NCBI RefSeq assembly: GCF_032484785.1
Contig: NZ_JAUETR010000001.1
Coordinates: 310,001 to 374,000 of the forward strand
Direction of reading: 5' to 3'
DNA length: 64,000 bases
From: Bradyrhizobium sp. SZCCHNS1050
GTDB taxonomy: Bacteria > Pseudomonadota > Alphaproteobacteria > Rhizobiales > Xanthobacteraceae
The notes beneath the pieces are model-generated. The model saw only the letters and a program-made list of their open reading frames with translations, was not told where the DNA came from and did no database searches. Positions 1-64,000 of this stretch are shown here, piece after piece. The position numbers and the translations under genes are program-made. The stretch's first letter is position 1. The number at the start of each line of letters is the position of its first letter.

Positions 1-186
1 CCCTCGTCGAATTCCGACCGCTGCGGCCAATGGTCTCACGATCACCGGCAAGCAACGCCCAGATGATCATGGAGACCTTGTCCTCGACCACGCGGTTGAT
101 CTGGATCAAGCTCTTCGCCGACGCGGTGTCCGAGATCGCGATCCCTTGTCGGCCAGGAGCGAGGACGGTCGCAGTTCGGAAGCAGT
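1..186. other. unresolved left edge, possible gene fragment
   Basis: One plus frame (entering from the edge and stopping at about 191) and one minus frame (running off the left edge) are both open here. The minus reading has a protein-like segment around ISDTASAKSLIQINR, but I recognise no family on either strand. It could be the 5' part of a minus-strand gene cut by the window edge, or the tail of a plus-strand gene. It is too short to decide. Confidence 0.25.
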
Positions 187-801
187 CTACTTGACTGCAG
201 CCGGCTTCTTCATCATCGGAGGCGCCTGCTTGGTGGCGGGGCCGGTTGCCGTCGTCGCCTGCGAGGGCAGATATTTGGCGAGGATGGCCGGATCGATCTG
301 CGCCATGTTGCTATCCGGCAGGCGGGTCCAGGTCTCGTCCTTGCCAAACAGCGAGATGCCGAGATAGCCGTGCAGGATCAGCGTCTGCCCGTCAGGACTG
401 ACCCGCATATTGGCCTTCCAGATGTTGCCGTCGCGCGGATTGAGCACGTTGCCGCCTTCGTATTTCAGGCCCTCGCGCTTCATGTCGCGCACGAAGGAGA
501 TGCCGAGCACAGGCGCATTCTTGCGGTCATCGCTGCACTTCGAACAGACCTCGTTCGGATTGTCGCCGGGACGCGGAAACGTCTTGGCGATCACGCCCTC
601 GAACACGCCGTCGTGGTCGATGAAGAGAAACCAGCCGACGGGCCTGCCATCCTCGACCTTCTGCCACAGACCGGCCGCGGTCGGCTCAGCCGCGAGCGCA
701 GGCCGCGTCAGCAGAGCACCGGCAACGACGAGCGCGCCGATCGCGAGCTTCGTCACACCAGGCACCAGCCGAAGTCGGGGAAACGCATTGCGCATCATCA
801 T
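187..801 (-). CDS. DUF2147-family secreted protein
   Basis: The 204-residue product begins with an N-terminal signal peptide (basic n-region, then a hydrophobic stretch ending ...RPALAAEP). A DUF2147-type domain follows, with the family pattern '[17 protein letters not shown]', '[16 protein letters not shown]', '[12 protein letters not shown]' and '[18 protein letters not shown]'. Members are periplasmic or outer-surface proteins of unknown biochemical role. A CxxC pair (CSKC) lies in the middle of the domain. The C-terminal 30 residues are low-complexity Ala/Pro/Lys and probably disordered. The gene is monocistronic and points away from the reductase gene to its right. Family assignment is by motif recognition; the function is unknown. 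Confidence 0.8.
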
Positions 802-967
802 CTCACCTTGACCAAGTCACAAAATGAATGGCCGCACAGTACGGCCGTTTCATGCATCGTTCCAGCCCCATAACAGGTCTGGCGCGCCGGTGAAACCGGC
901 ACGCGCAGGAAACATTTCTTCACATTTGAGTTGGTCCGGCGGCGGAAGGTTCCATACCGCCGACAAA

Positions 968-2128
<1,161 letters not shown>

Positions 2129-2149
2129 TTAGCCGGGTTTGAAGGGGAC

Positions 2150-2635
2150 ATGAATGATGGAGATCAATCGGTGACAGAGACGGCCCGCCGCGACCACGCG
2201 CCACGCCTGGAGGACTTTCCCTATCGGCTGACGGACAATGTCCGCTTCGGCGACCTCGATCCCAACCAGCACGTCAACAATGCTGTCTACGCGACCTACT
2301 TCGAGACCGGCCGGGTGACCTTGATGAAAGACCCGCGCCATGGCCTGACCCAGGACGGGCTGGCCTGGATCATGGTGCGGCTGGACATGCATTTCCGGGC
2401 CGAGCTGCGCTGGCCGGGCACGATCGAGCTGGGACTGGGGGTCGTAAGGCTGGGGCGCACGTCGGTGACCTGCGAGCAGGTCGTGTTCTCGGACGGGCGC
2501 TGCGTGGCGTCGGCCACCGCGGTCATGGTCCTGATCGACGAGGTGACGCGCAAACCGGCGCCGCTGACGCCGAATCTCATTGCTGCGCTACAGCCGTGGG
2601 TCCGCCGCGGCATGGCGATCGCGCCGCCGGCATAG
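2150..2635 (+). CDS. acyl-CoA thioesterase (hotdog / 4HBT family)
   Basis: The 161-residue protein is a single hotdog domain. The YbgC/FadM-type catalytic region reads 'RFGDLDPNQHVNNAVYATYFE', with the Asp and the HVNN motif of 4-hydroxybenzoyl-CoA-type thioesterases. Members hydrolyse acyl-CoA to free acid and CoA in the cytoplasm; the acyl specificity cannot be read. ATG at 2150 is chosen because AGGGGAC lies just upstream and the similarity begins soon after. The open frame extends much further left, but that part is antisense to the reductase. The gene is divergent from the FNR gene and convergent with the ferredoxin gene. Confidence 0.87.
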   Translation: MNDGDQSVTETARRDHAPRLEDFPYRLTDNVRFGDLDPNQHVNNAVYATYFETGRVTLMKDPRHGLTQDGLAWIMVRLDMHFRAELRWPGTIELGLGVVRLGRTSVTCEQVVFSDGRCVASATAVMVLIDEVTRKPAPLTPNLIAALQPWVRRGMAIAPPA

Positions 2636-2685
2636 GCCTGGCGGCGATCAGCCGAAGCGCGGCGATGAGGGCGCGAGACGAACGG

Positions 2686-3006
2686 TCAGGCCTGACGCTC
2701 GGGGGTGGAGACGACGAGGCCGTCGAGTTCGTCGGAGACCTTGATCTGGCAGGAAAGACGGGAATTCGGCCGGACATCGTAGCCGAAATCGAGCATGTCC
2801 TCTTCCATCGGGGTCGGCGGGCCGACCTTCTCGCGCCAGGCTTCGTCGACATAGACATGGCAAGTCGCGCAGGCGCAGGCGCCGCCACATTCGGCCTCGA
2901 TGCCGGGAATGGCGTTACGGATCGCCGCTTCCATCACGGTCGCGCCGTTCTCGATCTCAACGGTTCTGGATTCGCCGGTATGGTCGACAAAGGTGATCTT
3001 GGCCAT
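2686..3006 (-). CDS. [2Fe-2S] ferredoxin, adrenodoxin/putidaredoxin type
   Basis: The 106-residue ferredoxin has cluster ligands C40, C46, C49 and C86, spaced C-X5-C-X2-C-X36-C as in adrenodoxin-type ferredoxins. The acidic partner-binding stretch [10 protein letters not shown] and the C-terminal '[10 protein letters not shown]' are typical of the vertebrate-type/putidaredoxin class. Such proteins feed electrons to cytochromes P450, Rieske oxygenases or FeS assembly. No P450 or oxygenase gene is adjacent, so the acceptor is unknown; the FNR at 968-1996 could reduce it (inference). It is probably cytoplasmic, with no signal peptide. Confidence 0.92.
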
Positions 3007-3089
3007 GTGTGCTCGTGCTGCGCAGGGAATGAGGTCGGGCTGTCCTATAACGGACCGCTCCGCTCCGCGCTAGTGCTGCCGCCGGCCGC

Positions 3090-3464
3090 TCAGGCCGCGC
3101 CGAGCATCTCCGAAATCGCCGCGCGGGCCTGCGCGATCGCCGTGCCGAGCCAGGCCAGCGCATCGGCCGGGTCGCCCGCCCGCAGCGCCGCTTCGAGCCC
3201 TTCCGCCGCGTCGGCGACGTCGAGCGCGCCGACGGCGCGGGCCGAGCCCTTCAGCGTGTGGGCGACGGTGGCAGCATCCTCGGGCAGCACCTGCAACCGC
3301 TCCAGCAGGCGGACGGCCTGGCTGGAGAACATGGCGAGCACCTCACGCTCGAGCGCGCTGTCGCCGAGCGTCATCCGGCGCAGCAGGTCCAGGCTGATCG
3401 GCCCGTCGTCGGGAACCAGCGGGGGCGAGGGCATCCATTCGATCCGTGAAAGGTCGGGAATCAT
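3090..3464 (-). CDS. HPt (histidine phosphotransfer) domain protein
   Basis: The 124-residue protein is essentially one HPt four-helix domain. The phospho-acceptor histidine (H69 from this start) lies in 'AHTLKGSARAVGA'. HPt proteins relay phosphate between hybrid kinases and response regulators; no kinase or regulator gene is adjacent. The start is uncertain: an in-frame GTG at 3518 would add 18 residues, but the family-like sequence begins at MIPDLSRIEW. The gene is divergent from the giant coiled-coil gene. A TTAA-tgcattg-TTAC sequence, a near match to the CtrA consensus, lies about 63 bp upstream of this start. Confidence 0.82.
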   Translation of the reverse strand: MIPDLSRIEWMPSPPLVPDDGPISLDLLRRMTLGDSALEREVLAMFSSQAVRLLERLQVLPEDAATVAHTLKGSARAVGALDVADAAEGLEAALRAGDPADALAWLGTAIAQARAAISEMLGAA

Positions 3465-3526
3465 GGCGGCAATCCGGTCCGGCGGGCGCGCCGCGCGCGC
3501 CTGTGGTAAGCCAAGCACGACAATGG

Positions 3527-3541
3527 TTAATGCATTGTTAC
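3527..3541. promoter_or_regulatory. CtrA-like half-consensus box
   Basis: The sequence TTAA-tgcattg-TTAC has the 7-bp spacing of the CtrA consensus TTAA-N7-TTAA, with one mismatch in the second half. It lies just upstream of the HPt coding region. The consensus match is seen in the sequence; CtrA binding is inference. Confidence 0.4.
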
Positions 3542-3629
3542 CGGCCCAATTGCCGCGGGTTTGCCGCGATTTGGGCCCGGCTCTGCCCCAATCACGGCAG
3601 AAACGGGAATTCGCAGAACTTCTAGAGTG

Positions 3630-3671
3630 TTAACGGCGGCTGCTGTTAACGATGATTAAGAATCTCTTAAC
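3630..3671. promoter_or_regulatory. TTAA cluster with a full CtrA-type site and an embedded GANTC
   Basis: Four TTAA half-sites occur within 41 bp (3630, 3646, 3656 and 3667). The last two form TTAA-GAATCTC-TTAAC, a full match to the CtrA box TTAA-N7-TTAAC. The spacer holds GAATC, a GANTC site of the cell-cycle methyltransferase CcrM. It lies about 180 bp upstream of the giant coiled-coil gene and downstream-facing from the HPt promoter. The consensus match is direct; cell-cycle control is inferred. Confidence 0.6.
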
Positions 3672-3848
3672 CACGGCCATTTCTTTCAACAGGCACAGCC
3701 AATAGGATGATGCCCGGATGGAGTGGGTCACCTGGCGGAATTTGCCACCCCTGGTGCCTGCGAGGGATGACGTCCGGTTCGAGCGTTGCGAGAGGGCACT
3801 CGTACGCGGCTCGCCGGATCGAAATTAAGACGAGGGCTCGGACTCAAC

Positions 3849-6800
3849 ATGGCGAACACTCCGAAAAAGGTCAAAGACCCGACTGAAGTTGCGCTGTCCG
3901 CCATTCAGGAGGCTTTGAACATCAGCGATTCGTCCGCGCCCACGGACTCGCAGAGCTCGGTCCACGCCGACGGGGCTCCGCCCGTCATGCCGAACGGCGT
4001 GTCCAGTCTGGATTCGTTCGACTCGCGTCCGGGCATCGACCGCAGCAGCCTTGACGAGATCGAGCCGCCGCCGCTCGCCGCGCGCCGCCCGGCCAACGAC
4101 GACCGCGAGACCATCGGCCAATTGCTGCAGGCGATCCAAAAGGGCCGCCCGTCACGCGGCGTCTACACGCTGGCAACCGCCTTTGCAGGCATCTGGATCG
4201 TCGGCTGCGTCCTGCTGACCATCGGCTTCCTGCCCGCTTTGCAGACCCTGATCGGCCAGAGCGGCGGCGTGCTGGTCATGGCAGGCCTCGCCGCAGTGTT
4301 CTTTGCCCCGGTTCTGCTGTTTTATTTCCTCGCGAGCCTCGCTTGGCGCGGCCAGGAGCTGCGCATGATCGCGCAGTCGATGGCGCAGGTCGCGATCCGA
4401 TTCTCCGAGCCGGAAGGCGCCGTCAGCGATTCCATCGTGACCGTCGGCCAGGCCATCCGCCGCGAGGTCGCGGCGATGGGCGACGGCGTCGAGCGCGCGA
4501 TCGCGCGTGCCGGCGAGCTCGAGATGCTGGTCGCCAACGAGGTTGCGGCGCTCGAGCGCGCCTACAGCGACAACGAGGTCCGCATCCGCGCCCTTCTCCA
4601 GGACATCGCCCATCAGCGCGACAACCTCGTGGGCCAGGCTGAGCAGGTCCGGAGCGCCATCTCGGGCGTCCAGATCGACCTTCGCCACGACATCGCGCTG
4701 ATCTCGGACGCGATCGCCTCGCGGGTCGACGAGGTCGCCAAGAGCATCACCGGCGCGCTGGAAGAGCGCGGCGCCCACATCACGGCCGCGCTCGGCAACG
4801 CCGGCGACAACATGATCCTCGCGCTCGGCGAGCGCGGCGGCGATCTGCTCGACCGGCTCGAAGAGGCCAGCGCCGAGACCACCCGCGCCGTGCTCGACGC
4901 CTCGGAGCGGCTCACCACCAGCCTCAATTTCAAGACCGGCCACGTCCACGACGAGTTCGCCGACCTGTCGGACCGAGTCCACGAGATGCTCAACGAGCGC
5001 ATCGACCGCATCACCAGCGAGTTCGAGCAGCGCACGGCGGCCATCGTCGACGGCATCTCGGTGCGAACCGAGCAGGTTCACGACCAGCTCAAGGCGTCCG
5101 GCGAGTCCCTCCTGCTGGAGCTCGAGCTGCGCAGCGGCGATCTTGTCACCAAGATCGACGAGGCGAGCCAGCGCATGTCCGGCCACATCGTCACGTCAGG
5201 CGAGAAGGCGAGCGAGTCGCTCGATGCGACCGTCAATTCGCTGGTCGCCAAGGTCGTCAGCCAGACCGAGAGCACGCACGACACGCTGTCGATCCAGATC
5301 AGCGCCTTCGACGAGCTGGTGAAGAACCAGGGCACCGAGCTCGCCGAGCGCTTCGCACGCGACAGCTCGACGCTGGGCGCGCTGATCACCCGGCACATCA
5401 CCGAGTTCGACCGCACGGTGAAGACCTATGGCGGCGAGATCGTCGAGCGCATGGGCCAGCGGACCCAGGAAATCTCCGACAATCTCAAGTCCTATGTCGA
5501 TACGTTCGATACGCGGCTGTCGTCCAACAGCGGTGAGATCACGGCGACGCTGGATCAGCGGCTGAACCAGTTCGAGACCAATCTGCAGGCCCGCATCACC
5601 ACCCTCGACACCTCGCTCGATGCGAAGATCAAGACCTTCGACGACAGCGTCGAGGGCCGCCTCAAGTCGCTCGAGGAGAACTTCGACAACCGCGCGACCT
5701 CGGTCACCTCGACGATCGAAGGCCGCCTCGGCACTCTGTCCAACTCGCTGACCGACGGCGCTGCCCAGGTGCTGCACGCGATCGACTCGCGGCTGACCGT
5801 GCTGACCTCCTCGCTGACCGATGGCTCGGCGCAGGCGATCCAGTCGATCGATTCCCGCCTCAACATACTGACCTCCTCGCTGACTGACGGCACCGACAAG
5901 GCGCTCGAAGCGATCGATCAGCGCATCCACAGCCTGTCGAACATCATCGACGGCCGCAGCTACGAGCTGACCGAAGCCGTCACCGCGCGCTTCCAGGACA
6001 TCCATCAGGGCATCGAGACCCGCGTCGGCTCGATCGCCAAGGACATCGACCATCGCGTGTCGCAGTTCGAGGACCTGCTCGGCTCGCGCGTCGAGGCCGT
6101 GGCCGGCCGCATCGAGAGCAGCGGCCGCCAGGCGAGCGACGAACTGATGACCCGCGCCGAGCTGCTGTCCGCCAGCATCAAGTCGCATGTGGAAGATGCG
6201 GAGCGGGCGCTGACCAACCTCGTGGTCAACACCAGCGAGACCATCCAGACCGGGGCCCGCTCGGCACAGCAGGCGCTGCTCAACGTCTCGACCGACGTCG
6301 GATCGCAGTTGAAGAACACCTCCGCCGAGGTCGAGCGTGCCCTGTCGAACGCAGGCAGCAGCGCGGCCGAGGCCGTCCTGACCAGTGCGCGCGAGGCCCA
6401 GGCCACGCTGGTCGCGGCCTCCGGCGAGACCGCCGACCAGATCAAGTCGCTGTCGGCCGACGTCGAGCGCACGCTCACGGCGGCAGGCTCGACCACCGCA
6501 GCCTCGATCCTCGCCGGTGCGCGCGAGGCCCAGAACACGCTGGTGTCCGCCTCCTCCGATGCCGCCAACCACGTCAAGTCGCTCGCCGTCGACGTCGAGC
6601 AGGCGCTGACGGCCGCCGGCTCGGCCACGGCAGCCTCGATCCTCGCCGGTGCACGCGAGGTCCAGAACACGCTGGTGTCCGCCTCCTCCAACGCGGCCGA
6701 GCACGTGAAGTCACTCGCAGCCGACGTGCAGCGCTCGCTGACCAGTGCCGGGACGGAAACCGCCGAAGCCATCACGGCGGGCGCCCGTGATGCCCAGCAT

Positions 6801-9461
6801 GCCCTGCTCGCGGCATCGAGCGAAGCGGCCGAACAGGTCAAGGCGCTGACTGTCGACGTCCAGCGCTCGCTGTCGATCGCGGGGACGACCACCGCGGAAA
6901 CGATCACCGGCGGCGCCCGGGAAGCGCAGAGCACGCTGATCAGCGCTTCGTCCGAAGCGGCCAATCACGTCAAGTCGCTGGCGGCCGACGTCGAGCGCAC
7001 GCTCGCCGCGGTCGGAACCAGCACGGCCGCAGCGATCGTCGACAGCGCCCGCGACGTCCAGTCGAAGCTCGTCACCGCCTCGACAGAAGCAACCGAGCAC
7101 GTCAAGTCGCTGGCCGTCGACGTCGAGCGGACGCTGTCGTCCGTCGGCGCCGATACCGCGACCTCGATCCTCAACAGCGCGCGCCAGGCGCAGATGTCGC
7201 TGACCGCCACGTCGGCCGACACCGCGGCCACCCTGGTCGGCAGCGCACGCGAAGCCCAGGCGGTGCTGACGACGACCACGACCGAGACGGTCGCGGTGAT
7301 CGTCGGCGGCGCGCGCGAGGCACAGAACCTGCTGACCGCCACCTCCACCGACACCGCGGGCCAGCTCAAGGCGATGTCGTCGGAGATCGAGCGCGTCATC
7401 AATTCCGTCGCGGCGAACACCACCGATGCGATCCAGAGCAGCGCGCTCAATGCGCAGAGCGCGCTCGTCGCCGCCTCCAACGAGGTCTCCACGCGGGTCA
7501 AGTCGACCTCGACCGAGATCGAGCGCTCGGTGCTCGCCGCCGGCAACTCGTTCGGCTCGGCCATGACCGGCAAGACCGACGAGATCGTCACCTATGTGCA
7601 GCAGCAGAGCGAGCGGCTGTCGCAGATGCTCGACGGCAAGCGCGGCACCCTTGTGGAGGCACTCAACTCGAAGACCAACCAGCTCACGATCGAGATCGAT
7701 CGCGTCACCACCGACGCGCTGAAGGCGATCGAGGTCCGCGGCCAGAACTTCGCCCAGAGCGTCAATGGCAACGGCTCCGAGGTCGCCCGCACCATCACCT
7801 CGGCGGGAGAGCTCGCGACCACCGCGATCACCAAGTCGCTCAAGGAGCTGGAGCAGGCCTCGCGCGCGGCGATCGAGCAGTCGCGCCAGGTCTCGGTGGC
7901 TGCGGTCACCGAGATGCAGGAGACGAGCAAGATCCTGCGCACCGATACGGTCGCCCTGTTCGAACGTCTGCGCGAGGGCAACATCCTGCTGCAGGAGGTC
8001 CTGACCGGCGCCCACGACAACCTCAACTCGCTGGAGCGGGCGCTGGTCACCCGGGTGGCCGACTTCGTCACCGCGATGAACGACGTCACCGCACGCAACG
8101 GCACCGCGACGCAGACGCTCGAGGACCAGCTCAACGTGTTCAACTCCAAGACGTCGCGGGCGCTGGAGGATCTCAACTCGCTGTCCGGCCAGTTCGACGC
8201 GCATGGCAAGGCGCTGATCGAGGCGGCGGCCATCGTCGAGCAGAGCAACCGCGATGCGACCGTCTCGATCTCGGATCGCAAGACGACGCTGGAATCGCTG
8301 GTCACCACTATCGATCTGCGCACCGCCGATCTCGACCAGCGTCTGACGCGCTTCACCACCCTGCTCGACGAGTCCTTGGCGGCCGCCGAGGAGCGCGCCC
8401 GCGACATCGCCCGGGTCGTGGCGGAAACGGCGGGGGCCGGCTCGACCGCGCTCAGCCGCCAGTTCGAGGCCATCCGCGCCAACGCGGAGGAGGAACGCCG
8501 CCTCACCACGTCGCAGATGCAGGAGATCTACCAGCAGAGCACGCAGGAAGCCGATGCGATGTTCAAGCAGTCGGCGGAGAAGTTCGCCACGCTGGTGTCG
8601 AGCATGAAGCAGATGACCGCCGAGATGCATCGCGAGCTCGAGGCGACGCGCAACGAGCTGCGCCGCGGCGTGCTGGAGATGCCGCAGGAGGCCGCCGAGA
8701 GCACGGCGCAGATGCGCAAGGTCATCGTCGACCAGATCGAGGCGCTGGCCGAACTCAACCGGATCGTCGCGCATCACGGCCGCGGTCTCGACGTGGTCAG
8801 CGCGTCGCGTCCCGCCGCGGTCGCGGCGCCAGCGGCCGTGATCCGTCAGGAAGAGCCGATCGTCGCCGCAGCCGTCGGCGGCCGGCCGGACATGCGCCTG
8901 CGCGAGCCGGCTGCGACCAGCGTCGCCAACCTGCCGCCGCCGGATCTCGGCATGCAGCCGCCGGCCCCGCCGCCGCAGCCACGCCGGGTCGAGGCGCCGC
9001 CGATGGGTCCGGTCGCCGATCAGCGCAGCGACAACTGGCTGTCCGACCTGCTCAACCGGGCCGACAACAGCACCGCCGGCCAGCCCCAGCCGCCGCGTGG
9101 CCGCGGTCCGGCGCAGCAGTCGGGCAATCCGCTGGAGTCGCTGTCGCTCGACATCGCCCGGCTGATGGACCGCAATCTCGCGGCCGAGATGTGGGACCGC
9201 TACCAGCGCGGCGAGACCAAGGCGTTCTCCAAGCGTCTCTACACCCCGGCCGGCCAGAAGGCGTTCGACGAGGTCGCCCGCAAGTACCGCGCCGACCGCA
9301 CCTTCAAGCAGACGGTGGACCGCTACATCACCGAGTTCGAGCGGCTGCTCGACGAGGTCGCACGCGACGACCGCAATCCGCAGGCGCTGCGTGCCCAGCT
9401 CACCTCGGAGACCGGGCTGGTCTACACCTTGCTCGCCCACGCCGCCGGAAGGCTGGCGTGA
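3849..9461 (+). CDS. giant membrane-anchored helical repeat protein, GPR/RgsE-like (polar growth candidate)
   Basis: The product has 1870 residues. A charged, Pro/Ser-rich N-terminus of about 100 residues precedes two membrane segments (about 106-128 and 140-163). About 1500 residues of helical, apolipoprotein-like sequence follow. Repeats are visible: 22-residue units (DSRLTVLTSSLTDG..., from residue 646), and seven 44-residue units from residue 804 to 1111 (each starting R-x-x-Q and containing VKSLxxDVExxL). Two 22-residue half units and further 44-mers come next. After a Pro-rich linker (about 1640-1755), a conserved globular C-terminus (about 1760-1870) includes 'EMWDRYQRGETKAFSKRLY'. Architecture and size match the Agrobacterium Growth Pole Ring protein and Sinorhizobium RgsE, which are needed for unipolar growth (known for those proteins; assignment here is inference). 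ATG 3849 is preferred over a TTG at 3786. Confidence 0.75.
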   Translation: MANTPKKVKDPTEVALSAIQEALNISDSSAPTDSQSSVHADGAPPVMPNGVSSLDSFDSRPGIDRSSLDEIEPPPLAARRPANDDRETIGQLLQAIQKGRPSRGVYTLATAFAGIWIVGCVLLTIGFLPALQTLIGQSGGVLVMAGLAAVFFAPVLLFYFLASLAWRGQELRMIAQSMAQVAIRFSEPEGAVSDSIVTVGQAIRREVAAMGDGVERAIARAGELEMLVANEVAALERAYSDNEVRIRALLQDIAHQRDNLVGQAEQVRSAISGVQIDLRHDIALISDAIASRVDEVAKSITGALEERGAHITAALGNAGDNMILALGERGGDLLDRLEEASAETTRAVLDASERLTTSLNFKTGHVHDEFADLSDRVHEMLNERIDRITSEFEQRTAAIVDGISVRTEQVHDQLKASGESLLLELELRSGDLVTKIDEASQRMSGHIVTSGEKASESLDATVNSLVAKVVSQTESTHDTLSIQISAFDELVKNQGTELAERFARDSSTLGALITRHITEFDRTVKTYGGEIVERMGQRTQEISDNLKSYVDTFDTRLSSNSGEITATLDQRLNQFETNLQARITTLDTSLDAKIKTFDDSVEGRLKSLEENFDNRATSVTSTIEGRLGTLSNSLTDGAAQVLHAIDSRLTVLTSSLTDGSAQAIQSIDSRLNILTSSLTDGTDKALEAIDQRIHSLSNIIDGRSYELTEAVTARFQDIHQGIETRVGSIAKDIDHRVSQFEDLLGSRVEAVAGRIESSGRQASDELMTRAELLSASIKSHVEDAERALTNLVVNTSETIQTGARSAQQALLNVSTDVGSQLKNTSAEVERALSNAGSSAAEAVLTSAREAQATLVAASGETADQIKSLSADVERTLTAAGSTTAASILAGAREAQNTLVSASSDAANHVKSLAVDVEQALTAAGSATAASILAGAREVQNTLVSASSNAAEHVKSLAADVQRSLTSAGTETAEAITAGARDAQHALLAASSEAAEQVKALTVDVQRSLSIAGTTTAETITGGAREAQSTLISASSEAANHVKSLAADVERTLAAVGTSTAAAIVDSARDVQSKLVTASTEATEHVKSLAVDVERTLSSVGADTATSILNSARQAQMSLTATSADTAATLVGSAREAQAVLTTTTTETVAVIVGGAREAQNLLTATSTDTAGQLKAMSSEIERVINSVAANTTDAIQSSALNAQSALVAASNEVSTRVKSTSTEIERSVLAAGNSFGSAMTGKTDEIVTYVQQQSERLSQMLDGKRGTLVEALNSKTNQLTIEIDRVTTDALKAIEVRGQNFAQSVNGNGSEVARTITSAGELATTAITKSLKELEQASRAAIEQSRQVSVAAVTEMQETSKILRTDTVALFERLREGNILLQEVLTGAHDNLNSLERALVTRVADFVTAMNDVTARNGTATQTLEDQLNVFNSKTSRALEDLNSLSGQFDAHGKALIEAAAIVEQSNRDATVSISDRKTTLESLVTTIDLRTADLDQRLTRFTTLLDESLAAAEERARDIARVVAETAGAGSTALSRQFEAIRANAEEERRLTTSQMQEIYQQSTQEADAMFKQSAEKFATLVSSMKQMTAEMHRELEATRNELRRGVLEMPQEAAESTAQMRKVIVDQIEALAELNRIVAHHGRGLDVVSASRPAAVAAPAAVIRQEEPIVAAAVGGRPDMRLREPAATSVANLPPPDLGMQPPAPPPQPRRVEAPPMGPVADQRSDNWLSDLLNRADNSTAGQPQPPRGRGPAQQSGNPLESLSLDIARLMDRNLAAEMWDRYQRGETKAFSKRLYTPAGQKAFDEVARKYRADRTFKQTVDRYITEFERLLDEVARDDRNPQALRAQLTSETGLVYTLLAHAAGRLA
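5784..5915 (+). repeat. 66-bp tandem coding repeats (22-residue units)
   Basis: Two adjacent 22-residue units (D-S-R-L-x-x-L-T-S-S-L-T-D-G...) are encoded in tandem, with a diverged copy just upstream (GRLGTLSNSLTDG). The 22-residue period is that of amphipathic apolipoprotein-type helices. They lie inside the giant gene. Confidence 0.75.
6258..7445 (+). repeat. 132-bp tandem coding repeats (44-residue units)
   Basis: Seven consecutive 44-residue units run from 6258 to 7181, two 22-residue half units from 7182 to 7313, and another 44-mer from 7314 to 7445; a degenerate copy follows. Each unit keeps R-x-x-Q at its start, xxLVxASSxxAxHVKSL in the middle and AxxxxAxxxL/I near its end. Units 2 to 4 are also close at DNA level, implying recent duplication or conversion. 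Confidence 0.9.
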
Positions 9462-9478
9462 TGGGAGCGAATGGGAGA

Positions 9479-9506
9479 GTAGCGAGTAGCGAGTAGCGAG
9501 TAGCGA
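9479..9506 (+). repeat. 7-bp tandem repeat (gtagcga x4)
   Basis: Four perfect copies of gtagcga lie 18 bp after the giant gene's stop. An inverted, related repeat lies at 9712-9755, so the intergenic spacer is flanked by opposed copies. Confidence 0.85.
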
Positions 9507-9543
9507 AGGGTTCAGTAGAACCAGCGCTGCGACAAGAAGAACA

Positions 9544-9576
9544 AGCGGAGGCCACGAGGCCTCCGCTTCGCGTTTA
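9544..9576. terminator. bidirectional hairpin terminator
   Basis: A perfect 11-bp stem (aagcggaggcc / ggcctccgctt) with a 4-nt acga loop sits between the convergent giant gene and the mlaD gene. The T tract is short (cgcgttt), so it may be a weak intrinsic terminator. It could serve both strands. Confidence 0.7.
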
Positions 9577-9711
9577 GAGATGCAATGAAGGCGCTTTCGA
9601 CTTTGGCCGTTCGGGCCCCGCATCGCCGGCACAACGGCGTGCGACGTGCTCCGTAGCCAGCCAGCAGCGGTGGATAGCGACAGCGATGGAGCGCAGTCCG
9701 CTGCCGCGCGC

Positions 9712-9755
9712 CCCTATTCGCTACTTCCCTATTCGCTACTTCCCTATTCGCAACT
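9712..9755. repeat. 15-bp tandem repeat (ccctattcgctactt, 2.9 copies)
   Basis: Two perfect units and one partial unit lie directly before the mlaD stop codon. The reverse complement contains gtagcga, the unit of the repeat at 9479-9506. The whole spacer 9462-9763 holds only these repeats and the hairpin; no gene was seen in it. Confidence 0.8.
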
Positions 9756-9763
9756 CGCTCGCG

Positions 9764-10630
9764 TCACCGCCGCCCCGTCGCCGCCGGCGCGGGCTGCGAG
9801 GCCTGGGCGTTGCTCGGGCTGGCGTTGCTGGCCCCGAACAGGACCCGGGTCGGATTGCGGTCGAAATTGTTCACGGCGCGGCTGATGTCGGACAGCGTGC
9901 GCCGTCCATCGGCCATCAGCGCGCCGGAGCGCTTGTCCAGATCCTCGGCGAGCTCCCGGATCGATTTCACCGTCAGGAACAGTTCGCCGCCATCCTTGCC
10001 GCCGGCCAGCGTGTTGAGACCGAGCATCAGGGTATCGGCCTTGCCCATGATGCCGTCGACACGGCTCATGACGCCATCGATGCGCTCGGAATTGCGGGCC
10101 AGTGACTGGGTGAACACCTCGAGATTCTTGATCGAGTTCTTCACGGCGTCCTGGTTGTCCGCGACCACCTTATTGATGTTCTGCAAGGTGGCTCGGATCG
10201 CTTCGGTCACGTCCTGCAGCCGGGTCGGATCGGCACGCAGCACCGGCACGCCATCCTCGTCGAGCGGCGGCGGCGGCGCAGCCTCCTCGCCGCCCTTCAG
10301 CGAGATCGCGGCGACGCCGGTCAGGCCCTGGAACTCGAGCCCGACCAGGGTGTCCTTGCGGATCGGCGCATTGTTCTCGACCATCGCCAGCGCGACGACG
10401 CGGCGCGGATTGTCGAGCTTGACCGAGATGACCTCACCGACCCGGATACCATTGAAGTTGACGCTGCCGCCGTTGCGCAGACCCGCGGCCGGCCCCTCGA
10501 ACACGACCCGCAGCGGGCTGCGCTGCTTGGTCGTGTGCAGGCTCTGAAACCAGAGGACAAACCCGATCGCCGCGGCAATCACTGCCAGCGTGAACGACCC
10601 GATCAGGACGTAATTCGCCCGCGTTTCCAT
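9764..10630 (-). CDS. mlaD: MlaD-family substrate-binding protein (MCE domain)
   Basis: The 288-residue protein has an N-terminal membrane anchor (about residues 6-27) and one MCE domain (about 37-115), including 'GLRNGGSVNFNGIRVGEV' and 'LVGLEFQGLTGVAAISL'. A long helical C-terminal part follows, with a Pro/Ala tail. In Mla/Tgt/Pqi systems this periplasmic subunit forms the hexameric lipid channel of an inner-membrane ABC transporter. The start METRANY has a GGAG-type ribosome site (GGAGTTGGTA). It is the last gene of a permease-ATPase-MlaD operon, with about 150 bp between the ATPase and this gene. No mlaC or mlaA is present nearby. Confidence 0.9.
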   Translation of the reverse strand: METRANYVLIGSFTLAVIAAAIGFVLWFQSLHTTKQRSPLRVVFEGPAAGLRNGGSVNFNGIRVGEVISVKLDNPRRVVALAMVENNAPIRKDTLVGLEFQGLTGVAAISLKGGEEAAPPPPLDEDGVPVLRADPTRLQDVTEAIRATLQNINKVVADNQDAVKNSIKNLEVFTQSLARNSERIDGVMSRVDGIMGKADTLMLGLNTLAGGKDGGELFLTVKSIRELAEDLDKRSGALMADGRRTLSDISRAVNNFDRNPTRVLFGASNASPSNAQASQPAPAATGRR

Positions 10631-10781
10631 TACCAACTCCGGTACCGGCACGTCGCGGCGGTCATCCGGCCCCCGCTTCCGTGCACTGTCGGTTGGCGCC
10701 GGACAGCGGCACCCACCCCATCAACTTTGTCGCGGCAGTCCCCACTCCCGCTCACAAAAATCGTCCCTGGGGCGCGTCGCG

Positions 10782-11552
10782 CTACCCCATCACGGCTCGG
10801 GCACGCTTGCCGTGGAAATACTGTCGGAGCCACGGATGTTCCGAGGCCTGCATGTCGGCCATCGATCCCGCGGCGATAATCTTGCCGTCGCCCAGCACGG
10901 CGATGCGGTCGCACGCCGTATACAGGCTGTCGAGATCATGGGTTACCATGAAAACCGTCAGTCCCAAAGTGCGCTGCAGGGTCCGGACGAGCTCGTCGAA
11001 ATCGCCGGCGCCGATCGGGTCGAGCCCCGAGGTCGGCTCATCGAGGAACACCAGCTCCGGATCGAGCGCGAGCGCGCGTGCCAGCGCCACGCGCTTGATC
11101 ATGCCCCCCGACAGCTCGCTCGGGAAACGATCAGCAACATCGGGCCGCAATCCGACCATCACCAGCTTTGCGACCATGATCTCGTCGAGCAGACGCTGCG
11201 AGACCTTGAGATACTCCCGGACCGGGAACTGGATGTTCTGCCGCACGGTGAGCGAGGAGAACAACGCGCCCTGCTGGAACAGCACGCCCCAGCGCCGCTC
11301 GACGGCGCGGCGGCCGGCACGATCGGCGGCGTCGAGATCGACGCCGAACACCTCGATGTTGCCCGACAGCTTCGGCACGAGGCCAATGATGGTGCGCGTC
11401 AGCACCGACTTGCCGGCGCCGGATGGACCGACGAAGCCCAGGATCTCGCCGCGCTTGACGTCGAGGTCGAGTCCGTCGAGCACGCGCGTCTTGCCGAATT
11501 GCACGGTGACGTCACGCACGCGGATGATCGGATCGGAGACCTCCTGCATCAT
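10782..11552 (-). CDS. mlaF: Mla-type ABC transporter ATP-binding protein
   Basis: The 256-residue ATPase has Walker A GPSGAGKS, Q-loop FQQGALF, signature LSGGM (variant, followed by IKRVALARAL), Walker B LVFLDEP and H-loop THDL. The variant signature and the 'DPIGAGDFDELV' region match MlaF/Ttg2A-type lipid transporters rather than sugar or amino acid importers. It powers phospholipid movement through the MlaE permease across the cell envelope. The start overlaps a double ATG; the permease stop lies 6 bp upstream, so translation is probably coupled. Confidence 0.92.
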   Translation of the reverse strand: MMQEVSDPIIRVRDVTVQFGKTRVLDGLDLDVKRGEILGFVGPSGAGKSVLTRTIIGLVPKLSGNIEVFGVDLDAADRAGRRAVERRWGVLFQQGALFSSLTVRQNIQFPVREYLKVSQRLLDEIMVAKLVMVGLRPDVADRFPSELSGGMIKRVALARALALDPELVFLDEPTSGLDPIGAGDFDELVRTLQRTLGLTVFMVTHDLDSLYTACDRIAVLGDGKIIAAGSMADMQASEHPWLRQYFHGKRARAVMG

Positions 11553-11558
11553 CTCAGT

Positions 11559-12701
11559 TCACATCCCGACCGCGGCGAAGAAGATCGCGAACACGCCGTC
11601 CATCACGATGACGAAGAAGATGCCCTTGACCACCGACGAAGTGGTGTGGCGCCCCAGCGACTCGGCACTGCCCTGCACTGCCAGTCCTTCGACGCAGGCG
11701 ACGATCCCGATCACCGCCGCCATCACCGGCGCCTTGAGCAGCCCGACCTTGAAATGATCGATCGAGATCGCATCGCGCAGGCGCAGCAGGAAGGCCTCGG
11801 GATCGACGCCGCCATAGAACCAGGCCACCAGCCCACCGCCATAGAGCGCGGCGATGTCGCCGAGGAAGGCCAGGATCGGCAGTGCGATCACCAGCGCGAG
11901 CATGCGCGGCAGGATCAGGACCTCGATCGGATCGAAGCCCATTGTGCGCAGCGCGTCGATCTCCTCGCGCATCTTCATCGAGCCGAGCTCGGCCGTGTAG
12001 GCGCTACCCGACCGGCCCGCGATCATGATCGCCACCAGCAGCACGCCGATCTCGCGCAGCACCAGCACGCCGAGCATGTCGACGACGAAGATGTCGGCGC
12101 CGAACCTTCGGAAATGGAAGATGCCCTGCTGAGCGATGATGCAGCCGATCAGGAAGGTGATCAGCACGATGATCGGCACCGCGCGCCAGCACACCTGCTC
12201 GAGATGATGGATGGTCGAGGTCAATCGGAAGCTGCGGGGATGAATGAGGACCCGGCCGCTGGCGACGATCACGGCGCCGAGCATGTCGATCAGCGCGGCG
12301 ATCGTGCCGAAGATGCCGGCGACACTGAGGCCGATCTGGCCGAGCATGCCGGTGATGGTCACCATCGTCGCGTCGCCATTGGGCGCGGTGCTGACGCGTC
12401 GAACCTCGTCGACCAGGCTGGCGTAGTTCGCAGAGAGCCCATCGATCCGGACCTCGACGGTTCCGGTCGTGAAGCTGCGGCGCAGCCGCTCGATCAGCCA
12501 GGCGCCGAACGTGTCGAGCTTGGAGACTTGGGAGACGTCGATCGAAACATCGATCTTCTTGCCGGCGAGTTTTTCGGCATCGGCGACGAGCCGTTCGAGC
12601 GACGGCGCAAAGGACGCAGTCCAGGCGCCGGTCGCGCGCAGCGACAGCGCGTTGCCATCGCCACTGCGCTGCAAATCAGGGCCGCCCTTCACGACGGCCA
12701 T
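11559..12701 (-). CDS. mlaE: MlaE-family permease with N-terminal STAS-like domain
   Basis: The 380-residue permease combines an N-terminal STAS-like segment (about residues 20-105, including 'VDVSQVSKLDTFGAWLIERL'-type sequence) with an MlaE permease of five to six membrane segments. Family motifs are 'MIAGRSGSAYTAELGSMKM' and 'EEIDALRTMGFDP'. In E. coli the STAS protein MlaB is separate; here it is fused, a known variant in alphaproteobacteria. It is the first gene of the operon. The ATG start at 12701 is followed directly by MAVVKGGPDL. Confidence 0.92.
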   Translation of the reverse strand: MAVVKGGPDLQRSGDGNALSLRATGAWTASFAPSLERLVADAEKLAGKKIDVSIDVSQVSKLDTFGAWLIERLRRSFTTGTVEVRIDGLSANYASLVDEVRRVSTAPNGDATMVTITGMLGQIGLSVAGIFGTIAALIDMLGAVIVASGRVLIHPRSFRLTSTIHHLEQVCWRAVPIIVLITFLIGCIIAQQGIFHFRRFGADIFVVDMLGVLVLREIGVLLVAIMIAGRSGSAYTAELGSMKMREEIDALRTMGFDPIEVLILPRMLALVIALPILAFLGDIAALYGGGLVAWFYGGVDPEAFLLRLRDAISIDHFKVGLLKAPVMAAVIGIVACVEGLAVQGSAESLGRHTTSSVVKGIFFVIVMDGVFAIFFAAVGM

Positions 12702-12850
12702 CCTCGGAGCCTTGGACGTCCGCTCCTTGACGAGAAAAATCCCACCGCGTCGCTACCACCTTGCCGGAGACCACTATCAACAGCCATAGTCGGTCAGATC
12801 GCGCAAGTCCCAAGCGCCTCATTCCGGTTCACAAAGCGCCAGACTTTCAA

Positions 12851-13846
12851 ATGACTTCCAACGGTTTTCCAATACTGGACGCCCGGATCGGCCACTGGCC
12901 GATCGCCGGCAGCTTCACGATCAGCCGCGGCGCCAAGACCGAAGCCGTGACAGTGATCGCGGAGCTGCGACACGGGACGATGGTTGGCCGCGGCGAATGC
13001 GTGCCCTATCCGCGTTATGGCGAAACGCCCGATGCGGCGCTGAGCGCCCTGCTCGGGATGCGCGATGCGGTCGCCTCTGGTCTCGACCGCGCCGCCCTGC
13101 AGACGGCGATGCCGCCGGGCGCGGCGCGCAATGCGCTCGACTGCGCGCTGCTCGACCTCGAAGCCAAGCGGAGCGGCCGGCGCATCTGGGACCTGCTCGG
13201 ACGTCGCGCACCGGCACCGTGCGTCACGGCCTACACGATTTCGCTCGGGAGCCCCGATGTGATGGCCAAAGCTGCGGCCAAGGCCGCGCATCGCCCGCTG
13301 CTCAAGATCAAGCTCGGCGGCGACGGCGATCCTGCGCGGATTGCAGCCGTGCGAGCGGCGGCGCCGCAGTCACAACTGATCGTCGACGCCAACGAGGCCT
13401 GGACCGAAGCGAATTTGGAATCCAATCTCGCAGCCTGCGCCACCGCCGACGTCACGCTGGTCGAGCAGCCGCTGCCCGCAGGGAAAGACGAAGCGCTCGG
13501 AAAGATCGCGCGCCCGCTCACCGTCTGCGCCGACGAGAGCGTGCATGACCGCAACTCGCTCGAAGCGCTGCGCGGACGCTATGACGCCGTCAACATCAAG
13601 CTCGACAAGACCGGAGGACTCACCGAGGCGCTTGCCATGGCCGAAGCCGCGCGCGCTCTCGGCTTCGACATCATGGTCGGCTGCATGGTGGCGACATCGC
13701 TGTCGATGGCACCGGCCATGCTGCTGACGCCTTTCGCCCGTTTCGTCGATCTGGACGGTCCGCTGCTGCTCGCCGAGGATTGCGAGCACGGCCTGCACTA
13801 CGAGGACAGCCTGGTCTATCCGCCCGATCAGGCGTTGTGGGGCTGA
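12851..13846 (+). CDS. dgcA: enolase-superfamily epimerase/racemase (DgcA / dipeptide epimerase type)
   Basis: The 331-residue protein has a muconate-lactonizing-enzyme fold. Catalytic elements are KIK in 'LLKIKLGGDGD', metal ligands in 'VDANEAW', 'VEQPLP' and 'CADES', and the second lysine in 'NIKLDKTGG'. Family members are L-Ala-D/L-Glu epimerases or, in alphaproteobacteria, the N-acetyl-D-glutamate racemase DgcA. The partner gene dgcN is not next to it, so the substrate is unsure. ATG 12851 is chosen at the start of similarity although its ribosome site is weak. The gene overlaps the convergent MFS gene by 19 bp. Confidence 0.83.
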   Translation: MTSNGFPILDARIGHWPIAGSFTISRGAKTEAVTVIAELRHGTMVGRGECVPYPRYGETPDAALSALLGMRDAVASGLDRAALQTAMPPGAARNALDCALLDLEAKRSGRRIWDLLGRRAPAPCVTAYTISLGSPDVMAKAAAKAAHRPLLKIKLGGDGDPARIAAVRAAAPQSQLIVDANEAWTEANLESNLAACATADVTLVEQPLPAGKDEALGKIARPLTVCADESVHDRNSLEALRGRYDAVNIKLDKTGGLTEALAMAEAARALGFDIMVGCMVATSLSMAPAMLLTPFARFVDLDGPLLLAEDCEHGLHYEDSLVYPPDQALWG

Positions 13847-15015
13847 AACGACAGGCTTCGGTGCGCGATCCACATCAGGACGCCGCCCGCTCCGGCCATC
13901 GCGGCCATCACGTAGTAGACACCGGGTCCATAGGCCGCATAGACCGGCCCAGAGAGGGCCGATGCCGCCGAGCCGACCACGCCGCTCGCAGCCGCATAAT
14001 AGCCCTGCCCGCGCGCCGTCAGCTGCGCCGGCACTTGGCGGACCAACAGCCCCATGGTTCCAACCAGGGTCAGCCCGAAGGTGAAGCCGTGACTGATCTG
14101 GACCGCGGCGAGCCCACCCGCATGGGGCTCCTGGGCCGTGAGGCTCCAGCGCAGCACGGCCGCCATCGCGCCGATCATGACCAGGCTCGCGGGCGCCAGC
14201 GTGAACCGGGGCGACAGGGCGAACACGACGATCTCGGCCAGCACGCCCATGGTCCAGAGCCAAGCGATGGTCAGCCCGCTGAAGCCCTGCGCCTTCCACT
14301 CGATGGCGGAGAACGTGTAGTAGGCCGCATGGCTTGCCTGGATCAGCGCCGAAGCGGCGATGATGCAGAGGAAGCTCGGATTGCCCAGCAGACTGCGCCC
14401 GTCCCGGGCCAGGCCGGCGCCATGCGGCAGCGGCGGCAGCGCCTGCAGCAGCAGGCTGCTTGCCGCACCGCACAGCGCGACCGAGACGATGATCCAGATC
14501 AGCTCGGACGACGGCGCGAAGTCGACCAGCCCGCCGCACAGCAGCGTTCCGGCGATGAATGCGGCCGATCCCCACAGCCGCAGGCGACCGTAGTTCAGGC
14601 CATAGCTCATCACGCCACGGAGCGCATAAGCGTCCGTCAGCGGGACAACGGGTGTCCAGAGGCAGCAGGTTGCCACGTAGACCAGGAATACCAGCCAGGG
14701 TTCGCGCTGGAAGGCAAGAGCCACAAAGCCCGATGCCGTTGCGAAGGTGGTCAGCCGCATCGCGGCGCGCAGGGCCTGCCGGCGCTCGGCAACCGCGGTG
14801 ATCAGCGGCAGGACGGTGAAGCGGGTTACGGCGGGAACCGCAACGATGACGCCAATCCATGCGGCATCCAGCCCGATCGCCCGTAGCCATACGGGAAAGA
14901 ACGGCAGATGCGTGCCCGAGAGCACGAACACAGCGCCATAGAACAGCCCCAACCCGTCCGCGAATCGGCGCGACAATACCGGCGATATGGTGGAGATTTG
15001 TCGGGACAGTGGCAT
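13828..15015 (-). CDS. MFS transporter, HcaT/phenylpropionate-type (MFS_1_like)
   Basis: The 395-residue protein has 12 predicted membrane segments. Its N-terminal signature 'GLFYGAVFVLSGTHLPFFPVWL' is characteristic of the HcaT-like branch of the major facilitator superfamily. E. coli HcaT is a putative 3-phenylpropionate permease; the substrate here is not deducible. The start MPLSRQIST at 15015 is preferred to a long upstream extension that is hydrophilic and antisense-like. The gene is divergent from the Ala/Pro-rich gene (76 bp between starts) and convergent, overlapping, with the epimerase. Confidence 0.85.
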   Translation of the reverse strand: MPLSRQISTISPVLSRRFADGLGLFYGAVFVLSGTHLPFFPVWLRAIGLDAAWIGVIVAVPAVTRFTVLPLITAVAERRQALRAAMRLTTFATASGFVALAFQREPWLVFLVYVATCCLWTPVVPLTDAYALRGVMSYGLNYGRLRLWGSAAFIAGTLLCGGLVDFAPSSELIWIIVSVALCGAASSLLLQALPPLPHGAGLARDGRSLLGNPSFLCIIAASALIQASHAAYYTFSAIEWKAQGFSGLTIAWLWTMGVLAEIVVFALSPRFTLAPASLVMIGAMAAVLRWSLTAQEPHAGGLAAVQISHGFTFGLTLVGTMGLLVRQVPAQLTARGQGYYAAASGVVGSAASALSGPVYAAYGPGVYYVMAAMAGAGGVLMWIAHRSLSFQPHNA

Positions 15016-15090
15016 CAATTCAATTGCGATTCGATCAATATCATGGTGATCGTTATGCCAACGCGCAGCAATGTGCGCGATAGGTTTGCC

Positions 15091-16701
15091 ATGGTCGATG
15101 AAGTCTTCGCCCTCTCGCCGATATCCGCCCGTGCGGCTCAGCCGAACGAGGCCGATTACGAGGCGATCCGCGACGCCTTCATGGAGACGTCCCGAGGCCG
15201 CTGGTTCCTTGGCGAATACGCCAAGCGCAACCGCAATGCCGACACCAGCATGGTGCTCGACGCGGTGGCCCGCATCGAGCATGCGCTGGCCTCACAGCGT
15301 CAGCAGCAGCAGGAGTTCGAGCAGGCCGACAGCAAGGCACTGCCCGAAGCGCTGGCCGCGATCCGCGCCACGGTCGAAGACGCCGCACTCGCCGCCGCCA
15401 CTGCGGTCGACAGCATGGCCCTCGAGCAGAACCTGGCGCCGGTGCGCAAGGGCATCCGAATCATCAAGGAAATTTCCTGGCGCTGGCGCGAGATCGGTGC
15501 GGACTCGCGGATCTGCGACCTGATCGATTCACAGGTCACGTCGATCGAGGCCGCCTGCGACCAGCTTGCGTGCGCCGACCCCAAGGTCGCGCTGCTTGCG
15601 GCCTTCGAGATCATCAAGACGCGGCTGAAGGAGTTCGACGCGGAGAAAGCAAGCATTCCGCCCGCGGCTGACGAGATCGAACCGGCGACCGAAGCTGCGG
15701 CCCCGCCGACACCCGATGTCGCATCGGGTCCGACTGCGGCGGCGACGGTCTCGGCTGAGCCACAGGTGGCTCCGGAGCCGCAGCCCGTGCCGGAACAGAT
15801 GGAGGCGGCCCAAGCCGGGCTTGAGATGACCATTCCGCTCGTTGCCGCAGTGGCCGCGATCGAATCGGTCGAGACATCCTCCGGCGCTGATGCTGTGATC
15901 ATGGCGGCTGCAGCGGTTGAGGCCAGGATGGTCGACACCGCCGCTTCGGCGGTGGTGCAGCCCCCGGAAGCTGCGACCGAGCCGTCGGTGGACGAAGCCC
16001 TGCTCGAGATCGAGCAGCACGCCGCGGCGGCCCTGGATGACGCCGTCGCCGCAGAAGCCCACGACGAAGCCATCCTGGAATTGGTCGCGGCGGAGATGGG
16101 TGCCCCCGATCCGATCGACGATGAGGAGTTCAGCCGGGCCAGGACGCTCGGCTTCGACATTGAGGAGCCGACCTCGGTCGACGACGACATCGTCGCGAGC
16201 TTCAGCGAGACAGCGCCGTCGGAGCCGGATCTCGTGCTGACCACGGCAGAAGCCCCGGTTGCCAGCGCGGCGCCGGCTCCCGCTGCGCCCACGATGTCGG
16301 CTCCGCCGATGTCTTCCCCTCCGATGCCGGCCCCGCCCGCGGCGGCCCCGCGCATGGCCTCGCCTGCAGCCCCGGCGCCGGTCCCCAGCGTGCCCGTATC
16401 GCCACCGCTTCCGGAGGCGATCACCATCGAGACCCTGGCCGCCGTGGCGGCTGCGGTCGCAGCTCAATCTCCCGCAGCGGCCCCGAAGGCCGACGTTGCG
16501 CCGATCCAGCAGGTCCGCCCGACCGCCGCCGCGGCTCACAGCACCAGCGCGTCCGCGATGCCCAAGCCTGCCTACGAGCCGTCGCTGGGATCGACGCTGC
16601 TGTCGAACGGCCTTCTGCAGCGGCCGCAGGCACCCGCCAACGACTCGTTGGCGCCGATCCGTCGCATGACCCAGCCTGAGAAGATCGCATTCTTCTCGTA
16701 G
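15091..16701 (+). CDS. unrecognised Ala/Pro-rich protein with conserved N-terminus
   Basis: The protein has about 536 residues. The first 190 are ordinary helical sequence ('FMETSRGRWFLGEYAKRNRN', 'RKGIRIIKEISWRWREIG'). The rest is Ala/Glu-rich and then Pro/Met/Ala-rich (SAPPMSSPPMPAPPAAAP), probably disordered. A short conserved-looking C-terminus 'LAPIRRMTQPEKIAFFS' ends it. There is no signal peptide or membrane segment. I do not recognise the family. In-frame ATGs at 15043 and 15055 would add 16 or 12 residues; 15091 has AGG upstream. A role as a scaffold or regulator with a disordered linker is only a guess. Confidence 0.7.
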   Translation: MVDEVFALSPISARAAQPNEADYEAIRDAFMETSRGRWFLGEYAKRNRNADTSMVLDAVARIEHALASQRQQQQEFEQADSKALPEALAAIRATVEDAALAAATAVDSMALEQNLAPVRKGIRIIKEISWRWREIGADSRICDLIDSQVTSIEAACDQLACADPKVALLAAFEIIKTRLKEFDAEKASIPPAADEIEPATEAAAPPTPDVASGPTAAATVSAEPQVAPEPQPVPEQMEAAQAGLEMTIPLVAAVAAIESVETSSGADAVIMAAAAVEARMVDTAASAVVQPPEAATEPSVDEALLEIEQHAAAALDDAVAAEAHDEAILELVAAEMGAPDPIDDEEFSRARTLGFDIEEPTSVDDDIVASFSETAPSEPDLVLTTAEAPVASAAPAPAAPTMSAPPMSSPPMPAPPAAAPRMASPAAPAPVPSVPVSPPLPEAITIETLAAVAAAVAAQSPAAAPKADVAPIQQVRPTAAAAHSTSASAMPKPAYEPSLGSTLLSNGLLQRPQAPANDSLAPIRRMTQPEKIAFFS

Positions 16702-16855
16702 GGCGAGTGCATCTCGGCCGCCTCCTGTTGAACCTCGATCGCTGAGCACCGAAAGGTGCCGCATTAATGGGTGACGCGGATCACTTACGCTGTTGCGCGA
16801 CCTGCGTAGCCTGATCCTCAAGCCATTCGCTTTGCGCATGCTCGAGGAGAACGCC

Positions 16856-18586
16856 GTGTCCGTTCCAAAATTTCGCGCTGTAACATCCGCCTGGAAATCC
16901 CTGCTCATGTCCGCGCTGCTGGGCCTGATGGCCTGGGTCGGCCCGGACTCGGCGTTCGCCGCCGGCAGTGAGCTCGACATCCTTCACACACCACCGCGCG
17001 CGCTGGCAGCTCCCTCACCGGCAAAAGAGAGCAACACGCCCGCCGCGATCCCTCAAGGAGCCGAGCCACGCGTCGCGCTCGTGATCGGCAATGCGAGCTA
17101 TCAGAACGCGCCGCCGCTGGAGAACCCGGACAACGACGCCCATGCTGTTGCCAAGCTGTTGAACTCAGCCGGCTTCGAGGTGATCACGGCGACCGACCTG
17201 ACGCAGAACGAGATGCTCAAGGTCGTCGAGGATTTCTCGAGCCGGGTGGCAGCACACGGCCCGAACACCGTGGCAATGGTCTACTACGCCGGCCACGGGG
17301 TTCAGCTCGCGGGCGAGAACTATCTGATCCCGATCGATGCCCGTATCTCAGCGCCCTCCGACCTGACGACGGGGACCATCCGTCTGGTGGACCTGATGGC
17401 AACGCTCGACGCCATCCCGAGCCGGATGCGGATCGTCGTGCTGGACGCCTGCCGCAACAATCCATTCCCTGCCATCAACGATGCCGGACGCGGACTTGCC
17501 ATCGTCGACGCGCCGAACGGTTCGATCCTCGGATACTCGACCTCGCCTGGCGCGGAGGCGCTCGACGGGCGTGGCGAGCACAGCCCGTACGCGCAGGCGT
17601 TCCTGAACCTGGCGCGGCAGCCGAACCTGCCGATCGAGCAATTGTTCAAGCGCATTCGCCTACAGGTGAACCAGAGCACCGACGGACGACAGACGCCATG
17701 GGAAAGCTCCTCGTTGACCAGTGATTTCACCTTCTTCGGGGATACGCTGGTCGCGGCGGCGCGCCCTGCCGAGAACGCGCCGGTGATCCAGATGGCGGCC
17801 AACCTGCCCAGCCGGTCCGTGCGGCAGGCCTATGACTACGTGCTGTCGGAGAACCGTCCGCAATATTATCGCGAGTTCATCGAGCTGTATCCGCGCGATC
17901 CGCTCGCCGACCGCATCCGCGCACTGCTCGCCGGCCTCGTGCAGGCCACGGCCTGGCACCAGGCCGTGCTGGCGAATTCGCCGGCCGCCTATCAGAGCTT
18001 CCGTGAATCCTATGCCGACAGCCCATATGCGCCGGTCGCACTGCGGCTGCAGGGACAGCCTCGGCCCATCCCCGTGCTGCAACCGAGCCGTCTCATGATG
18101 CCACCGCAACTGGCACCGATCGCGCGACCGTTCAATCCCGGTCCGCAGATCCAGAGCCATCCAGCCCCGCAACCGACGCTGCCGGCCGCCACCGTGCCGC
18201 ACGGACCGCTGCCGCCAACGGTGGTCACGAAAGGCAATGCCATCAACAACGCGGGTCCCAACAAGGTCGTCGATCCCGGGCCTATCGCTCAGACCAAGTT
18301 GCGCGACAGGATCGTGCCGCCGACAAATCCGCCTGTGGCTACGAAAATCCAGCGCGATCCACTGAAGCGCAGTCCTGGGCGGCCATTCGACGCCCGCGAA
18401 GTGCGGCGTCCCTTCCCCGGCAATTCCGGACCGTTCAAGCCGAACATCAACGCGTCGCATCCGTCGATGGCGCGTGGCCAAGGCGGGATGCAGGGCGGCC
18501 CGGCGCGGAGCACGCCGCACGTCGCGCAGTCCGGACTGCGGATGGGCGGCGGGGGATTTGCAAAAGGCGGCCTCAGCTTTCACTGA
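16856..18586 (+). CDS. secreted caspase-family (C14) protease
   Basis: The 576-residue protein starts at GTG 16856, supported by GAGGAGA 6 bp upstream. A signal peptide (LLMSALLGLMAWVGPDSAFA) is followed by a caspase p20-like domain (about residues 70-280). The catalytic pair is visible: H147 in YYAGHGVQ and C199 in LDACRNNPF, with 'ALVIGNASYQNAPPLENPDND' at the start of the fold. A second helical segment (about 300-400) and a Pro/Asn/Gly-rich tail follow. The substrate and physiological role of such bacterial periplasmic caspase homologues are mostly unknown. The gene stands alone, convergent with the threonine dehydratase gene. Confidence 0.85.
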   Translation: MSVPKFRAVTSAWKSLLMSALLGLMAWVGPDSAFAAGSELDILHTPPRALAAPSPAKESNTPAAIPQGAEPRVALVIGNASYQNAPPLENPDNDAHAVAKLLNSAGFEVITATDLTQNEMLKVVEDFSSRVAAHGPNTVAMVYYAGHGVQLAGENYLIPIDARISAPSDLTTGTIRLVDLMATLDAIPSRMRIVVLDACRNNPFPAINDAGRGLAIVDAPNGSILGYSTSPGAEALDGRGEHSPYAQAFLNLARQPNLPIEQLFKRIRLQVNQSTDGRQTPWESSSLTSDFTFFGDTLVAAARPAENAPVIQMAANLPSRSVRQAYDYVLSENRPQYYREFIELYPRDPLADRIRALLAGLVQATAWHQAVLANSPAAYQSFRESYADSPYAPVALRLQGQPRPIPVLQPSRLMMPPQLAPIARPFNPGPQIQSHPAPQPTLPAATVPHGPLPPTVVTKGNAINNAGPNKVVDPGPIAQTKLRDRIVPPTNPPVATKIQRDPLKRSPGRPFDAREVRRPFPGNSGPFKPNINASHPSMARGQGGMQGGPARSTPHVAQSGLRMGGGGFAKGGLSFH

Positions 18587-18596
18587 GGCTTGATCG

Positions 18597-19586
18597 TCAG
18601 GCGATCAGCCTGGCGTAGAGCTCAGCATCGACATTGCCGCCGGACAAAACGATCACCACCGTCTTGCCCGCCACATCCAGCCGGCCGGCCAGCAATGCTG
18701 CAAGCCCGACCGAACCGCCGGGCTCGACCACGAGCTTCAGCTCCCGGAAGGCAAAGCCGACCGCGCGCCCCACCTCCTCATCCGAAGCCTCGACCGCAGC
18801 CGACAGCAGTTGGCTGTTGATGGCGAAGGTGATCTCGCCTGGAATCGCCGCCATCAGCGCGTCACAGATGGTCCGGCCCTTTGCGTCGTGCGCCTCGCGG
18901 TGGCCGGCCCGTAGCGAGCGCGCATGGTCGTCAAAACCCTTTGGCTCGGCCACGACCATCCGGGTGTTGGGAAAGCGCGCCTTGACCGCGGTCGAGACGC
19001 CTGCAAGCAGTCCACCGCCCGAAGCCGGGACGATCACCAGATCCGGCGACAGGCCGAGCGCCGCGAGATCTTCGGCGATTTCACGACCGACGGTGCCCTG
19101 CCCTGCGATGACGTAGGGATCGTCATAGGGCGGCACCACCGTCGAGCCGCGCTTTGCTGCGATGTCGCGCGCGATCGCTTCGCGGTCCTCGCGATCGCGA
19201 TCATAGAGCACGACGTCGGCACCGAACGCCTTGGTGCGCTCGCGCTTGGCCGCCGGCGCATCCGAGGGCATCACAATCGTGGCGTCCATGCCCAGCAATG
19301 TGGCGGCATGGGCGACACCCTGCGCATGATTGCCGGAGGAGAATGCGACGACGCCGTTGCCGCGCGCTGCTTCCGGGATCGACGCCAGCTTGTTGTAGGC
19401 GCCGCGGAACTTGAACGAGCCGGTCCGCTGCAGCACCTCCGGCTTCACGAAGACGTTCGCTTTGAACCGCTCGTTGAGCACGGGAGCCGGCAGCAGCGGA
19501 GTCCGCACGGCCACGGGCGCGAGGACGCGTGCCGCCGCCTCGATGTCGGCGGCGGTCACGGGCAGGATCGGGGAATGAGCTGTCAT
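18597..19586 (-). CDS. threonine/serine dehydratase (PLP fold type II)
   Basis: The 329-residue protein carries the PLP lysine in SFKFRGAYN, the 'SSGNHAQGVAHAA' substrate loop, the glycine-rich phosphate loop PASGGGLLAG and the C-terminal 'LSGGN'. It deaminates L-threonine (or serine) to 2-oxobutyrate (or pyruvate); serine racemase activity is possible. It lacks the C-terminal ACT regulatory domain of biosynthetic IlvA, so it is of the short catabolic type. It is isolated, between a convergent caspase gene and a co-oriented phosphoesterase gene that starts 860 bp upstream. Confidence 0.88.
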   Translation of the reverse strand: MTAHSPILPVTAADIEAAARVLAPVAVRTPLLPAPVLNERFKANVFVKPEVLQRTGSFKFRGAYNKLASIPEAARGNGVVAFSSGNHAQGVAHAATLLGMDATIVMPSDAPAAKRERTKAFGADVVLYDRDREDREAIARDIAAKRGSTVVPPYDDPYVIAGQGTVGREIAEDLAALGLSPDLVIVPASGGGLLAGVSTAVKARFPNTRMVVAEPKGFDDHARSLRAGHREAHDAKGRTICDALMAAIPGEITFAINSQLLSAAVEASDEEVGRAVGFAFRELKLVVEPGGSVGLAALLAGRLDVAGKTVVIVLSGGNVDAELYARLIA

Positions 19587-19633
19587 ACCCCTATTTTACC
19601 GCGCCCGATTGCCGAGAGGCAAGGGAACCGGTG

Positions 19634-20446
19634 TCAGGCGGCGCGGGCGGCCAGCTGCGGAACCGGCGCGGGTTGCCGCTGCGGATCGGTCCAAGTCAGG
19701 ATCTCGAAACGGCCGTCCTCGTGCTCGACCAGCGCCGTGCAGCTCTCGACCCAGTCGCCGCAATTCATGTAGCGAATGCCGTCCTGGTCGCGGATGACGG
19801 CGCAATGGATGTGGCCGCAGATCACGCCATCAGCGCCATGCCGCCGCGCCTCCGAGGCCAGCGCCGTCTCGAACGCGCCGATGTAGTTGACGGCGTTCTT
19901 GACCTTCTGCTTGGCCCATTGCGACAGCGACCAATAGGGAACGCCGAACATGCGACGGAAGAAGTTGACCAGACGGTTCATCTGGATGGCGAAGTCATAG
20001 GCCTTGTCGCCGAGATGGGCGAGCCAGCGCGCATTCTGCACGACCAGATCGAAGATGTCGCCGTGGATCACCAGATAGCGTTTGCCGTCGGTGCCGGTGT
20101 GCAAGATGTTCTCGACGACGTCGATGCCGCCGAAATGCGTGCCGTAATAGCCGCGCAGGAACTCGTCGTGATTGCCGGGGACATAGACGATCTTGGCGCC
20201 CTTGCGGGCCTTGCGCAGCATCTTCTGCACCAGGTCGTTATGCGACTGCGGCCAATGCCAGCTCGATTTGAGCGCCCAGCCGTCGATGATGTCGCCGACC
20301 AGATAGATCGTGTCGGCATCATGGTGACGCAGGAAATCGACGAGGAGATTGGCCTGCGAGCCGCGGGCTCCGAGATGAACGTCCGAGATGAACAACGTCC
20401 GAAAGCGCCGAGCCGGGCTTTCTTCACCAGCAGTCTCAAGTCCCAT
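19634..20446 (-). CDS. UDP-2,3-diacylglucosamine pyrophosphatase-like metallophosphoesterase
   Basis: The 270-residue calcineurin-like phosphoesterase has metal-binding motifs FISDVHLG, GDIIDGW, VPGNHDEF, VIHGDIFD and GHIHCAV. The spacing and the 'GDWVESCTALVEHEDG' C-terminus match LpxH-like UDP-2,3-diacylglucosamine hydrolases of lipid A synthesis. Many alphaproteobacteria use LpxI for that step, so this paralogue may act on another diphosphate. ATG 20446 is preceded by AGGTGG; an upstream in-frame extension to 20533 is not family-like. Confidence 0.85.
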   Translation of the reverse strand: MGLETAGEESPARRFRTLFISDVHLGARGSQANLLVDFLRHHDADTIYLVGDIIDGWALKSSWHWPQSHNDLVQKMLRKARKGAKIVYVPGNHDEFLRGYYGTHFGGIDVVENILHTGTDGKRYLVIHGDIFDLVVQNARWLAHLGDKAYDFAIQMNRLVNFFRRMFGVPYWSLSQWAKQKVKNAVNYIGAFETALASEARRHGADGVICGHIHCAVIRDQDGIRYMNCGDWVESCTALVEHEDGRFEILTWTDPQRQPAPVPQLAARAA

Positions 20447-20638
20447 GCGCGCCCACCTAACAGTCCCTGATGACACCGCGATGACGAAACGCCGCACCGG
20501 CAGAACCCATCCTGCCGGACCGCGACCGGACACCGCTCGTTTGACGACTCGCGATGTCCCTCGTCACTGCCCCGCGATACCAGCGGGGTGCGACAATCAG
20601 GCGACAGGCGGGCAGCGCGAACAGGGAAAATCAGCCTC

Positions 20639-22057
20639 CTATCTCGGCACGGTGACGACGCGCAGATTGTTGGTGGTGCCGGTCTGCGCGAACGGAATGC
20701 CGGCGACGACGACGAGCAGGTCGCCGGCTTCAGCGAACTCCTCCTGCACGGCGAAGAAGGTCGCGCGCTCGACCATCTCCTCGTAGCTCTGCACGTCCTG
20801 CGACAGCACGCTGTGCGCGCCCCACAGCAGGCACATCCGCCGCGAGGTGTCCTCATTCGGCGTGATCGCCAGAATCGGCAGGCTCGGCCGCTTGCGCGCA
20901 ACGCGCGAGGCCGAGGTGCCGCTCGACGTATAGGCCACGATCGCCTTGGCGTGGATCGCCGAGGCGAGATCGGCCGCCGCGGTCGCCACCGCATGCGGCG
21001 GCGTCTGCTCCTCGCCCGGCTGCGTCGCCTCGACGATCGAGCGGTACATCTTGTGGCCTTCGGTGGCCTTGATGATGCTGTCCATCATCGCCACCGCCTC
21101 GCGCGGATATTGCCCGCTGGCCGATTCCGCCGACAGCATCACCGCGTCGGCGCCGTCATAGATCGCGGTCGCGACGTCGGAGACCTCGGCGCGCGTCGGC
21201 GTCGGCGTCGCGACCATCGAATCCAGCATCTGCGTCGCGACGATCACCGGCTTCACCGCGAGCCGGCAGGCGCGCACCAGCTCCTTCTGCTTGCCCGGCA
21301 CGTCCTCGTTGGGAATCTCGACGCCGAGATCGCCGCGCGCAACCATGATCGCGTCAGAGAGCTGGATGATGTCGTCGATCCGCTCCAGCGCCGCCGGTTT
21401 CTCGATCTTGGACATGATGCCGGCGCGGCCATTGATCAGGCCCCTCGCCTCCAGCACGTCGGACGGCTTCTGCACGAACGACAGCGCCACCCAGTCGACG
21501 CCGAGGTCGAGCCCAAAGGCAAGATCAGAACGGTCCTTGGCCGTCAGCGGCGATAGCTCCAGAATGGTGCCGGGCAGATTGACGCCCTTGTGATTGGAGA
21601 TCGCGCCGCTGACGATCACCTTGGCCTCGATCCAGTCGTCGCCGAGGCCGGTGACGCGGACGCGCACGCGGCCGTCATCGATCAGAAGATCGTGACCGGG
21701 CGAGACTGCCGCAAAGATTTCCGGATGCGGCAACGGAATCGATGTCTTGTCGCCCTCGGTGCCGTTGAGAACAAATCGAATCGTCTCGCCGGCTTCGACC
21801 TGGATCTTCTTGTCGCGCAGCGTGCCGACGCGAATCTTAGGACCCTGCAGATCCATCAAGATGCCGATCGGCCGCTGCACTTCCTTCTCGAGGGCGCGGA
21901 CCGCGGCATGGACCTTGGCGTGATCGGCCTGGGTGCCGTGGCTGAAGTTGAGACGAAAGGTGTCCACACCGGCGAGGAACAGCGCTTTCAGCATCTCCGG
22001 AGAATTGCTCGCGGGACCGACAGTCGCGACGATCTTGGCTCGACGGTGACGACGCAT
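20639..22057 (-). CDS. pyk: pyruvate kinase
   Basis: The 472-residue glycolytic enzyme converts phosphoenolpyruvate and ADP to pyruvate and ATP. Motifs are 'IVATVGPASNSPEMLKALF', 'FRLNFSHG', the B domain, the signature 'IMSKIEKPAALERIDDII' with its catalytic lysine, 'VARGDLGVEIP', 'ATQMLDSM' and 'VMLSAESASGQYP'. Length is normal for the family. The start MRRHRRAKIV has AAGGAG then AAAGGA upstream. The 22058-22212 spacer before the next gene shows no further ORF of note. Confidence 0.96.
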   Translation of the reverse strand: MRRHRRAKIVATVGPASNSPEMLKALFLAGVDTFRLNFSHGTQADHAKVHAAVRALEKEVQRPIGILMDLQGPKIRVGTLRDKKIQVEAGETIRFVLNGTEGDKTSIPLPHPEIFAAVSPGHDLLIDDGRVRVRVTGLGDDWIEAKVIVSGAISNHKGVNLPGTILELSPLTAKDRSDLAFGLDLGVDWVALSFVQKPSDVLEARGLINGRAGIMSKIEKPAALERIDDIIQLSDAIMVARGDLGVEIPNEDVPGKQKELVRACRLAVKPVIVATQMLDSMVATPTPTRAEVSDVATAIYDGADAVMLSAESASGQYPREAVAMMDSIIKATEGHKMYRSIVEATQPGEEQTPPHAVATAAADLASAIHAKAIVAYTSSGTSASRVARKRPSLPILAITPNEDTSRRMCLLWGAHSVLSQDVQSYEEMVERATFFAVQEEFAEAGDLLVVVAGIPFAQTGTTNNLRVVTVPR

Positions 22058-22212
22058 GATGTGTCCTTTCTCCTTAAGCCGTGTCTCGCGTCTCTATGAC
22101 ACGCATGTGATTGGCATGCGCGGACGCAGCGGAAGCGCTGATATACGCCCCGCAGCGTCCATTGCAAGCGCGACACGGAACACGCCAGAATTGTGCAAGA
22201 GAACAGCACGCC

Positions 22213-23286
22213 TCAGGCGTTGGAGCCGTGGATCGCGTCGATGACGGCGTCGGTCACCTGCTTGGTCGTCGCCGTGCCGCCAACATCGGGGGTCAGGATG
22301 CCGGCTGCACAGACTTTCTCGACCGCAGCCATCAGCCGCGCGGCCGCGTCCGTCTCGCCGAGATGCTCGAGCATTTGCGCGCCGGTCCAGAACGTCGCGA
22401 CCGGGTTGGCGATGCCCTTGCCGGTGATATCGAACGCCGAACCATGGATCGGCTCGAACATCGACGGGAAGCGCCGCTCCGGATCGATGTTGCCGGTCGG
22501 CGCCACGCCGAGGCTGCCGGCCAGCGCGCCGGCGAGATCGGACAGGATGTCGGCATGCAAATTGGTCGCCACGATGGTGTCGAGGCTCTTCGGCTGCAGC
22601 GTCATGCGCACGGTCATCGCATCGACCAGCATCTTGTCCCAGGTCACGTCGGGGAATTCCCGCGCCACCTCGGCGGCGATCTCGTCCCACATCACCATGC
22701 CATGGCGCTGCGCATTCGACTTGGTGACGACGGTGAGGAACTTGCGCGGGCGCGACTGCGCCAGCTTGAACGCGTAGCGCATGATGCGGGTGACGCCGAC
22801 GCGGGTGAAGACCGCGACCTCGGTGCCGACCTCCTCCGGCAGGCCGCGATGCGCGCGGCCGCCCATGCCGGCATATTCGCCCTCGGAATTCTCGCGGACG
22901 ATCACCCAGTCGAGATCGCCGACGCCGACATTGCGCAAGGGCGAGGCCACACCGGGCAGGATCTTGGTCGGACGGACGTTGGCGTACTGATCAAATCCCT
23001 GGCAGATCGGCAGCCGCAGGCCCCACAGCGTGATGTGGTCGGGCACGTCGGGAGCGCCGACCGCGCCGAAATAGATCGCGTCGAACTTTTTCAGCTCCGC
23101 GAGTCCGTCGGCCGGCATCATCACGCCGTGCTTCTTGTAGTAGTCCGAGCCCCAGTCGAAGGTCTTGACGTTGAAGCTGATGTCGCCCGCGCGCTTGGCG
23201 AGCGCCTCGAGCACGCGGACGCCTTCGGAGATGACCTCGGGGCCGATGCCGTCGGCGGGAATGGCGGCGATGGAATGGGTGCGCAT
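22213..23286 (-). CDS. tartrate / D-malate dehydrogenase (TtuC/DmlA family)
   Basis: The 357-residue protein belongs to the isocitrate/isopropylmalate dehydrogenase family. Recognisable segments are 'IPADGIGPEVISEGVRVL', 'FGAVGAPDVPDH', the substrate loop 'VRENSEGEYAGMGGR', 'TKSNAQRHGMVMWDE', and 'GTATTKQVTDAVIDAI'. The loop and length match TtuC and DmlA, which oxidatively decarboxylate D-malate or tartrate with NAD and Mn/Mg. It follows an MFS permease gene by 21 bp and is divergent, through that gene, from a LysR regulator. This suggests an inducible tartrate or D-malate use module. GGAGCTC precedes the ATG. Confidence 0.88.
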   Translation of the reverse strand: MRTHSIAAIPADGIGPEVISEGVRVLEALAKRAGDISFNVKTFDWGSDYYKKHGVMMPADGLAELKKFDAIYFGAVGAPDVPDHITLWGLRLPICQGFDQYANVRPTKILPGVASPLRNVGVGDLDWVIVRENSEGEYAGMGGRAHRGLPEEVGTEVAVFTRVGVTRIMRYAFKLAQSRPRKFLTVVTKSNAQRHGMVMWDEIAAEVAREFPDVTWDKMLVDAMTVRMTLQPKSLDTIVATNLHADILSDLAGALAGSLGVAPTGNIDPERRFPSMFEPIHGSAFDITGKGIANPVATFWTGAQMLEHLGETDAAARLMAAVEKVCAAGILTPDVGGTATTKQVTDAVIDAIHGSNA

Positions 23287-23307
23287 GAAAGAGCTCCGTT
23301 GATGAGG

Positions 23308-24603
23308 TCAGGACGGCGTGGCTGCTTGGGCCTTCGCACTTTGTGAACGTGACAGCAACAGGGTCAGCACCGCCGATACCACCAGCAGGCCGGCGACAAA
23401 ATAGAGCCCGCCATTGAAGCTGCCGGTCTGGTCCTTGATCCAGCCGATCATCGCGGGACCGACGAATCCGCCGAGATTGCCGATCGAGTTGATGGTTGCG
23501 ATGCCCGCCGCGGCGGCCGAGCCGGACAGGAACATGGTCGGCATGCTCCACAGCGGCGGCTTCGAGGAGGAGATGCCGACATTGACGAGCGTGAGCGCAG
23601 CGAGGACGGCGGCGACACTGGTCGACAGCCCGGCCAACCAGAGCCCGACGGCTGCGGCCACGCAGGCCAGCACGACGTGCCAGGTGCGCTCGGCGGTACG
23701 GTCGGAATGGCGCGCCCACAGGATCATGACGACCACGGCCACGGTCGGTGGCACCGCGTTGAGGAAGCCGACGGTGAAGGACGACAGTCCGAACTGCTTG
23801 ATGATCTGCGGCGCCCAGACGCCGAGCGTGTAGAGGCCGGCCGAGGTGCCGAAATAGACCAGCGCGAGCGCCAGCACGCGGATGTCGGCCAGCCCGCGCC
23901 AGATGCTGTGGCTCGCGGTGGCGGCCTTGCTCGCCAGCTCGGCATTCATCGTGCGCACCAGCCAGTCGCGCTCGTCGTCGGCGAGCCAGCGCGCCTGCTC
24001 CGGACGATCGGTCATGTAGGCGAGCACGACGAAGCCGAGCAGCACCGCCGGCAGCGCCTCGATCAGGAACAGCCACTGCCAGCCCTTGAAGCCGAGAATG
24101 CCGTCCATCTCCAGCAGCGCGCCGGAAACCGGAGAGCCGAGAACCGTGGAGAGCGGCGCGGCGGCCATGAACAGCGCGGTGACGGCTGCGCGCTGGCGCG
24201 CCGGGAACCAGTAGGAGAGATAGAGGATGATGCCGGGGAAGAAGCCTGCTTCCGCAGCACCAAGCAGGAAGCGCAGCACATAGAAGCTCGTCGGTCCTTG
24301 CACGAACGCCATCGCGCCGGAGACGAGGCCCCAGGTGATCATGACCCGCGCGATCCAGATGCGCGCGCCGAACTTGTCCAGCGCGAGGTTGGAGGGGACC
24401 TCGAACAGGAAATAGCCCCAAAAGAAGATGCCGGCGCCGAACCCATAGGCCGAGGCTGACAGCCCGATGTCCTTGTTCATGGTCAGCGCTGCGAAGCCGA
24501 CGTTGACGCGGTCGATGAAGGCTACGAAATAGAGCAGCATGATGAAGGGCACGATGCGCAACGTGATCCTGCGCAGCACGCGCGTTTCCAGCTCTCCGGC
24601 CAT
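23308..24603 (-). CDS. MFS transporter, anion:cation symporter family (TtuB-like)
   Basis: The 431-residue, 12-segment permease has the ACS-family N-terminus 'RRITLRIVPFIMLLYFVAFIDRVNVGFAA' in two parts: RRITLRIVPFIML and then YFVAFIDRVNVGF. The loop 'SYWFPARQRA' and 'EAGFFPGIILYL' are also typical. ACS members import dicarboxylates, phthalate, hexuronates or tartrate. Pairing with the dehydrogenase downstream makes tartrate or D-malate the likely substrate (inference). ATG 24603 has GGGAGGTG just upstream; it is the first gene of the two-gene operon. Confidence 0.86.
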   Translation of the reverse strand: MAGELETRVLRRITLRIVPFIMLLYFVAFIDRVNVGFAALTMNKDIGLSASAYGFGAGIFFWGYFLFEVPSNLALDKFGARIWIARVMITWGLVSGAMAFVQGPTSFYVLRFLLGAAEAGFFPGIILYLSYWFPARQRAAVTALFMAAAPLSTVLGSPVSGALLEMDGILGFKGWQWLFLIEALPAVLLGFVVLAYMTDRPEQARWLADDERDWLVRTMNAELASKAATASHSIWRGLADIRVLALALVYFGTSAGLYTLGVWAPQIIKQFGLSSFTVGFLNAVPPTVAVVVMILWARHSDRTAERTWHVVLACVAAAVGLWLAGLSTSVAAVLAALTLVNVGISSSKPPLWSMPTMFLSGSAAAAGIATINSIGNLGGFVGPAMIGWIKDQTGSFNGGLYFVAGLLVVSAVLTLLLSRSQSAKAQAATPS

Positions 24604-24680
24604 CGTCACCTCCCTGTCCCGTCTTGTCGTTGATCTGACAAGCGTAGGCGTCGAACCGGGCCGGCTTCAATGCTCGCATC

Positions 24681-24703
24681 ATTATACAAAAAAATGATAT
24701 AAT
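24681..24703. promoter_or_regulatory. LysR-type operator / divergent promoter
   Basis: An inverted repeat attata-N11-tataat lies in the 129-bp region between the divergent MFS and LysR genes, with an A7 core. The arms also read as a -10-like TATAAT on each strand. LysR proteins bind T-N11-A sites in such regions, so overlapping operator and promoters are plausible. Confidence 0.5.
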
Positions 24704-24732
24704 CTGGCCCATCGCCTCTTCAGGACCCCACC

Positions 24733-25650
24733 ATGGAATTGCACCAGCTCCGCTGCTTCGTGGCCGCCGCCGAGGAACTGCATTTCGGCAAGGCGGCGCA
24801 GCGGCTGCAGATGCTGCCCTCGGCGCTCGGGCGCCAGATCAAGCTGCTGGAAGAAGACCTCGCGACGCCGCTGTTCGCCCGCACGACGCGCGCGGTATCA
24901 CTCACCGACCAAGGCACGATCTTGCTGCGCGATGCCCGGGCGATCCTGGCCCGTGTCGAGGCGGTCGAAACCGGCTTCCGCCGCCGTACCCGAAGCACGA
25001 AGGCGCAGCGGCTGCGCGTCGGCGCCATCGACAGCGCGGCCGCCGGGCTGCTGCCGCAATTGCTGCACGATTTTCGCGCGCGGCATCCTGACATCGCGGT
25101 GCAGCTCACGGAGGAGAAGACGATCCGGCTGCTGCCCAGGATCCTGTCCGGCGCGCTCGACCTCGCCTTTGTCAGGCCGCCCGAGCGCACCGATATCAGG
25201 CTCGAATTCCGCGCGCTGCTCAGCGAGAGCGCCGTGGTGGCCCTGCCGCAGCGGCACCGGCTGGCCTCGCGCGCCTCAGTCTCGCTCGCCGACATCGCCG
25301 ACCAACCGCTGATCGTCCCGGACCGCCGGTCGCGGCCGCACAGCCACGACCTCACCATGAAGCTGTTCGCACAGGCCGGGCTGTCGCCGGCTATCGCGCA
25401 GTTCGCCGATGAGAAGCAGACCATCGTGCATCTCGTCGCCGCGCGGCTCGGCATCGCCATCGTGCCGCGCTGGACCTCGCGGCTCGCGGTCTCCGGCGTC
25501 CGCTTCGTGCCGCTGCGGATGACACGCGGCAGCACCGCCGGACGGCTTCCGCTCGCGGCCGTCTGGCTGCGCGGCTCGCGCGATCCGGCGCGCGAGGCCA
25601 TGCTCGGCGTGCTCGACGCGCGGCTTGCGAAATACGCCCGCGGTGCCTGA
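24733..25650 (+). CDS. LysR-family transcriptional regulator
   Basis: The 305-residue regulator has an N-terminal winged helix (residues 1-60: 'LRCFVAAAEELHFGKAAQRL', 'LEEDLATPLF') and a periplasmic-binding-like effector domain. It is divergent from the TtuB-like/TtuC-like operon and most likely activates it in response to the organic acid (inference from layout). It is convergent with glgX, with 21 bp between stops. The start MELHQLR is the first position of family similarity. Confidence 0.92.
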   Translation: MELHQLRCFVAAAEELHFGKAAQRLQMLPSALGRQIKLLEEDLATPLFARTTRAVSLTDQGTILLRDARAILARVEAVETGFRRRTRSTKAQRLRVGAIDSAAAGLLPQLLHDFRARHPDIAVQLTEEKTIRLLPRILSGALDLAFVRPPERTDIRLEFRALLSESAVVALPQRHRLASRASVSLADIADQPLIVPDRRSRPHSHDLTMKLFAQAGLSPAIAQFADEKQTIVHLVAARLGIAIVPRWTSRLAVSGVRFVPLRMTRGSTAGRLPLAAVWLRGSRDPAREAMLGVLDARLAKYARGA

Positions 25651-25671
25651 CCGCAAGATCCGCCGAACATC

Positions 25672-27906
25672 CTACCCCAGCGGCGCCTCCGCGACGTCGA
25701 GCAGCGCGCCGAGGCCATGGCGCAGGCCGCGCATCGGCTGCTGCTCCGACGACAGGCCGAAGGCCAGCAGCGATCGCCCGGTCACCGCGTAGACGTGGCC
25801 GAACGGGAACGACTGCGGCTGAGCATCCGGCTGGTTGGTGTCGAGCAGCGCCAGCCAATTGTGGCCTTCGGGCACGGACGGAAGCGTGAAGTTCACGACG
25901 TCGAAATGCGCGTTGTAGACCAGCAGGAGCGTCGCATCCGAGCCACGCCGCTTGACGCCGGTCTCCTGGGCGCGGCCGTCGAGCAGCATGCCGAAGCAAC
26001 GCGCGTGATCGTCGGTCCACTGCTCCGTCGTCATCTCCTCGCCCGACGGGTCGAGCCAGGTCACGTCGTTGACGCCGAGGTCCTCATTGTGCGAGCCGAT
26101 CAGGAAGCGGCTGCGATAGAGGATCGGAAACGCCTTGCGCATGGCGATCAGCTTGCGCGTGAATTCGCGCAACGCCCGCCCCTGCGGCGTGATGCCCATC
26201 CAGTCGAGCCAGGTGGTCTCATTGTCCTGCGCATAGGCGTTGTTGGTGCCGTTCTGGGTATGGCCGAACTCGTCGCCGGCGAGCAGCATCGGCGTGCCGT
26301 GCGACAGCAGCATCGTGGCCAGCAGATTACGCTTCTGCCGCTCCCGCAACGCGGTGATCTCGGGATCGTCGGTCGGTCCCTCGACGCCGCAATTCCAGGA
26401 GTGGTTGTTGCTGTGGCCGTCGCGATTATCCTCGCCATTGGCCTCGTTGTGCTTGTCGTTGTAGGAGACGAGGTCGTTGAGGTTGAAGCCGTCATGCGCG
26501 GTGATGAAGTTCACGCTCGCCCAGGGCCGGCGACCGCGCTTGTTGAACAGGTCGCCCGAGCCCGAGATGCGCTTGGCGAAATCGGCGAGCGTGCCGCCGT
26601 CGCCCTTCCAGAACGCCCGCGCGGTGTCGCGGAACTTGTCGTTCCACTCCGCCCAGCCCGGCGGAAACTGGCCGACCTGATAGCCGCCGGGACCGATGTC
26701 CCAGGGCTCTGCGATCAGCTTGACGCTGGACAGCACCGGGTCCTGACGACAGGCATCCAGGAAGCTGCCGCCCTCGTCGAAGCCATAGGGCTCGCGCGCC
26801 AGGATGGTGGCGAGGTCGAAGCGGAAGCCGTCCACCCGCATCTCGGTCGCCCAATAGCGCAAGGAGTCCGCGACGAGCTGCAGCACGCGCTGGTGCGACA
26901 GGTTCACGGTATTGCCGGTGCCGGTGTCGTTGATGTAGTAGCGTTTCTGGTCCGGCATCAGCCGGTAGTAGCTGGCATTGTCGATGCCTTTGAACGACAA
27001 GGTCGGCCCGAGCTCGTTGCCTTCGGCGGTGTGGTTGTAGACCACGTCGAGGATGACCTCGATGCCGTTGGCGTGGAACTGGTTGACCATGGTCTTGAAT
27101 TCGGTCGCGAACGGCGTCTTCAGATAGCGCGGCTCCGGCGCAAAGAATCCGATCGAATTGTAGCCCCAGTAGTTGCGCAGGCCCTTTTCGACCAGATAGC
27201 TGTCATCGATGAAGGCGTGGATCGGCAATAGCTCGGCCGAGGTGATGCCCAGGGAGCGCAGATAGGCCGGAATGTCCTGGTGCGCGAGACCGGCGAAGGT
27301 GCCGCGGTCGGCTTCGGGCACCATTGGATGCAGCTTGGTGAACCCCTTGACGTGCATCTCGTAGAAGATCGTCCGCTCCCACGGAATTTCCGGCTTGCGC
27401 GAGCCTCCCCAGGTGAAGGCGGGATCGATGACCCGGCACTTCAGCATCAAGGGCGCACTGTCTCGGTCGTCGAACGACAGATCCTTGTCGGCATGATCGA
27501 GCCGATAGCCGAACAGCTCCGGCCCCCAGCGCAGGTTGCCGACGAGCTGCTTGGCATAGGGGTCGATCACGAGCTTGTTGGGATTGAACCTGTGACCGGC
27601 GTCCGGCTCGTAGGGTCCGTGCACGCGATAGCCATACACCGTGCCGGGCCGCGCGGCCGGCAGGTAGCCGTGCCAGACCTCGTCGGTGTATTCGGGCAGC
27701 TCGATGCGCTCGAGCTCGGTCTCGCCGGTGTCGTCGAACAGACACAGCTCGACCTTGGTCGCATGCGCGGAAAAGATCGCAAAGTTGACGCCGAGCCCGT
27801 CCCAGGTCGCGCCGAGAGGAAACGGACGGCCTTCGCTGATCCTGGTCTTGCGCAGATTGAACGCCGCCTGCGTCAAAGCGTCACCGAGGTCGGTGCGTTG
27901 GTCCAT
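25672..27906 (-). CDS. glgX: glycogen debranching enzyme GlgX
   Basis: The 744-residue protein has an N-terminal CBM48 carbohydrate module (about 20-120), a GH13 barrel and a C-terminal beta domain. GH13 regions are 'VVYNHTAEGNELGP', 'VDGFRFDLATILARE' (nucleophile Asp), 'LIAEPWDIGPGGYQVG' (acid/base Glu) and 'ITAHDGFNLNDLVSY'. It cleaves alpha-1,6 branches of glycogen or limit dextrin in the cytoplasm. Other glycogen or trehalose genes are not in the window. A DUF3606 gene lies 65 bp upstream on the same strand. The family length is normal. Confidence 0.95.
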   Translation of the reverse strand: MDQRTDLGDALTQAAFNLRKTRISEGRPFPLGATWDGLGVNFAIFSAHATKVELCLFDDTGETELERIELPEYTDEVWHGYLPAARPGTVYGYRVHGPYEPDAGHRFNPNKLVIDPYAKQLVGNLRWGPELFGYRLDHADKDLSFDDRDSAPLMLKCRVIDPAFTWGGSRKPEIPWERTIFYEMHVKGFTKLHPMVPEADRGTFAGLAHQDIPAYLRSLGITSAELLPIHAFIDDSYLVEKGLRNYWGYNSIGFFAPEPRYLKTPFATEFKTMVNQFHANGIEVILDVVYNHTAEGNELGPTLSFKGIDNASYYRLMPDQKRYYINDTGTGNTVNLSHQRVLQLVADSLRYWATEMRVDGFRFDLATILAREPYGFDEGGSFLDACRQDPVLSSVKLIAEPWDIGPGGYQVGQFPPGWAEWNDKFRDTARAFWKGDGGTLADFAKRISGSGDLFNKRGRRPWASVNFITAHDGFNLNDLVSYNDKHNEANGEDNRDGHSNNHSWNCGVEGPTDDPEITALRERQKRNLLATMLLSHGTPMLLAGDEFGHTQNGTNNAYAQDNETTWLDWMGITPQGRALREFTRKLIAMRKAFPILYRSRFLIGSHNEDLGVNDVTWLDPSGEEMTTEQWTDDHARCFGMLLDGRAQETGVKRRGSDATLLLVYNAHFDVVNFTLPSVPEGHNWLALLDTNQPDAQPQSFPFGHVYAVTGRSLLAFGLSSEQQPMRGLRHGLGALLDVAEAPLG

Positions 27907-27971
27907 CCTTTGCCCCCTTCGTCCGACTCCCCAGATCGATTGCCGGGGGTCTCGATGATCAGCATCGATTG

Positions 27972-28244
27972 CTAGGTTGCCGCTGGCGTCTCGTCCGGCA
28001 CGATGACTTCCGCCTTGGTCTCGGTCACCGTCACCGAGGCGATCACGGCTCCTTCCGGCGCAGCCTTCGCGGCCCGCTGCTGCGCGACTTCCTTGGTGAT
28101 GGCTGCGATGGAGTTGCCAATGCGTTCGACCATCTCGGTCAATTCCCCGGGCGACATCTTCAGCCGCTTGGTCACCACGCGGACCTGGGCTTGATCGGTC
28201 ATGTCGAGCTTGTTGCGGGACGGCTGAATCTTCGGACGGCGCAT
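27972..28244 (-). CDS. DUF3606 small protein
   Basis: The 90-residue protein has the DUF3606 signature 'DMTDQAQVRVVTKRLKMS' followed by 'ELTEMVERIGNSIAAI'. The C-terminus is acidic and Ala/Thr-rich. A strong ribosome site (AGGAGGACTCCCG) fixes the start at MRRPKIQP. DUF3606 proteins are small, soluble and uncharacterised, common in Bradyrhizobium and related genera. It may be cotranscribed with glgX; no functional link is known. Confidence 0.8.
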   Translation of the reverse strand: MRRPKIQPSRNKLDMTDQAQVRVVTKRLKMSPGELTEMVERIGNSIAAITKEVAQQRAAKAAPEGAVIASVTVTETKAEVIVPDETPAAT

Positions 28245-28897
28245 CGGGAGTCCTCCTGCATGCCAGCTAACCTTGGCTGCGGAATTTGGTTCCCGCGACC
28301 GGCTCCCCCCCCCCTGGGCATCGCCATGAAGACGTGCGTCACTGCTCTCGCGGCGCCATGCGCCCGAGTGATGTCATCGGTGTTGCCCCCTGATCGGGCA
28401 GAGGGCGCAGGGAATGCCGGGAGCTGGCCGCCCCCATGGCCCGCCTGCAGAAAAAAAGCAGGCGGCAGTCACCACAGGTTCAGCCGAGACATCCCGGCAT
28501 TCCCCGCGCGATGGTTTTCACGCTTACTTCGCGATCTCCCCGGTGTCCGGCTTGTGAGCCACCGTCGCCCTCGGGATCATCGCCCAAGGACTTGGCGCCA
28601 GCGTCGGGGCGCCAGGACCACGCGACTTCGCGTCCGCAAGCTGCCGTTCGTCCACGCGAGCATCCCCGCGCTGCGGCATCCTGCAGCCACCGCATCCCGC
28701 GCCCAACGTTCCGTGACGATCGCGAAGCGCCCCTCTCGAGGAGCACGGGATGGCGACAATCAAGCACGTATTCTGAAAAATAGCAATCGATTTATTTTTC
28801 TCAGAATGAAGACCGGATCCAATCAGCCCGAGCAAGCATCGGATGGCACGTGCCAGCTCCGTTGAAGCTTGGGGTGTTGTCAGACCGCAACCGGCGC
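28245..28897. other. gene-poor spacer with hairpins and decayed repeat
   Basis: No convincing gene is present in these 650 bases. A run of ten C lies at 28305-28314. A hairpin with 8-bp stem (ccgcctgc / gcaggcgg) and A-rich loop lies at 28441-28465. Translated fragments such as ASGRQDH and AQRSVTI resemble spurious reading frames I recall from dispersed intergenic repeats of Bradyrhizobium genomes, so this is probably a decayed copy of such a repeat. Confidence 0.45.
28441..28465. terminator. hairpin with A-rich loop
   Basis: An 8-bp GC-rich perfect stem surrounds agaaaaaaa. It is probably a transcript-ending or repeat-derived structure; no U tract follows on either strand. Confidence 0.35.
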
Positions 28898-29149
28898 CTA
28901 TCGGGGAGGCCGACGGCGGCTTGGCTCCGGCGGGCGTTGTGCATAGGGGTTCGGCAAGCACATGGCCGAAAGGCCCGCAGCCCCCGCTCTACACGCCTCC
29001 CACGACCGATACTGGCATGAGATTGTGCTGGAACCGCCCCATTCCCATGTCTGGAGGCACACCGGATCATTGCCATCGAACCGTTGAGCTGCGGCTGGAG
29101 CGGTTGCAAGCACGATGATCGAAGTCATGAGGAGAAGCGCGCGCATCAT
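28898..29149 (-). CDS. DUF3551 small secreted protein
   Basis: The 83-residue protein has a signal peptide (LLLMTSIIVLATAPAAAQ) and the DUF3551 pattern. This consists of 'DPVCLQ', then 'CQYRSWEACRA', then 'AMCLPNPY', with three conserved cysteines, and a Pro/Arg tail (RPPEPSRRRPPR). The family is small, abundant in Bradyrhizobium and of unknown function. The start is ambiguous among GTG 29152 and ATGs 29149 and 29146. It is a solitary gene in a repeat-rich stretch. Confidence 0.78.
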   Translation of the reverse strand: MMRALLLMTSIIVLATAPAAAQRFDGNDPVCLQTWEWGGSSTISCQYRSWEACRAGAAGLSAMCLPNPYAQRPPEPSRRRPPR

Positions 29150-29483
29150 CACCCATCATGGCATGAGGCTGACCAATCCGAAAGGGTGTGCCGGCGCGGC
29201 CACGTCCAGGCGGGCTTGATCTGCAGGCGCGGCGGGTTTCGGTATCCGCGTTGTCAGGTGACTATCTCTTGCTCCGGTGCATAAGCCCACCGATGGCCCG
29301 CAGCTGATCGGGGGGCTCCGCCGACCAGACTTCCTCGACAGCTAGAGGGCGGCTTTTTGACCCCAAGGCGACATCGTTAGCGTTCAGTAACGGCTGCGCG
29401 AAAAATGTTCTCCTTTGATTTCCGCTTCCTTGTTCAGAGCAGTGTAGAGTGCCGCGTGGGCAATATCGGCAACGACCAGGAAG
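29150..29483. other. spacer without recognised feature
   Basis: The 334 bases between the DUF3551 gene and the AT-richer hypothetical gene hold the divergent promoters of both. I see no clear operator, RNA or repeat here. Confidence 0.4.
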
Positions 29484-29966
29484 ATGAGAACAAAGCTCGT
29501 AATCGCAGCGCTTCTGATTTTCGGTGTGGTCGTTCTGGGCCAGGCGTACCTTCGTGGCTACCCACCCTTCACGTCACGATTTGTACAGACATGTGATAGA
29601 GCAATTAAGGAGCGGCTGATTGTTCCATCCACCTATGAACGGATTAGTGTAGACGAATCTCGGAAGACAATCACGTTCGACGAATTCTTCAAGGACCCGA
29701 TACGGCCTGCGTCTGAAGCAGCCAGAAAAGCCATGGTCCAAGTCGCGCGAGCGTCGCCGGTTCAGTATGTCGCGCTCATCGATTACCAAGCTCAGGACCC
29801 CATCGGCGCCCTCATTCGCGAAAGGGCAACATGCACTTTCAACTCACTTGATGGGAGCGACATGCCTGAACGTACAGGTTGGGTGCAGATCGACGGCGAA
29901 CATAATATGGCGTGGGCCGCGAAGCAGCCGAACGCGGCCGCGCTCCTATCGCGCCTGGGAAGGTGA
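29484..29966 (+). CDS. hypothetical membrane-anchored protein, AT-richer than its neighbours
   Basis: The 160-residue protein has an N-terminal hydrophobic segment (KLVIAALLIFGVVVLGQAYL) acting as signal anchor or uncleaved signal. A soluble domain follows, with two cysteines (FVQTCDRA, ATCTFNS). No family was recognised. AGGA lies close before the ATG. Third positions are visibly less GC-rich than in neighbouring genes, so recent acquisition is possible. It could be a lineage-specific orphan; the clear signal anchor and coherent translation argue that it is real. Confidence 0.6.
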   Translation: MRTKLVIAALLIFGVVVLGQAYLRGYPPFTSRFVQTCDRAIKERLIVPSTYERISVDESRKTITFDEFFKDPIRPASEAARKAMVQVARASPVQYVALIDYQAQDPIGALIRERATCTFNSLDGSDMPERTGWVQIDGEHNMAWAAKQPNAAALLSRLGR

Positions 29967-30583
29967 CTGGGGTTCGGTGGCCCAAGGCCGCCGCATCCTG
30001 GCCATGACGATCGGCTGTCTGGCCTAAACGCGCCTGCCCCAAACCGCTCCCTGGGGTTATGGGTCCCGGCGTTCGCCGCGACGACACCGTGCTCGTTGAT
30101 CCAGCGTGCCACCGCTCTTGACGCTTGCGTCGAGATGGCACGCCCTGCCGTCAGGCCGCGCGCGCCCACCATTGCCACCGCCCGAATGTGGTGGGCCGCG
30201 ATGCGACGCGGCGCTGTCGCCTATGCTTCCTCGTCCCCGATGGATTGACGATCTACGTGGAATGGTCCTGCACGCACGGATGCAAGTGCGCTTGGCAACT
30301 CTCCCCTCGTCGTCATTCCGGGGCGCGCGTCAGCGCGAGCCCGGAAGCCATACTCAGGATGCCCGTAGGGCCCGAGAAGCTCGTCGCCGCCGTCACGCAC
30401 GCCACAGCAGTTCGTGGTTATGGATTCCGGGCTCATCGCTTCGCGATGCCCCGGAATGACGTGGGGAGATATCTCGGCTCTGGTGGGCAAAGTGACGTGC
30501 GGACGCGTTGCGCCGCATGGCAGGCGGAACCACTAAGACCCGTGACGGGCTAGCGAATGTCGCAGCCGCAATCCTGTCCCGCC
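29967..30583. other. gene-free spacer made of repeat elements
   Basis: No gene is supported in these 617 bases. The first part has a 'gggtcccggcgttcgccg' stretch at about 30062-30079, a dispersed repeat type I recall from Bradyrhizobium. The second part is the 151-bp element with CATTCCGGGGC ends described separately. Confidence 0.5.
30311..30461. repeat. dispersed inverted-repeat element (copy 1)
   Basis: The element starts with cgtcattccggggc and ends with its exact reverse complement gccccggaatgacg. An internal segment (gagcccggaa ... ttccgggctc) also pairs. A second, shorter copy with the same termini lies at 49961-50041. Elements of this kind are frequent between genes in Bradyrhizobium (general recollection); they are probably non-autonomous palindromic repeats. 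Confidence 0.75.
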
Positions 30584-31279
30584 TCACCCGAACAGATGCG
30601 CCAGCCAGAATGCGGCGCCGGCGGCGAGGCCGCCGACGAGGGCGGTCTGCAGCGCCGACTTGATCTTGTTGACGCCGGTGAAGTGGCCCTTGATGGCGCC
30701 GAAGATCAGGAGCGCGATGCCGGTGGCGACCACGGAGATCCGGAGCGCGGACGAGATGTCAGGCGCCAGCATGTAAGGGATCAGCGGGATCAGGCCGCCG
30801 ATCACGTAGGAGCCGCCGATGGTCACGGCGCTGACCGGCGCGCGTTTGGGATCCGGGCGTTCGAGACCGAGCTCGAAGCGCATCATGAAGTCGACCCAAC
30901 GCTTGCGATCGGACGCGATGGCGTCGACCACGGTGGTCAAGGCCTGGCCTTCGAGACCATAGCCGCGAAAGATCGCCGCGACCTCCTCGACCTCGCGACC
31001 GCGCAGCTTCTCGATCTCGTCGTGCTCCCGCTTCTCCTCGGCGGCATAATGCTCGGCGTCGGAGCGGGCGGCGAGATAGCCGCCGAGCCCCATCGCGATC
31101 GCGCCGGCGACGACCTCGGCGAGGCCGGCCGTGACGATCACGTCGGTCTTGGCGACCGCCGCCGAAAGACCGGCGGCGAGCGCGAACGGCACCGTGAGAC
31201 CGTCGGCCATGCCGATGACGACGTCGCGGACGACCTCCGACGCGGTGAAGTGCTTTTCAATATGCGGCGTTGCCGGCAT
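30584..31279 (-). CDS. VIT1/CCC1-family iron/manganese transporter
   Basis: The 231-residue membrane protein has about five membrane segments. Its VIT signature is 'VVRDVVIGMADGLTVPFALAAG', here given in part, plus 'GLAEVVAGAIAMGLGGYLA'. A Glu-rich cytoplasmic loop (EHYAAEEKREHDEIEKLR) provides metal binding. VIT/CCC1 proteins move Fe(II) or Mn(II) out of the cytoplasm. The ribosome site GGAGG lies in the 3' arm of a hairpin (see 31283-31311). It is followed at 31340 by the co-oriented cytochrome b561 stop. Confidence 0.88.
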   Translation of the reverse strand: MPATPHIEKHFTASEVVRDVVIGMADGLTVPFALAAGLSAAVAKTDVIVTAGLAEVVAGAIAMGLGGYLAARSDAEHYAAEEKREHDEIEKLRGREVEEVAAIFRGYGLEGQALTTVVDAIASDRKRWVDFMMRFELGLERPDPKRAPVSAVTIGGSYVIGGLIPLIPYMLAPDISSALRISVVATGIALLIFGAIKGHFTGVNKIKSALQTALVGGLAAGAAFWLAHLFG

Positions 31280-31282
31280 GGC

Positions 31283-31311
31283 GGCCTCCGATGGCGCGAT
31301 CGACGGAGGCC
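31283..31311 (-). promoter_or_regulatory. hairpin that masks the VIT gene ribosome site
   Basis: In the minus-strand transcript GGCCTCCG pairs with CGGAGGCC across a 13-nt loop, and the second arm contains the GGAGG that lies 5 nt before the ATG. It could control translation, or simply be a terminator for the upstream b561 gene (no U tract). Confidence 0.45.
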
Positions 31312-31339
31312 CTTTAGCAGGCCCGGATGACAGGAGCGA

Positions 31340-31888
31340 TCACCGCAGTCCCGGCACCATCCGCCGCAGGGTGCGATCGTGCAGCCAGTAATGGTGCAGC
31401 AAGGCAGCGCCTGCGTGCAGGCCGATCAGGATCATCAGGCCATTGGCCAGCGCCTCGTGCATCTCCTTCATGTCGTGGGCGAAGCCGCGGTCGCCGACCC
31501 AGGGTGAGGCGATCTCGAACAGGCCGAACACCGGCAAGCCGTAGCCGCGGGCGAACTGGGTGACGATGCCGAGGACCGGAATGGCGAACATGATGCCGTA
31601 GATCAGCAGATGCGTGATCTCGCCGACATGAACCGTCCACGGGCCGAATTTGGTCGCTGCAGGCGCCGGCGGCGGATCGGCCAGACGCCAGGCCAGGCGC
31701 GCGAGCGCGAAGCCCAGCATCGCCAGCCCGAGCGAGACGTGCATGAACAGGCCCGTATCATGAGAGGGACGCGGCAGCATGTCGCCGAGATGGCCTGAAA
31801 TCCAGGCCGCCGGCACCAGCACGGCGACGATCCAGTGCAGTGCGATCGCGACGGAGCCATACGTCTTGGCGGAGTTTCGAATACGCAT
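31340..31888 (-). CDS. cytochrome b561 family protein
   Basis: The 182-residue integral membrane protein has four segments. Haem-ligand histidines are likely in 'IALHWIVAVLVPAAW', 'LFMHVSLGLAML' and 'MKEMHEALANGLMILIGLH'. Bacterial b561 proteins accept electrons from quinol or reduce periplasmic partners such as superoxide. ATG 31888 (MRIRNSAKTYG) has GGAAG upstream; an earlier in-frame start is hydrophilic and unlikely. A nickel or PepSY-type partner is not adjacent. It precedes the VIT gene on the same strand. Confidence 0.88.
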   Translation of the reverse strand: MRIRNSAKTYGSVAIALHWIVAVLVPAAWISGHLGDMLPRPSHDTGLFMHVSLGLAMLGFALARLAWRLADPPPAPAATKFGPWTVHVGEITHLLIYGIMFAIPVLGIVTQFARGYGLPVFGLFEIASPWVGDRGFAHDMKEMHEALANGLMILIGLHAGAALLHHYWLHDRTLRRMVPGLR

Positions 31889-31996
31889 GATCAGCTTCCT
31901 TCGGCCATTTGGCCCCGCTGCCGGCAAGCCGGAGCGCGGGGTGGTAGGACCGGAGGAGATAGCTGACCGGGGGCGTCGCGCCGCTGACGCGGGATG

Positions 31997-33415
31997 TCAG
32001 CCTGCTGTCAGAATGGACGGCGCCGGGGTGGCCTGGGACGTCGCGGGCTGCGGCCAGCGGAGTGCCGAGACGATGGCCGGCGCGATCGTGATCCTGGCGC
32101 CGCCGAGCTGGGAACGGCCGATCTGCAGCCGCCAGCCATAGGCTTCGAGCACGTCCTGCACGATCGCGAGCCCCAGCCCGCTGCCCGGCCCCTGCTCGTC
32201 GAGGCGGCCGCCGCGCTCGAGCACGCGGCCGATCTTCGCGTCCGGAATGCCCGGACCGTCATCCTCGACAGTGACGATCAGAGGGGTCGCACTGGCGACG
32301 ATGCGAACCGTGCTCGCCGCATGACGCGCGGCGTTCTCCAAGAGATTGCCGAGCACCTCGGCGAGATCCGTCCGATCCATGCCGACGCGCAGGCTTGGGG
32401 GCACCTGGCCATCGAAGCTGACATGGGCGGCCGCCGGCGTGCGGCCGAGCGTCCCGAGCAGCGCATTCACCAGGGGCGCCAGCTCGGTCGCGGCCTCCGG
32501 CCCGCCGCGGGCCTTGCCGCGCAGCCGCGCCAGCGCCAGTTCGCGATCGACCTGCCGGCTCATCGCCTCGGCGACATCCTCGACGTTGCGCGCCAGCTCG
32601 AGCTGGCCGAGCTCCCTCAACCGCGCGGCGTCGGCCGCGAGTGCGGCGAGCGGCGTCTTGAAGCCGTGGGCGAGATCGGCGGCACGGCTGCGCGAGCGCA
32701 TGATCTCGCGGCTCTGCGCATCAAGCAGCGCGTTGACCTCGTCGACCAGCGGCGCCACCTCGGTCGGCACGTCCACGGGAAGATGCTGGCGCCGACCGCT
32801 GCGGATCTCGGCGACGCCACGGCGCAGCACGCCGAGCGGACGCAGGCCGAGCGTGACCTGAACCGAGGTGCCGACGGCGAGGATGACGGCCAGCACGGCG
32901 AGCGCGATCGACAGATCCTTGGCGAAGGTCCGCACCGCGCTGGTGGCGCCGTCGAGGTCGTAGGCCACGGCCGCGCGCACGCGGATCTGGCTTTCCGGAT
33001 TCATCAGGATGCCGCGCTCGGCGACCAGCACGTGTTCGCCATCCGGCCCGGCAAGCTCATGCTGATGCACGTCGCTCGGTCCGGGCTCGTCGATCGGCAG
33101 CGGCAGGATGGTGTCCCACAGCGAGCGCGAGCGCAGCAACTGGCCATGATCGTCCGAGATCTGCCAGTACAGCCCCGACAGCGGGACCACGAAGCGCGGA
33201 TCGGCTGGCGGCCGCGCGACCACGATGCGCCCTTCCGCATCGACCTCGAGGCCGTTCAGCAATTGGCGCAGGTGAATGTCGAGATCGGAGGCGAGCGTCC
33301 GCGCGACGTGGCGCTTGAACAGCACGACCATGCCGAAGCCGGCGACGCCGAGCGCGACCAGCAGCGCGATGGTGCCCGCCGCCACCAGCCGCAGCCGCAG
33401 CGAGCCGAGCCTCAT
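31997..33415 (-). CDS. two-component sensor histidine kinase
   Basis: The 472-residue kinase has membrane segment 1 (about 10-31), a periplasmic domain of about 130 residues, membrane segment 2 (about 169-192), and a HAMP linker. The H-box is 'ADLAHGFKTPLAALAADA'; N-box NLLENAARHA, G1 DDGPGIPD and G2 GSGLGLAIV follow. The overall form resembles PhoQ/QseC-type kinases. Its start overlaps the response regulator stop by 4 bp (ATGA). The upstream PepSY protein and response regulator complete the operon, suggesting periplasmic signal or metal sensing; the signal cannot be read. Confidence 0.93.
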   Translation of the reverse strand: MRLGSLRLRLVAAGTIALLVALGVAGFGMVVLFKRHVARTLASDLDIHLRQLLNGLEVDAEGRIVVARPPADPRFVVPLSGLYWQISDDHGQLLRSRSLWDTILPLPIDEPGPSDVHQHELAGPDGEHVLVAERGILMNPESQIRVRAAVAYDLDGATSAVRTFAKDLSIALAVLAVILAVGTSVQVTLGLRPLGVLRRGVAEIRSGRRQHLPVDVPTEVAPLVDEVNALLDAQSREIMRSRSRAADLAHGFKTPLAALAADAARLRELGQLELARNVEDVAEAMSRQVDRELALARLRGKARGGPEAATELAPLVNALLGTLGRTPAAAHVSFDGQVPPSLRVGMDRTDLAEVLGNLLENAARHAASTVRIVASATPLIVTVEDDGPGIPDAKIGRVLERGGRLDEQGPGSGLGLAIVQDVLEAYGWRLQIGRSQLGGARITIAPAIVSALRWPQPATSQATPAPSILTAG

Positions 33416-34077
33416 TCCGCCGTCTCCGGGATCATGTAGCCGAAGCCGCGGCGGGTCTCGATGATCTCGGCACCGAGCTTCTTGCGGACGCGCCGGATCA
33501 GCACCTCGAGCGCGTTGGAGTCGTGCTCGTGGCCGAGGCCGTAGACGTTCTCCTCCAGCTCGTGCTGCGGCACGACGCGGCCGCTCTGCCGCAGCAGATA
33601 GGCGATCAGCCGGTATTCGAGCTGCGACAGCATCACCGGCACGCCGGACAGGCTGACCTTCATCTGGCGCTCGTCGAGCGTCAGGTCGCCGGACGAGAGC
33701 ACGGGCGCCGCATGGCCGGCGGAGCGCCTCACGATCGCGCGCAGCCGCGCCAACAGCTCTTCATTGCGAAACGGCTTCGGCAGGTAGTCATCGGCGCCGG
33801 CATCGATGCCATCGACCCGCTCCGCCCAGCTCGCACGCGCGGTCAGGATCAGCACCGGCACGTGCCGCCCGGCGCCGCGCCAGCGCTTCAGCACCGACAA
33901 CCCGTCCATGCCGGGAAGGCCGAGATCGAGGATCACGGCGCCATAGTCCTCGGTGTCGCCGAGAAACCAGGCCTGCTCGCCGTTGTCGGACGTTTCGACC
34001 AGATAGCCCGCCGCCTGAAGCGTCCGGGCCAGGTCGGACGCCAGCCGCGGATCATCCTCGACCAGCAGCACTCGCAT
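33412..34077 (-). CDS. OmpR-family response regulator
   Basis: The 221-residue regulator has a receiver domain (phospho-acceptor Asp in 'VILDLGLPGMDGL', switch Thr in 'LILTARASW', Lys in 'LPKPFRNEEL') and a winged-helix DNA-binding domain ending 'KLGAEIIETRRGFGYMI'. It is translationally coupled to the kinase (4-bp overlap), and its start directly abuts the PepSY gene stop. It probably controls its own operon, whose promoter has three tandem 14-bp repeats, and perhaps the divergent small secreted protein. Confidence 0.95.
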   Translation of the reverse strand: MRVLLVEDDPRLASDLARTLQAAGYLVETSDNGEQAWFLGDTEDYGAVILDLGLPGMDGLSVLKRWRGAGRHVPVLILTARASWAERVDGIDAGADDYLPKPFRNEELLARLRAIVRRSAGHAAPVLSSGDLTLDERQMKVSLSGVPVMLSQLEYRLIAYLLRQSGRVVPQHELEENVYGLGHEHDSNALEVLIRRVRKKLGAEIIETRRGFGYMIPETAE

Positions 34078-34383
34078 CTATTTTTCCTCGATCCGTTCGA
34101 TCTCGCCGCTGCGCGCATCGACATAGACCTCGCGCACGCGGCCATCGCGGCCGATCACCCGAAACTCATAGCGCCAGCGGCCCCGCTGGCGGTCGACATC
34201 GATTCCCATCACGTCGCCGGCGACCCGGCCGCGCAATCGCGGCAGGATCTCCGATAGCGGCAGGACGTCGCCCGCCTCGACGGCGCGGCGCACGGCGTCA
34301 CGGCGCTCGCGATCGTCCTCGCGCGCCACCGTCGCCGCGGATGCCGCCGTCGAGATCAGCATCGCAAATACCGTGATGCGCAT
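34078..34383 (-). CDS. PepSY-domain periplasmic protein
   Basis: The 101-residue protein has a signal peptide (ITVFAMLISTAASA) and one PepSY domain including 'LPLSEILPRLRGRVAGDVMG' and 'YEFRVIGRDGRVREVYVDAR'. Small PepSY proteins encoded with two-component systems are thought to modulate the sensor in the periplasm. Start 34383 gives a typical short signal; an in-frame ATG at 34410 would extend it by 9 residues. It is first in the PepSY-regulator-kinase operon, with no gap to the regulator. Confidence 0.85.
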   Translation of the reverse strand: MRITVFAMLISTAASAATVAREDDRERRDAVRRAVEAGDVLPLSEILPRLRGRVAGDVMGIDVDRQRGRWRYEFRVIGRDGRVREVYVDARSGEIERIEEK

Positions 34384-34475
34384 GAACCGTCCGATTTGAG
34401 GCAAATGCATGAATTTCCCGGGGCCTGACGCTCTGATCTTCAAAGCTCGTCGTGATTTGTTGCGCTCTCGCCACT

Positions 34476-34517
34476 GGGTTCGAATTGCGGGGTTCGACTT
34501 GCGGGGGTCGACTTGCG
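34476..34517. repeat. three 14-bp tandem direct repeats (candidate regulator sites)
   Basis: Units gggttcgaattgcg, gggttcgacttgcg and ggggtcgacttgcg are contiguous and nearly identical, 93 to 134 bp upstream of the PepSY start. Tandem direct repeats upstream of a response-regulator operon suggest binding sites of that regulator; the spacing is unusual (14 bp rather than 10 or 11). Confidence 0.7.
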
Positions 34518-34743
34518 GAGCGTTCGCAAATGCTAAGGAGATGGTGCGGATTTTAGTTTGAACTTCCGATGTCGGAATTGCGCTCAGGCCGATGCGGGGG
34601 TGGGAAACTCCAAGGGATCGGCATCCTGCCCGAGACAAGCTGACGTCTCGCTGACTCAACCTGACAGGATGCTGTCACGCTCGTTGCGACATCATCGCGT
34701 CCGGACGGAGCGAGCCGGGGGCGCGGTGAGTTCGGAGACGAGA

Positions 34744-35013
34744 ATGCGTAAGACGATGACATTGGCAGCCGTGCTGGCGGGGCTGGGCGGCCTCTTGGCC
34801 ATGTCACAAGCCAGCCGGAACGCAGCGCCCACGCTGGTGCCGGTGGCCCGTGCCGTTGACGGCGGTCTTGAAGCTGGTCTTGGAGCTGGTCTTGGGGCCT
34901 ACCCGCATCTTGCGGCGCTGCATGCGCGGGCCGACGGCGAGCCGCTGAGCTACGAGCCGGCCCGCCGGGAGCGCGAAGGCGACGACGACGATCAGGACGA
35001 GTCGCGGCGGTGA
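34744..35013 (+). CDS. hypothetical small secreted protein
   Basis: The 89-residue protein has a hydrophobic N-terminus (MTLAAVLAGLGGLLAMSQAS) that is probably a signal peptide. A Gly/Leu/Ala section (GGLEAGLGAGLGAY) and a charged acidic end (REREGDDDDQDESRR) follow. GGAGACGAGA precedes the ATG. It is divergent from the PepSY two-component operon, so it may be a target of that regulator (inference). No family was recognised; the acidic tail suggests cation binding, but that is speculative. Confidence 0.6.
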   Translation: MRKTMTLAAVLAGLGGLLAMSQASRNAAPTLVPVARAVDGGLEAGLGAGLGAYPHLAALHARADGEPLSYEPARREREGDDDDQDESRR

Positions 35014-35046
35014 GGCAAACCGGCCCTGACGAAGCACTGACCGGAG

Positions 35047-36075
35047 CTAAGCCGGCAGTCCCGCTTCGTACCAGCGACGCGTCGCCCTGACGATGCGCAC
35101 GACCGAGAGCATCACGGGGACTTCGACGAGAACCCCGACGACGGTCGCAAGCGCAGCCCCCGACTCGAGCCCGAACAGGCTGATCGCAGCGGCAACCGCC
35201 AGTTCGAAGAAATTGCTGGCGCCGATCAAGGCGGCCGGAGCCGCGACGCACCAGGCGACGCCGAGCCGGCGGCTCAGCCAATAGGCGATCCCCGCGTTCA
35301 GATAGACCTGGATCAGGATCGGCACGGCCAGGATCGCGATGACGACCGGCTGCTTCAGGATCTGCTCGCCCTGGAAGCCGAACAGCAGCACGAGCGTACC
35401 GAGCAGCGCCACGAGCGAGACCGGTTGCAGTACCCGCAAGGTGCGCTCCAATGCCCCGTCCGCGCTACGCAGCAACGCCCGGCGCCAGAGTTGCGAGACG
35501 ATGACCGGCACGACGATATAGAGCAGCACCGACAGCAGCAGGGTGGTCCAGGGCACCGAGATCGAGGCGACGCCGAGCAGCAGGCCCACCAGCGGCGCAA
35601 ACAGGAACACCATGATGACGTCGTTGAGCGCGACCTGGCTCAGCGTGTAGTGCGGCTCGCCGTCGCACAGATTCGACCAGACGAACACCATCGCCGTGCA
35701 CGGCGCCGCCGCCAGCAGGATCAGACCGGCCACGTAGGACGACAACTGGCCTGCGGGAAGCATCGGCGCGAACACGTGGCCGATGAAAACGCTGCCGAGC
35801 AGAGCCATCGAAAACGGCTTGATCGCCCAGTTCACGACCAGGGTGACGCCGATGCCCCGCCAATGCTGCTTCACGTTGCCGAGCGCGGCGAAATCGATCT
35901 TCAGCAGCATCGGAATGATCATCAGCCAGATCAGGGCCGCGACCGGCAGATTGACCCGCGCGACCTCCGCCGACGCGACAGCCGCGAACAGCCCCGGCAT
36001 CAGATGGCCGAGACCGATGCCGACGATGATGCAGAGCAGGACCCAGACCGTCATATAGCGCTCGAAGATCGTCAT
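35047..36075 (-). CDS. acr3: arsenite efflux permease, ACR3 family
   Basis: The 342-residue permease has ten membrane segments. ACR3 signatures are the essential cysteine in 'AAPCTAMVFVWSNLCDG' and the conserved 'PVIVSQLWRR' and 'GASNFFELAVA'. It exports As(III) (and possibly Sb(III)) from the cytoplasm. It starts 4 bp after the arsC stop, so the order arsR-arsC-acr3 is one operon. It is often annotated arsB, but ACR3 is a separate family. The neighbouring ArsO-type flavoprotein and MFS gene form the opposite arm of the cluster. Confidence 0.95.
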   Translation of the reverse strand: MTIFERYMTVWVLLCIIVGIGLGHLMPGLFAAVASAEVARVNLPVAALIWLMIIPMLLKIDFAALGNVKQHWRGIGVTLVVNWAIKPFSMALLGSVFIGHVFAPMLPAGQLSSYVAGLILLAAAPCTAMVFVWSNLCDGEPHYTLSQVALNDVIMVFLFAPLVGLLLGVASISVPWTTLLLSVLLYIVVPVIVSQLWRRALLRSADGALERTLRVLQPVSLVALLGTLVLLFGFQGEQILKQPVVIAILAVPILIQVYLNAGIAYWLSRRLGVAWCVAAPAALIGASNFFELAVAAAISLFGLESGAALATVVGVLVEVPVMLSVVRIVRATRRWYEAGLPA

Positions 36076-36079
36076 CGGA

Positions 36080-36607
36080 TCAGGCCACGTCGGAGCGGAA
36101 CGACGTTGCGCCCTCGCCCGTCCCGATTTCGCGCAGCCGCGTGCCCAGCGACATCGAATCGATGCGACCGAGCGGCAGATTGATGAAGGCGTCGACCCGG
36201 TTCTTCAGATAGCGGAAGGCGGTCGTGAACGCCGCGAGCTTCTCCAGCTCCGTGCCTGCGGCCGCCGCCGGATCCTCGATGCCCCAATGCGCAGTCATCG
36301 GCTGCCCCGGCCAGATCGGACACGCCTCGCCGGCGGCGTTGTCGCAGACCGTGAAGACGAAATCCATCGCCGGCGCGCCGGCGGCGGCGAACTCGCGCCA
36401 GCTCTTCGAGCGCAGATCGTCGGTCGGATAGTCCATGCGCGCGAGCGTCTCGAGCGCCAACGGATGCACCGCGCCCTTCGGCGTACTGCCGGCGGAAAAA
36501 GCGTGGAAGCGGCCCGCGCCGTCCTTGCGCAGGATCGACTCGGCCAGCACCGAGCGTGCCGAATTTCCGGTGCAGAGGAACAGTACATTGTAGATGCGGT
36601 CAGACAC
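36080..36607 (-). CDS. arsC: arsenate reductase, thioredoxin-coupled LMW-phosphatase type
   Basis: The 175-residue enzyme has the low-molecular-weight phosphatase P-loop 'FLCTGNSARS' with its nucleophilic cysteine. Further motifs are 'FVFTVCDNAAGEACPIWPG' with the paired resolving cysteines, and 'TAHWGIEDPAA'. It reduces arsenate to arsenite for export by the adjacent ACR3 permease. The start overlaps the arsR stop by 8 bp, giving translational coupling. Length is slightly above the usual 130-150 residues owing to the C-terminal helix. Confidence 0.94.
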   Translation of the reverse strand: MSDRIYNVLFLCTGNSARSVLAESILRKDGAGRFHAFSAGSTPKGAVHPLALETLARMDYPTDDLRSKSWREFAAAGAPAMDFVFTVCDNAAGEACPIWPGQPMTAHWGIEDPAAAAGTELEKLAAFTTAFRYLKNRVDAFINLPLGRIDSMSLGTRLREIGTGEGATSFRSDVA

Positions 36608-36962
36608 GGCTCTTCTCCTTGCGCTTCGGCGGACAGCACGGCGTGAGACTTGCGATGACGGGCGCGCAGACCTCCGGCCGGCCGCCGCAGCAGTCCTGCA
36701 GCAGGAACAGCGCGACCTTCTGAAACTGCGTGAGATCGGCCCGGTAGACGATCGAGCGGCTGTGCCTGATCGAACTGACGAGGCCGGCGCGCGCCAGCAC
36801 GGACAGATGCGCCGACAGCGTGTTCTGCGGCACCTCCAGCAGACGTGCGAGCTCGCCGGCCGGCAGACCGTCGGGCTCGTGCTGCACCAGGGTGCGAAAG
36901 GCCTGCAGACGCGTCGGCTGCGCCAGCGCCGCCAAGGCCAGAGCGGCTTGCTCGTTTTCCAT
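36600..36962 (-). CDS. arsR: ArsR-family arsenic-responsive repressor (first copy)
   Basis: The 120-residue repressor has a winged-helix domain ('LAQPTRLQAFRTLV', 'VPQNTLSAHLSVLARAGLV'). A C-terminal As(III) site has a CC-x6-C pattern: C91, C92 and C99 in LLQDCCGGRPEVCAP. ATG 36962 is the start of similarity; an in-frame extension to 37058 is not family-like. It is first in the arsR-arsC-acr3 operon. An AT-rich candidate operator lies just upstream. The C-terminal cysteines place it with the atypical ArsR group rather than the E. coli-type CxC in the recognition helix. Confidence 0.93.
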   Translation of the reverse strand: MENEQAALALAALAQPTRLQAFRTLVQHEPDGLPAGELARLLEVPQNTLSAHLSVLARAGLVSSIRHSRSIVYRADLTQFQKVALFLLQDCCGGRPEVCAPVIASLTPCCPPKRKEKSRV

Positions 36963-36987
36963 ATATCCAGAACTATCGATATGATGA
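36963..36987. promoter_or_regulatory. AT-rich ArsR operator candidate
   Basis: The sequence between the arsR start and the Crp-type gene reads tatccagaactatcgatatg, an imperfect inverted repeat around atat...atat. ArsR proteins bind such elements next to their start codon. This is inference from position. Confidence 0.4.
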
Positions 36988-37054
36988 TCCGGCGTCAAGG
37001 CTGACGAGTTCGAATGGTCGGTGTCGACGAACGGGAGACGAGGCGCCCGAAGGC

Positions 37055-37705
37055 TCACCGCAAGCGCAGGCGGGTGCCGTCGACGGTGAGCTCGCCGTCC
37101 CGTTCCATGCGTGCCAGCGCACGATAGAGCGCCTCATGGGTGACGCCGAGCTCGGCGGCCCAGTCTTTCTTCGACCGGCCGAGCTCGACCTCGCCGCCCT
37201 CCCCCTCGGTCTCGATGAAATGCACGATCCGCTCGCGCGCCGTCTTCAGGCTGAGCCGCTCCGACTGCGCCCGGACCTTGCGCAACTCGCGGGCGAGGTG
37301 ATCGCACCATCGGTCCCCGATCTCGGGACGACGCAACGCTTCGGCGAAGGCCTTGCGGTCGATCGCGAGCAGCGCTGAGTCCTGTGTCGCGACGGCGTCG
37401 CAATGATACGTTGACTGATCGAGGCTGGCCTCGGCGAGAAAGCCCCGGCGGGCCCGCTGCAGGACGATGTCGTCGCCGGCGCGCGAGCGGCGCACCAGCC
37501 TCACCTCGCCGGTCAGCACGAAGAACATCGCCCGCGGCCGATCCCCCCGGCAGAACACCGTGCCCTGGCGCGGCACCTGGATGCGCCGGGTCTGCAACCG
37601 CGCGGCCGCGGGCAGCGCGGCGAGCAACGGCGACAGCCGCGCAAGAGCGCGCCAGTCGAGCGGCGGGCGCGTGCCCTCGGGCGGGAGATGGAAGCTCCTC
37701 GGCAT
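37055..37705 (-). CDS. Crp/Fnr-family transcriptional regulator
   Basis: The 216-residue protein has a cyclic-nucleotide-binding-like beta-roll (about 35-130, 'GTVFCRGDRPRAMFFVLTGEV') and a C-terminal HTH ('KKDWAAELGVTHEALYRALARMERDGEL'-type sequence). It lacks the N-terminal four-cysteine cluster of true Fnr, so the signal is unknown. Its ATG overlaps the perfect palindrome at 37703-37722, a likely binding site for itself. It lies between the two ars arms and is divergent from the cytochrome c556-like gene. A role in redox or arsenic response is only suggested by position. Confidence 0.9.
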   Translation of the reverse strand: MPRSFHLPPEGTRPPLDWRALARLSPLLAALPAAARLQTRRIQVPRQGTVFCRGDRPRAMFFVLTGEVRLVRRSRAGDDIVLQRARRGFLAEASLDQSTYHCDAVATQDSALLAIDRKAFAEALRRPEIGDRWCDHLARELRKVRAQSERLSLKTARERIVHFIETEGEGGEVELGRSKKDWAAELGVTHEALYRALARMERDGELTVDGTRLRLR

Positions 37706-37722
37706 ATGATCAGGATCATATG
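37703..37722. promoter_or_regulatory. Crp/Fnr-type palindrome
   Basis: The sequence catatgatc-ag-gatcatatg has perfect 9-bp arms. It contains TGAT-N4-ATCA, the core of Crp/Fnr boxes. It covers the start codon of the Crp/Fnr gene and lies 60 bp upstream of the cytochrome gene. Confidence 0.75.
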
Positions 37723-37782
37723 CGCCGCCCGGCTGCGCGGTCTAGGGAAGACGCCACCGCGTTCGCTGAAATGGAGGTTCTC

Positions 37783-38262
37783 ATGCGCCTGCGTCTCGCC
37801 GTCATCACGCTGGCCCTTGTTGCGTCCGCCGGCATCGCCGCGGCGCAGCACCACGGCCATCACGACCACGGCAGCCATGGGGCGCTTCCGCCGGACCAGC
37901 GCGAGCGGGTGGCGTTTCCGCCCGATCTCGCCGAGCACACCCTCGCCAACATGCGCGACCATCTGCTGGCGCTGCAGCAGATCAACGACGCGCTTGCGGC
38001 GGGCGAGCCGGACAAAGCCGGCCAGATCGCCGAGCAACGCCTGGGCATGAGCTCGCTGCGTCTGCACGGCGCCGCTGAGGTCGCCGGGTTCATGCCCCAG
38101 GGCATGCAGGAGGCCGGAACGACGATGCACAGGGCGGCGAGCCGCTTCGCCATCGAAGCGCAGAATGCGGGCGTAACCGGAGACCTCAAGCCGGCGCTGA
38201 AGGCGCTCGGCGAGACGATGGCCGCCTGCGTCGGCTGCCATGCCGGCTACCGGCTGCGATAG
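37783..38262 (+). CDS. cytochrome c556 / c'-like periplasmic protein
   Basis: The 159-residue protein has a signal peptide (VITLALVASAGIAAA), a His-rich segment (QHHGHHDHGSHG) that may bind metal, and a helical body. A single C-terminal haem site, 'CVGCHAGYRLR' (CxxCH), is typical of the four-helix cytochrome c556/c' group. ATG 37783 has GGAGG 5 bp upstream. It is divergent from the Crp/Fnr gene with the shared palindrome. The fold and gene neighbourhood suggest a periplasmic electron carrier or gas/metal sensor; a link to arsenic is untested. Confidence 0.85.
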   Translation: MRLRLAVITLALVASAGIAAAQHHGHHDHGSHGALPPDQRERVAFPPDLAEHTLANMRDHLLALQQINDALAAGEPDKAGQIAEQRLGMSSLRLHGAAEVAGFMPQGMQEAGTTMHRAASRFAIEAQNAGVTGDLKPALKALGETMAACVGCHAGYRLR

Positions 38263-38300
38263 CGCGCCGGACAACCGACCACGCGCGGCGCGCGCTCATG

Positions 38301-38326
38301 GATATTTCCAATATTCTAGAAATATC
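38301..38326. promoter_or_regulatory. operator before second arsR
   Basis: An inverted repeat gatatttc-N10-gaaatatc contains attctagaaatat. It lies 40 bp upstream of arsR copy 2 and matches a site before arsO (38704-38721), as expected for an ArsR autoregulatory operator. Confidence 0.65.
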
Positions 38327-38365
38327 GTTTGACTCCGGCGGGCCGCATGCCGCATCCTCCACACC

Positions 38366-38683
38366 ATGAAGCTCGATGACGCCGCTGCCCGCCTGGAAGC
38401 CCTCGGCAACACCACGCGCCTGAAGATCTACCGCGCGCTGGTGCGCGCCGGGCATGCCGGGATGCCGGTCGGCCGGCTGCAGGAGCGGCTGAAGGTCCCG
38501 GCCTCCACGCTGTCGCACCACGTCAAGACGCTGGTCGCGGTCGGGCTGATCTCGCAAATGCGCGAGGGCACGACGCTGGTCTGCCATGCCGAATACGACG
38601 TGATGCGCTCCCTGCTCGGCTTTCTGGTTTCCGAATGCTGCGTCGAGGAGCGCGACTGCGGCACCGCGAGGCCGGCGGCTTGA
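38366..38683 (+). CDS. arsR: ArsR-family arsenic-responsive repressor (second copy)
   Basis: The 105-residue repressor has the winged helix ('LGNTTRLKIYRALVRAG', 'VPASTLSHHVKTLVAVGLI') and C91, C92, C98 in 'SECCVEERDCG', i.e. CC-x5-C. This spacing matches the As(III) site of the Acidithiobacillus ferrooxidans ArsR (C95, C96, C102). It heads the plus-strand arm ahead of arsO and the MFS gene, with an operator before itself and a related one before arsO. Only moderate similarity to arsR copy 1 suggests independent origin. Confidence 0.92.
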   Translation: MKLDDAAARLEALGNTTRLKIYRALVRAGHAGMPVGRLQERLKVPASTLSHHVKTLVAVGLISQMREGTTLVCHAEYDVMRSLLGFLVSECCVEERDCGTARPAA

Positions 38684-38703
38684 TGATTTCGCCCTTTAAT
38701 TCG

Positions 38704-38721
38704 ATACTTCTAGAAATATAG
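38704..38721. promoter_or_regulatory. operator before arsO
   Basis: The sequence atacttctagaaatat repeats the core of the site before arsR (attctagaaatat). It lies 11 bp before the arsO ATG, so the second ArsR probably also represses arsO directly. Confidence 0.6.
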
Positions 38722-38731
38722 TAGGAAGTAC

Positions 38732-40096
38732 ATGACGGACGCCAAGACGGTCGCAATCATCGGCGCCGGCCCGGTCGGGCTGGCGGCAGCAGCCCATGCG
38801 CTGGCGCGCGGCCTGACCCCGGTCGTGCTGGAAGCGGGTCCGGAAGCCGCGCATGCGGTGCGGCAATGGCAGCACGTCCAGTTGTTCTCGCCTTGGAAGT
38901 ACAACATCGATAGCGCGGCGGCGCGGCTGCTCGCTGCGATGGGATGGAATTCGCCCGAGCCCGAGGCCTACCCGACCGGGCGCGAGCTGATCGAAACCTA
39001 TCTCGCGCCGCTGGCGACGCGCACTGCGCTGCGCGACGTCGTCAGGACCTCGCATCGCGTCACCGCGATCAGCCGGGCCGGCTTCGACAAGGCGAAGTCG
39101 AAGGGACGCGCCGATGCGCCGTTCGAGATCCGCATCCACAACGGCAAGGGCGAGGCGGCGCTGCAGGCCGACGCCGTCATCGATGTCTCCGGTGCCTGGT
39201 TCTCGCCCAACCCTGCCGGCCATAGCGGACTGCCCGCGCTCGGCGAAGCCGCGCATGCGGCGCGCATCGCCTACGCGATGCCGGACGTCCGCGGCGCGCA
39301 GCGCAGCCGTTATGCGGGCAGGACGGTCGCGGTGCTCGGCGCCGGCCACTCGGCGATCGGCACCCTGATCGACCTGGCCGCATTGGCCGAGGTCGCGCCG
39401 GGCACGCAGGCGATCTGGCTGTTGCGCGGCGACGATCCCGCGAAGGCGTTCGGCGGCGGCAGCGCCGACCAGCTCGCCGCGCGCGGCGAACTCGGCCTGG
39501 CCTTCGCCGCGCTGGTACGTTCGGGCCGCATCCGGCTCGAGCCCGGCTTCGGCGTCACGGGGATCACCGATGAGGACGGCCGGTTGCGGATCGCCGCGGA
39601 CGGCGACCGCCGCATCATCGCCGACGAGCTGATCGTCGCCACCGGCTTCCGCCCCGATCTGTCGCTGCTCGCGGAGCTGCGCCTGCGGCTCGATCCCGCG
39701 ATCGAGGCTCCTGTTGCGCTCGCGCCATTGATCGATCCGAACGAGCATTCCTGCGGCACGGTGCGGCCGCATGGCGCGCGCGAGCTGGCGCAGGCCGATG
39801 AGCCCGGGCTCTATCTCGCCGGCATGAAGAGCTACGGCCGCGCGCCGAACTTCCTGATGATGACGGGCTATGAGCAGGTCCGTTCGATCACCGCCGACAT
39901 CGCCGGGGACAAGGCCGCCGCGCATCGTGTCGAGTTGAAACTGCCGGAGACCGGCGTCTGCACCCGCGGCGGAGTGGAGAGCATTGCAGCCCTGCCCGGC
40001 TGCTGTGGCGGACCGGCGCCATCGGGCGTAGACAGTTGCTGTGCCGATGACGCCAAAGCCAAGCTGGCTGGCCGCAGCGGCCGCGGCTGCTCATGA
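38732..40096 (+). CDS. arsO: ArsO-type FAD/NADPH monooxygenase-like flavoprotein
   Basis: The 454-residue protein has an N-terminal FAD fold (IIGAGPVGLAAAAHALARG), the segment 'WQHVQLFSPWKYNID', a second nucleotide fold (VLGAGHSAIGTL) and 'IVATGFRPDLSLLAEL'. The C-terminal tail is Cys-rich: C410, C424-C425, C436-C437 and C453 (LPGCCGGPAP, DSCCADD). Flavoproteins of this form occur in ars operons as ArsO, whose reaction is not established. The cysteine pairs could bind As(III). It sits between the second arsR and an MFS gene that starts 28 bp later. Family identity is from recollection of such tails in ars clusters. Confidence 0.83.
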   Translation: MTDAKTVAIIGAGPVGLAAAAHALARGLTPVVLEAGPEAAHAVRQWQHVQLFSPWKYNIDSAAARLLAAMGWNSPEPEAYPTGRELIETYLAPLATRTALRDVVRTSHRVTAISRAGFDKAKSKGRADAPFEIRIHNGKGEAALQADAVIDVSGAWFSPNPAGHSGLPALGEAAHAARIAYAMPDVRGAQRSRYAGRTVAVLGAGHSAIGTLIDLAALAEVAPGTQAIWLLRGDDPAKAFGGGSADQLAARGELGLAFAALVRSGRIRLEPGFGVTGITDEDGRLRIAADGDRRIIADELIVATGFRPDLSLLAELRLRLDPAIEAPVALAPLIDPNEHSCGTVRPHGARELAQADEPGLYLAGMKSYGRAPNFLMMTGYEQVRSITADIAGDKAAAHRVELKLPETGVCTRGGVESIAALPGCCGGPAPSGVDSCCADDAKAKLAGRSGRGCS

Positions 40097-40123
40097 CGCC
40101 GAGCCAAGGAGAGGTCGACGGGA

Positions 40124-41311
40124 ATGCAGGCAAGACGGCTGGGCGTGGTCATCGCTCTCGGCACCGCCCAGACGCTGGCCTGGGGATCGAGCTACTATCT
40201 TCCCGCCATCCTCGCCGACCCGATCGCCAGGGATCTCGGCCTGTCCAACAACTGGTTCTTCGCCGCCTTTTCCGCCTCGCTGATCATCTCCGGCCTGTTG
40301 GGTCCGCGCATCGGCCGCCAGATCGACCGCGTCGGCGGCCGCCAGGTGCTGTGCGCCTCCAACATCGTGCTGGCGATCGGACTCGCACTGCTCGGCCTAT
40401 CGCATTCGCTGTGGGTGATGGCGCTGGCGTGGCTGTGGCTCGGCGTCGGCATGGGGCTCGGCCTCTATGACGCCGCGTTCGGCGCGCTCGGGCGCATCTA
40501 TGGCAAGGATGCACGCGGCGCGATCACCGGCATCACCCTGATCGCGGGCTTCGCCTCGACCGTCGGCTGGCCGCTGAGCACATGGGGGCTCGCGACGATC
40601 GGCTGGCGCGAGACCTGCTTCGCCTGGGCGATCGCGCATCTCGTCATCGGCCTGCCGCTCAATTTGTCGCTGCCGCGGGCGACCGTGATGGCGCCCGGCG
40701 ATATCCCGACGGGCAAGCCCAACATCCCGCTCGACCGCCCGATGGTGCTGATCGCGTTCGCGATGGCGGCGGCCTGGACCGTGACCGCGGCGATGGCGGT
40801 GCATCTGCCGCGGCTGATGCAGGCGTTCGGCGCGACGCCTGCACAAGCCTTGTTCGCCGGCATGATGATCGGGCCGGCGCAGGTCGCCGCGCGCGTGTTC
40901 GAGGCCGGCTTCCTCAGCCGCTTCCATCCGCTCGCCTCGGCGCGGCTCGCCTGCATCACCCATCCGATCGGCGCCGTGACGATCGGGCTGTTCGGCGGGG
41001 GCGCCGCGGCGGCGTTCGCGCTGCTGCACGGCTCCGGCAACGGCATCCTGACGATCGCTCGCGGCACCCTGCCGCTCGCCATCTTCGGCCCCGTCAACTA
41101 CGCCTACCGGCTCGGCCTGATCGGGGCGCCGTCGCGGATCTGCCAGGCCTTCGCGCCGCTGCTGTTCGGCCTGCTGATCGATGGGCTCGGCCGCGGCGTG
41201 CTGATCGTGTCGGCGAGCCTCAGCCTGTCGGCGCTCGCCGCCCTGATGCTACTGCCGGCCGAGCGCGCCGAGACGGCGGTGCCGCTCGACACCACCGACA
41301 AGGCGGCTTGA
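40124..41311 (+). CDS. MFS transporter of the ars cluster
   Basis: The 395-residue permease has 12 membrane segments. Its N-terminus 'IALGTAQTLAWGSSYYLPA' and 'GLLGPRIGRQIDRVGGRQV' (loop 2-3 motif) place it in a drug-export-like MFS branch. AAGGAGAGG precedes the ATG. Cotranscription with arsO points to efflux of an arsenic or antimony compound or of an arsenic-containing metabolite; an ArsK-like function is possible but I cannot confirm it. It is the last gene of the cluster; the next gene is a c-di-GMP protein 141 bp downstream. Confidence 0.82.
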   Translation: MQARRLGVVIALGTAQTLAWGSSYYLPAILADPIARDLGLSNNWFFAAFSASLIISGLLGPRIGRQIDRVGGRQVLCASNIVLAIGLALLGLSHSLWVMALAWLWLGVGMGLGLYDAAFGALGRIYGKDARGAITGITLIAGFASTVGWPLSTWGLATIGWRETCFAWAIAHLVIGLPLNLSLPRATVMAPGDIPTGKPNIPLDRPMVLIAFAMAAAWTVTAAMAVHLPRLMQAFGATPAQALFAGMMIGPAQVAARVFEAGFLSRFHPLASARLACITHPIGAVTIGLFGGGAAAAFALLHGSGNGILTIARGTLPLAIFGPVNYAYRLGLIGAPSRICQAFAPLLFGLLIDGLGRGVLIVSASLSLSALAALMLLPAERAETAVPLDTTDKAA

Positions 41312-41452
41312 GCCGGTAGCCCTTTCTTAACCAGCTTTCTGCGCCCACCGCTCACCGTGCCGCTACGGACGGGCATCCATGAGCGCATATACGGAAAGTT
41401 GAAGGTTGGATTGAAGGATACCCGTGGTCATACGGGGGTCATTCACGACACG

Positions 41453-43048
41453 ATGGCATTGCAGCGCAAACACATGCTTCGCGTCGGGGCGGTGGCCGCC
41501 TGCGTCGGGGTCTTCCTGGCCGGCGCCGATTTCGCCGTGACCGCGCTGATCGGCAACCAGACCGCGCGGCAGCTCAGCGAGCTCAGCAAGGTGGCGCTGC
41601 GCCGCTCCGAGGCGGCCATCGACTCGGCCGGATCGATCCTGAACCGCCTGATCGCGAAAGGTCCGATGGACTGCAGCGCCGTCGCGCTGCAGGCGCTGCG
41701 CCTTCACGTCTATCAAGGCACCATCATCAAGGACATCCGCACCGTCGACCGCGACGGCGCGGTCGAGTGCGCGGCCTATTCCGAAACGCTCGAATTCGAC
41801 AATGGCTGGGCGCGGCGCGACGAGATGTTCAAGTCCGCCGACGGCGAGCTGCGGCTGTTCCGCGTCGAGCAGTTCACCGGCGCCGCGTTCGGCGTGATGC
41901 GCGACATCGACGCGCAACGGTCTCTGGCTGCGATCCTGCGCATCGATGGCAACCTGCTGGACGTGATGCCGGTCGGCCTGCGCGCCGAGAGCAACGTCAC
42001 CCTGACCCTGCCCGATGGCGAGCAGGTGGCCGGCTATCATCCCGATGCATCCGCCAAGTCTCCGGCGCAGACCGTCGCGTTCACCACCGTGTCCGACCGC
42101 TATCCGCTGCAGGCCACGATCCATGTGCGGCCGCAGAGCCTGAGCACCCGCGGCGACCTCGCTTATCTCCTGACCATGCTCGCCGCCGGCACGCTGGGCG
42201 GCATGTTCGGCCTGCTGCTGACGAGCTATCTCAGCCGGCCGATGGACCCGGTCGCCGAGCTCGACCGCGCGCTCGCGGCCAACGAGTTCAAGCCCTATGT
42301 GCAGCCGACCTTCCGACTGAAGACCGGCGACATCGTCGGCTGCGAGATCCTGGCACGCTGGGAGAAGCCGGACGGCCGGCTGATCCCGCCGATGAGCTTC
42401 ATCCCGCTCGCCGAGACCACCGGCCGCATCGAGAAGCTGACCTGGCAGCTTCTCAAGACCGCCTTGCGCGAGCTGCAGCCGGAGATGAAGCAGGACAAGC
42501 TGTTCAAGCTGTCCGTCAACATCACCCCGCGCCATCTGCTCGGCGACCGCTTCATCGACGATCTGCGCAAGACGGTCGCGTCGTCATCGGTCTCCACCCG
42601 CCAGGTCGTGCTCGAGGTCACCGAGCGCGAGGAGCTCGCCGATCTCGCCAAGGCGACTGATGTCGTGAAGGAGCTCAGCGAACTCGGCTTCCGCGTCGCG
42701 CTCGACGACGTCGGCATCGGCCATAGTGGCCTGTCCTATATCCAGCGGCTCGGCGCGCGCATCCTGAAGATCGACAAGTTCTTCGTTGACGCGATCACCC
42801 GCGACCAGTCCGCCATCGTGGTGGTGCAGATGCTGGTGGCGCTGGCGCGCGAGCTCGACATGTCCGTGGTCGCCGAGGGCATCGAGCATCAGGAGCAGGT
42901 CGATGCGCTGATCGCCTGCGGCGTCGAGGAAGGCCAGGGCTACCTGGTCGCGCCGCCGCTGTCGCTCGGCCGCTTCAAGCAGTTCCTCGACGTGCGCCGG
43001 GCCTCGGCCGTTCCCGGCCAGGCCGGCGAGCCGGAACTGGCCGCGTGA
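41453..43048 (+). CDS. CSS-motif EAL-domain c-di-GMP phosphodiesterase
   Basis: The 531-residue inner-membrane protein has membrane segment 1 (about 10-32), a periplasmic CSS-motif sensor (about 33-235, with MDCSAVA and VECAAYSE), membrane segment 2 (about 240-262) and a C-terminal EAL domain. Catalytic elements are present but unusual: EIL replaces EAL ('CEILARWEKPDGR'), and the loop is DDVGIGHS instead of DDFGTGYS. 'LKIDKFFVD' and 'VVAEGIEHQEQ' are normal. CSS-EAL proteins respond to periplasmic redox through the cysteines and hydrolyse c-di-GMP. The start is uncertain between 41453 and 41474. Confidence 0.87.
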   Translation: MALQRKHMLRVGAVAACVGVFLAGADFAVTALIGNQTARQLSELSKVALRRSEAAIDSAGSILNRLIAKGPMDCSAVALQALRLHVYQGTIIKDIRTVDRDGAVECAAYSETLEFDNGWARRDEMFKSADGELRLFRVEQFTGAAFGVMRDIDAQRSLAAILRIDGNLLDVMPVGLRAESNVTLTLPDGEQVAGYHPDASAKSPAQTVAFTTVSDRYPLQATIHVRPQSLSTRGDLAYLLTMLAAGTLGGMFGLLLTSYLSRPMDPVAELDRALAANEFKPYVQPTFRLKTGDIVGCEILARWEKPDGRLIPPMSFIPLAETTGRIEKLTWQLLKTALRELQPEMKQDKLFKLSVNITPRHLLGDRFIDDLRKTVASSSVSTRQVVLEVTEREELADLAKATDVVKELSELGFRVALDDVGIGHSGLSYIQRLGARILKIDKFFVDAITRDQSAIVVVQMLVALARELDMSVVAEGIEHQEQVDALIACGVEEGQGYLVAPPLSLGRFKQFLDVRRASAVPGQAGEPELAA

Positions 43049-43078
43049 CGGCGAGCCCGCGCGCGTCGGGCACGCGCC

Positions 43079-43507
43079 TCACTGCCGGGTCATCTGTCCG
43101 CGGATCTCGCCGCCCGGGTTCGCCTGGGTGTGGACGTTGGCGTACCATTTGCCGGCCAGCAGATCGGCCGCCTGCGCATCGGTGATCACGGCGGAGCCCG
43201 TGATCGGCGGCTCCGGGCTCTTGAACGGCAGCACGATGCCGGCATTCTTGCCGGGCTCGCTGGGACCGTGGAAATGCGCGCCGATCGGCGGCCCGCTGAG
43301 GCCGGAGAAGGTAACCTTCCAGCTCAGCGTCTTGGTTGCGGTGTCGAAGCTCGCTTCGGCCGCGCCCGACGCGGCGGATGCGTTCGGCGGCACCTCGTTG
43401 GCGGCCTTGAGCTCGGACTTCAAGACGACGGTTTCGGCGCGAGCCATCGGCGCGGCCGCGACCCAGGCGACGGCGAGCAACGCCAAATGAACGAATGTCC
43501 GTCCCAT
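43079..43507 (-). CDS. CHRD-domain secreted protein
   Basis: The 142-residue protein has a signal peptide (HLALLAVAWVAAAPMARA) and one CHRD domain: 'ELKAANEVPPNASAASG', 'TLSWKVTFSGLSGPPIGAHF', and 'LLAGKWYANVHTQANPGGEI'. CHRD domains are found in chordin and in bacterial secreted proteins of unknown role. It is convergent with the EAL gene and divergent from the TetR gene; no link between them is known. Confidence 0.88.
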   Translation of the reverse strand: MGRTFVHLALLAVAWVAAAPMARAETVVLKSELKAANEVPPNASAASGAAEASFDTATKTLSWKVTFSGLSGPPIGAHFHGPSEPGKNAGIVLPFKSPEPPITGSAVITDAQAADLLAGKWYANVHTQANPGGEIRGQMTRQ

Positions 43508-43684
43508 GGTTTTCCTCCTAATTCCTTATGTGCAGTCTCAGTGTTCGAGACCCCACGGGCAAGCTGATATTCCGTGGAACGCATTAACACCCCAGGCATG
43601 AGCAGCGGCCCCGGCCGCTTTGATTGAACAATCCAGACCCCTGTGCCAAACAGGACGGGAACACAAAGGCCTCGAAAGAAAGCC

Positions 43685-44353
43685 ATGGCGGATCGAATGG
43701 TTGCTTCCAGGACGGCGCGCGGCAAGGTGGGGCGGCCTCCGCTCGAACGTGCCGGCGAGGTCGAAGAGCGCATTCTCGACGCGGCAAAGACGGTGTTCCT
43801 CGCAAACGGCTTCGAAGGCGCGAGCGTCGACGAAATCGCGCAGACCGCGCGCGCCGGCAAGCCGACCATCTACGCGCGATTTCCCAGCAAGGCCGCGCTG
43901 TTCGCGGCCGTCATCGGCCGCCAGGCCGCGCGCAACACGCAGTATGAGAACCTGGTGCCGCAGGGCCGCACCTTCCGCGCCCGGCTGATCAGCCTCGGGC
44001 TCACCTTGATCGAGCGCGCCTTCGTCGAGGACACGATCGGCCTGATGCGCACCGCGATTGCGGAAAGTCCGCGCTTTCCCGAGCTGACGCTCGAGATCCA
44101 GGACACGGCGCGCAAGCGCGCCACCTGCAATGTGAGCCACGCGATCGGCGAGCTCGCGCGCGCCGAAGGTCTCGCCGGCAAGGGCGCGTTCTCGGCCGAC
44201 CGCATCGAGGACAGCGCACGGATCTTCCTCGATCTCGTCGTGTTCGCCGTGCTGATCCGCAGCCTGCTCGGCGAGGACATGCGCGCCCTGAAGAAGGAAG
44301 CCCAGGCGCATGTCGAGAAGCGCGTCGACTTCTTCCTCGCCGCGACGACGTGA
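43685..44353 (+). CDS. TetR-family transcriptional regulator
   Basis: The 222-residue regulator has an N-terminal HTH ('ILDAAKTVFLANGFEGASVDEIAQTARAGKPTIYARFPSKA', quoted here only as its parts ILDAAKTVFLANGF and AGKPTIYARFPSKAAL) and a TetR C-terminal ligand domain with the AefR-like sequence 'MRTAIAESPRFPELTLE'. ATG 43685 is preferred; GTG 43643 and ATG 43697 are alternatives. No obvious efflux gene is adjacent; the divergent CHRD gene is the nearest candidate target. The stop lies 2 bp from the convergent GntR stop. Confidence 0.88.
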   Translation: MADRMVASRTARGKVGRPPLERAGEVEERILDAAKTVFLANGFEGASVDEIAQTARAGKPTIYARFPSKAALFAAVIGRQAARNTQYENLVPQGRTFRARLISLGLTLIERAFVEDTIGLMRTAIAESPRFPELTLEIQDTARKRATCNVSHAIGELARAEGLAGKGAFSADRIEDSARIFLDLVVFAVLIRSLLGEDMRALKKEAQAHVEKRVDFFLAATT

Positions 44354-44355
44354 TC

Positions 44356-45072
44356 CTAAATCTTTCTGTCCTTGCGCAGCTCCGGAAAGATCGTCTCGTC
44401 CTGCAGGATCACGTCCGCGGTGCGCTGATAGTGCGCCGTGAGCTGCGCAACCGCGCGTTCGGTGTCGGCGTCGAGCACGGCGTTCACGATGTCGGCGTGC
44501 TCGTCGCCGACGGGGCGTGACGGAAACGCCTTGCGGATCGACAGCCGGCGGTAGCGATAGAGCTGGTCGGCAAGCTGGCCGCAGAACGCGATCAGCGACT
44601 GCGAGCCGCAGTTCGAGATCAGGACCCGATGATAGATCCGGTGCAGCCTCTCCCACTCCGGATTGTCCTCGAACGTTGTCGCGCTGAGCGAGCGCGGCGC
44701 GCGGCTGAGCCGATGCTGCGCCAGCACCAGTTGCTCTTCCCAATCGGGCGTCGCCGCCGCCATCGACTCGCGCAGCGCCAGCGCCTCGACCCAGCAGCGC
44801 GTCTTGGTCAGCTCGGCGAGCTCGGCGCGGCTGATGTCCTTGACGTAGAAGCCGCGCTGCTCGCGCACCTCGACCAGTCCGTCGGCAGTCAGGCGGTTGA
44901 GCGCCTCGCGCAGCGGTGTCTGCCCGGTCTGATAGGTCTCGGTCAAAAACCGCATCTGCAGCTTGCGCGACGGCGCCAGCCGGCCGGACAGCAGGTCCTC
45001 GCGCAGCCGGTCATAAACATGACTCGCCTGCGTCGACGGGCCCTGCCCCTCGGCCTCCAAAACCGCATCCAC
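44356..45072 (-). CDS. GntR-family (FCD) regulator of the aromatic operon
   Basis: The 238-residue regulator has a winged helix ('VYDRLREDLLSGRLAPS', 'TGQTPLREALNRLTADGLV') and an FCD effector domain of mostly helices (the usual metal-binding His/Asp are in 'EWERLHRIYHRVLISNC' and 'GDEHADIVNAVL'). AGAGGAGATC precedes the ATG. It is divergent from the extradiol dioxygenase-hydroxylase-MFS-FAH operon and very likely controls it by binding the AT-rich intergenic region. Confidence 0.92.
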   Translation of the reverse strand: MDAVLEAEGQGPSTQASHVYDRLREDLLSGRLAPSRKLQMRFLTETYQTGQTPLREALNRLTADGLVEVREQRGFYVKDISRAELAELTKTRCWVEALALRESMAAATPDWEEQLVLAQHRLSRAPRSLSATTFEDNPEWERLHRIYHRVLISNCGSQSLIAFCGQLADQLYRYRRLSIRKAFPSRPVGDEHADIVNAVLDADTERAVAQLTAHYQRTADVILQDETIFPELRKDRKI

Positions 45073-45126
45073 GCCCGATCTCCTCTGAATCAGACGACAT
45101 GTATAGAGCGAGGCTGTAGAACATGA

Positions 45127-45138
45127 AATTTATAAATT
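45127..45138. promoter_or_regulatory. palindromic operator candidate
   Basis: The perfect palindrome aatttataaatt lies in the AT-rich stretch between the divergent GntR and dioxygenase genes, where the rest of the window is very GC-rich. It may be the GntR operator or a promoter element. Confidence 0.45.
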
Positions 45139-45246
45139 CTGATTGATTTCGATTTTTTATGTAATAAAAGGGGCGAGCCGGTTTCGCCGGCCAGGGACAG
45201 AAACGTCGCGCGTCCTCACCCGGGCATCGCGCAGGAGGACACGCTC

Positions 45247-46140
45247 ATGACCCGGTTTCCGGTCGCGGCTCTGCGCAGCGTCGATCTGGGCACGCCAGAT
45301 CTCGCGCGTTCGGAAGCGTTCTATCGACAGACCTGGGGGCTGGAGCGCGTCGCGGAGGCCCACGGCATCGTCTACCTCAGTGCGACCGGCAGCGATCATC
45401 ACGTCGTGGCCCTGCACCAGAGCGAGCGCACCGAGCTGCAGGCGGTGACTTTCCGCCTCGCCGAGTCCAGTGATTTCGATGCCATCAGCCGCAACGCCAT
45501 CCGTGAAGGCGCGACGCTGATCGCAGCGCCGGCGCCGAACCCCGGCCCCGACGGCGGCGTGATCATGAGCCTGCGCGGCCCCGAGGGCGGCGTGCTGCGC
45601 TTCGTGCATGGTGACATCAGGCACGACGCCAGGCCGCCGCGGCCCGAGCTCCCGGAGCGGCTCGCCCACGTCAATCTCAACAGCACCGATGTCGATCGTT
45701 CGGCGGCCTTCTACGAGAAGGCGCTCGGCTTCCGCCTGACCGACCGCTCCGCGGCGATGGCCTTCGTTCGCTGCAATTCGGACCACCATGCCGTCGTGAT
45801 CGCTGCGGCGAAGGTCAACGGGCTCAACCATGTCGCCTTCCTGATGCCGACCTGGGAAGGCGTGATGCGCGGTGCGGGCCGCATGATCGATGCCGGCCAT
45901 CCGATCGCGTGGGGCGTCGGACGCCACGGCCCCGGCGACAATGTCTTCGCCTACTTCATCGATCCCGTCGGGACCGTGATCGAATACACCGCCGAGGTGC
46001 TGCAGGTCGACGACGACTACGTCGTGCGCGGGCCGGAGCATTGGGTCTGGCCGCCCGGCCGCACCGATCAATGGGGCATCGCTCCGCCCAAGGCCGAGCA
46101 CGTCAAGTCCGCGCAGCTCGCGGTCGGCTACGCCGCCTGA
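45247..46140 (+). CDS. extradiol ring-cleavage dioxygenase (VOC family)
   Basis: The 297-residue protein has two vicinal-oxygen-chelate modules (about 5-120 and 140-260). Candidate metal ligands are His in 'LAHVNLNSTD', His in 'GLNHVAFLM' and Glu in 'GTVIEYTAEV', the 2-His-1-carboxylate set of catechol 2,3-dioxygenase-like enzymes. It should cleave a catechol-type ring meta to the hydroxyls. It is the first gene of the operon, divergent from GntR, and followed 31 bp later by a flavin hydroxylase. The exact catechol is unknown. Confidence 0.85.
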   Translation: MTRFPVAALRSVDLGTPDLARSEAFYRQTWGLERVAEAHGIVYLSATGSDHHVVALHQSERTELQAVTFRLAESSDFDAISRNAIREGATLIAAPAPNPGPDGGVIMSLRGPEGGVLRFVHGDIRHDARPPRPELPERLAHVNLNSTDVDRSAAFYEKALGFRLTDRSAAMAFVRCNSDHHAVVIAAAKVNGLNHVAFLMPTWEGVMRGAGRMIDAGHPIAWGVGRHGPGDNVFAYFIDPVGTVIEYTAEVLQVDDDYVVRGPEHWVWPPGRTDQWGIAPPKAEHVKSAQLAVGYAA

Positions 46141-46171
46141 CTCGTTTTCCAACTCCAGAGTTTCCAGATCC

Positions 46172-47728
46172 ATGTCCGCCACGTCAGATCACAAGCATTT
46201 CGAGGCCGTGATCGTCGGCTTCGGTCCGACCGGCGCCATCGCCGCGAGCCTGCTCGGCATGCAGGGCATCAAAACGCTGGCGATCGACCGCGCTGTCGAG
46301 ATCTACGACAAGCCGCGCGCGATCGCGCTCGATCACGAGATCATGCGGCTGTTCGACAATCTCGGTATCGCCGAACAAGTCAGCCGGTACGTCGCGCCGT
46401 TCCCGGCGTCCGAGCATTTCGGCGCCCAAGGGCAGTTGATCCGCCGCATCGACATGGTCGGCGAGCCCTATCCCCTCGGCTACACGCCGAGCATGGTGTT
46501 CACCCAGCCGCCGGTCGAGCAGGTGATGCGCGATCGTGCTCGCCGCTGTCCTTCCGTCACGGTCGAGCTCGGCACGACCCTCGTCACGATCCGGCAGGAT
46601 GCGACGGCGGCGACCGTTGTGCTGCAGCGGGCGGACGGTACAGTTCGCGAGGTCACCGCCGACTACGTGATCGGCTGTGACGGCGCCTCCAGCACCGTGC
46701 GCCAGCAGCTCGACATCAGCTTCGACGATCTCGACTTCGACGAGCCGTGGCTGGTGGTCGATCTTCTCGTAAATGACGGCGGTGTCGGCAAGCTTCCGGC
46801 CACCGCGGCCCAATTCTGCGATCCCGCGCGTCCGACCACCTACATCATCGGCCCCGGCAACCATCGCCGCTTCGAGATCATGCTGCGAGCGGGGGAAGAC
46901 CGCCACGCGATGGAGCAGCCGGAGCAGGTCTGGCGTTTGCTCTCACCCTGGCTCAGGCCCGAGGACGCAACGCTGTGGCGCGCGGCAAGCTATCGCTTCC
47001 ATGCGCTGGTCGCACGCCGCTGGCGCCAGGGGCGCGTCCTGCTCGCCGGCGACGCCGCGCATCAGCAGCCGCCCTTCATCGGCCAGGGCATGTGCCAGGG
47101 CCTGCGCGATGCAGCCAATCTGTGTTGGAAGCTCGCGCGCGTGTTGCGCGGCCAATCGACCGCGGCGCTGCTCGACAGCTACGAGATCGAGCGCAGCACG
47201 CATGTGCGCGAGCTGACCACGCGCATCAAGGCGATCGGCCGCGTCATCTGCGAGCAGGATCCGGAGGCCGCAGCGGCGCGCGATGCGCGTATCCTTGCCG
47301 AAGGCGGCGGCGCGCCGCGCACCATCACCCGGCAGGAGATCGTGCCGCCGCTGACGCAGGGATTGCTCGCAACCAAGGCAAACGCAGCCAATGGCACGCT
47401 GTTTCCGCAGCCCTGGATCGCCGGTGATGGCGGGCGTGCCCTGCTCGATACCGTCGCCGGCACCGGATGGCGGCTGGTCCTCGACGGGCGGGGTGCGCTG
47501 AACTCGAGCGCGATCGACGCTGCGACCCGCGACGCCGGGATCAGTGTGATCGCCATCGGCGGTCACGGCCTGCACGAGGAGAGCGCCGTCGTCGCACGCT
47601 GGTTCGAACGCCACGGCTGCGGCGCCGCGCTGGTGCGACCCGACCATTATGTCTACGGCGTCGCGACGGACGCGCCAGGGCTCGCCGCGCTGCTGAGCGA
47701 GCTGAACCAACGACTGCACTCATCATAA
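46172..47728 (+). CDS. FAD-dependent aromatic hydroxylase, MhpA-like
   Basis: The 518-residue flavoprotein monooxygenase has the FAD fold (VIVGFGPTGAIAASLLG), the DG motif 'YVIGCDGASSTVRQQL' and the GD motif 'GRVLLAGDAAHQQPPFIGQG'. A C-terminal thioredoxin-like domain (about 420-518) is also present. The layout matches MhpA (3-(3-hydroxyphenyl)propionate hydroxylase) and related phenol hydroxylases. It would make the catechol substrate of the upstream dioxygenase. Substrate class (phenolic acid or similar) is inferred from family and neighbours. Confidence 0.87.
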   Translation: MSATSDHKHFEAVIVGFGPTGAIAASLLGMQGIKTLAIDRAVEIYDKPRAIALDHEIMRLFDNLGIAEQVSRYVAPFPASEHFGAQGQLIRRIDMVGEPYPLGYTPSMVFTQPPVEQVMRDRARRCPSVTVELGTTLVTIRQDATAATVVLQRADGTVREVTADYVIGCDGASSTVRQQLDISFDDLDFDEPWLVVDLLVNDGGVGKLPATAAQFCDPARPTTYIIGPGNHRRFEIMLRAGEDRHAMEQPEQVWRLLSPWLRPEDATLWRAASYRFHALVARRWRQGRVLLAGDAAHQQPPFIGQGMCQGLRDAANLCWKLARVLRGQSTAALLDSYEIERSTHVRELTTRIKAIGRVICEQDPEAAAARDARILAEGGGAPRTITRQEIVPPLTQGLLATKANAANGTLFPQPWIAGDGGRALLDTVAGTGWRLVLDGRGALNSSAIDAATRDAGISVIAIGGHGLHEESAVVARWFERHGCGAALVRPDHYVYGVATDAPGLAALLSELNQRLHSS

Positions 47729-47755
47729 CAAGAGACTATCAAACGGGGAAACGCC

Positions 47756-49078
47756 ATGACGACATCATCGGACACCGCTAGATCCAGTATGGGAGGACGC
47801 GCGATCGCCGTCCTCATCATGCTGTTCCTGTTCCAGACGCTGAACTTCTTCGACAAGCTGGTATTCGGCCTCTCGGCCGTGCCGATGATGAAGGAGCTGG
47901 GCTTGAGCCCGAAGGAGTTCGGGCTGATCGGCAGCAGCTTCTTCCTGCTGTTCTCGCTGTCGGGCATGGCGGTCGGCATGTTCGTCGTCGGACGCTTCCC
48001 GGTGAAATGGCTGCTCCTGATCATGGCCGGCGTCTGGTCGGCGACGCAGATCCCGATCTTCTTCTCCGGCTCGATCGCCGTGCTGGTGATCTGCCGCATC
48101 ATCCTCGGCGCCGGCGAAGGGCCTGGGCTGCCGACCGCGCTGCACGCCTGCTACAACTGGTTTCCCGCCGACCGGCGCAGCGTGCCGAGCGCCGTGGTGC
48201 TGCAGGGCATCAGCGTCGGCCTCTTGGCCGGCGGTCCGATCCTGACCTACGTCATCGTGAGCTATGGCTGGCGCACCGGCTTCCTGTTCTGCGGCCTGCT
48301 CGGGCTGGCCTGGATGCTCGGCTGGTTCTTCATCGGCGGCGAAGGACCCTACTCCGCCCATGCGCCGGAGGCTGCGGCGGCCAAGGACAAGGCGTTGCCG
48401 GCGCGCGTGCTGTGGGCCGATCCGACCGTGATCGGCGTCATCATCATGTCGACCGCGTCGTACTGGATCGTCGGCATGTCCGCGACCTGGCTGCCGCCCT
48501 ATCTGCAGCTCGGGCTCGGCTACAAGCAGGTCGATGTCGGCTGGATCATCTCAGGGATCTATCTGTTCCAGTCGCCGCTGCTGCTCGGCGGCTCCTGGCT
48601 GACGCAAGTTCTGCAGCGCAAAGGCTTCAGCTTGCGTGCCTGCCTCGGCCACGCCTCCGGTCTCGCGCTGCTCGCCGCCGGCTGCGCACTGCTGTTGAGC
48701 ATCGTCACCTCGGGCCCGCTGCAGCTCGCCTGTATCGCGATCGCCTTCGCCGCACCGAGCCTCACCACGATCTTCGGCCCCGTCGCGCTCGGCGCCGTGG
48801 CGCCGGCGATCCAGCGCGGCCGGCTCATCGTCGTGATCTATTCCGGCAACGCGGCATCCGCGCTGGTGTCGAATGCGCTCACCGGCTGGATCGTCGGCGA
48901 GGCCGGCGGCAACGCGCCGCTTGGTTACGCCCACGCCATGACCTTCACCGCCGGCGTGCTGATCGTTGGCGCCATCTCGGCCTTCGCGCTGATCTTCCCG
49001 GAGCGCACCATCGCGCGCTTCGCGAAATCGGCGCAAGAACCGGCTTCTCCCTCCGCCGTAGCGGCGGTTTCGACCTGA
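47756..49078 (+). CDS. MFS aromatic or organic acid importer
   Basis: The 440-residue permease has 12 membrane segments. Features such as 'FQTLNFFDKLVFGLSAVPMM' and 'EGPGLPTALHACYNWFPADR' match the ACS/AAHS families that import aromatic acids and other anions. It lies between the hydroxylase and hydrolase genes in the same operon (28 bp and 10 bp spacings), so it most likely imports the aromatic substrate. GGGGAAACG precedes the ATG. Confidence 0.86.
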   Translation: MTTSSDTARSSMGGRAIAVLIMLFLFQTLNFFDKLVFGLSAVPMMKELGLSPKEFGLIGSSFFLLFSLSGMAVGMFVVGRFPVKWLLLIMAGVWSATQIPIFFSGSIAVLVICRIILGAGEGPGLPTALHACYNWFPADRRSVPSAVVLQGISVGLLAGGPILTYVIVSYGWRTGFLFCGLLGLAWMLGWFFIGGEGPYSAHAPEAAAAKDKALPARVLWADPTVIGVIIMSTASYWIVGMSATWLPPYLQLGLGYKQVDVGWIISGIYLFQSPLLLGGSWLTQVLQRKGFSLRACLGHASGLALLAAGCALLLSIVTSGPLQLACIAIAFAAPSLTTIFGPVALGAVAPAIQRGRLIVVIYSGNAASALVSNALTGWIVGEAGGNAPLGYAHAMTFTAGVLIVGAISAFALIFPERTIARFAKSAQEPASPSAVAAVST

Positions 49079-49087
49079 GGACATCGG

Positions 49088-49939
49088 ATGAGATTTGCAA
49101 GCTTCACCATCGACAATGCGCCGACCTGGGGACTGGTCGAGGGCACTGACATCGCCGATCTCGGTGCTGTCCTGCGCGACCGCTTCCCGGATCTGAAATC
49201 GGCGATCGCAGCGGACGCGCTGAAGGAAGCGGCTGCAGCGGCCTCGGGCGCAAGGCGGTATCCGCTCTCGGCCATCAGCTTCCTGCCGGTGATTCCGAAC
49301 CCGGACAAGATCCTCTGCATCGGCCTGAACTACGAGACGCACCGCAAGGAGACCGGCCGCTCCGAGGTCGAGAACCCCACGGTGTTCGGCCGCTTCGCCA
49401 ACAGCCAGACCGGGCATCTCACCGACATCATCCGCCCGCGCGTCTCGACCGATCTCGATTTCGAGGGCGAACTCGCCATCGTCATCGGCAAGCCCGGCCG
49501 CTACATCCCGCGCAGCGAGGCTTGGCAGCACATCGCCGGCTATGCCTGTTACAACGAGGGCAGCGTGCGCGACTTCCAGCGCCACACCCACCAGTTCACG
49601 CCGGGGAAGAATTTTCCCGCGACCGGCGCGTTCGGCCCGTGGCTGGTCACGCCGGACGAGATCGACGATCTCGGTCCGCTGCGGCTGCAGACCCGACTGA
49701 ACGGCGAGGTGGTGCAGGACGCCACGATCAGCCAGATGATCTTCGATATCCCGCGCCAGATCGAATACTGCTCGTCGTTCACCCGGCTCGAGCCGGGCGA
49801 CGTGATCGCCACGGGGACGCCGGGCGGCGTGGGGTCGCGCCGAACACCGCCGCTGTGGATGAAGCCGGGCGACGTGGTGGAGGTCGAGATCGACCGCATC
49901 GGGCTGTTGCGGAACGGCATCGCCGACGAGGCGGTGTAA
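49088..49939 (+). CDS. fumarylacetoacetate hydrolase family protein
   Basis: The 283-residue protein has the FAH C-terminal fold. Metal ligands lie in 'DLDFEGELAIVIGK' (Glu-x-Glu type), with 'YACYNEGSVRDFQRHTHQ', 'FGPWLV' and 'EPGDVIATGTPGGVG'. FAH enzymes cleave C-C bonds of ring-fission products or decarboxylate them. In this operon it would act on the product of the extradiol dioxygenase. It is the last gene of the operon; the inverted repeat at 49961-50041 follows. Confidence 0.88.
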   Translation: MRFASFTIDNAPTWGLVEGTDIADLGAVLRDRFPDLKSAIAADALKEAAAAASGARRYPLSAISFLPVIPNPDKILCIGLNYETHRKETGRSEVENPTVFGRFANSQTGHLTDIIRPRVSTDLDFEGELAIVIGKPGRYIPRSEAWQHIAGYACYNEGSVRDFQRHTHQFTPGKNFPATGAFGPWLVTPDEIDDLGPLRLQTRLNGEVVQDATISQMIFDIPRQIEYCSSFTRLEPGDVIATGTPGGVGSRRTPPLWMKPGDVVEVEIDRIGLLRNGIADEAV

Positions 49940-49960
49940 GCGCCCCTGATGTTCTTGACC

Positions 49961-50041
49961 GTCATTCCGGGGCAGCCCGTCAGGGCTGAACCCGGAATCT
50001 CGAGATTCCGGGTTCGATGCTTGCCATCGCCCCGGAATGAC
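49961..50041. repeat. dispersed inverted-repeat element (copy 2)
   Basis: The 81-bp element has termini gtcattccggggc and gccccggaatgac and a perfect inner palindrome with 11-bp arms cccggaatctc / gagattccggg. It shares its termini with copy 1 at 30311-30461. It lies between convergent genes and could also serve as a terminator. Confidence 0.8.
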
Positions 50042-50061
50042 AGCCGAACAACAGTGCCTAC

Positions 50062-51645
50062 TCAATGCGCCATCGCCGGCCCGCCGCCGAGCTTGACCTT
50101 GCGGAGCGTCAGCGCCAGCGGAATCGCCGACAGCGAGATCAGCATCAGCGCCCAGTAGACGTCGACATAAGCGAGCAGCGACGACTGCATCTGCACGGTC
50201 TGGCCGATCCAGGCGAGCGCCTGCTGCTGCGCCTGGACCAGCGAGCTGCCATGCGCGGTGAAGTAATTGGTCACCTGGTGCAGCGTGTCCTGATAGGCCG
50301 GATTGGATGGAATCGCATTCTCCACCAGCCGGCTCTGGTGGAACTGCCCTCGATGCGCCAGGATGTTGGCGGCCAGCGACACGCCGATCGAGCCGCCGGT
50401 GTTGCGCGCGGCGTTGATCAGCGCCGAGGCCTGGTCGGTCTTCTCAGGCGGAATGCCGTTGTAGGACGCGGTCGTGATCGACAGGAAGATCAGCGGCAGG
50501 CCAATTCCGATCAGCATGCGGGATTCGGCGAAGAACCAGAAATCCACATTGGCGTAGACCCGGGTGAGGTCGTACATCGCGAACGCCACGACGGCCGCGC
50601 CCGTCATGATCATGTATTTCGGCTGCACCTTGCCCGAGAGGCGTCCGACGACGAACATCATCGCCATCGTGACGAGGCCGCCCGGCGACAGCACGAGGCC
50701 GGCCCAGGTGGCGGTGTAGCCGAAATCCTGCTGCACCATCTGCGGCAGCATCTGCGTGGTGCCGAGCAGGATCGCGCCGGTCGCCAACATCACCAGGAAG
50801 CTGGCGCCGAACTGGCGCGACGCCAGCATGCGGACATCGACCGTCGGATTTTTCTGGTTCATCTCCCACGGGATCATGGCGATGAAGGCCGCGACGCAGA
50901 CCGCGGCGGTCACCATGATGAATCGCGAGTCGAACCAGTCGTCCTCCAGGCCCCGGTCCAGCATCAGTTCGAGCGCGCCGAGAAATGTCGCGACCAGCAC
51001 GAAGCCGACCACGTCAAAGCCATGCGCCTGCTTGCGCCGCTCGGCCGTGACCTCTTCAGGCTCCTTGAGGATGAGCCCGATCAGGATCATCGCGGCGACG
51101 CCGACGGGGCCGTTGATCAGGAAGCACCAGTGCCAGGAGACGTTGTCGGAGAGATAGCCGCCGAGCGTCGGACCGACGACGGGCGCGACCACGACGGCGA
51201 CGCCGAACAGCGCGAACGCCTGGCCGCGCTTTTCCGGCGGGAAGGAGTCGGCGAGGATCGATTGCGCCACCGGCACCATGCCGCCGCCGCCGAGGCCCTG
51301 CATGATCCGGAACAGCAGCAGCACCTGCAAATTCCAGGCGAAGCCGCACAGCACCGAGCTCAAGGTGAACAGGCCGAGGCACAGCAGGAAGAAGGTCTTG
51401 CGGCCGAAGCGCTTGGCGAGATAGCTCGAGGCGGTCAGGATGATCGCGTTGGACACGAGATAGGTCGTCACCACCCAGGAGGATTCGTCCTGGCTGACGC
51501 CCATGCCGCCGGCGATATAGGGCAGTGCGACGTTGGCGATGGTGGTGTCCAGCACCTCCATGAAGGTCGCGAGCGCCACCAGCACCGCGATGATCCACGG
51601 ACTGCCTGCGGATCGCGACGCGGCGAGAGGAGCAGCCTCACTCAT
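50062..51645 (-). CDS. emrB: EmrB-type multidrug efflux permease (DHA2 family)
   Basis: The 527-residue protein has 14 membrane segments. Motifs 'LDTTIANVALPYIAGGMG' (motif D1) and 'GLGGGGMVPVAQSILADSFP' are typical of the DHA2 family. With the upstream EmrA-like adaptor and a TolC-type outer channel it exports drugs or organic compounds across both membranes. It begins 12 bp after the adaptor stop. The gene is convergent with the aromatic operon across the inverted-repeat element. Confidence 0.93.
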   Translation of the reverse strand: MSEAAPLAASRSAGSPWIIAVLVALATFMEVLDTTIANVALPYIAGGMGVSQDESSWVVTTYLVSNAIILTASSYLAKRFGRKTFFLLCLGLFTLSSVLCGFAWNLQVLLLFRIMQGLGGGGMVPVAQSILADSFPPEKRGQAFALFGVAVVVAPVVGPTLGGYLSDNVSWHWCFLINGPVGVAAMILIGLILKEPEEVTAERRKQAHGFDVVGFVLVATFLGALELMLDRGLEDDWFDSRFIMVTAAVCVAAFIAMIPWEMNQKNPTVDVRMLASRQFGASFLVMLATGAILLGTTQMLPQMVQQDFGYTATWAGLVLSPGGLVTMAMMFVVGRLSGKVQPKYMIMTGAAVVAFAMYDLTRVYANVDFWFFAESRMLIGIGLPLIFLSITTASYNGIPPEKTDQASALINAARNTGGSIGVSLAANILAHRGQFHQSRLVENAIPSNPAYQDTLHQVTNYFTAHGSSLVQAQQQALAWIGQTVQMQSSLLAYVDVYWALMLISLSAIPLALTLRKVKLGGGPAMAH

Positions 51646-51657
51646 GGCCGACCTCTC

Positions 51658-52923
51658 TCACAGCACGGCCTTCAGCCGCTCATAGAGCGACGGCTTGGGA
51701 TCGACGCGAACGGTCGGCACCACCGACATGCCCGGGCCGAGCGCGACGTCCGTCGGCGGATCGTCCATGTCGATCTTGACCGGCACGCGCTGCACGATCT
51801 TGACGTAGTTGCCGGTCGCATTCTGCGGCGGCAGCAGCGAGAATGCCGGGCCCGAGCCGGACTGCACGCTCGCGACGTGGCCGCGGATCTCGCGCTCCGG
51901 ATAGGCATCGATCTCGAGGGTCACGGGCTGGCCGGGTCGCATCTCGTCGAGCTGGGTTTCCTTGAAATTGGCGGTCACCCAGACGTCATCGGGCACGAAC
52001 ATCGAAAGCGCCGTCCCTTGTGCCGCGAACTGACCATCGGCGGCGCTGAGATTGACAATGCGGCCGGACTGCGCCGCGGTCACGGTCGTGTACGACAGAT
52101 TGAGCTGGGCCTGGTCGCGCTGGGCCTGCGCCTGAGCGAGATTGGCGTCGGCGCTCTCGTGCTGCGCCTTCAGCGACTCCAACTGGCGTTGCGCGACCGA
52201 GAGGTTGGCCTGCGCCGAGGTCAGCGCCGCCTTCTGCTGCTGGAGCTGCGATGTGTATTGCTGCTCGCTCTGCACCGTGCCGGAGCCGGTGCGGGCGAGG
52301 TCCTGATAGCGCTTGGCCTGCTGCTCTGCGAAGGTCAGCCCGGCCTGGGCCTGCTCGACCTGGGCCTGGCCCGCGGTGATCTGCGCCTGCTGCACGTCGA
52401 TCTGCGCATCGATGTTGCGGATCGCCGCCTGCGCCGACTTCACCTGCGCATCGGCCTGCGCCAGCGCGGTCTTGTAGTCGCGATCGTCGATGCGCGCGAT
52501 CACGTCGCCGGCCTTGACGTGCTGGTTGTCGGTGACCGGAACGGCGGTGATGTAGCCGGAGACTTTCGGCGCAATAGAGAACTGGCGGGCCGCGATGAAG
52601 GCGTCGTCGGTGGTCTCATAGTGACCGGCCGCATCGTAGTAGACGTAGCCGCCGGCGCCGACGGCGAGCAGCAGCACGAGACCCAGCGCTGCCCCAAGCG
52701 GATGCCGCCGGATCAGGCTCCTCCGGGACCTCTCCTGGCGCTGCCCGTGCTCCGTCGGCGACGGGCCGGGCTCCGCCGCCGGCATCTTGGCCTCGACCTG
52801 CTGCCGAGGCTCGCCGGAGGCCCGCCCGCGCCATTGCTGCACGGCCCGATCGCGGGCCGAGACCGCCGGATCGTCGTTGGCCGCCGATGGGACCTCGGCC
52901 GATGACAGAGCTTGCTGTGTCAT
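51658..52923 (-). CDS. emrA: EmrA-type membrane fusion protein (HlyD family)
   Basis: The 421-residue adaptor has a disordered N-terminus with Pro/Glu, one membrane segment (about 82-102, 'ALGLVLLLAVGAGGYVYYDA'), a lipoyl/barrel-sandwich domain and a long coiled-coil of Gln/Ala-rich helices (about 160-270). 'IVNLSAADGQFAAQGTALS' and the periplasmic beta-barrel follow. CAAGGAGACGTG precedes ATG 52923. It is first in the emrA-emrB pair. A palindromic TetR-like box lies upstream, though no regulator gene is adjacent. Confidence 0.93.
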   Translation of the reverse strand: MTQQALSSAEVPSAANDDPAVSARDRAVQQWRGRASGEPRQQVEAKMPAAEPGPSPTEHGQRQERSRRSLIRRHPLGAALGLVLLLAVGAGGYVYYDAAGHYETTDDAFIAARQFSIAPKVSGYITAVPVTDNQHVKAGDVIARIDDRDYKTALAQADAQVKSAQAAIRNIDAQIDVQQAQITAGQAQVEQAQAGLTFAEQQAKRYQDLARTGSGTVQSEQQYTSQLQQQKAALTSAQANLSVAQRQLESLKAQHESADANLAQAQAQRDQAQLNLSYTTVTAAQSGRIVNLSAADGQFAAQGTALSMFVPDDVWVTANFKETQLDEMRPGQPVTLEIDAYPEREIRGHVASVQSGSGPAFSLLPPQNATGNYVKIVQRVPVKIDMDDPPTDVALGPGMSVVPTVRVDPKPSLYERLKAVL

Positions 52924-52940
52924 CACGTCTCCTTGAATAG

Positions 52941-52952
52941 AACGGAACCGTT
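52941..52952. promoter_or_regulatory. palindromic operator candidate of emrAB
   Basis: The 12-bp palindrome aacgg-aa-ccgtt lies 18 bp before the emrA ATG, within tagaacggaaccgtttcgt. TetR-type repressors of efflux pairs bind such sites; the regulator is not in the immediate neighbourhood. Confidence 0.5.
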
Positions 52953-53233
52953 TCGTTTCTAGAATTGGGGGTGAGGCAGGTGGGACGCAATGGCGAGCCG
53001 CGATGCGGACGGCTAAACTTTTCGTCATTGAAGGCCGCCGGCGCGCGTTCCGCTGCGCCTTCACCGCGGTCCGCCGTCAGCAACGTCAACTGCGTTCCGC
53101 CGCCGCGGTTGCAGTCTCACGTCATCGCGATGGCTCGATGAACTCGGGCAAATACAACACGCGCACACGGCTGCCGCCGACGGCGCCGGCACCGCACGTC
53201 CGGCCGGCGCGGCACCGGCACCTGACGGCGTCC
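52953..53233. other. spacer without recognised gene
   Basis: About 280 bp between emrA and the DUF1275 gene hold the emrA promoter region. I see no gene, repeat or stable hairpin of note. Confidence 0.4.
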
Positions 53234-53926
53234 TCAGCGCGCCGGCTCCGGCCCCGCGAGGCGCACGCCGAGCGCCAGCGCGGCAATGACCGGCGGCACG
53301 ACGAAACACCAGCTCCCCAGGCGCATGAACAGCAGCGCGGCGGCGCCGCAGCCGAGCGCAAAGGCGAGCACGTTGATGGCCATCTGCATGAGCCGCGCCG
53401 GCGGCGGCGCTTGGCCCTTGTCGCCGACATAGATCCTGTCGGCGAGATCGATCATCACCTGCGTCGTGGTGCCGGTCATCAGGGTCGAAGGCGGCGAACT
53501 CGGCAGATGGATCCGGTGCACGGCATTCTGGATCGCCATCGCCGCGACCAGCACCATGCCGGTGATGATCGCCTCGCGGCTGTCGCCGTCATGGAACGGG
53601 CCGAAATGGATGGCGAGCACGGCACCGAGCATGAGCAGCACCAGCTTGACGCCGATCAGGACCTCGAAGGCGCGTGACCACCGCCGGGACAGCAAGGTCC
53701 CGGCCAGCCGCGTCGCGATCACGACCACGCAGAACACCGGCAGCGCCAGCAGCTTGGCGATCGCGCCCGAGGTCCCGAGTGCCAGCGCCGCGCCGAACGT
53801 CACGAAGTTGCCGGTGACATGCGCCGTGAACAGGCCCTGCAGCGCCAGGAACCCGGCGGTGTCGACATAGCCGGCGTTGACGCTGAGCAGCAGCGGCACC
53901 ACGTTGCGGGACTCGAATTGCGACAT
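53234..53926 (-). CDS. DUF1275 (YoaK-type) membrane protein
   Basis: The 230-residue protein has six membrane segments and the DUF1275 sequence 'VNAGYVDTAGFLALQGLFTA', 'HVTGNFVTFGAAL' and 'LMTGTTTQVMIDLADRI'. The family is uncharacterised. It lies 19 bp after the porin stop and is the last gene of the nine-gene minus-strand operon. Confidence 0.86.
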   Translation of the reverse strand: MSQFESRNVVPLLLSVNAGYVDTAGFLALQGLFTAHVTGNFVTFGAALALGTSGAIAKLLALPVFCVVVIATRLAGTLLSRRWSRAFEVLIGVKLVLLMLGAVLAIHFGPFHDGDSREAIITGMVLVAAMAIQNAVHRIHLPSSPPSTLMTGTTTQVMIDLADRIYVGDKGQAPPPARLMQMAINVLAFALGCGAAALLFMRLGSWCFVVPPVIAALALGVRLAGPEPAR

Positions 53927-53945
53927 GTCGTCCTACTTTCGTTGC

Positions 53946-55349
53946 TCAGAGCGCGTATTTCAATTCGATGCCGATGTAGTCGGAGTCATGGCCGCCGGCG
54001 CGGCGCAGCGTATCGCCGATCTCATAGTGCACGGCTTCCAACGCTCCGGTGAGGTTGGCGTTGAAGCGATAGTCGGCGCGCAACTGCGCATAGACGCCGG
54101 ACCACGAGCTGCCCTGCCCCGCAGTGCCGGCGACCGCGACATTGGGCTGGACGTAGATCGCGTCCGCATTGGTCGCGCGCCATTGCAGGCCGATCGCGGC
54201 CATGAATGACAGCGCGGCGGTCGGATTCACCGTCAGCGACGGCTTGAGATGGATCAGGTTGGTGTAGCCGGTGAAGCCGGCCAGCGTGAAGTAATAGCCG
54301 TTCGGGAACAGCGGATTGAAGGTCTCGATCCTGTTGTCGCCGGGATGGCGGTCGCCGGAGGCGCCGTCGAGCTGAAGGCCGATGCGCGGCTGCCAGGCGA
54401 GGTCGGCGAAGGTGTAGCCGGCGCGGGCGCCGGCGCCCCAGGCGCGGATCTGCTTCGCCCCGACCGAGCCCGCCTGCCCCATCGCCTCGAGATCCCAGTC
54501 GAAGCCCGCGAGCTTGCCGGCGAAGCGGATGTCCAGCACGTGGCGCTGCTCGAGGCCGGCTGCGTCGAGGAAGCGCGCATTGTCGCGCTGATAGTAGGAA
54601 TAATACGACGACAGCTCGTTGGTGCCGAGCACCTGGCGCTCGACGCGGAAGGTGTGGAACAGGAACGATCCGTTCGACGTGTCGTCGAACGGACGCACCA
54701 GATTATATTGCACCGGCTGGCTGACGAAGCCGATGAAGCGCCATGGGCCGCTTTCCCAGTCGGCCCACAGCGCATCGAAGGACTGGCGCACGTTCGGTCC
54801 GTCGCGCGACGACACGAAGCGCTGCAGGTCGAAGTCGAAATCCTGCCGCCCGACCCGGGCCTTGAACGTGCCGCTGTCCGTCGTATTGACATAGGCGAGG
54901 AAGGCGAGCCGGAGGTCGAGCGGGTCCTGGTCGACGGACGTGATCTTGGCCTTGCCGAAGGCACGGTCGTCCTCCAGCTGGACGAACAGCTGCCAGTTCT
55001 CGTTGAGATGTGCGTCGGCATGGATCTGCAGCCGTTGCAGGAGATGCTGATAGGGTCGCGTTCCACCGATGCCGAAGCTCGCGGCATCCAGGCTCTCGAA
55101 CCGCTCGCGCAGGTTCATGCCGAACGAGACGTAGCTCTGCGGATGGTCCTGCTGCAGCGGGATGTACTTGATCGGATCTGATGGCGCCGTGCGCAGCGCC
55201 GGATCGGCCAGCACCGACCAGTCCTCCTGCCAGCGGTTGGTGCGGATCGCCGGACGCGAGGCGTTGTCCTCGGCGAAAGCTGGCGTGGCTGCACACAGCG
55301 CGCCGAGCAGCGTACTCGCGACCAGGGTCTTTCTCAGGAGCCACGCCAT
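53946..55349 (-). CDS. alginate-export-type outer membrane porin
   Basis: The 467-residue protein has a signal peptide (KTLVASTLLGALCAATPAFA) and an alternating beta-barrel rich in aromatics. The AlgE-like domain includes 'YVSFGMNLRERFESLDAASF' and 'VGRQDFDFDLQRFVSSRDGP'. It ends in a C-terminal barrel strand (YIGIELKYAL). It probably passes an anionic organic compound into the periplasm. It is eighth in the nine-gene operon, between the VOC and DUF1275 genes. Confidence 0.86.
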   Translation of the reverse strand: MAWLLRKTLVASTLLGALCAATPAFAEDNASRPAIRTNRWQEDWSVLADPALRTAPSDPIKYIPLQQDHPQSYVSFGMNLRERFESLDAASFGIGGTRPYQHLLQRLQIHADAHLNENWQLFVQLEDDRAFGKAKITSVDQDPLDLRLAFLAYVNTTDSGTFKARVGRQDFDFDLQRFVSSRDGPNVRQSFDALWADWESGPWRFIGFVSQPVQYNLVRPFDDTSNGSFLFHTFRVERQVLGTNELSSYYSYYQRDNARFLDAAGLEQRHVLDIRFAGKLAGFDWDLEAMGQAGSVGAKQIRAWGAGARAGYTFADLAWQPRIGLQLDGASGDRHPGDNRIETFNPLFPNGYYFTLAGFTGYTNLIHLKPSLTVNPTAALSFMAAIGLQWRATNADAIYVQPNVAVAGTAGQGSSWSGVYAQLRADYRFNANLTGALEAVHYEIGDTLRRAGGHDSDYIGIELKYAL

Positions 55350-55379
55350 CCATGACCTCTCAGGAATCGCCGCAGCATC

Positions 55380-56270
55380 CTACTTCAATGGCGCATGAAT
55401 CTCCGCGACATAGCCGCCGGGGAACTGCACCAGTGCCTGCTCGCGTCTGTCCGAGTTGAACGGCTCGACCAGCACGGTGGCGCCCGCTGCTTTTGCCTTG
55501 TCGAGCGTGGCCTTGAGATCAGTCACCTCGTAGCCGGTCGTCTCGCGTCCGAACGGATACGGCAGATGGCCGTCGGTGACGAGCACGGTCATGCGGCCGA
55601 ACACCGACGCGATGCGGATGCGCCGATAGTGATCATTCGGACGGCCGATCTCGACGCCCGGCGCCCTTGGGTCATCGGAGATGACCTTGCCCTTGGAGAA
55701 GCGCAGGAAGGCGCGCGTGAAGGTCTCGGCGCGGTCGGCTGATACATAGACGCGATTCTCCGGAACGGTGTCGAACGCCGGATAGGACGGCTTGGTCGTG
55801 TGCCAGTATAGCTGCATGTTGACGCCGCCCGGCCATTGGATCACGGCATCACGTCCGATCGGATCGGGGAATGGCGCGACCAGCACGTCGGCGCCGGCGG
55901 CCTTGGCCGCCTCGATCGCCGCGTCCAGATCGGTGACCAGATAGCCGGTGCGTTCGGCCCCGAACGGATACGGAATTCCGGTCTTGAAGCCGAACAGCGA
56001 GACCGTGCCGACTGGCGTCTGCAACAGCTGCGAGGTCGTGCTGCTCGGAGCAGGCGTCACCGTCGCAACCACCTGCTTGGTGCTCTGGCCGCCGAAGGTG
56101 GCGAGGAAGCTGGTGACGAACTTCTCGACGTCGTCCGGCGCGACATAGACATGCGTGGTGTCGTATTGCGCGCCCACGCCGATCAGCGGCGGCGCGTCCT
56201 TGGCGAGAGCGGGCGCGGCGAGCAGCGTGGTGGCGATGACGGCGCCGAGCAGATGACGGGAACGGACCAT
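55380..56270 (-). CDS. secreted VOC/glyoxalase-like protein
   Basis: The 296-residue protein has a signal peptide (HLLGAVIATTLLAAPALA) and two repeats of a glyoxalase/VOC module ('YPFGAERTGYLVTDLDAAI' and 'YPFGRETTGYEVTDLKATL'). Both end in phrases like VIQWPGGVNMQLY and LVQFPGGYVAEIH. Periplasmic location is unusual for VOC proteins, which are mainly cytoplasmic. Likely metal ligands are His and Glu, not all certain. GAGGTCGTC precedes ATG 56270. Confidence 0.83.
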   Translation of the reverse strand: MVRSRHLLGAVIATTLLAAPALAKDAPPLIGVGAQYDTTHVYVAPDDVEKFVTSFLATFGGQSTKQVVATVTPAPSSTTSQLLQTPVGTVSLFGFKTGIPYPFGAERTGYLVTDLDAAIEAAKAAGADVLVAPFPDPIGRDAVIQWPGGVNMQLYWHTTKPSYPAFDTVPENRVYVSADRAETFTRAFLRFSKGKVISDDPRAPGVEIGRPNDHYRRIRIASVFGRMTVLVTDGHLPYPFGRETTGYEVTDLKATLDKAKAAGATVLVEPFNSDRREQALVQFPGGYVAEIHAPLK

Positions 56271-56296
56271 GACGACCTCGAATGAGCAGATGTGGA

Positions 56297-56713
56297 TCAA
56301 GCGCGGTGCGTGCGCCGGGAGATGATCGAGACGAGCACGAGGCCGGCGATCAGGCCGAGATGCTCGAAGAAGGCGTTCAGCGCCATGAACCGGTCATGGC
56401 CGGACATGTGCCAGAAATCGTTGGCGGCGAGCATCGCAACGAGCGTGAGCACGCCGAGCGCGCCGGCGCCGAGCCAGACGAACCGGTTCGCGATGACGAG
56501 CACCGAGCCGATCAGCTCGACGGCGATCGCGGCCGCCGCCCACAGCGCCGCCGGCTGCAGGCCGAAATGCGCCTGCTCGGCAATCGCGCTTGGGAAGTCC
56601 ATGAACTTCTGGACGCCGCCGATCAGATAGGCTGAAACCAGCGCGACCCGCGCCGCGTGCCACAGCCAGCGCCAGTCGAGCACCGCGGCGATCGGCCGTG
56701 GCGTGTCGGACAT
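56297..56713 (-). CDS. DoxX-like membrane protein
   Basis: The 138-residue protein has four membrane segments and DoxX-type features ('SAYLIGGVQKFMDFPSAIAE', 'VELIGSVLVIANRF', 'NAFFEHLGLIAGLVLV'). DoxX/DoxD proteins act as small quinone-interacting or scaffold membrane subunits; here a redox link with another enzyme of the operon is possible. The start is ambiguous between 56713 and 56722 (next to the upstream stop). Confidence 0.78.
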   Translation of the reverse strand: MSDTPRPIAAVLDWRWLWHAARVALVSAYLIGGVQKFMDFPSAIAEQAHFGLQPAALWAAAAIAVELIGSVLVIANRFVWLGAGALGVLTLVAMLAANDFWHMSGHDRFMALNAFFEHLGLIAGLVLVSIISRRTHRA

Positions 56714-56723
56714 CCCCGCCATC

Positions 56724-58601
56724 TCAGACCGCCCAGCAGGCGCAGCCGAGCGCACCCCAGAAGCTCTTGAGATCGGAGACCGGCAGGCTGGAGGACCATG
56801 CCCGCGCGTGGTCATGGCCGTGCACGCCGCATCCGCTGGCGCAGCCGCACATCTGCATCGCCTGGGCGCGGACGCCGCCGTGATCGTCCTTCTCCAGCCA
56901 GGCGCCGTAGCCGCCGAAGCGGCGCACCGGCGACCACTCCGGCATGGCCGGCGGCGGAGCCGCGTCGTCCAGCGGCTTGAACGCGGCGGCGGCGTAGACG
57001 ATGCGGCCACCGACCATGGTGAGGTCGCTGGTGATGTCGGCGATCTCGGCCTCCGCACAGGAGAAGAAGTCGCGATCCGGCACGATCAAATCGGCGAACT
57101 GCCCGACCGCAATGCGGCCCTTCCTGCCTTCTTCGTTGGAGAACCAGGTGACGTTCTCGGTCCACATCCTGAGCGCGGTCTCGCGATCGAGGCAGTTGCG
57201 CTGCGGATACAGCCGCAGGCCACCGACGGTGCGGCCGGTCACCAGCCACGACAGCGACACCCAGGGGTTATAGGAAGCGACGCGGGTCGCGTCGGTGCCG
57301 GCGGAGACCTTGACGCCCTTGTCGAGGATCTTCTTCACCGGCGGCGTCGCCTCGGCCGCGCCGAAGCCGTAGCGCTCGACGAAGTACTCGCCCTGATAGG
57401 CCATGCGGTGCTGCACGGCGACGCCGCCGCCGAGCGCCGCGATGCGGTCGATCGATTGGTCCGAGATCGTTTCGGCATGGTCGAAGAACCAGTGCAGACC
57501 CTTGAGCGGCGTATCCTGGTTGACTTTCTCGAACACGTCGAGCGCGCGCGAAATGGTCTCGTCATAGGTCGCGTGCAGCCGCCACGGCCACTTGTTCTGG
57601 ACCAGGATGCGCACGACCTCCTCGAGCTCGCCTTCCATCTCGGCCGGCATGTCCGGCCGCGGTACGCGAAAATCCTCGAAATCGGCGGCAGAGAACACCA
57701 GCATCTCGCCGGCGCCGTTGTGGCGGAAATAGTCGTTGCCCTGCTTGTAGGTCGAGCTCTGCGTCCAGCGCAGGAAGTCGTCTCTCTCGCCCTTTGGCTT
57801 CTGGGTAAACAGATTGTAGGCGAGCCGGATCGTGAGCTCGCCGTCATCGGCCAGCTTCTGGATCACGGCGTAGTCGTCCGGATAGTTCTGGAAGCCGCCG
57901 CCGGCATCGATCGCACCGGTGACGCCGAGCCGATTCAGCTCGCGCATGAAGTGCCGCGTCGAGTTGAGCTGATAGTCGAACGGCAGCTTTGGACCCTTGG
58001 CCAGCGTCGCGTAGAGAATCGCCGCATTCGGCTTGGCGAGCAGCAAGCCGGTCGGATTGCCCTGTGCGTCACGCGCGATCTCGCCGCCTGGCGGCTGCGG
58101 CGTATCCTTGTCGTAGCCGACGGCACGCAGCGCGGCGCCGTTCAGGATGGCGCGGTCGTACAGGTGTAGCAGAAACACCGGGGTATCAGGCGCCACCGCG
58201 TTCAGTTCGTCGATGCTCGGCAGGCGCTTTTCGGCGAACTGATGCTCGGTGAAGCCGCCGACCACGCGCACCCATTGCGGCGGCGGTGTGATGGCGACCT
58301 GGGCCTTGAGCATCGCCATCGCGTCCGCGAGCGAGCGCACGCCGTCCCAGCGCAGCTCCATGTTGAAGTTGAGCCCGCCGCGGATGATGTGCAGGTGATT
58401 GTCGATCAGCCCCGGCAGCACGCGACGGCCCTTGAGATCGATGATCTTCGTTCGGGGACCGGCGAGCTTCATCACGTCCTGCTCGTGGCCGACCGCGGTG
58501 AAGGCGCCGTCCTTGATCGCCACCGCGCTCGCCGTGGGATTGGACCGATCGAGCGTCGTGAACAGGCCGCGATGGAGGATGAGATCGGGGTAATCGCTCA
58601 T
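56724..58601 (-). CDS. YtcJ-like metal-dependent amidohydrolase with Cys-rich tail
   Basis: The 625-residue amidohydrolase has the metal motif 'LIDNHLHIIRGG' (HxH), the later His in 'WFFDHAETIS' and 'AVQHRMAYQ', and the final catalytic Asp in SAGTDATRV. It matches the YtcJ group that opens cyclic amides or esters. The C-terminal 40 residues are unusual and Cys/His-rich ('MCGCASGCGVHGHDHA', ending LGCACWAV), beyond the amidohydrolase fold. It starts 4 bp inside the XapX stop (ATGA). It is the central enzyme of the nine-gene operon. Confidence 0.88.
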   Translation of the reverse strand: MSDYPDLILHRGLFTTLDRSNPTASAVAIKDGAFTAVGHEQDVMKLAGPRTKIIDLKGRRVLPGLIDNHLHIIRGGLNFNMELRWDGVRSLADAMAMLKAQVAITPPPQWVRVVGGFTEHQFAEKRLPSIDELNAVAPDTPVFLLHLYDRAILNGAALRAVGYDKDTPQPPGGEIARDAQGNPTGLLLAKPNAAILYATLAKGPKLPFDYQLNSTRHFMRELNRLGVTGAIDAGGGFQNYPDDYAVIQKLADDGELTIRLAYNLFTQKPKGERDDFLRWTQSSTYKQGNDYFRHNGAGEMLVFSAADFEDFRVPRPDMPAEMEGELEEVVRILVQNKWPWRLHATYDETISRALDVFEKVNQDTPLKGLHWFFDHAETISDQSIDRIAALGGGVAVQHRMAYQGEYFVERYGFGAAEATPPVKKILDKGVKVSAGTDATRVASYNPWVSLSWLVTGRTVGGLRLYPQRNCLDRETALRMWTENVTWFSNEEGRKGRIAVGQFADLIVPDRDFFSCAEAEIADITSDLTMVGGRIVYAAAAFKPLDDAAPPPAMPEWSPVRRFGGYGAWLEKDDHGGVRAQAMQMCGCASGCGVHGHDHARAWSSSLPVSDLKSFWGALGCACWAV

Positions 58602-58885
58602 GAGGCCTTCTCATTCTGCACAGTAGAATTGGTCGTCTCTGCCCGGCCGTGGTGGCCAGGCAGCAGGCCGAAGATGTGCGTGGCGCAGGCCGCCTTCTGC
58701 CACGCGGCAGCAAGCGTGGTCCCGTTCAGGAGCTGCTTGCCCACGGGGATCACCTGCTCTCCGACGAGGATGCCGAGCAGGCCGACCAGCGCCACCAATG
58801 GCGGCGCCGGCGAGCGGACCTGAAGCAGGCTGTAGATCACGCCGACCAGCAGCCCTGCCCCGAGCGAAAACAGATAGATCTTCAT
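58598..58885 (-). CDS. XapX-domain small membrane protein
   Basis: The 95-residue protein has the XapX sequence 'YLFSLGAGLLVGVIYSLLQV' and 'APPLVALVGLLGILVGEQV' (two membrane segments). A polar tail with 'ACATHIFGLLPGHHGRAE' follows. XapX proteins are small, unassigned, and often encoded next to amidohydrolases or isochorismatase-like enzymes. It overlaps the amidohydrolase start by 4 bp and follows the isochorismatase-like gene by 14 bp. ATG 58885 starts the conserved region. Confidence 0.84.
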   Translation of the reverse strand: MKIYLFSLGAGLLVGVIYSLLQVRSPAPPLVALVGLLGILVGEQVIPVGKQLLNGTTLAAAWQKAACATHIFGLLPGHHGRAETTNSTVQNEKAS

Positions 58886-58899
58886 CGTTCGTCCCGGGA

Positions 58900-59544
58900 C
58901 TACTTGGCCCCGCCCTCCGAGGCGTGCTCTCCAAGCGCCCATTTGGAGAAGCGGATCTGGATGCCGTAGGGCGAATGCGCCTTCAGGATCTCCATCATGC
59001 CGTCATAGGTCTCGGCACGCGCCCAGTCCTGCTGCAGCTCGAAGGCGAACTGGCACGAGGTGATCGGCACCGCGCCGGCCTGCACCGCGCGGTCCATCGC
59101 CCTGTTGTGCGCTTCGAGTGACAGGTCGCCGCAGGCATCGGCCGGGATGTAGATCTCATAGCCTTCGCGCAGCATGTCGAGCGTCGGGAACAGCACACAG
59201 GCCTCGGTCCAGAGTCCCGCGATGATGAACTTCTTGCGACCGGTGGCAGCGACCTGCTTGCGGAAGCCGGCATCGAGCCAGGAGTTCATCGCCGTGCGGT
59301 CGACGATGTCGTGCTCTGGAAACAGCTCGGTCACCTCCGGCATGAAGGGACCGGAGAACGAGTCCTTGGCGACCGTGGTGAGCACGGTCGGAATCTTGAA
59401 CAGCTTGGCCGCCTTGGCGACGATCTGGATGTTGTTGAACACGCCGAGGCGGTCATGAGACTGCACGCCCTGATACATCGCGGGCTGATAGTCGATCAAC
59501 GCCACGGCGCAGTTCTGCGGGGTCAGCATTTCGAGCTTGGACAC
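58900..59544 (-). CDS. isochorismatase-like cysteine hydrolase (YcaC type)
   Basis: The 214-residue enzyme has the triad residues D18 (VALIDYQPAMYQG), a central Lys and C116 (GLWTEACVLFPTLD). The length and 'PADACGDLSLEAHNRAMDRA' match YcaC-like hydrolases, cytoplasmic enzymes cutting amides such as nicotinamide-like or formamide-type compounds. In this operon it probably acts on a cleavage product of the amidohydrolase substrate. AGGAGAAC precedes the ATG. Confidence 0.88.
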   Translation of the reverse strand: MSKLEMLTPQNCAVALIDYQPAMYQGVQSHDRLGVFNNIQIVAKAAKLFKIPTVLTTVAKDSFSGPFMPEVTELFPEHDIVDRTAMNSWLDAGFRKQVAATGRKKFIIAGLWTEACVLFPTLDMLREGYEIYIPADACGDLSLEAHNRAMDRAVQAGAVPITSCQFAFELQQDWARAETYDGMMEILKAHSPYGIQIRFSKWALGEHASEGGAK

Positions 59545-59571
59545 GAGGTTCTCCTTGAAGGGTCGAATCGA

Positions 59572-60084
59572 TCAGGTGAGAGAAGCTCGCGGCGCCAGCG
59601 TGGTTGGCGCGAAACGCCGCCACGAGAAGACACCGAAAGCAATGAAAAGAGCGAGCGTGACGAGCTGAGCTGCGGCGAACGGCGGCTCGCTCTGCGTCGG
59701 CGCCAGGACATTGAGCACGCCGATCTTCTGGAACGACTGCACGATCGCGACGAAGACGTTGAGATAGAGCGAGAGCAGCGCGGTGACGACGTAGACCCGT
59801 CGCCACCATCCCGACAGCGCGAACGCATAGAGTGCGACGCTGGCCGCAATCAACAGCGCGAGCAGGATGATGCCGATGATGCGCGGCGGGTCGAGACCGA
59901 ACGGCGGCAGCGGAAAGCCGGTCACGCCGGTGAGGAAGGTCGTGACCAGGAACAGCGCCGCCCAGGCCGCCAGATGGCGGCCTGCCATCATGCCGGCGAG
60001 CATGACGAGCCCGGTCGCGATTCCGATCAGGCTCAGCACCACGTGGATCTGAAGAAACAGGGCCGTCGGAATTCCCCAGGTCAT
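59572..60084 (-). CDS. hypothetical four-segment membrane protein
   Basis: The 170-residue protein has about five hydrophobic segments ('LFLQIHVVLSLIGIATGLVM', 'LFLVTTFLTGVTGFPLPPF', 'IIGIILLALLIAASVALYAF', 'VYVVTALLSLYLNVFVAIV' and a C-terminal one). I do not recognise a family. It is spaced 15 bp after the alpha/beta hydrolase and 27 bp before the YcaC-like gene, so it is part of the operon. It may be a transporter component or redox anchor; nothing in the sequence decides this. Confidence 0.7.
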   Translation of the reverse strand: MTWGIPTALFLQIHVVLSLIGIATGLVMLAGMMAGRHLAAWAALFLVTTFLTGVTGFPLPPFGLDPPRIIGIILLALLIAASVALYAFALSGWWRRVYVVTALLSLYLNVFVAIVQSFQKIGVLNVLAPTQSEPPFAAAQLVTLALFIAFGVFSWRRFAPTTLAPRASLT

Positions 60085-60099
60085 GCAAGCCTCCTCTGA

Positions 60100-60924
60100 T
60101 CAGCCCTTGATGAAGGACAGCAGGTCGGCGTTGATGGTCTCCGCCTCCGTGGTCGGCATGCCGTGCGGAAAGCCCTTGTAGGTCTTCAGCACGCCGTTCT
60201 TCAGTAGCCTGGCCGACAGCGGCGCGGAATCCGCGTAAGGCACGATCTGGTCGTCCTCGCTATGCATGACCAGCACCGGCAAGGTGATCTTCTTGAGATC
60301 CTCGGTGAAGTCGGTCTGCGAGAAGGCGACGACGCCGTCGTAGTGCGCCTTGGCGCTGCCCATCATGCCCTGCCGCCACCAGTTCTGGATCACGGCCTCG
60401 GACGGCTTGGCGCCGGGCTTGTTGTAGCCGTAGAACGGCCCAGCGGCGACGTCGCGATAGAATTCCGCGCGGCGCGTGGCGACCTGGGTCTGAAAGTCGT
60501 CGAACACCGACTTCGGCAGCCCGCCCGGATTGGCCGCGGTCTGCAGCATCAGCGGCGGCACCGCGGCGATGATGGCAGCCTTGGCCGCGCGGCTCTCGCC
60601 ATGGCGCGCGAGGTAATGCACCACCTCGCCGCCGCCCGTGGAATGGCCGACATGGATCGCGCGCTTGAGATCGAGATGCGCGGTCAAGGCCGCGAGATCG
60701 TCGGCATAGTGGTCCATGTCGTGACCGTCGGCGACCTGGGCCGAACGACCATGGCCGCGGCGATCATGGGCGATGACGCGAAAGCCGTGATTGAGGAAAA
60801 ACAGCATCTGCGCATCCCAATCATCCGCTGACAGCGGCCAGCCATGGCTGAACACGATCGGCTGGCCGGAGCCCCAATCCTTGTAGTAAATCTCTGTGCC
60901 GTCATTGGTTTTCAGAACGGGCAT
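60100..60924 (-). CDS. alpha/beta hydrolase (cofactor-free haloperoxidase type)
   Basis: The 274-residue protein has the nucleophile elbow 'GHSTGGGEVVHYLARHG', oxyanion region 'FSHGWPLSADDWDAQMLFFL', and catalytic Asp/His in 'MHSEDDQIVPYADSA' and 'GFPHGMP'. It resembles perhydrolases/esterases annotated as non-haem chloroperoxidase. It hydrolyses an ester or lactone; substrate unknown. GCAGGAGAAAATC precedes ATG 60924. It is first in the nine-gene operon and divergent from the AraC gene. Confidence 0.89.
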   Translation of the reverse strand: MPVLKTNDGTEIYYKDWGSGQPIVFSHGWPLSADDWDAQMLFFLNHGFRVIAHDRRGHGRSAQVADGHDMDHYADDLAALTAHLDLKRAIHVGHSTGGGEVVHYLARHGESRAAKAAIIAAVPPLMLQTAANPGGLPKSVFDDFQTQVATRRAEFYRDVAAGPFYGYNKPGAKPSEAVIQNWWRQGMMGSAKAHYDGVVAFSQTDFTEDLKKITLPVLVMHSEDDQIVPYADSAPLSARLLKNGVLKTYKGFPHGMPTTEAETINADLLSFIKG

Positions 60925-61007
60925 GATTTTCTCCTGCGCGCCAGCCATGCGGTCGCACCAACGAATTTCGTGTCGCGATCGCCAATACCCGGTGCTATGC
61001 AATCTCA

Positions 61008-61021
61008 TGTGCATCTGCACA
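61008..61021. promoter_or_regulatory. palindrome in AraC/operon divergent region
   Basis: The sequence tgtgca-tc-tgcaca has perfect 6-bp arms and lies in the 140-bp region between the alpha/beta hydrolase and AraC genes. It may be the operator that controls both. Confidence 0.5.
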
Positions 61022-61064
61022 ATGACCCGAGGAGGCCAAAGCACTGGCCCCAGAAGGCCAAGGG

Positions 61065-62114
61065 ATGGCTCAGCAGATTCGAACCACATCGTCGTCCTGG
61101 ATGCGCGGCGTCGCGACGACGCTGAACGAGCAAGGTCTGGATGCGGCTGCGCTGTTCGCCGACGTAGGCCTCTCGATCGACGATCTCGACGATTGCGATC
61201 GCCGCTGGCCGACCGAGGCGCTGAGCCGGTTGTGGATGCTGGCGGCCGAGCGTTCGGGCAATCCGGACATCGGGCTGGCAAAGCTCGATGCGCCGCGACC
61301 TGACAACTATGGCGTCGCCGGCTATGCCATGATGTCGAGCCCCACGCTCCTCGCCGGGCTGACGCGACTGATCCGCTACATGTGCCTGGTGAGCGACGCG
61401 GTGACCATCACGCTCGAGCAGGGCAATGGCGGCCGTTGGGTGCGGACCGACGTGTTCGGCGGTGAATGTCCGATTCCGCGGCAGCGCTATGACTACGGCG
61501 TCGTCAATCTGCTCAATCTATGCCGGTGGATGCTGGATCGTCCGCTGACGCCGCTCGCCACGCGTTTCTCGCATGCGGTGCCGCTGTCGATCGCGTGCTA
61601 CAACAGGGCGTTCCAATCCCCACTCGAATTCGATGCGCCATTCAACGGCTTCCTGGTGTCGGATCAGGATCTCGCCTGCAAGCTGACGACCTCGGCGCCC
61701 GAGCTTTCGGCAATCCACGATCGAATCGCCGACGAGGCGCTGGAGCGTCTGGTCAAGGCCGACACTGCGTACCGCGCCCGCGCCGCGATCGTCAGGCTGC
61801 TGCCCGACGGCAGCCCGCTGCGCTCGGCCATCGCAGCCGAGCTGGGCTTGAGCGACCGAACCTTCCAGCGCCGGCTGGCGGACGAAGGCCTCTCCTTCAG
61901 CGATCTCGTAGACGATGTCAGGCGCGAGCTCGCCCAGCGCCATCTCGCCGATTTCCGCATGACGCTCACCGACATCGGCTATCTGCTCGGCTATGCCGAC
62001 CAGAGCACCTTCTTCCGCGCATCCAATCGGTGGTTCGGCGAATCACCGGGCGAATACCGCTCGCGGCTGATGGAGGGCGTGCGGCGGGAAGTCGCTGTCG
62101 CGCGCGGACCATGA
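61065..62114 (+). CDS. AraC-family regulator of the divergent operon
   Basis: The 349-residue regulator has an N-terminal arabinose-binding-like domain (about 15-200, 'RRWPTEALSRLWMLAAERSG') and a C-terminal double HTH ('ELGLSDRTFQRRLADEGLSF', 'IGYLLGYADQSTFFRASNRW'). It is divergent from the nine-gene operon and is most likely its activator (inference). ATG 61065 begins the family similarity. It is followed by a convergent SnoaL-like gene. Confidence 0.9.
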   Translation: MAQQIRTTSSSWMRGVATTLNEQGLDAAALFADVGLSIDDLDDCDRRWPTEALSRLWMLAAERSGNPDIGLAKLDAPRPDNYGVAGYAMMSSPTLLAGLTRLIRYMCLVSDAVTITLEQGNGGRWVRTDVFGGECPIPRQRYDYGVVNLLNLCRWMLDRPLTPLATRFSHAVPLSIACYNRAFQSPLEFDAPFNGFLVSDQDLACKLTTSAPELSAIHDRIADEALERLVKADTAYRARAAIVRLLPDGSPLRSAIAAELGLSDRTFQRRLADEGLSFSDLVDDVRRELAQRHLADFRMTLTDIGYLLGYADQSTFFRASNRWFGESPGEYRSRLMEGVRREVAVARGP

Positions 62115-62147
62115 TCCGCCGGCGGGAGACGCCTTCAGGCGCGTTCT

Positions 62148-62603
62148 TCAGAACATCCCGTTGGGATTGGCCGACTGCTCGGGAACGGGCTGAACCGAAT
62201 CCCAATGCTCCTCGATCTTGCCGTCCTTGAGACGGAAGATGTCGACGATGGCGTTGCCGCGTGTGCCGGGCTCGCGGACGGCGTGAACGCGCAGCACGAC
62301 GAAGTCGCCGTCGACATGCACCTGCGTGATCCTGCTGTGCGACTGTGGGAATTTGGCCTTCAGAAATTCGATGAACTTGCGAAATCCCTCCGGGCCGTCC
62401 TCGGCGTTCGGATTGTGCTGGATGTAGGTGCCGAGATATTTCGACGCCGCCTCGAAATCCTTGCGATTGAGGCCCTGCTCATAGAAGTCGAGCACGATCG
62501 CCTTGTTGCGCTCCTCCTGGGCCGAATAGGCCCGCTGAGCCAGCACCGGTGTTGCGACCGTGGCGAACAGCACCGCGGCCACCGCGGCGAAACGCGTCAT
62601 CAT
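62148..62603 (-). CDS. secreted SnoaL/NTF2-like protein
   Basis: The 151-residue protein has a signal peptide (FAAVAAVLFATVATPVLA) and one SnoaL-like domain ('NKAIVLDFYEQGLNRKDFEA', 'YIQHNPNAEDGPEGFRKFIE', 'IVDIFRLKDGKIEEHWDSVQ'). The small cone-shaped fold serves as enzyme (cyclase, isomerase, hydrolase) or binding protein; here it is periplasmic. No partner is evident. Confidence 0.87.
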   Translation of the reverse strand: MMTRFAAVAAVLFATVATPVLAQRAYSAQEERNKAIVLDFYEQGLNRKDFEAASKYLGTYIQHNPNAEDGPEGFRKFIEFLKAKFPQSHSRITQVHVDGDFVVLRVHAVREPGTRGNAIVDIFRLKDGKIEEHWDSVQPVPEQSANPNGMF

Positions 62604-62717
62604 TCCGTCATCTCCCCCGGGGCGCAGATATGATGCAGCCGTTGCCCACCCCAGCTATTTCGGCTGTCGCCAGCTAAGCGGACTTCCCACGGGAAGTGAC
62701 CTCAAAGATGAGTGACC

Positions 62718-63518
62718 TCAATAATAGCGGTGGAGATGATGCACCGGGCCGTGGCCGTGTCCGACCGTGAAGCGATCGGCAGCCGCGATCGCGCCGGAGA
62801 TGAAGGCCTTGGCGTTGCGTACGGCCGCCTCGAGGCTCTCCCCCTTCGCCAGCCCTGCGGCCACGGCCGACGACAGCGAACACCCCGTGCCGTGGGTGTT
62901 CTTCGTGTCGATGCGCGGCGACGGCAATGGGATGCTGGTTGCTGATGTGATCAGGTAATCGGTGCTGTCGGCGCCCTGCCCGTGGCCGCCCTTGATCAGC
63001 ACGGCCGGACAGCCGAGCGCGAGCAGCCGGCGGCCTTGCGCCGCGATCGCCTCGTCCGAGGTCGCGACCGGCTCGTCCAGCAGCGCGGCCGCCTCGGGCA
63101 GGTTCGGCGTGATCAGCGACGCCCGCGGGATCAGCCGGCGGCGCAGCGCGTCGATCGCATCCTCCGGCAACAGCCGGGCGCCCGAGGTTGCGACCATCAC
63201 CGGATCGAGCACCACGTGCCGCGGCCGCCAGCGCGCGAGGCTTGCCGCAATGGCGTCGGCAATCGGCGCCTGCGCCACCATGCCGATCTTGACCGCGCCG
63301 ACGGCGAGGTCATCGAACACCGCGTCGATCTGCGCGGTGACGAAATCGGGCGGCACCAAGTGCACGCCGGTCACGCCCCTGGTGTTCTGGGCGGTCAGCG
63401 CCGTCAGCACCGAGGCGCCATAGACGCCGAGCGCCGCAAAGGTCTTGAGGTCGGCCTGGATACCGGCTCCCCCGGAGGAATCCGAACCGGCGATGGTAAG
63501 TGCGACGGGGGTGCTCAT
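62718..63518 (-). CDS. thiD: hydroxymethylpyrimidine/phosphomethylpyrimidine kinase
   Basis: The 266-residue kinase has '[20 protein letters not shown]', '[13 protein letters not shown]', and the anion-hole and catalytic loop '[19 protein letters not shown]'. It phosphorylates HMP and HMP-P in thiamine synthesis. The length is normal. It is solitary here, divergent from the Lrp-type gene; no thiamine riboswitch was recognised in the 120-bp gap. Confidence 0.95.
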
Positions 63519-63640
63519 GCCCCCTTCCTAGCGCGGGCCGGCCGCGCCCGGCAAGCAGGCCGGCCCACCGGAGAAAGCGTATCGACTTCGTCGGAAAACG
63601 CTATATTGAGGCGAAAGATGCCTTCCGGAGACAGCCCGCA

Positions 63641-63886
63641 ATGGTTCCCTTCTTCGTCCAGATCAAGTGCAAGCTTGGCCAGTCCTACACGGTCGCCAAT
63701 GCGCTGGCGGAAGCCGAGATCGCCTCCGAGATCTACTCGACGGCGGGAAATTACGACCTGCTGGTGAAGTTCTACGTCGACAATGCCACCGACATTGGCC
63801 ACTTCGTGAATGAGAAGGTCCAGGTCCTGCCCGGCATTCAGGACACCCACACCATCATCACGTTCAAGGCCTTCGGCGCCACCTGA
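63641..63886 (+). CDS. stand-alone Lrp/AsnC effector-domain (RAM) protein
   Basis: The 81-residue protein is only the Lrp/AsnC C-terminal ligand-binding domain ('QIKCKLGQSYTVANALAEAE', 'YSTAGNYDLLVKFYVD', 'VLPGIQDTHTIITFKAF'), without the DNA-binding HTH. Such proteins may bind amino acids and pair with full-length Lrp proteins. CGGAGACAG precedes ATG 63641. It is divergent from thiD, and a strong hairpin follows at 63955. Confidence 0.9.
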   Translation: MVPFFVQIKCKLGQSYTVANALAEAEIASEIYSTAGNYDLLVKFYVDNATDIGHFVNEKVQVLPGIQDTHTIITFKAFGAT

Positions 63887-63954
63887 CGAGGCGCTTTCTC
63901 ACCCGGCGCGGCCTGCCCGTCGGGGGCCTGCCTCAACACCTGCCTCACGACAAA

Positions 63955-63980
63955 GGCGCCCGTCGTGACCGACGGGCGCC
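63955..63980. terminator. hairpin terminator
   Basis: A perfect 11-bp stem (ggcgcccgtcg / cgacgggcgcc) with a tgac loop follows the Lrp-type gene by 68 bp. No U tract is visible, but the stem is strong; it may terminate this gene or a gene coming from the right. Confidence 0.6.
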
Positions 63981-64000
63981 GAGGTCCTGAAAATGGGTCA

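Follow-up and report, generated by a model that had tools for sequence, protein, structure and literature searches.

The giant gene at positions 3849..9461 on the forward strand of the window (the whole stretch of 64,000 nucleotides from Bradyrhizobium sp. SZCCHNS1050 that was analysed) raises the question of which family its product belongs to, and of how the very long repeat region of this product should be understood. The frame is open over the whole interval, stop codon included, and encodes the 1870 residues given in the initial annotation. The mechanical ORF opens further upstream, at TTG 3786; ATG 3849 is the conserved start, and many among the 121 listed homologues share the motif MANxPKK.KDPTE there. 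Hydrophobic segments were located at residues ~104-136 and 133-168 with 19-residue hydropathy windows, and the two N-terminal membrane segments proposed earlier (residues ~104-165; 4158..4343, +) also appear as helices in an AlphaFold model. They are followed by a conserved juxtamembrane segment (residues 166-275; 4344..4673, +), which lies within a stretch 36% identical to Agrobacterium GPR and whose profile served as our N-terminal anchor. The helical region then extends to residue 1650, and its C-terminal portion (residues 1338-1650; 7860..8798, +) contains the C-terminal anchor (residues 1571-1650). A proline-rich linker (residues ~1651-1760; 8799..9128, +) leads to a C-terminal domain (residues 1761-1870; 9129..9458, +) recognised by its profile and by homology to GPR. 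The protein matches the apolipoprotein profile PF01442 with 185.8 bits (E = 8.8e-55; cut-off 90).

We compared the protein with GPR of Agrobacterium fabrum C58 (Atu1348). The reference was the C58 protein that carries the C-terminal domain; it has 2115 codons from its ATG, which is the published length of GPR (PMC8262873). Similarity was found at the membrane end (residues 73-309, 36.1% identity over 252 aa, E = 7.7e-41) and at the C-terminus (residues 1620-1869, 38.6% over 267 aa, E = 2.1e-41). The initial annotation had tied its GPR/RgsE assignment to homology in these two regions, and it is present in both. The two proteins share two N-terminal membrane helices (published for GPR), a giant PF01442 region (171.6 bits in GPR), a low-complexity linker and the C-terminal domain, as well as divergent Hpt and ferredoxin neighbours. 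They differ in total length (2115 aa in GPR against 1870 aa), and their rods give long alignments that are only ~20-21% identical. According to PMC7327166, RgsE of Sinorhizobium meliloti (SMc00190) is homologous to GPR, has 2,089 aa and contains as many as ten apolipoprotein domains; the likeness of our protein to RgsE is drawn from this account.

The neighbouring genes agree with this picture. On the reverse strand lie a divergent Hpt-domain gene (3090..3518; PF01627, 2.4e-9) and a 2Fe-2S ferredoxin gene (2686..3006; PF00111, 1.3e-13). Our synteny count covered gene frames of at least 2400 bases with enough flanking sequence. The Hpt gene was found in 65/66 near loci, in 36/40 from other groups (opposite strand in 34) and in 5/5 loci of the Agrobacterium genus, and the ferredoxin gene in 65/65, 39/40 and 5/5, respectively. 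Both stand on the strand opposite to gpr everywhere, save two in each set of other groups. Together with the mlaDFE-type genes downstream, this Hpt-ferredoxin / gpr / mlaDFE neighbourhood (2686-3518, 9764-12701) is conserved over much of the order.

Sequence and locus together identify 3849-9461 as the gene orthologous, in Bradyrhizobium, to those for Agrobacterium GPR and Sinorhizobium RgsE; the demonstration is for GPR, and the membership of RgsE follows PMC7327166. The conserved C-terminus claimed at the outset is borne out, since the domain occurs in 389/397 genomes of the order (136/137 genera; 39/39 of the Agrobacterium-type genus). This makes the family nearly universal there. RgsE homologues have been reported across all families of Rhizobiales (PMC7327166); the family is already described, and the gene is an expected member of it. 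No protein annotated as GPR was found among the matches listed by the protein searches (120 of 424 in one of them). Among the 80 best loci for the C-terminal profile, the top named hits were from Bradyrhizobium sp. SSBR45G and B. aeschynomenes, in keeping with a Bradyrhizobium genome. Spurious similarity is common among coiled-coil-rich proteins, and the giant protein does have weak matches, below cut-off, to ZorA and SpiroCoCo profiles. However, it is extremely improbable that this is an unrelated coiled-coil protein resembling GPR in layout only, because the homology lies outside the repeats at both ends, the protein has a single match in its own genome, and the locus is conserved. A likeness to ZorA of the Zorya system (cf. 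PMC11890865) was rejected, as the best NCBIfam ZorA score was 21 bits against a cut-off of 190. A second match to the C-terminal domain exists in some genomes of the order (nine were named), and in two of these the frames have 448 and 476 aa.

We then looked at the repeats themselves. Self-comparison of residues 781-1250 at lag 44 gave 2.21 BLOSUM units per position (maximum 0.19 in 300 shuffles at any lag of 10-139). The array of seven 44-residue units and two half units described in the initial annotation was recovered at residues 791-1142 (6219..7274, +), with the full units at 791-1098 and the 22-residue halves at 1099-1142, and two weaker 44-residue units follow at residues 1143-1230. The DNA of the gene carries tandem repeats of 66 and 132 bases, including one of period 132 at 6390-7135. 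Over a longer stretch that includes the array, every eleventh position is I, L, V, M or F 99 consecutive times, over the 1089 residues 249-1337 (4593..7859, +). The longest such run was 11 in 300 shuffles and 9 in 3,891 other frames of at least 150 aa in the loci. In the window, the best run in any other frame was 15, in a 973-aa antisense frame (6711-9632, -) that overlaps the giant gene and probably owes its existence to high G+C and to the repeats.

Hydrophobicity in residues 249-1337 peaks at a period of 3.665 residues, and the phase at 11/3 stays between -38 and -20 degrees across nine successive 110-residue windows from residue 300. The basic unit is 11 residues, of which 22, 33 and 44 are multiples, and the 44-residue array is part of one register. 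The 22- and 44-residue repeats noted earlier are real, but the extent of more than 1500 residues given for them was too wide, since the register ends at residue 1337 and only a weaker helical period near 3.6 continues from 1338 to ~1610. In C58 GPR the phase drifts slowly (best period 3.658), and the longest run in a single register is 64 units against 99 in Bradyrhizobium. Across 278 proteins of the family the run has a median of 62.5 units, a minimum of 11 and a maximum of 158.

Does the length of this rod follow any rule? Anchor profiles matched 268 N-terminal and 299 C-terminal ends, and 262 proteins with both made up the first set. A larger set comprised 278 distinct rods whose anchors reached scores of 60 and 40 or more. 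Between the conserved ends, rod length varies about fivefold in these 278 proteins, from 533 to 2635 residues. Scanning the rod lengths for periods from 2.5 to 60 gave a peak at 3.67, that is, 11/3 residues. The periodicity of rod lengths at 11/3 was strong (R = 0.752 for 278 proteins and 0.624 for 138 distinct lengths), whereas that of linker lengths was negligible (R = 0.059 for 277 proteins and 0.032 for 62 distinct lengths), and the rod at period 7 gave only 0.041 and 0.013. Among 57 mutually dissimilar representatives the periodicity was weaker than in the whole set, yet it remained above the null (R = 0.499 at the rod period, against a maximum of 0.376 in 5000 jittered sets). Rod lengths modulo 11 also occupy minority classes.

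Length differences between relatives tell the same story. We counted a difference as a whole number of turns if it was 0, 3, 4, 7 or 8 modulo 11, and we used disjoint pairs, which reduce shared ancestry among the rod comparisons and do not remove it. In the 99 disjoint closest pairs, the rods differed in length in 58, of which 49 were multiples of 11 and all 58 were whole turns. The linkers of the same pairs differed in 75 cases, with 3 multiples of 11 and 26 whole-turn differences (whole-turn share, rod versus linker, Fisher's test, p = 1.4e-17). The rule was looser in 136 less strictly chosen pairs: 61 of 94 rod differences were multiples of 11 and 82 were whole turns, so that 12 broke the rule, while linkers gave 8 multiples of 11 and 39 whole turns out of 109. 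Aligned gaps of at least 3 residues in the 99 pairs were multiples of 11 in 91/100 cases in the rod and in 0/71 in the linker and C-terminus. Repeat alignment could bias such gap counts, and the length differences were therefore recounted without alignment, as given above. Since length changes in evolution are mostly whole turns, both ends of the rod keep their rotational phase. The initial annotation had suggested a length-tunable ring or tether; tunable length is supported as evolutionary variation, mostly by whole helical turns (278 proteins and close pairs).

This rule may be explained in part by the way new lengths arise. DNA was available for 28 pairs, in which the inserts of 11, 22 and 44 residues mostly resembled their neighbours (0.53-0.92, against background medians of 0.42-0.45); the Bradyrhizobium gene itself has the 66- and 132-base tandem repeats. 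Because the inserts look like tandem duplicates, mutation alone supplies multiples of 11, and the whole-turn rule could be a mutational by-product of unequal exchange between repeats of 33, 66 or 132 bases, with no selection on phase. We regard this as not very likely. Where the rods differ by something other than a multiple of 11, the difference nevertheless amounts to whole turns in 9/9 cases among close pairs (chance 2.6e-4) and in 21/33 among looser pairs (p = 0.005). Gaps of one or two residues number 0 in the rod, against 180 in the linker and C-terminus of the same 99 pairs, and the periodicity persists among the 57 dissimilar proteins. The remaining whole-turn steps and the missing small gaps thus suggest selection on phase. 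New rod lengths would accordingly come from tandem duplication of 11-residue units, for which there is support at the DNA level, and changes that break the phase would be selected against.

What kind of structure could be under such selection? The PF01442 match suggests one answer, which was also proposed by the authors of the GPR study (PMC8262873): the repeats would be truly apolipoprotein-like, with separate amphipathic segments lying on membrane or lipid and organising the lipids of the growth pole, possibly in concert with the Mla-type transporter encoded next to gpr. What links the rod to apolipoproteins A-I, A-IV and E is the PF01442 match, together with solved chains of A-I and A-IV to which it has weak sequence similarity (E = 1.1e-6 at best). 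The genes of this phospholipid-transport-type operon lie convergent to gpr on the reverse strand: mlaD-like (9764..10651; PF02470, 2.3e-12), an mlaF-like ABC ATPase (10782..11552; PF00005, 1.2e-30) and an mlaE-like permease (11559..12701; PF02405, 1.3e-70). The mlaD gene is found downstream in 53/63 near loci and 14/19 loci of other groups (13 convergent), but in 0/5 loci of the Agrobacterium genus, each with a flank of at least 4.5 kb. It was not found in the downstream flank fetched for three Nitrobacter loci, four Afipia, Rhodopseudomonas infernalis or these five Agrobacterium-genus loci, nor in the 5 kb downstream of gpr in C58. Adjacency to mla genes is thus suggestive of lipid transport and not universal.

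Apolipoproteins A-I, A-IV and E have 11/22-residue helical periodicity punctuated by prolines, and they are far shorter. The rod of the GPR type is almost without proline: the Bradyrhizobium protein has only residues 188 and 1612 within 186-1640, so proline-punctuated segments are absent from it, and the family has 102 prolines in the 284,391 residues of 262 inter-anchor segments. Its hydrophobic stripe is narrow, about three positions in eleven. In the family profile, built from proteins with runs of at least 15 units and with position a aliphatic by construction, position h is 71% aliphatic and 3% charged, and position e is 27% aliphatic and 2% charged. Separate lipid-binding segments would also need neither one register over 1089 residues nor a phase mostly kept from end to end. 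On this evidence the apolipoprotein reading seems unlikely.

The narrow stripe (a, h and partly e) and the near absence of proline point instead to a coiled coil or bundle. Positions a, e and h form the core of hendecads, and the 11/3 periodicity of the GPR/RgsE rod is shared with hendecad stalks such as tetrabrachion. To our knowledge such stalks are much shorter than 99-158 units, and the GPR/RgsE rod may rank with the longest hendecad coiled coils in nature. The rod-length rule was not found among the paper titles listed on hendecad and right-handed coiled coils or on the growth pole ring; a survey of hendecad families by Martinez-Goikoetxea and Lupas (2023, J Struct Biol) may already list the GPR/RgsE family. 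AlphaFold modelling of the membrane end and the start of the rod gave membrane helices followed by long helices (pLDDT 69.7, pTM 0.23), with a possible break near residues 358-365 at modest confidence. The C-terminal domain was modelled as helical (mean pLDDT 62 over 160 residues, pTM 0.50); the model had no fold match (best PDB match E = 1.4), and the best E of its profile against PDB sequences was 0.24. Hendecad coiled coils are described as hard targets for AlphaFold (PMC11676326).

We therefore consider it likely that this GPR/RgsE orthologue forms a membrane-anchored, phase-locked scaffold rod for the polar cell-wall machinery, its localisation and function being putative. The two membrane helices would anchor the protein in the inner membrane and leave the remainder in the cytoplasm, as the published topology of RgsE suggests. 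The middle forms a single helical stretch of great length, with a hydrophobic stripe that recurs every 11 residues, or three turns, in register for 99 units, and it would be built as an 11-residue-repeat coiled coil or bundle. Such a rod might fix both the distance and the angle between the membrane anchor and the C-terminal domain and, judging from GPR/RgsE genetics, might act as a scaffold of polar wall synthesis in a cell that lacks MreB. More tentatively, GPR and RgsE could be rotationally indexed molecular rulers, each one uninterrupted 11-residue-repeat helix, confined in its evolution to whole turns because the angle between anchor and C-terminal domain would have to stay the same within a bundle of such proteins, and this bundle would set the geometry of the growing pole. 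The length rule is a quantitative rule for a key organiser of polar growth, whose rod spans a fivefold range of lengths with helical phase mostly kept.

The size of the rod bears on this proposal. A helix rises 0.15 nm per residue, so that 1,700 residues would span ~255 nm, and the distance between the conserved ends would be ~80 to 395 nm in the family and ~195 nm in the Bradyrhizobium protein. The authors of the GPR study calculated 600 nm for 1,700 extended residues, and argued from foci of 50 nm that the protein must fold back (PMC8262873). That phase is mostly kept speaks for a continuous rod rather than for lipid-binding domains that fold back.

Published deletions of GPR do not simply follow phase, which counts against the phase rule if the sizes given are correct. 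The slow phase drift of C58 GPR with its longest run of 64 units, the 12 rule-breaking differences among looser pairs and the possible helix break near residues 358-365 weigh on the same side. The A-IV-1cc deletion still complements well in one assay, and the similar-sized A-IV-4cc deletion interferes strongly (PMC8262873). If the 20 aa given in that paper holds, the A-IV-1cc deletion is ~164 degrees out of phase. The small deletions are put at 20 residues and also at 413-433, 413-434 and 1,100-1,120, with spans from 20 to 22 (PMC8262873). Deletions of whole domains, of 263 and 346 residues if the coordinates hold, would both be out of phase (PMC8262873). The coordinates of domains A-IV-1 and A-IV-4 are swapped between the Results and the Methods of that paper.

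Rgs proteins and MreB have been stated to be mutually exclusive (PMC7327166). No MreB was found in the Bradyrhizobium genome by a search with profile PF06723, which gave three weak matches; the two best were DnaK and FtsA, and the third scored 27 bits. However, MreB was present in 11/91 genomes of the order tested, and all 11 also carry the C-terminal domain, which tempers the published exclusivity. Outside the order, all 23 genomes tested matched MreB, although in one the match was only partial, being cut by the end of a contig. For the genomes whose frames were read, we compared MreB with run length: none of 31 MreB carriers (11 in the order, 20 outside) had a run above 40 units, against 28/48 MreB-less genomes of the order. 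The runs of the 11 carriers in the order were 5-40 units. In a quick tree built from both protein ends (64 rows), these carriers fell together in a single supported clade; its 18 proteins all have short runs, and 7 of them come from MreB-less genomes. Since the carriers fall into one clade and only 5 independent pairs exist, the comparison gives no independent support for a link between the long rod and loss of MreB, and we rejected it (sign test unable to reach 0.05; median p = 1).

Relatives outside the order indicate how the long register may have arisen. The C-terminal domain was found in 110/289 genomes of a sample of the class, four of them from the order of Bradyrhizobium itself. Five of 20 loci outside the order keep both end anchors (the C-terminal one weak in two) and the hpt and mla neighbours, and their frames of 727-1007 aa have runs of 4-10 units only. 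The longest runs among the 20 loci were 25 and 18. Because these relatives keep the ends and the neighbours with short runs, the long register looks, in this small sample, as if it had been elaborated from an older and shorter protein encoded at that locus.

Further downstream of the mla-type genes lies a 597-aa Ala/Pro-rich frame (14908-16701, +) without a Pfam match, and partly similar stretches occur in related loci.
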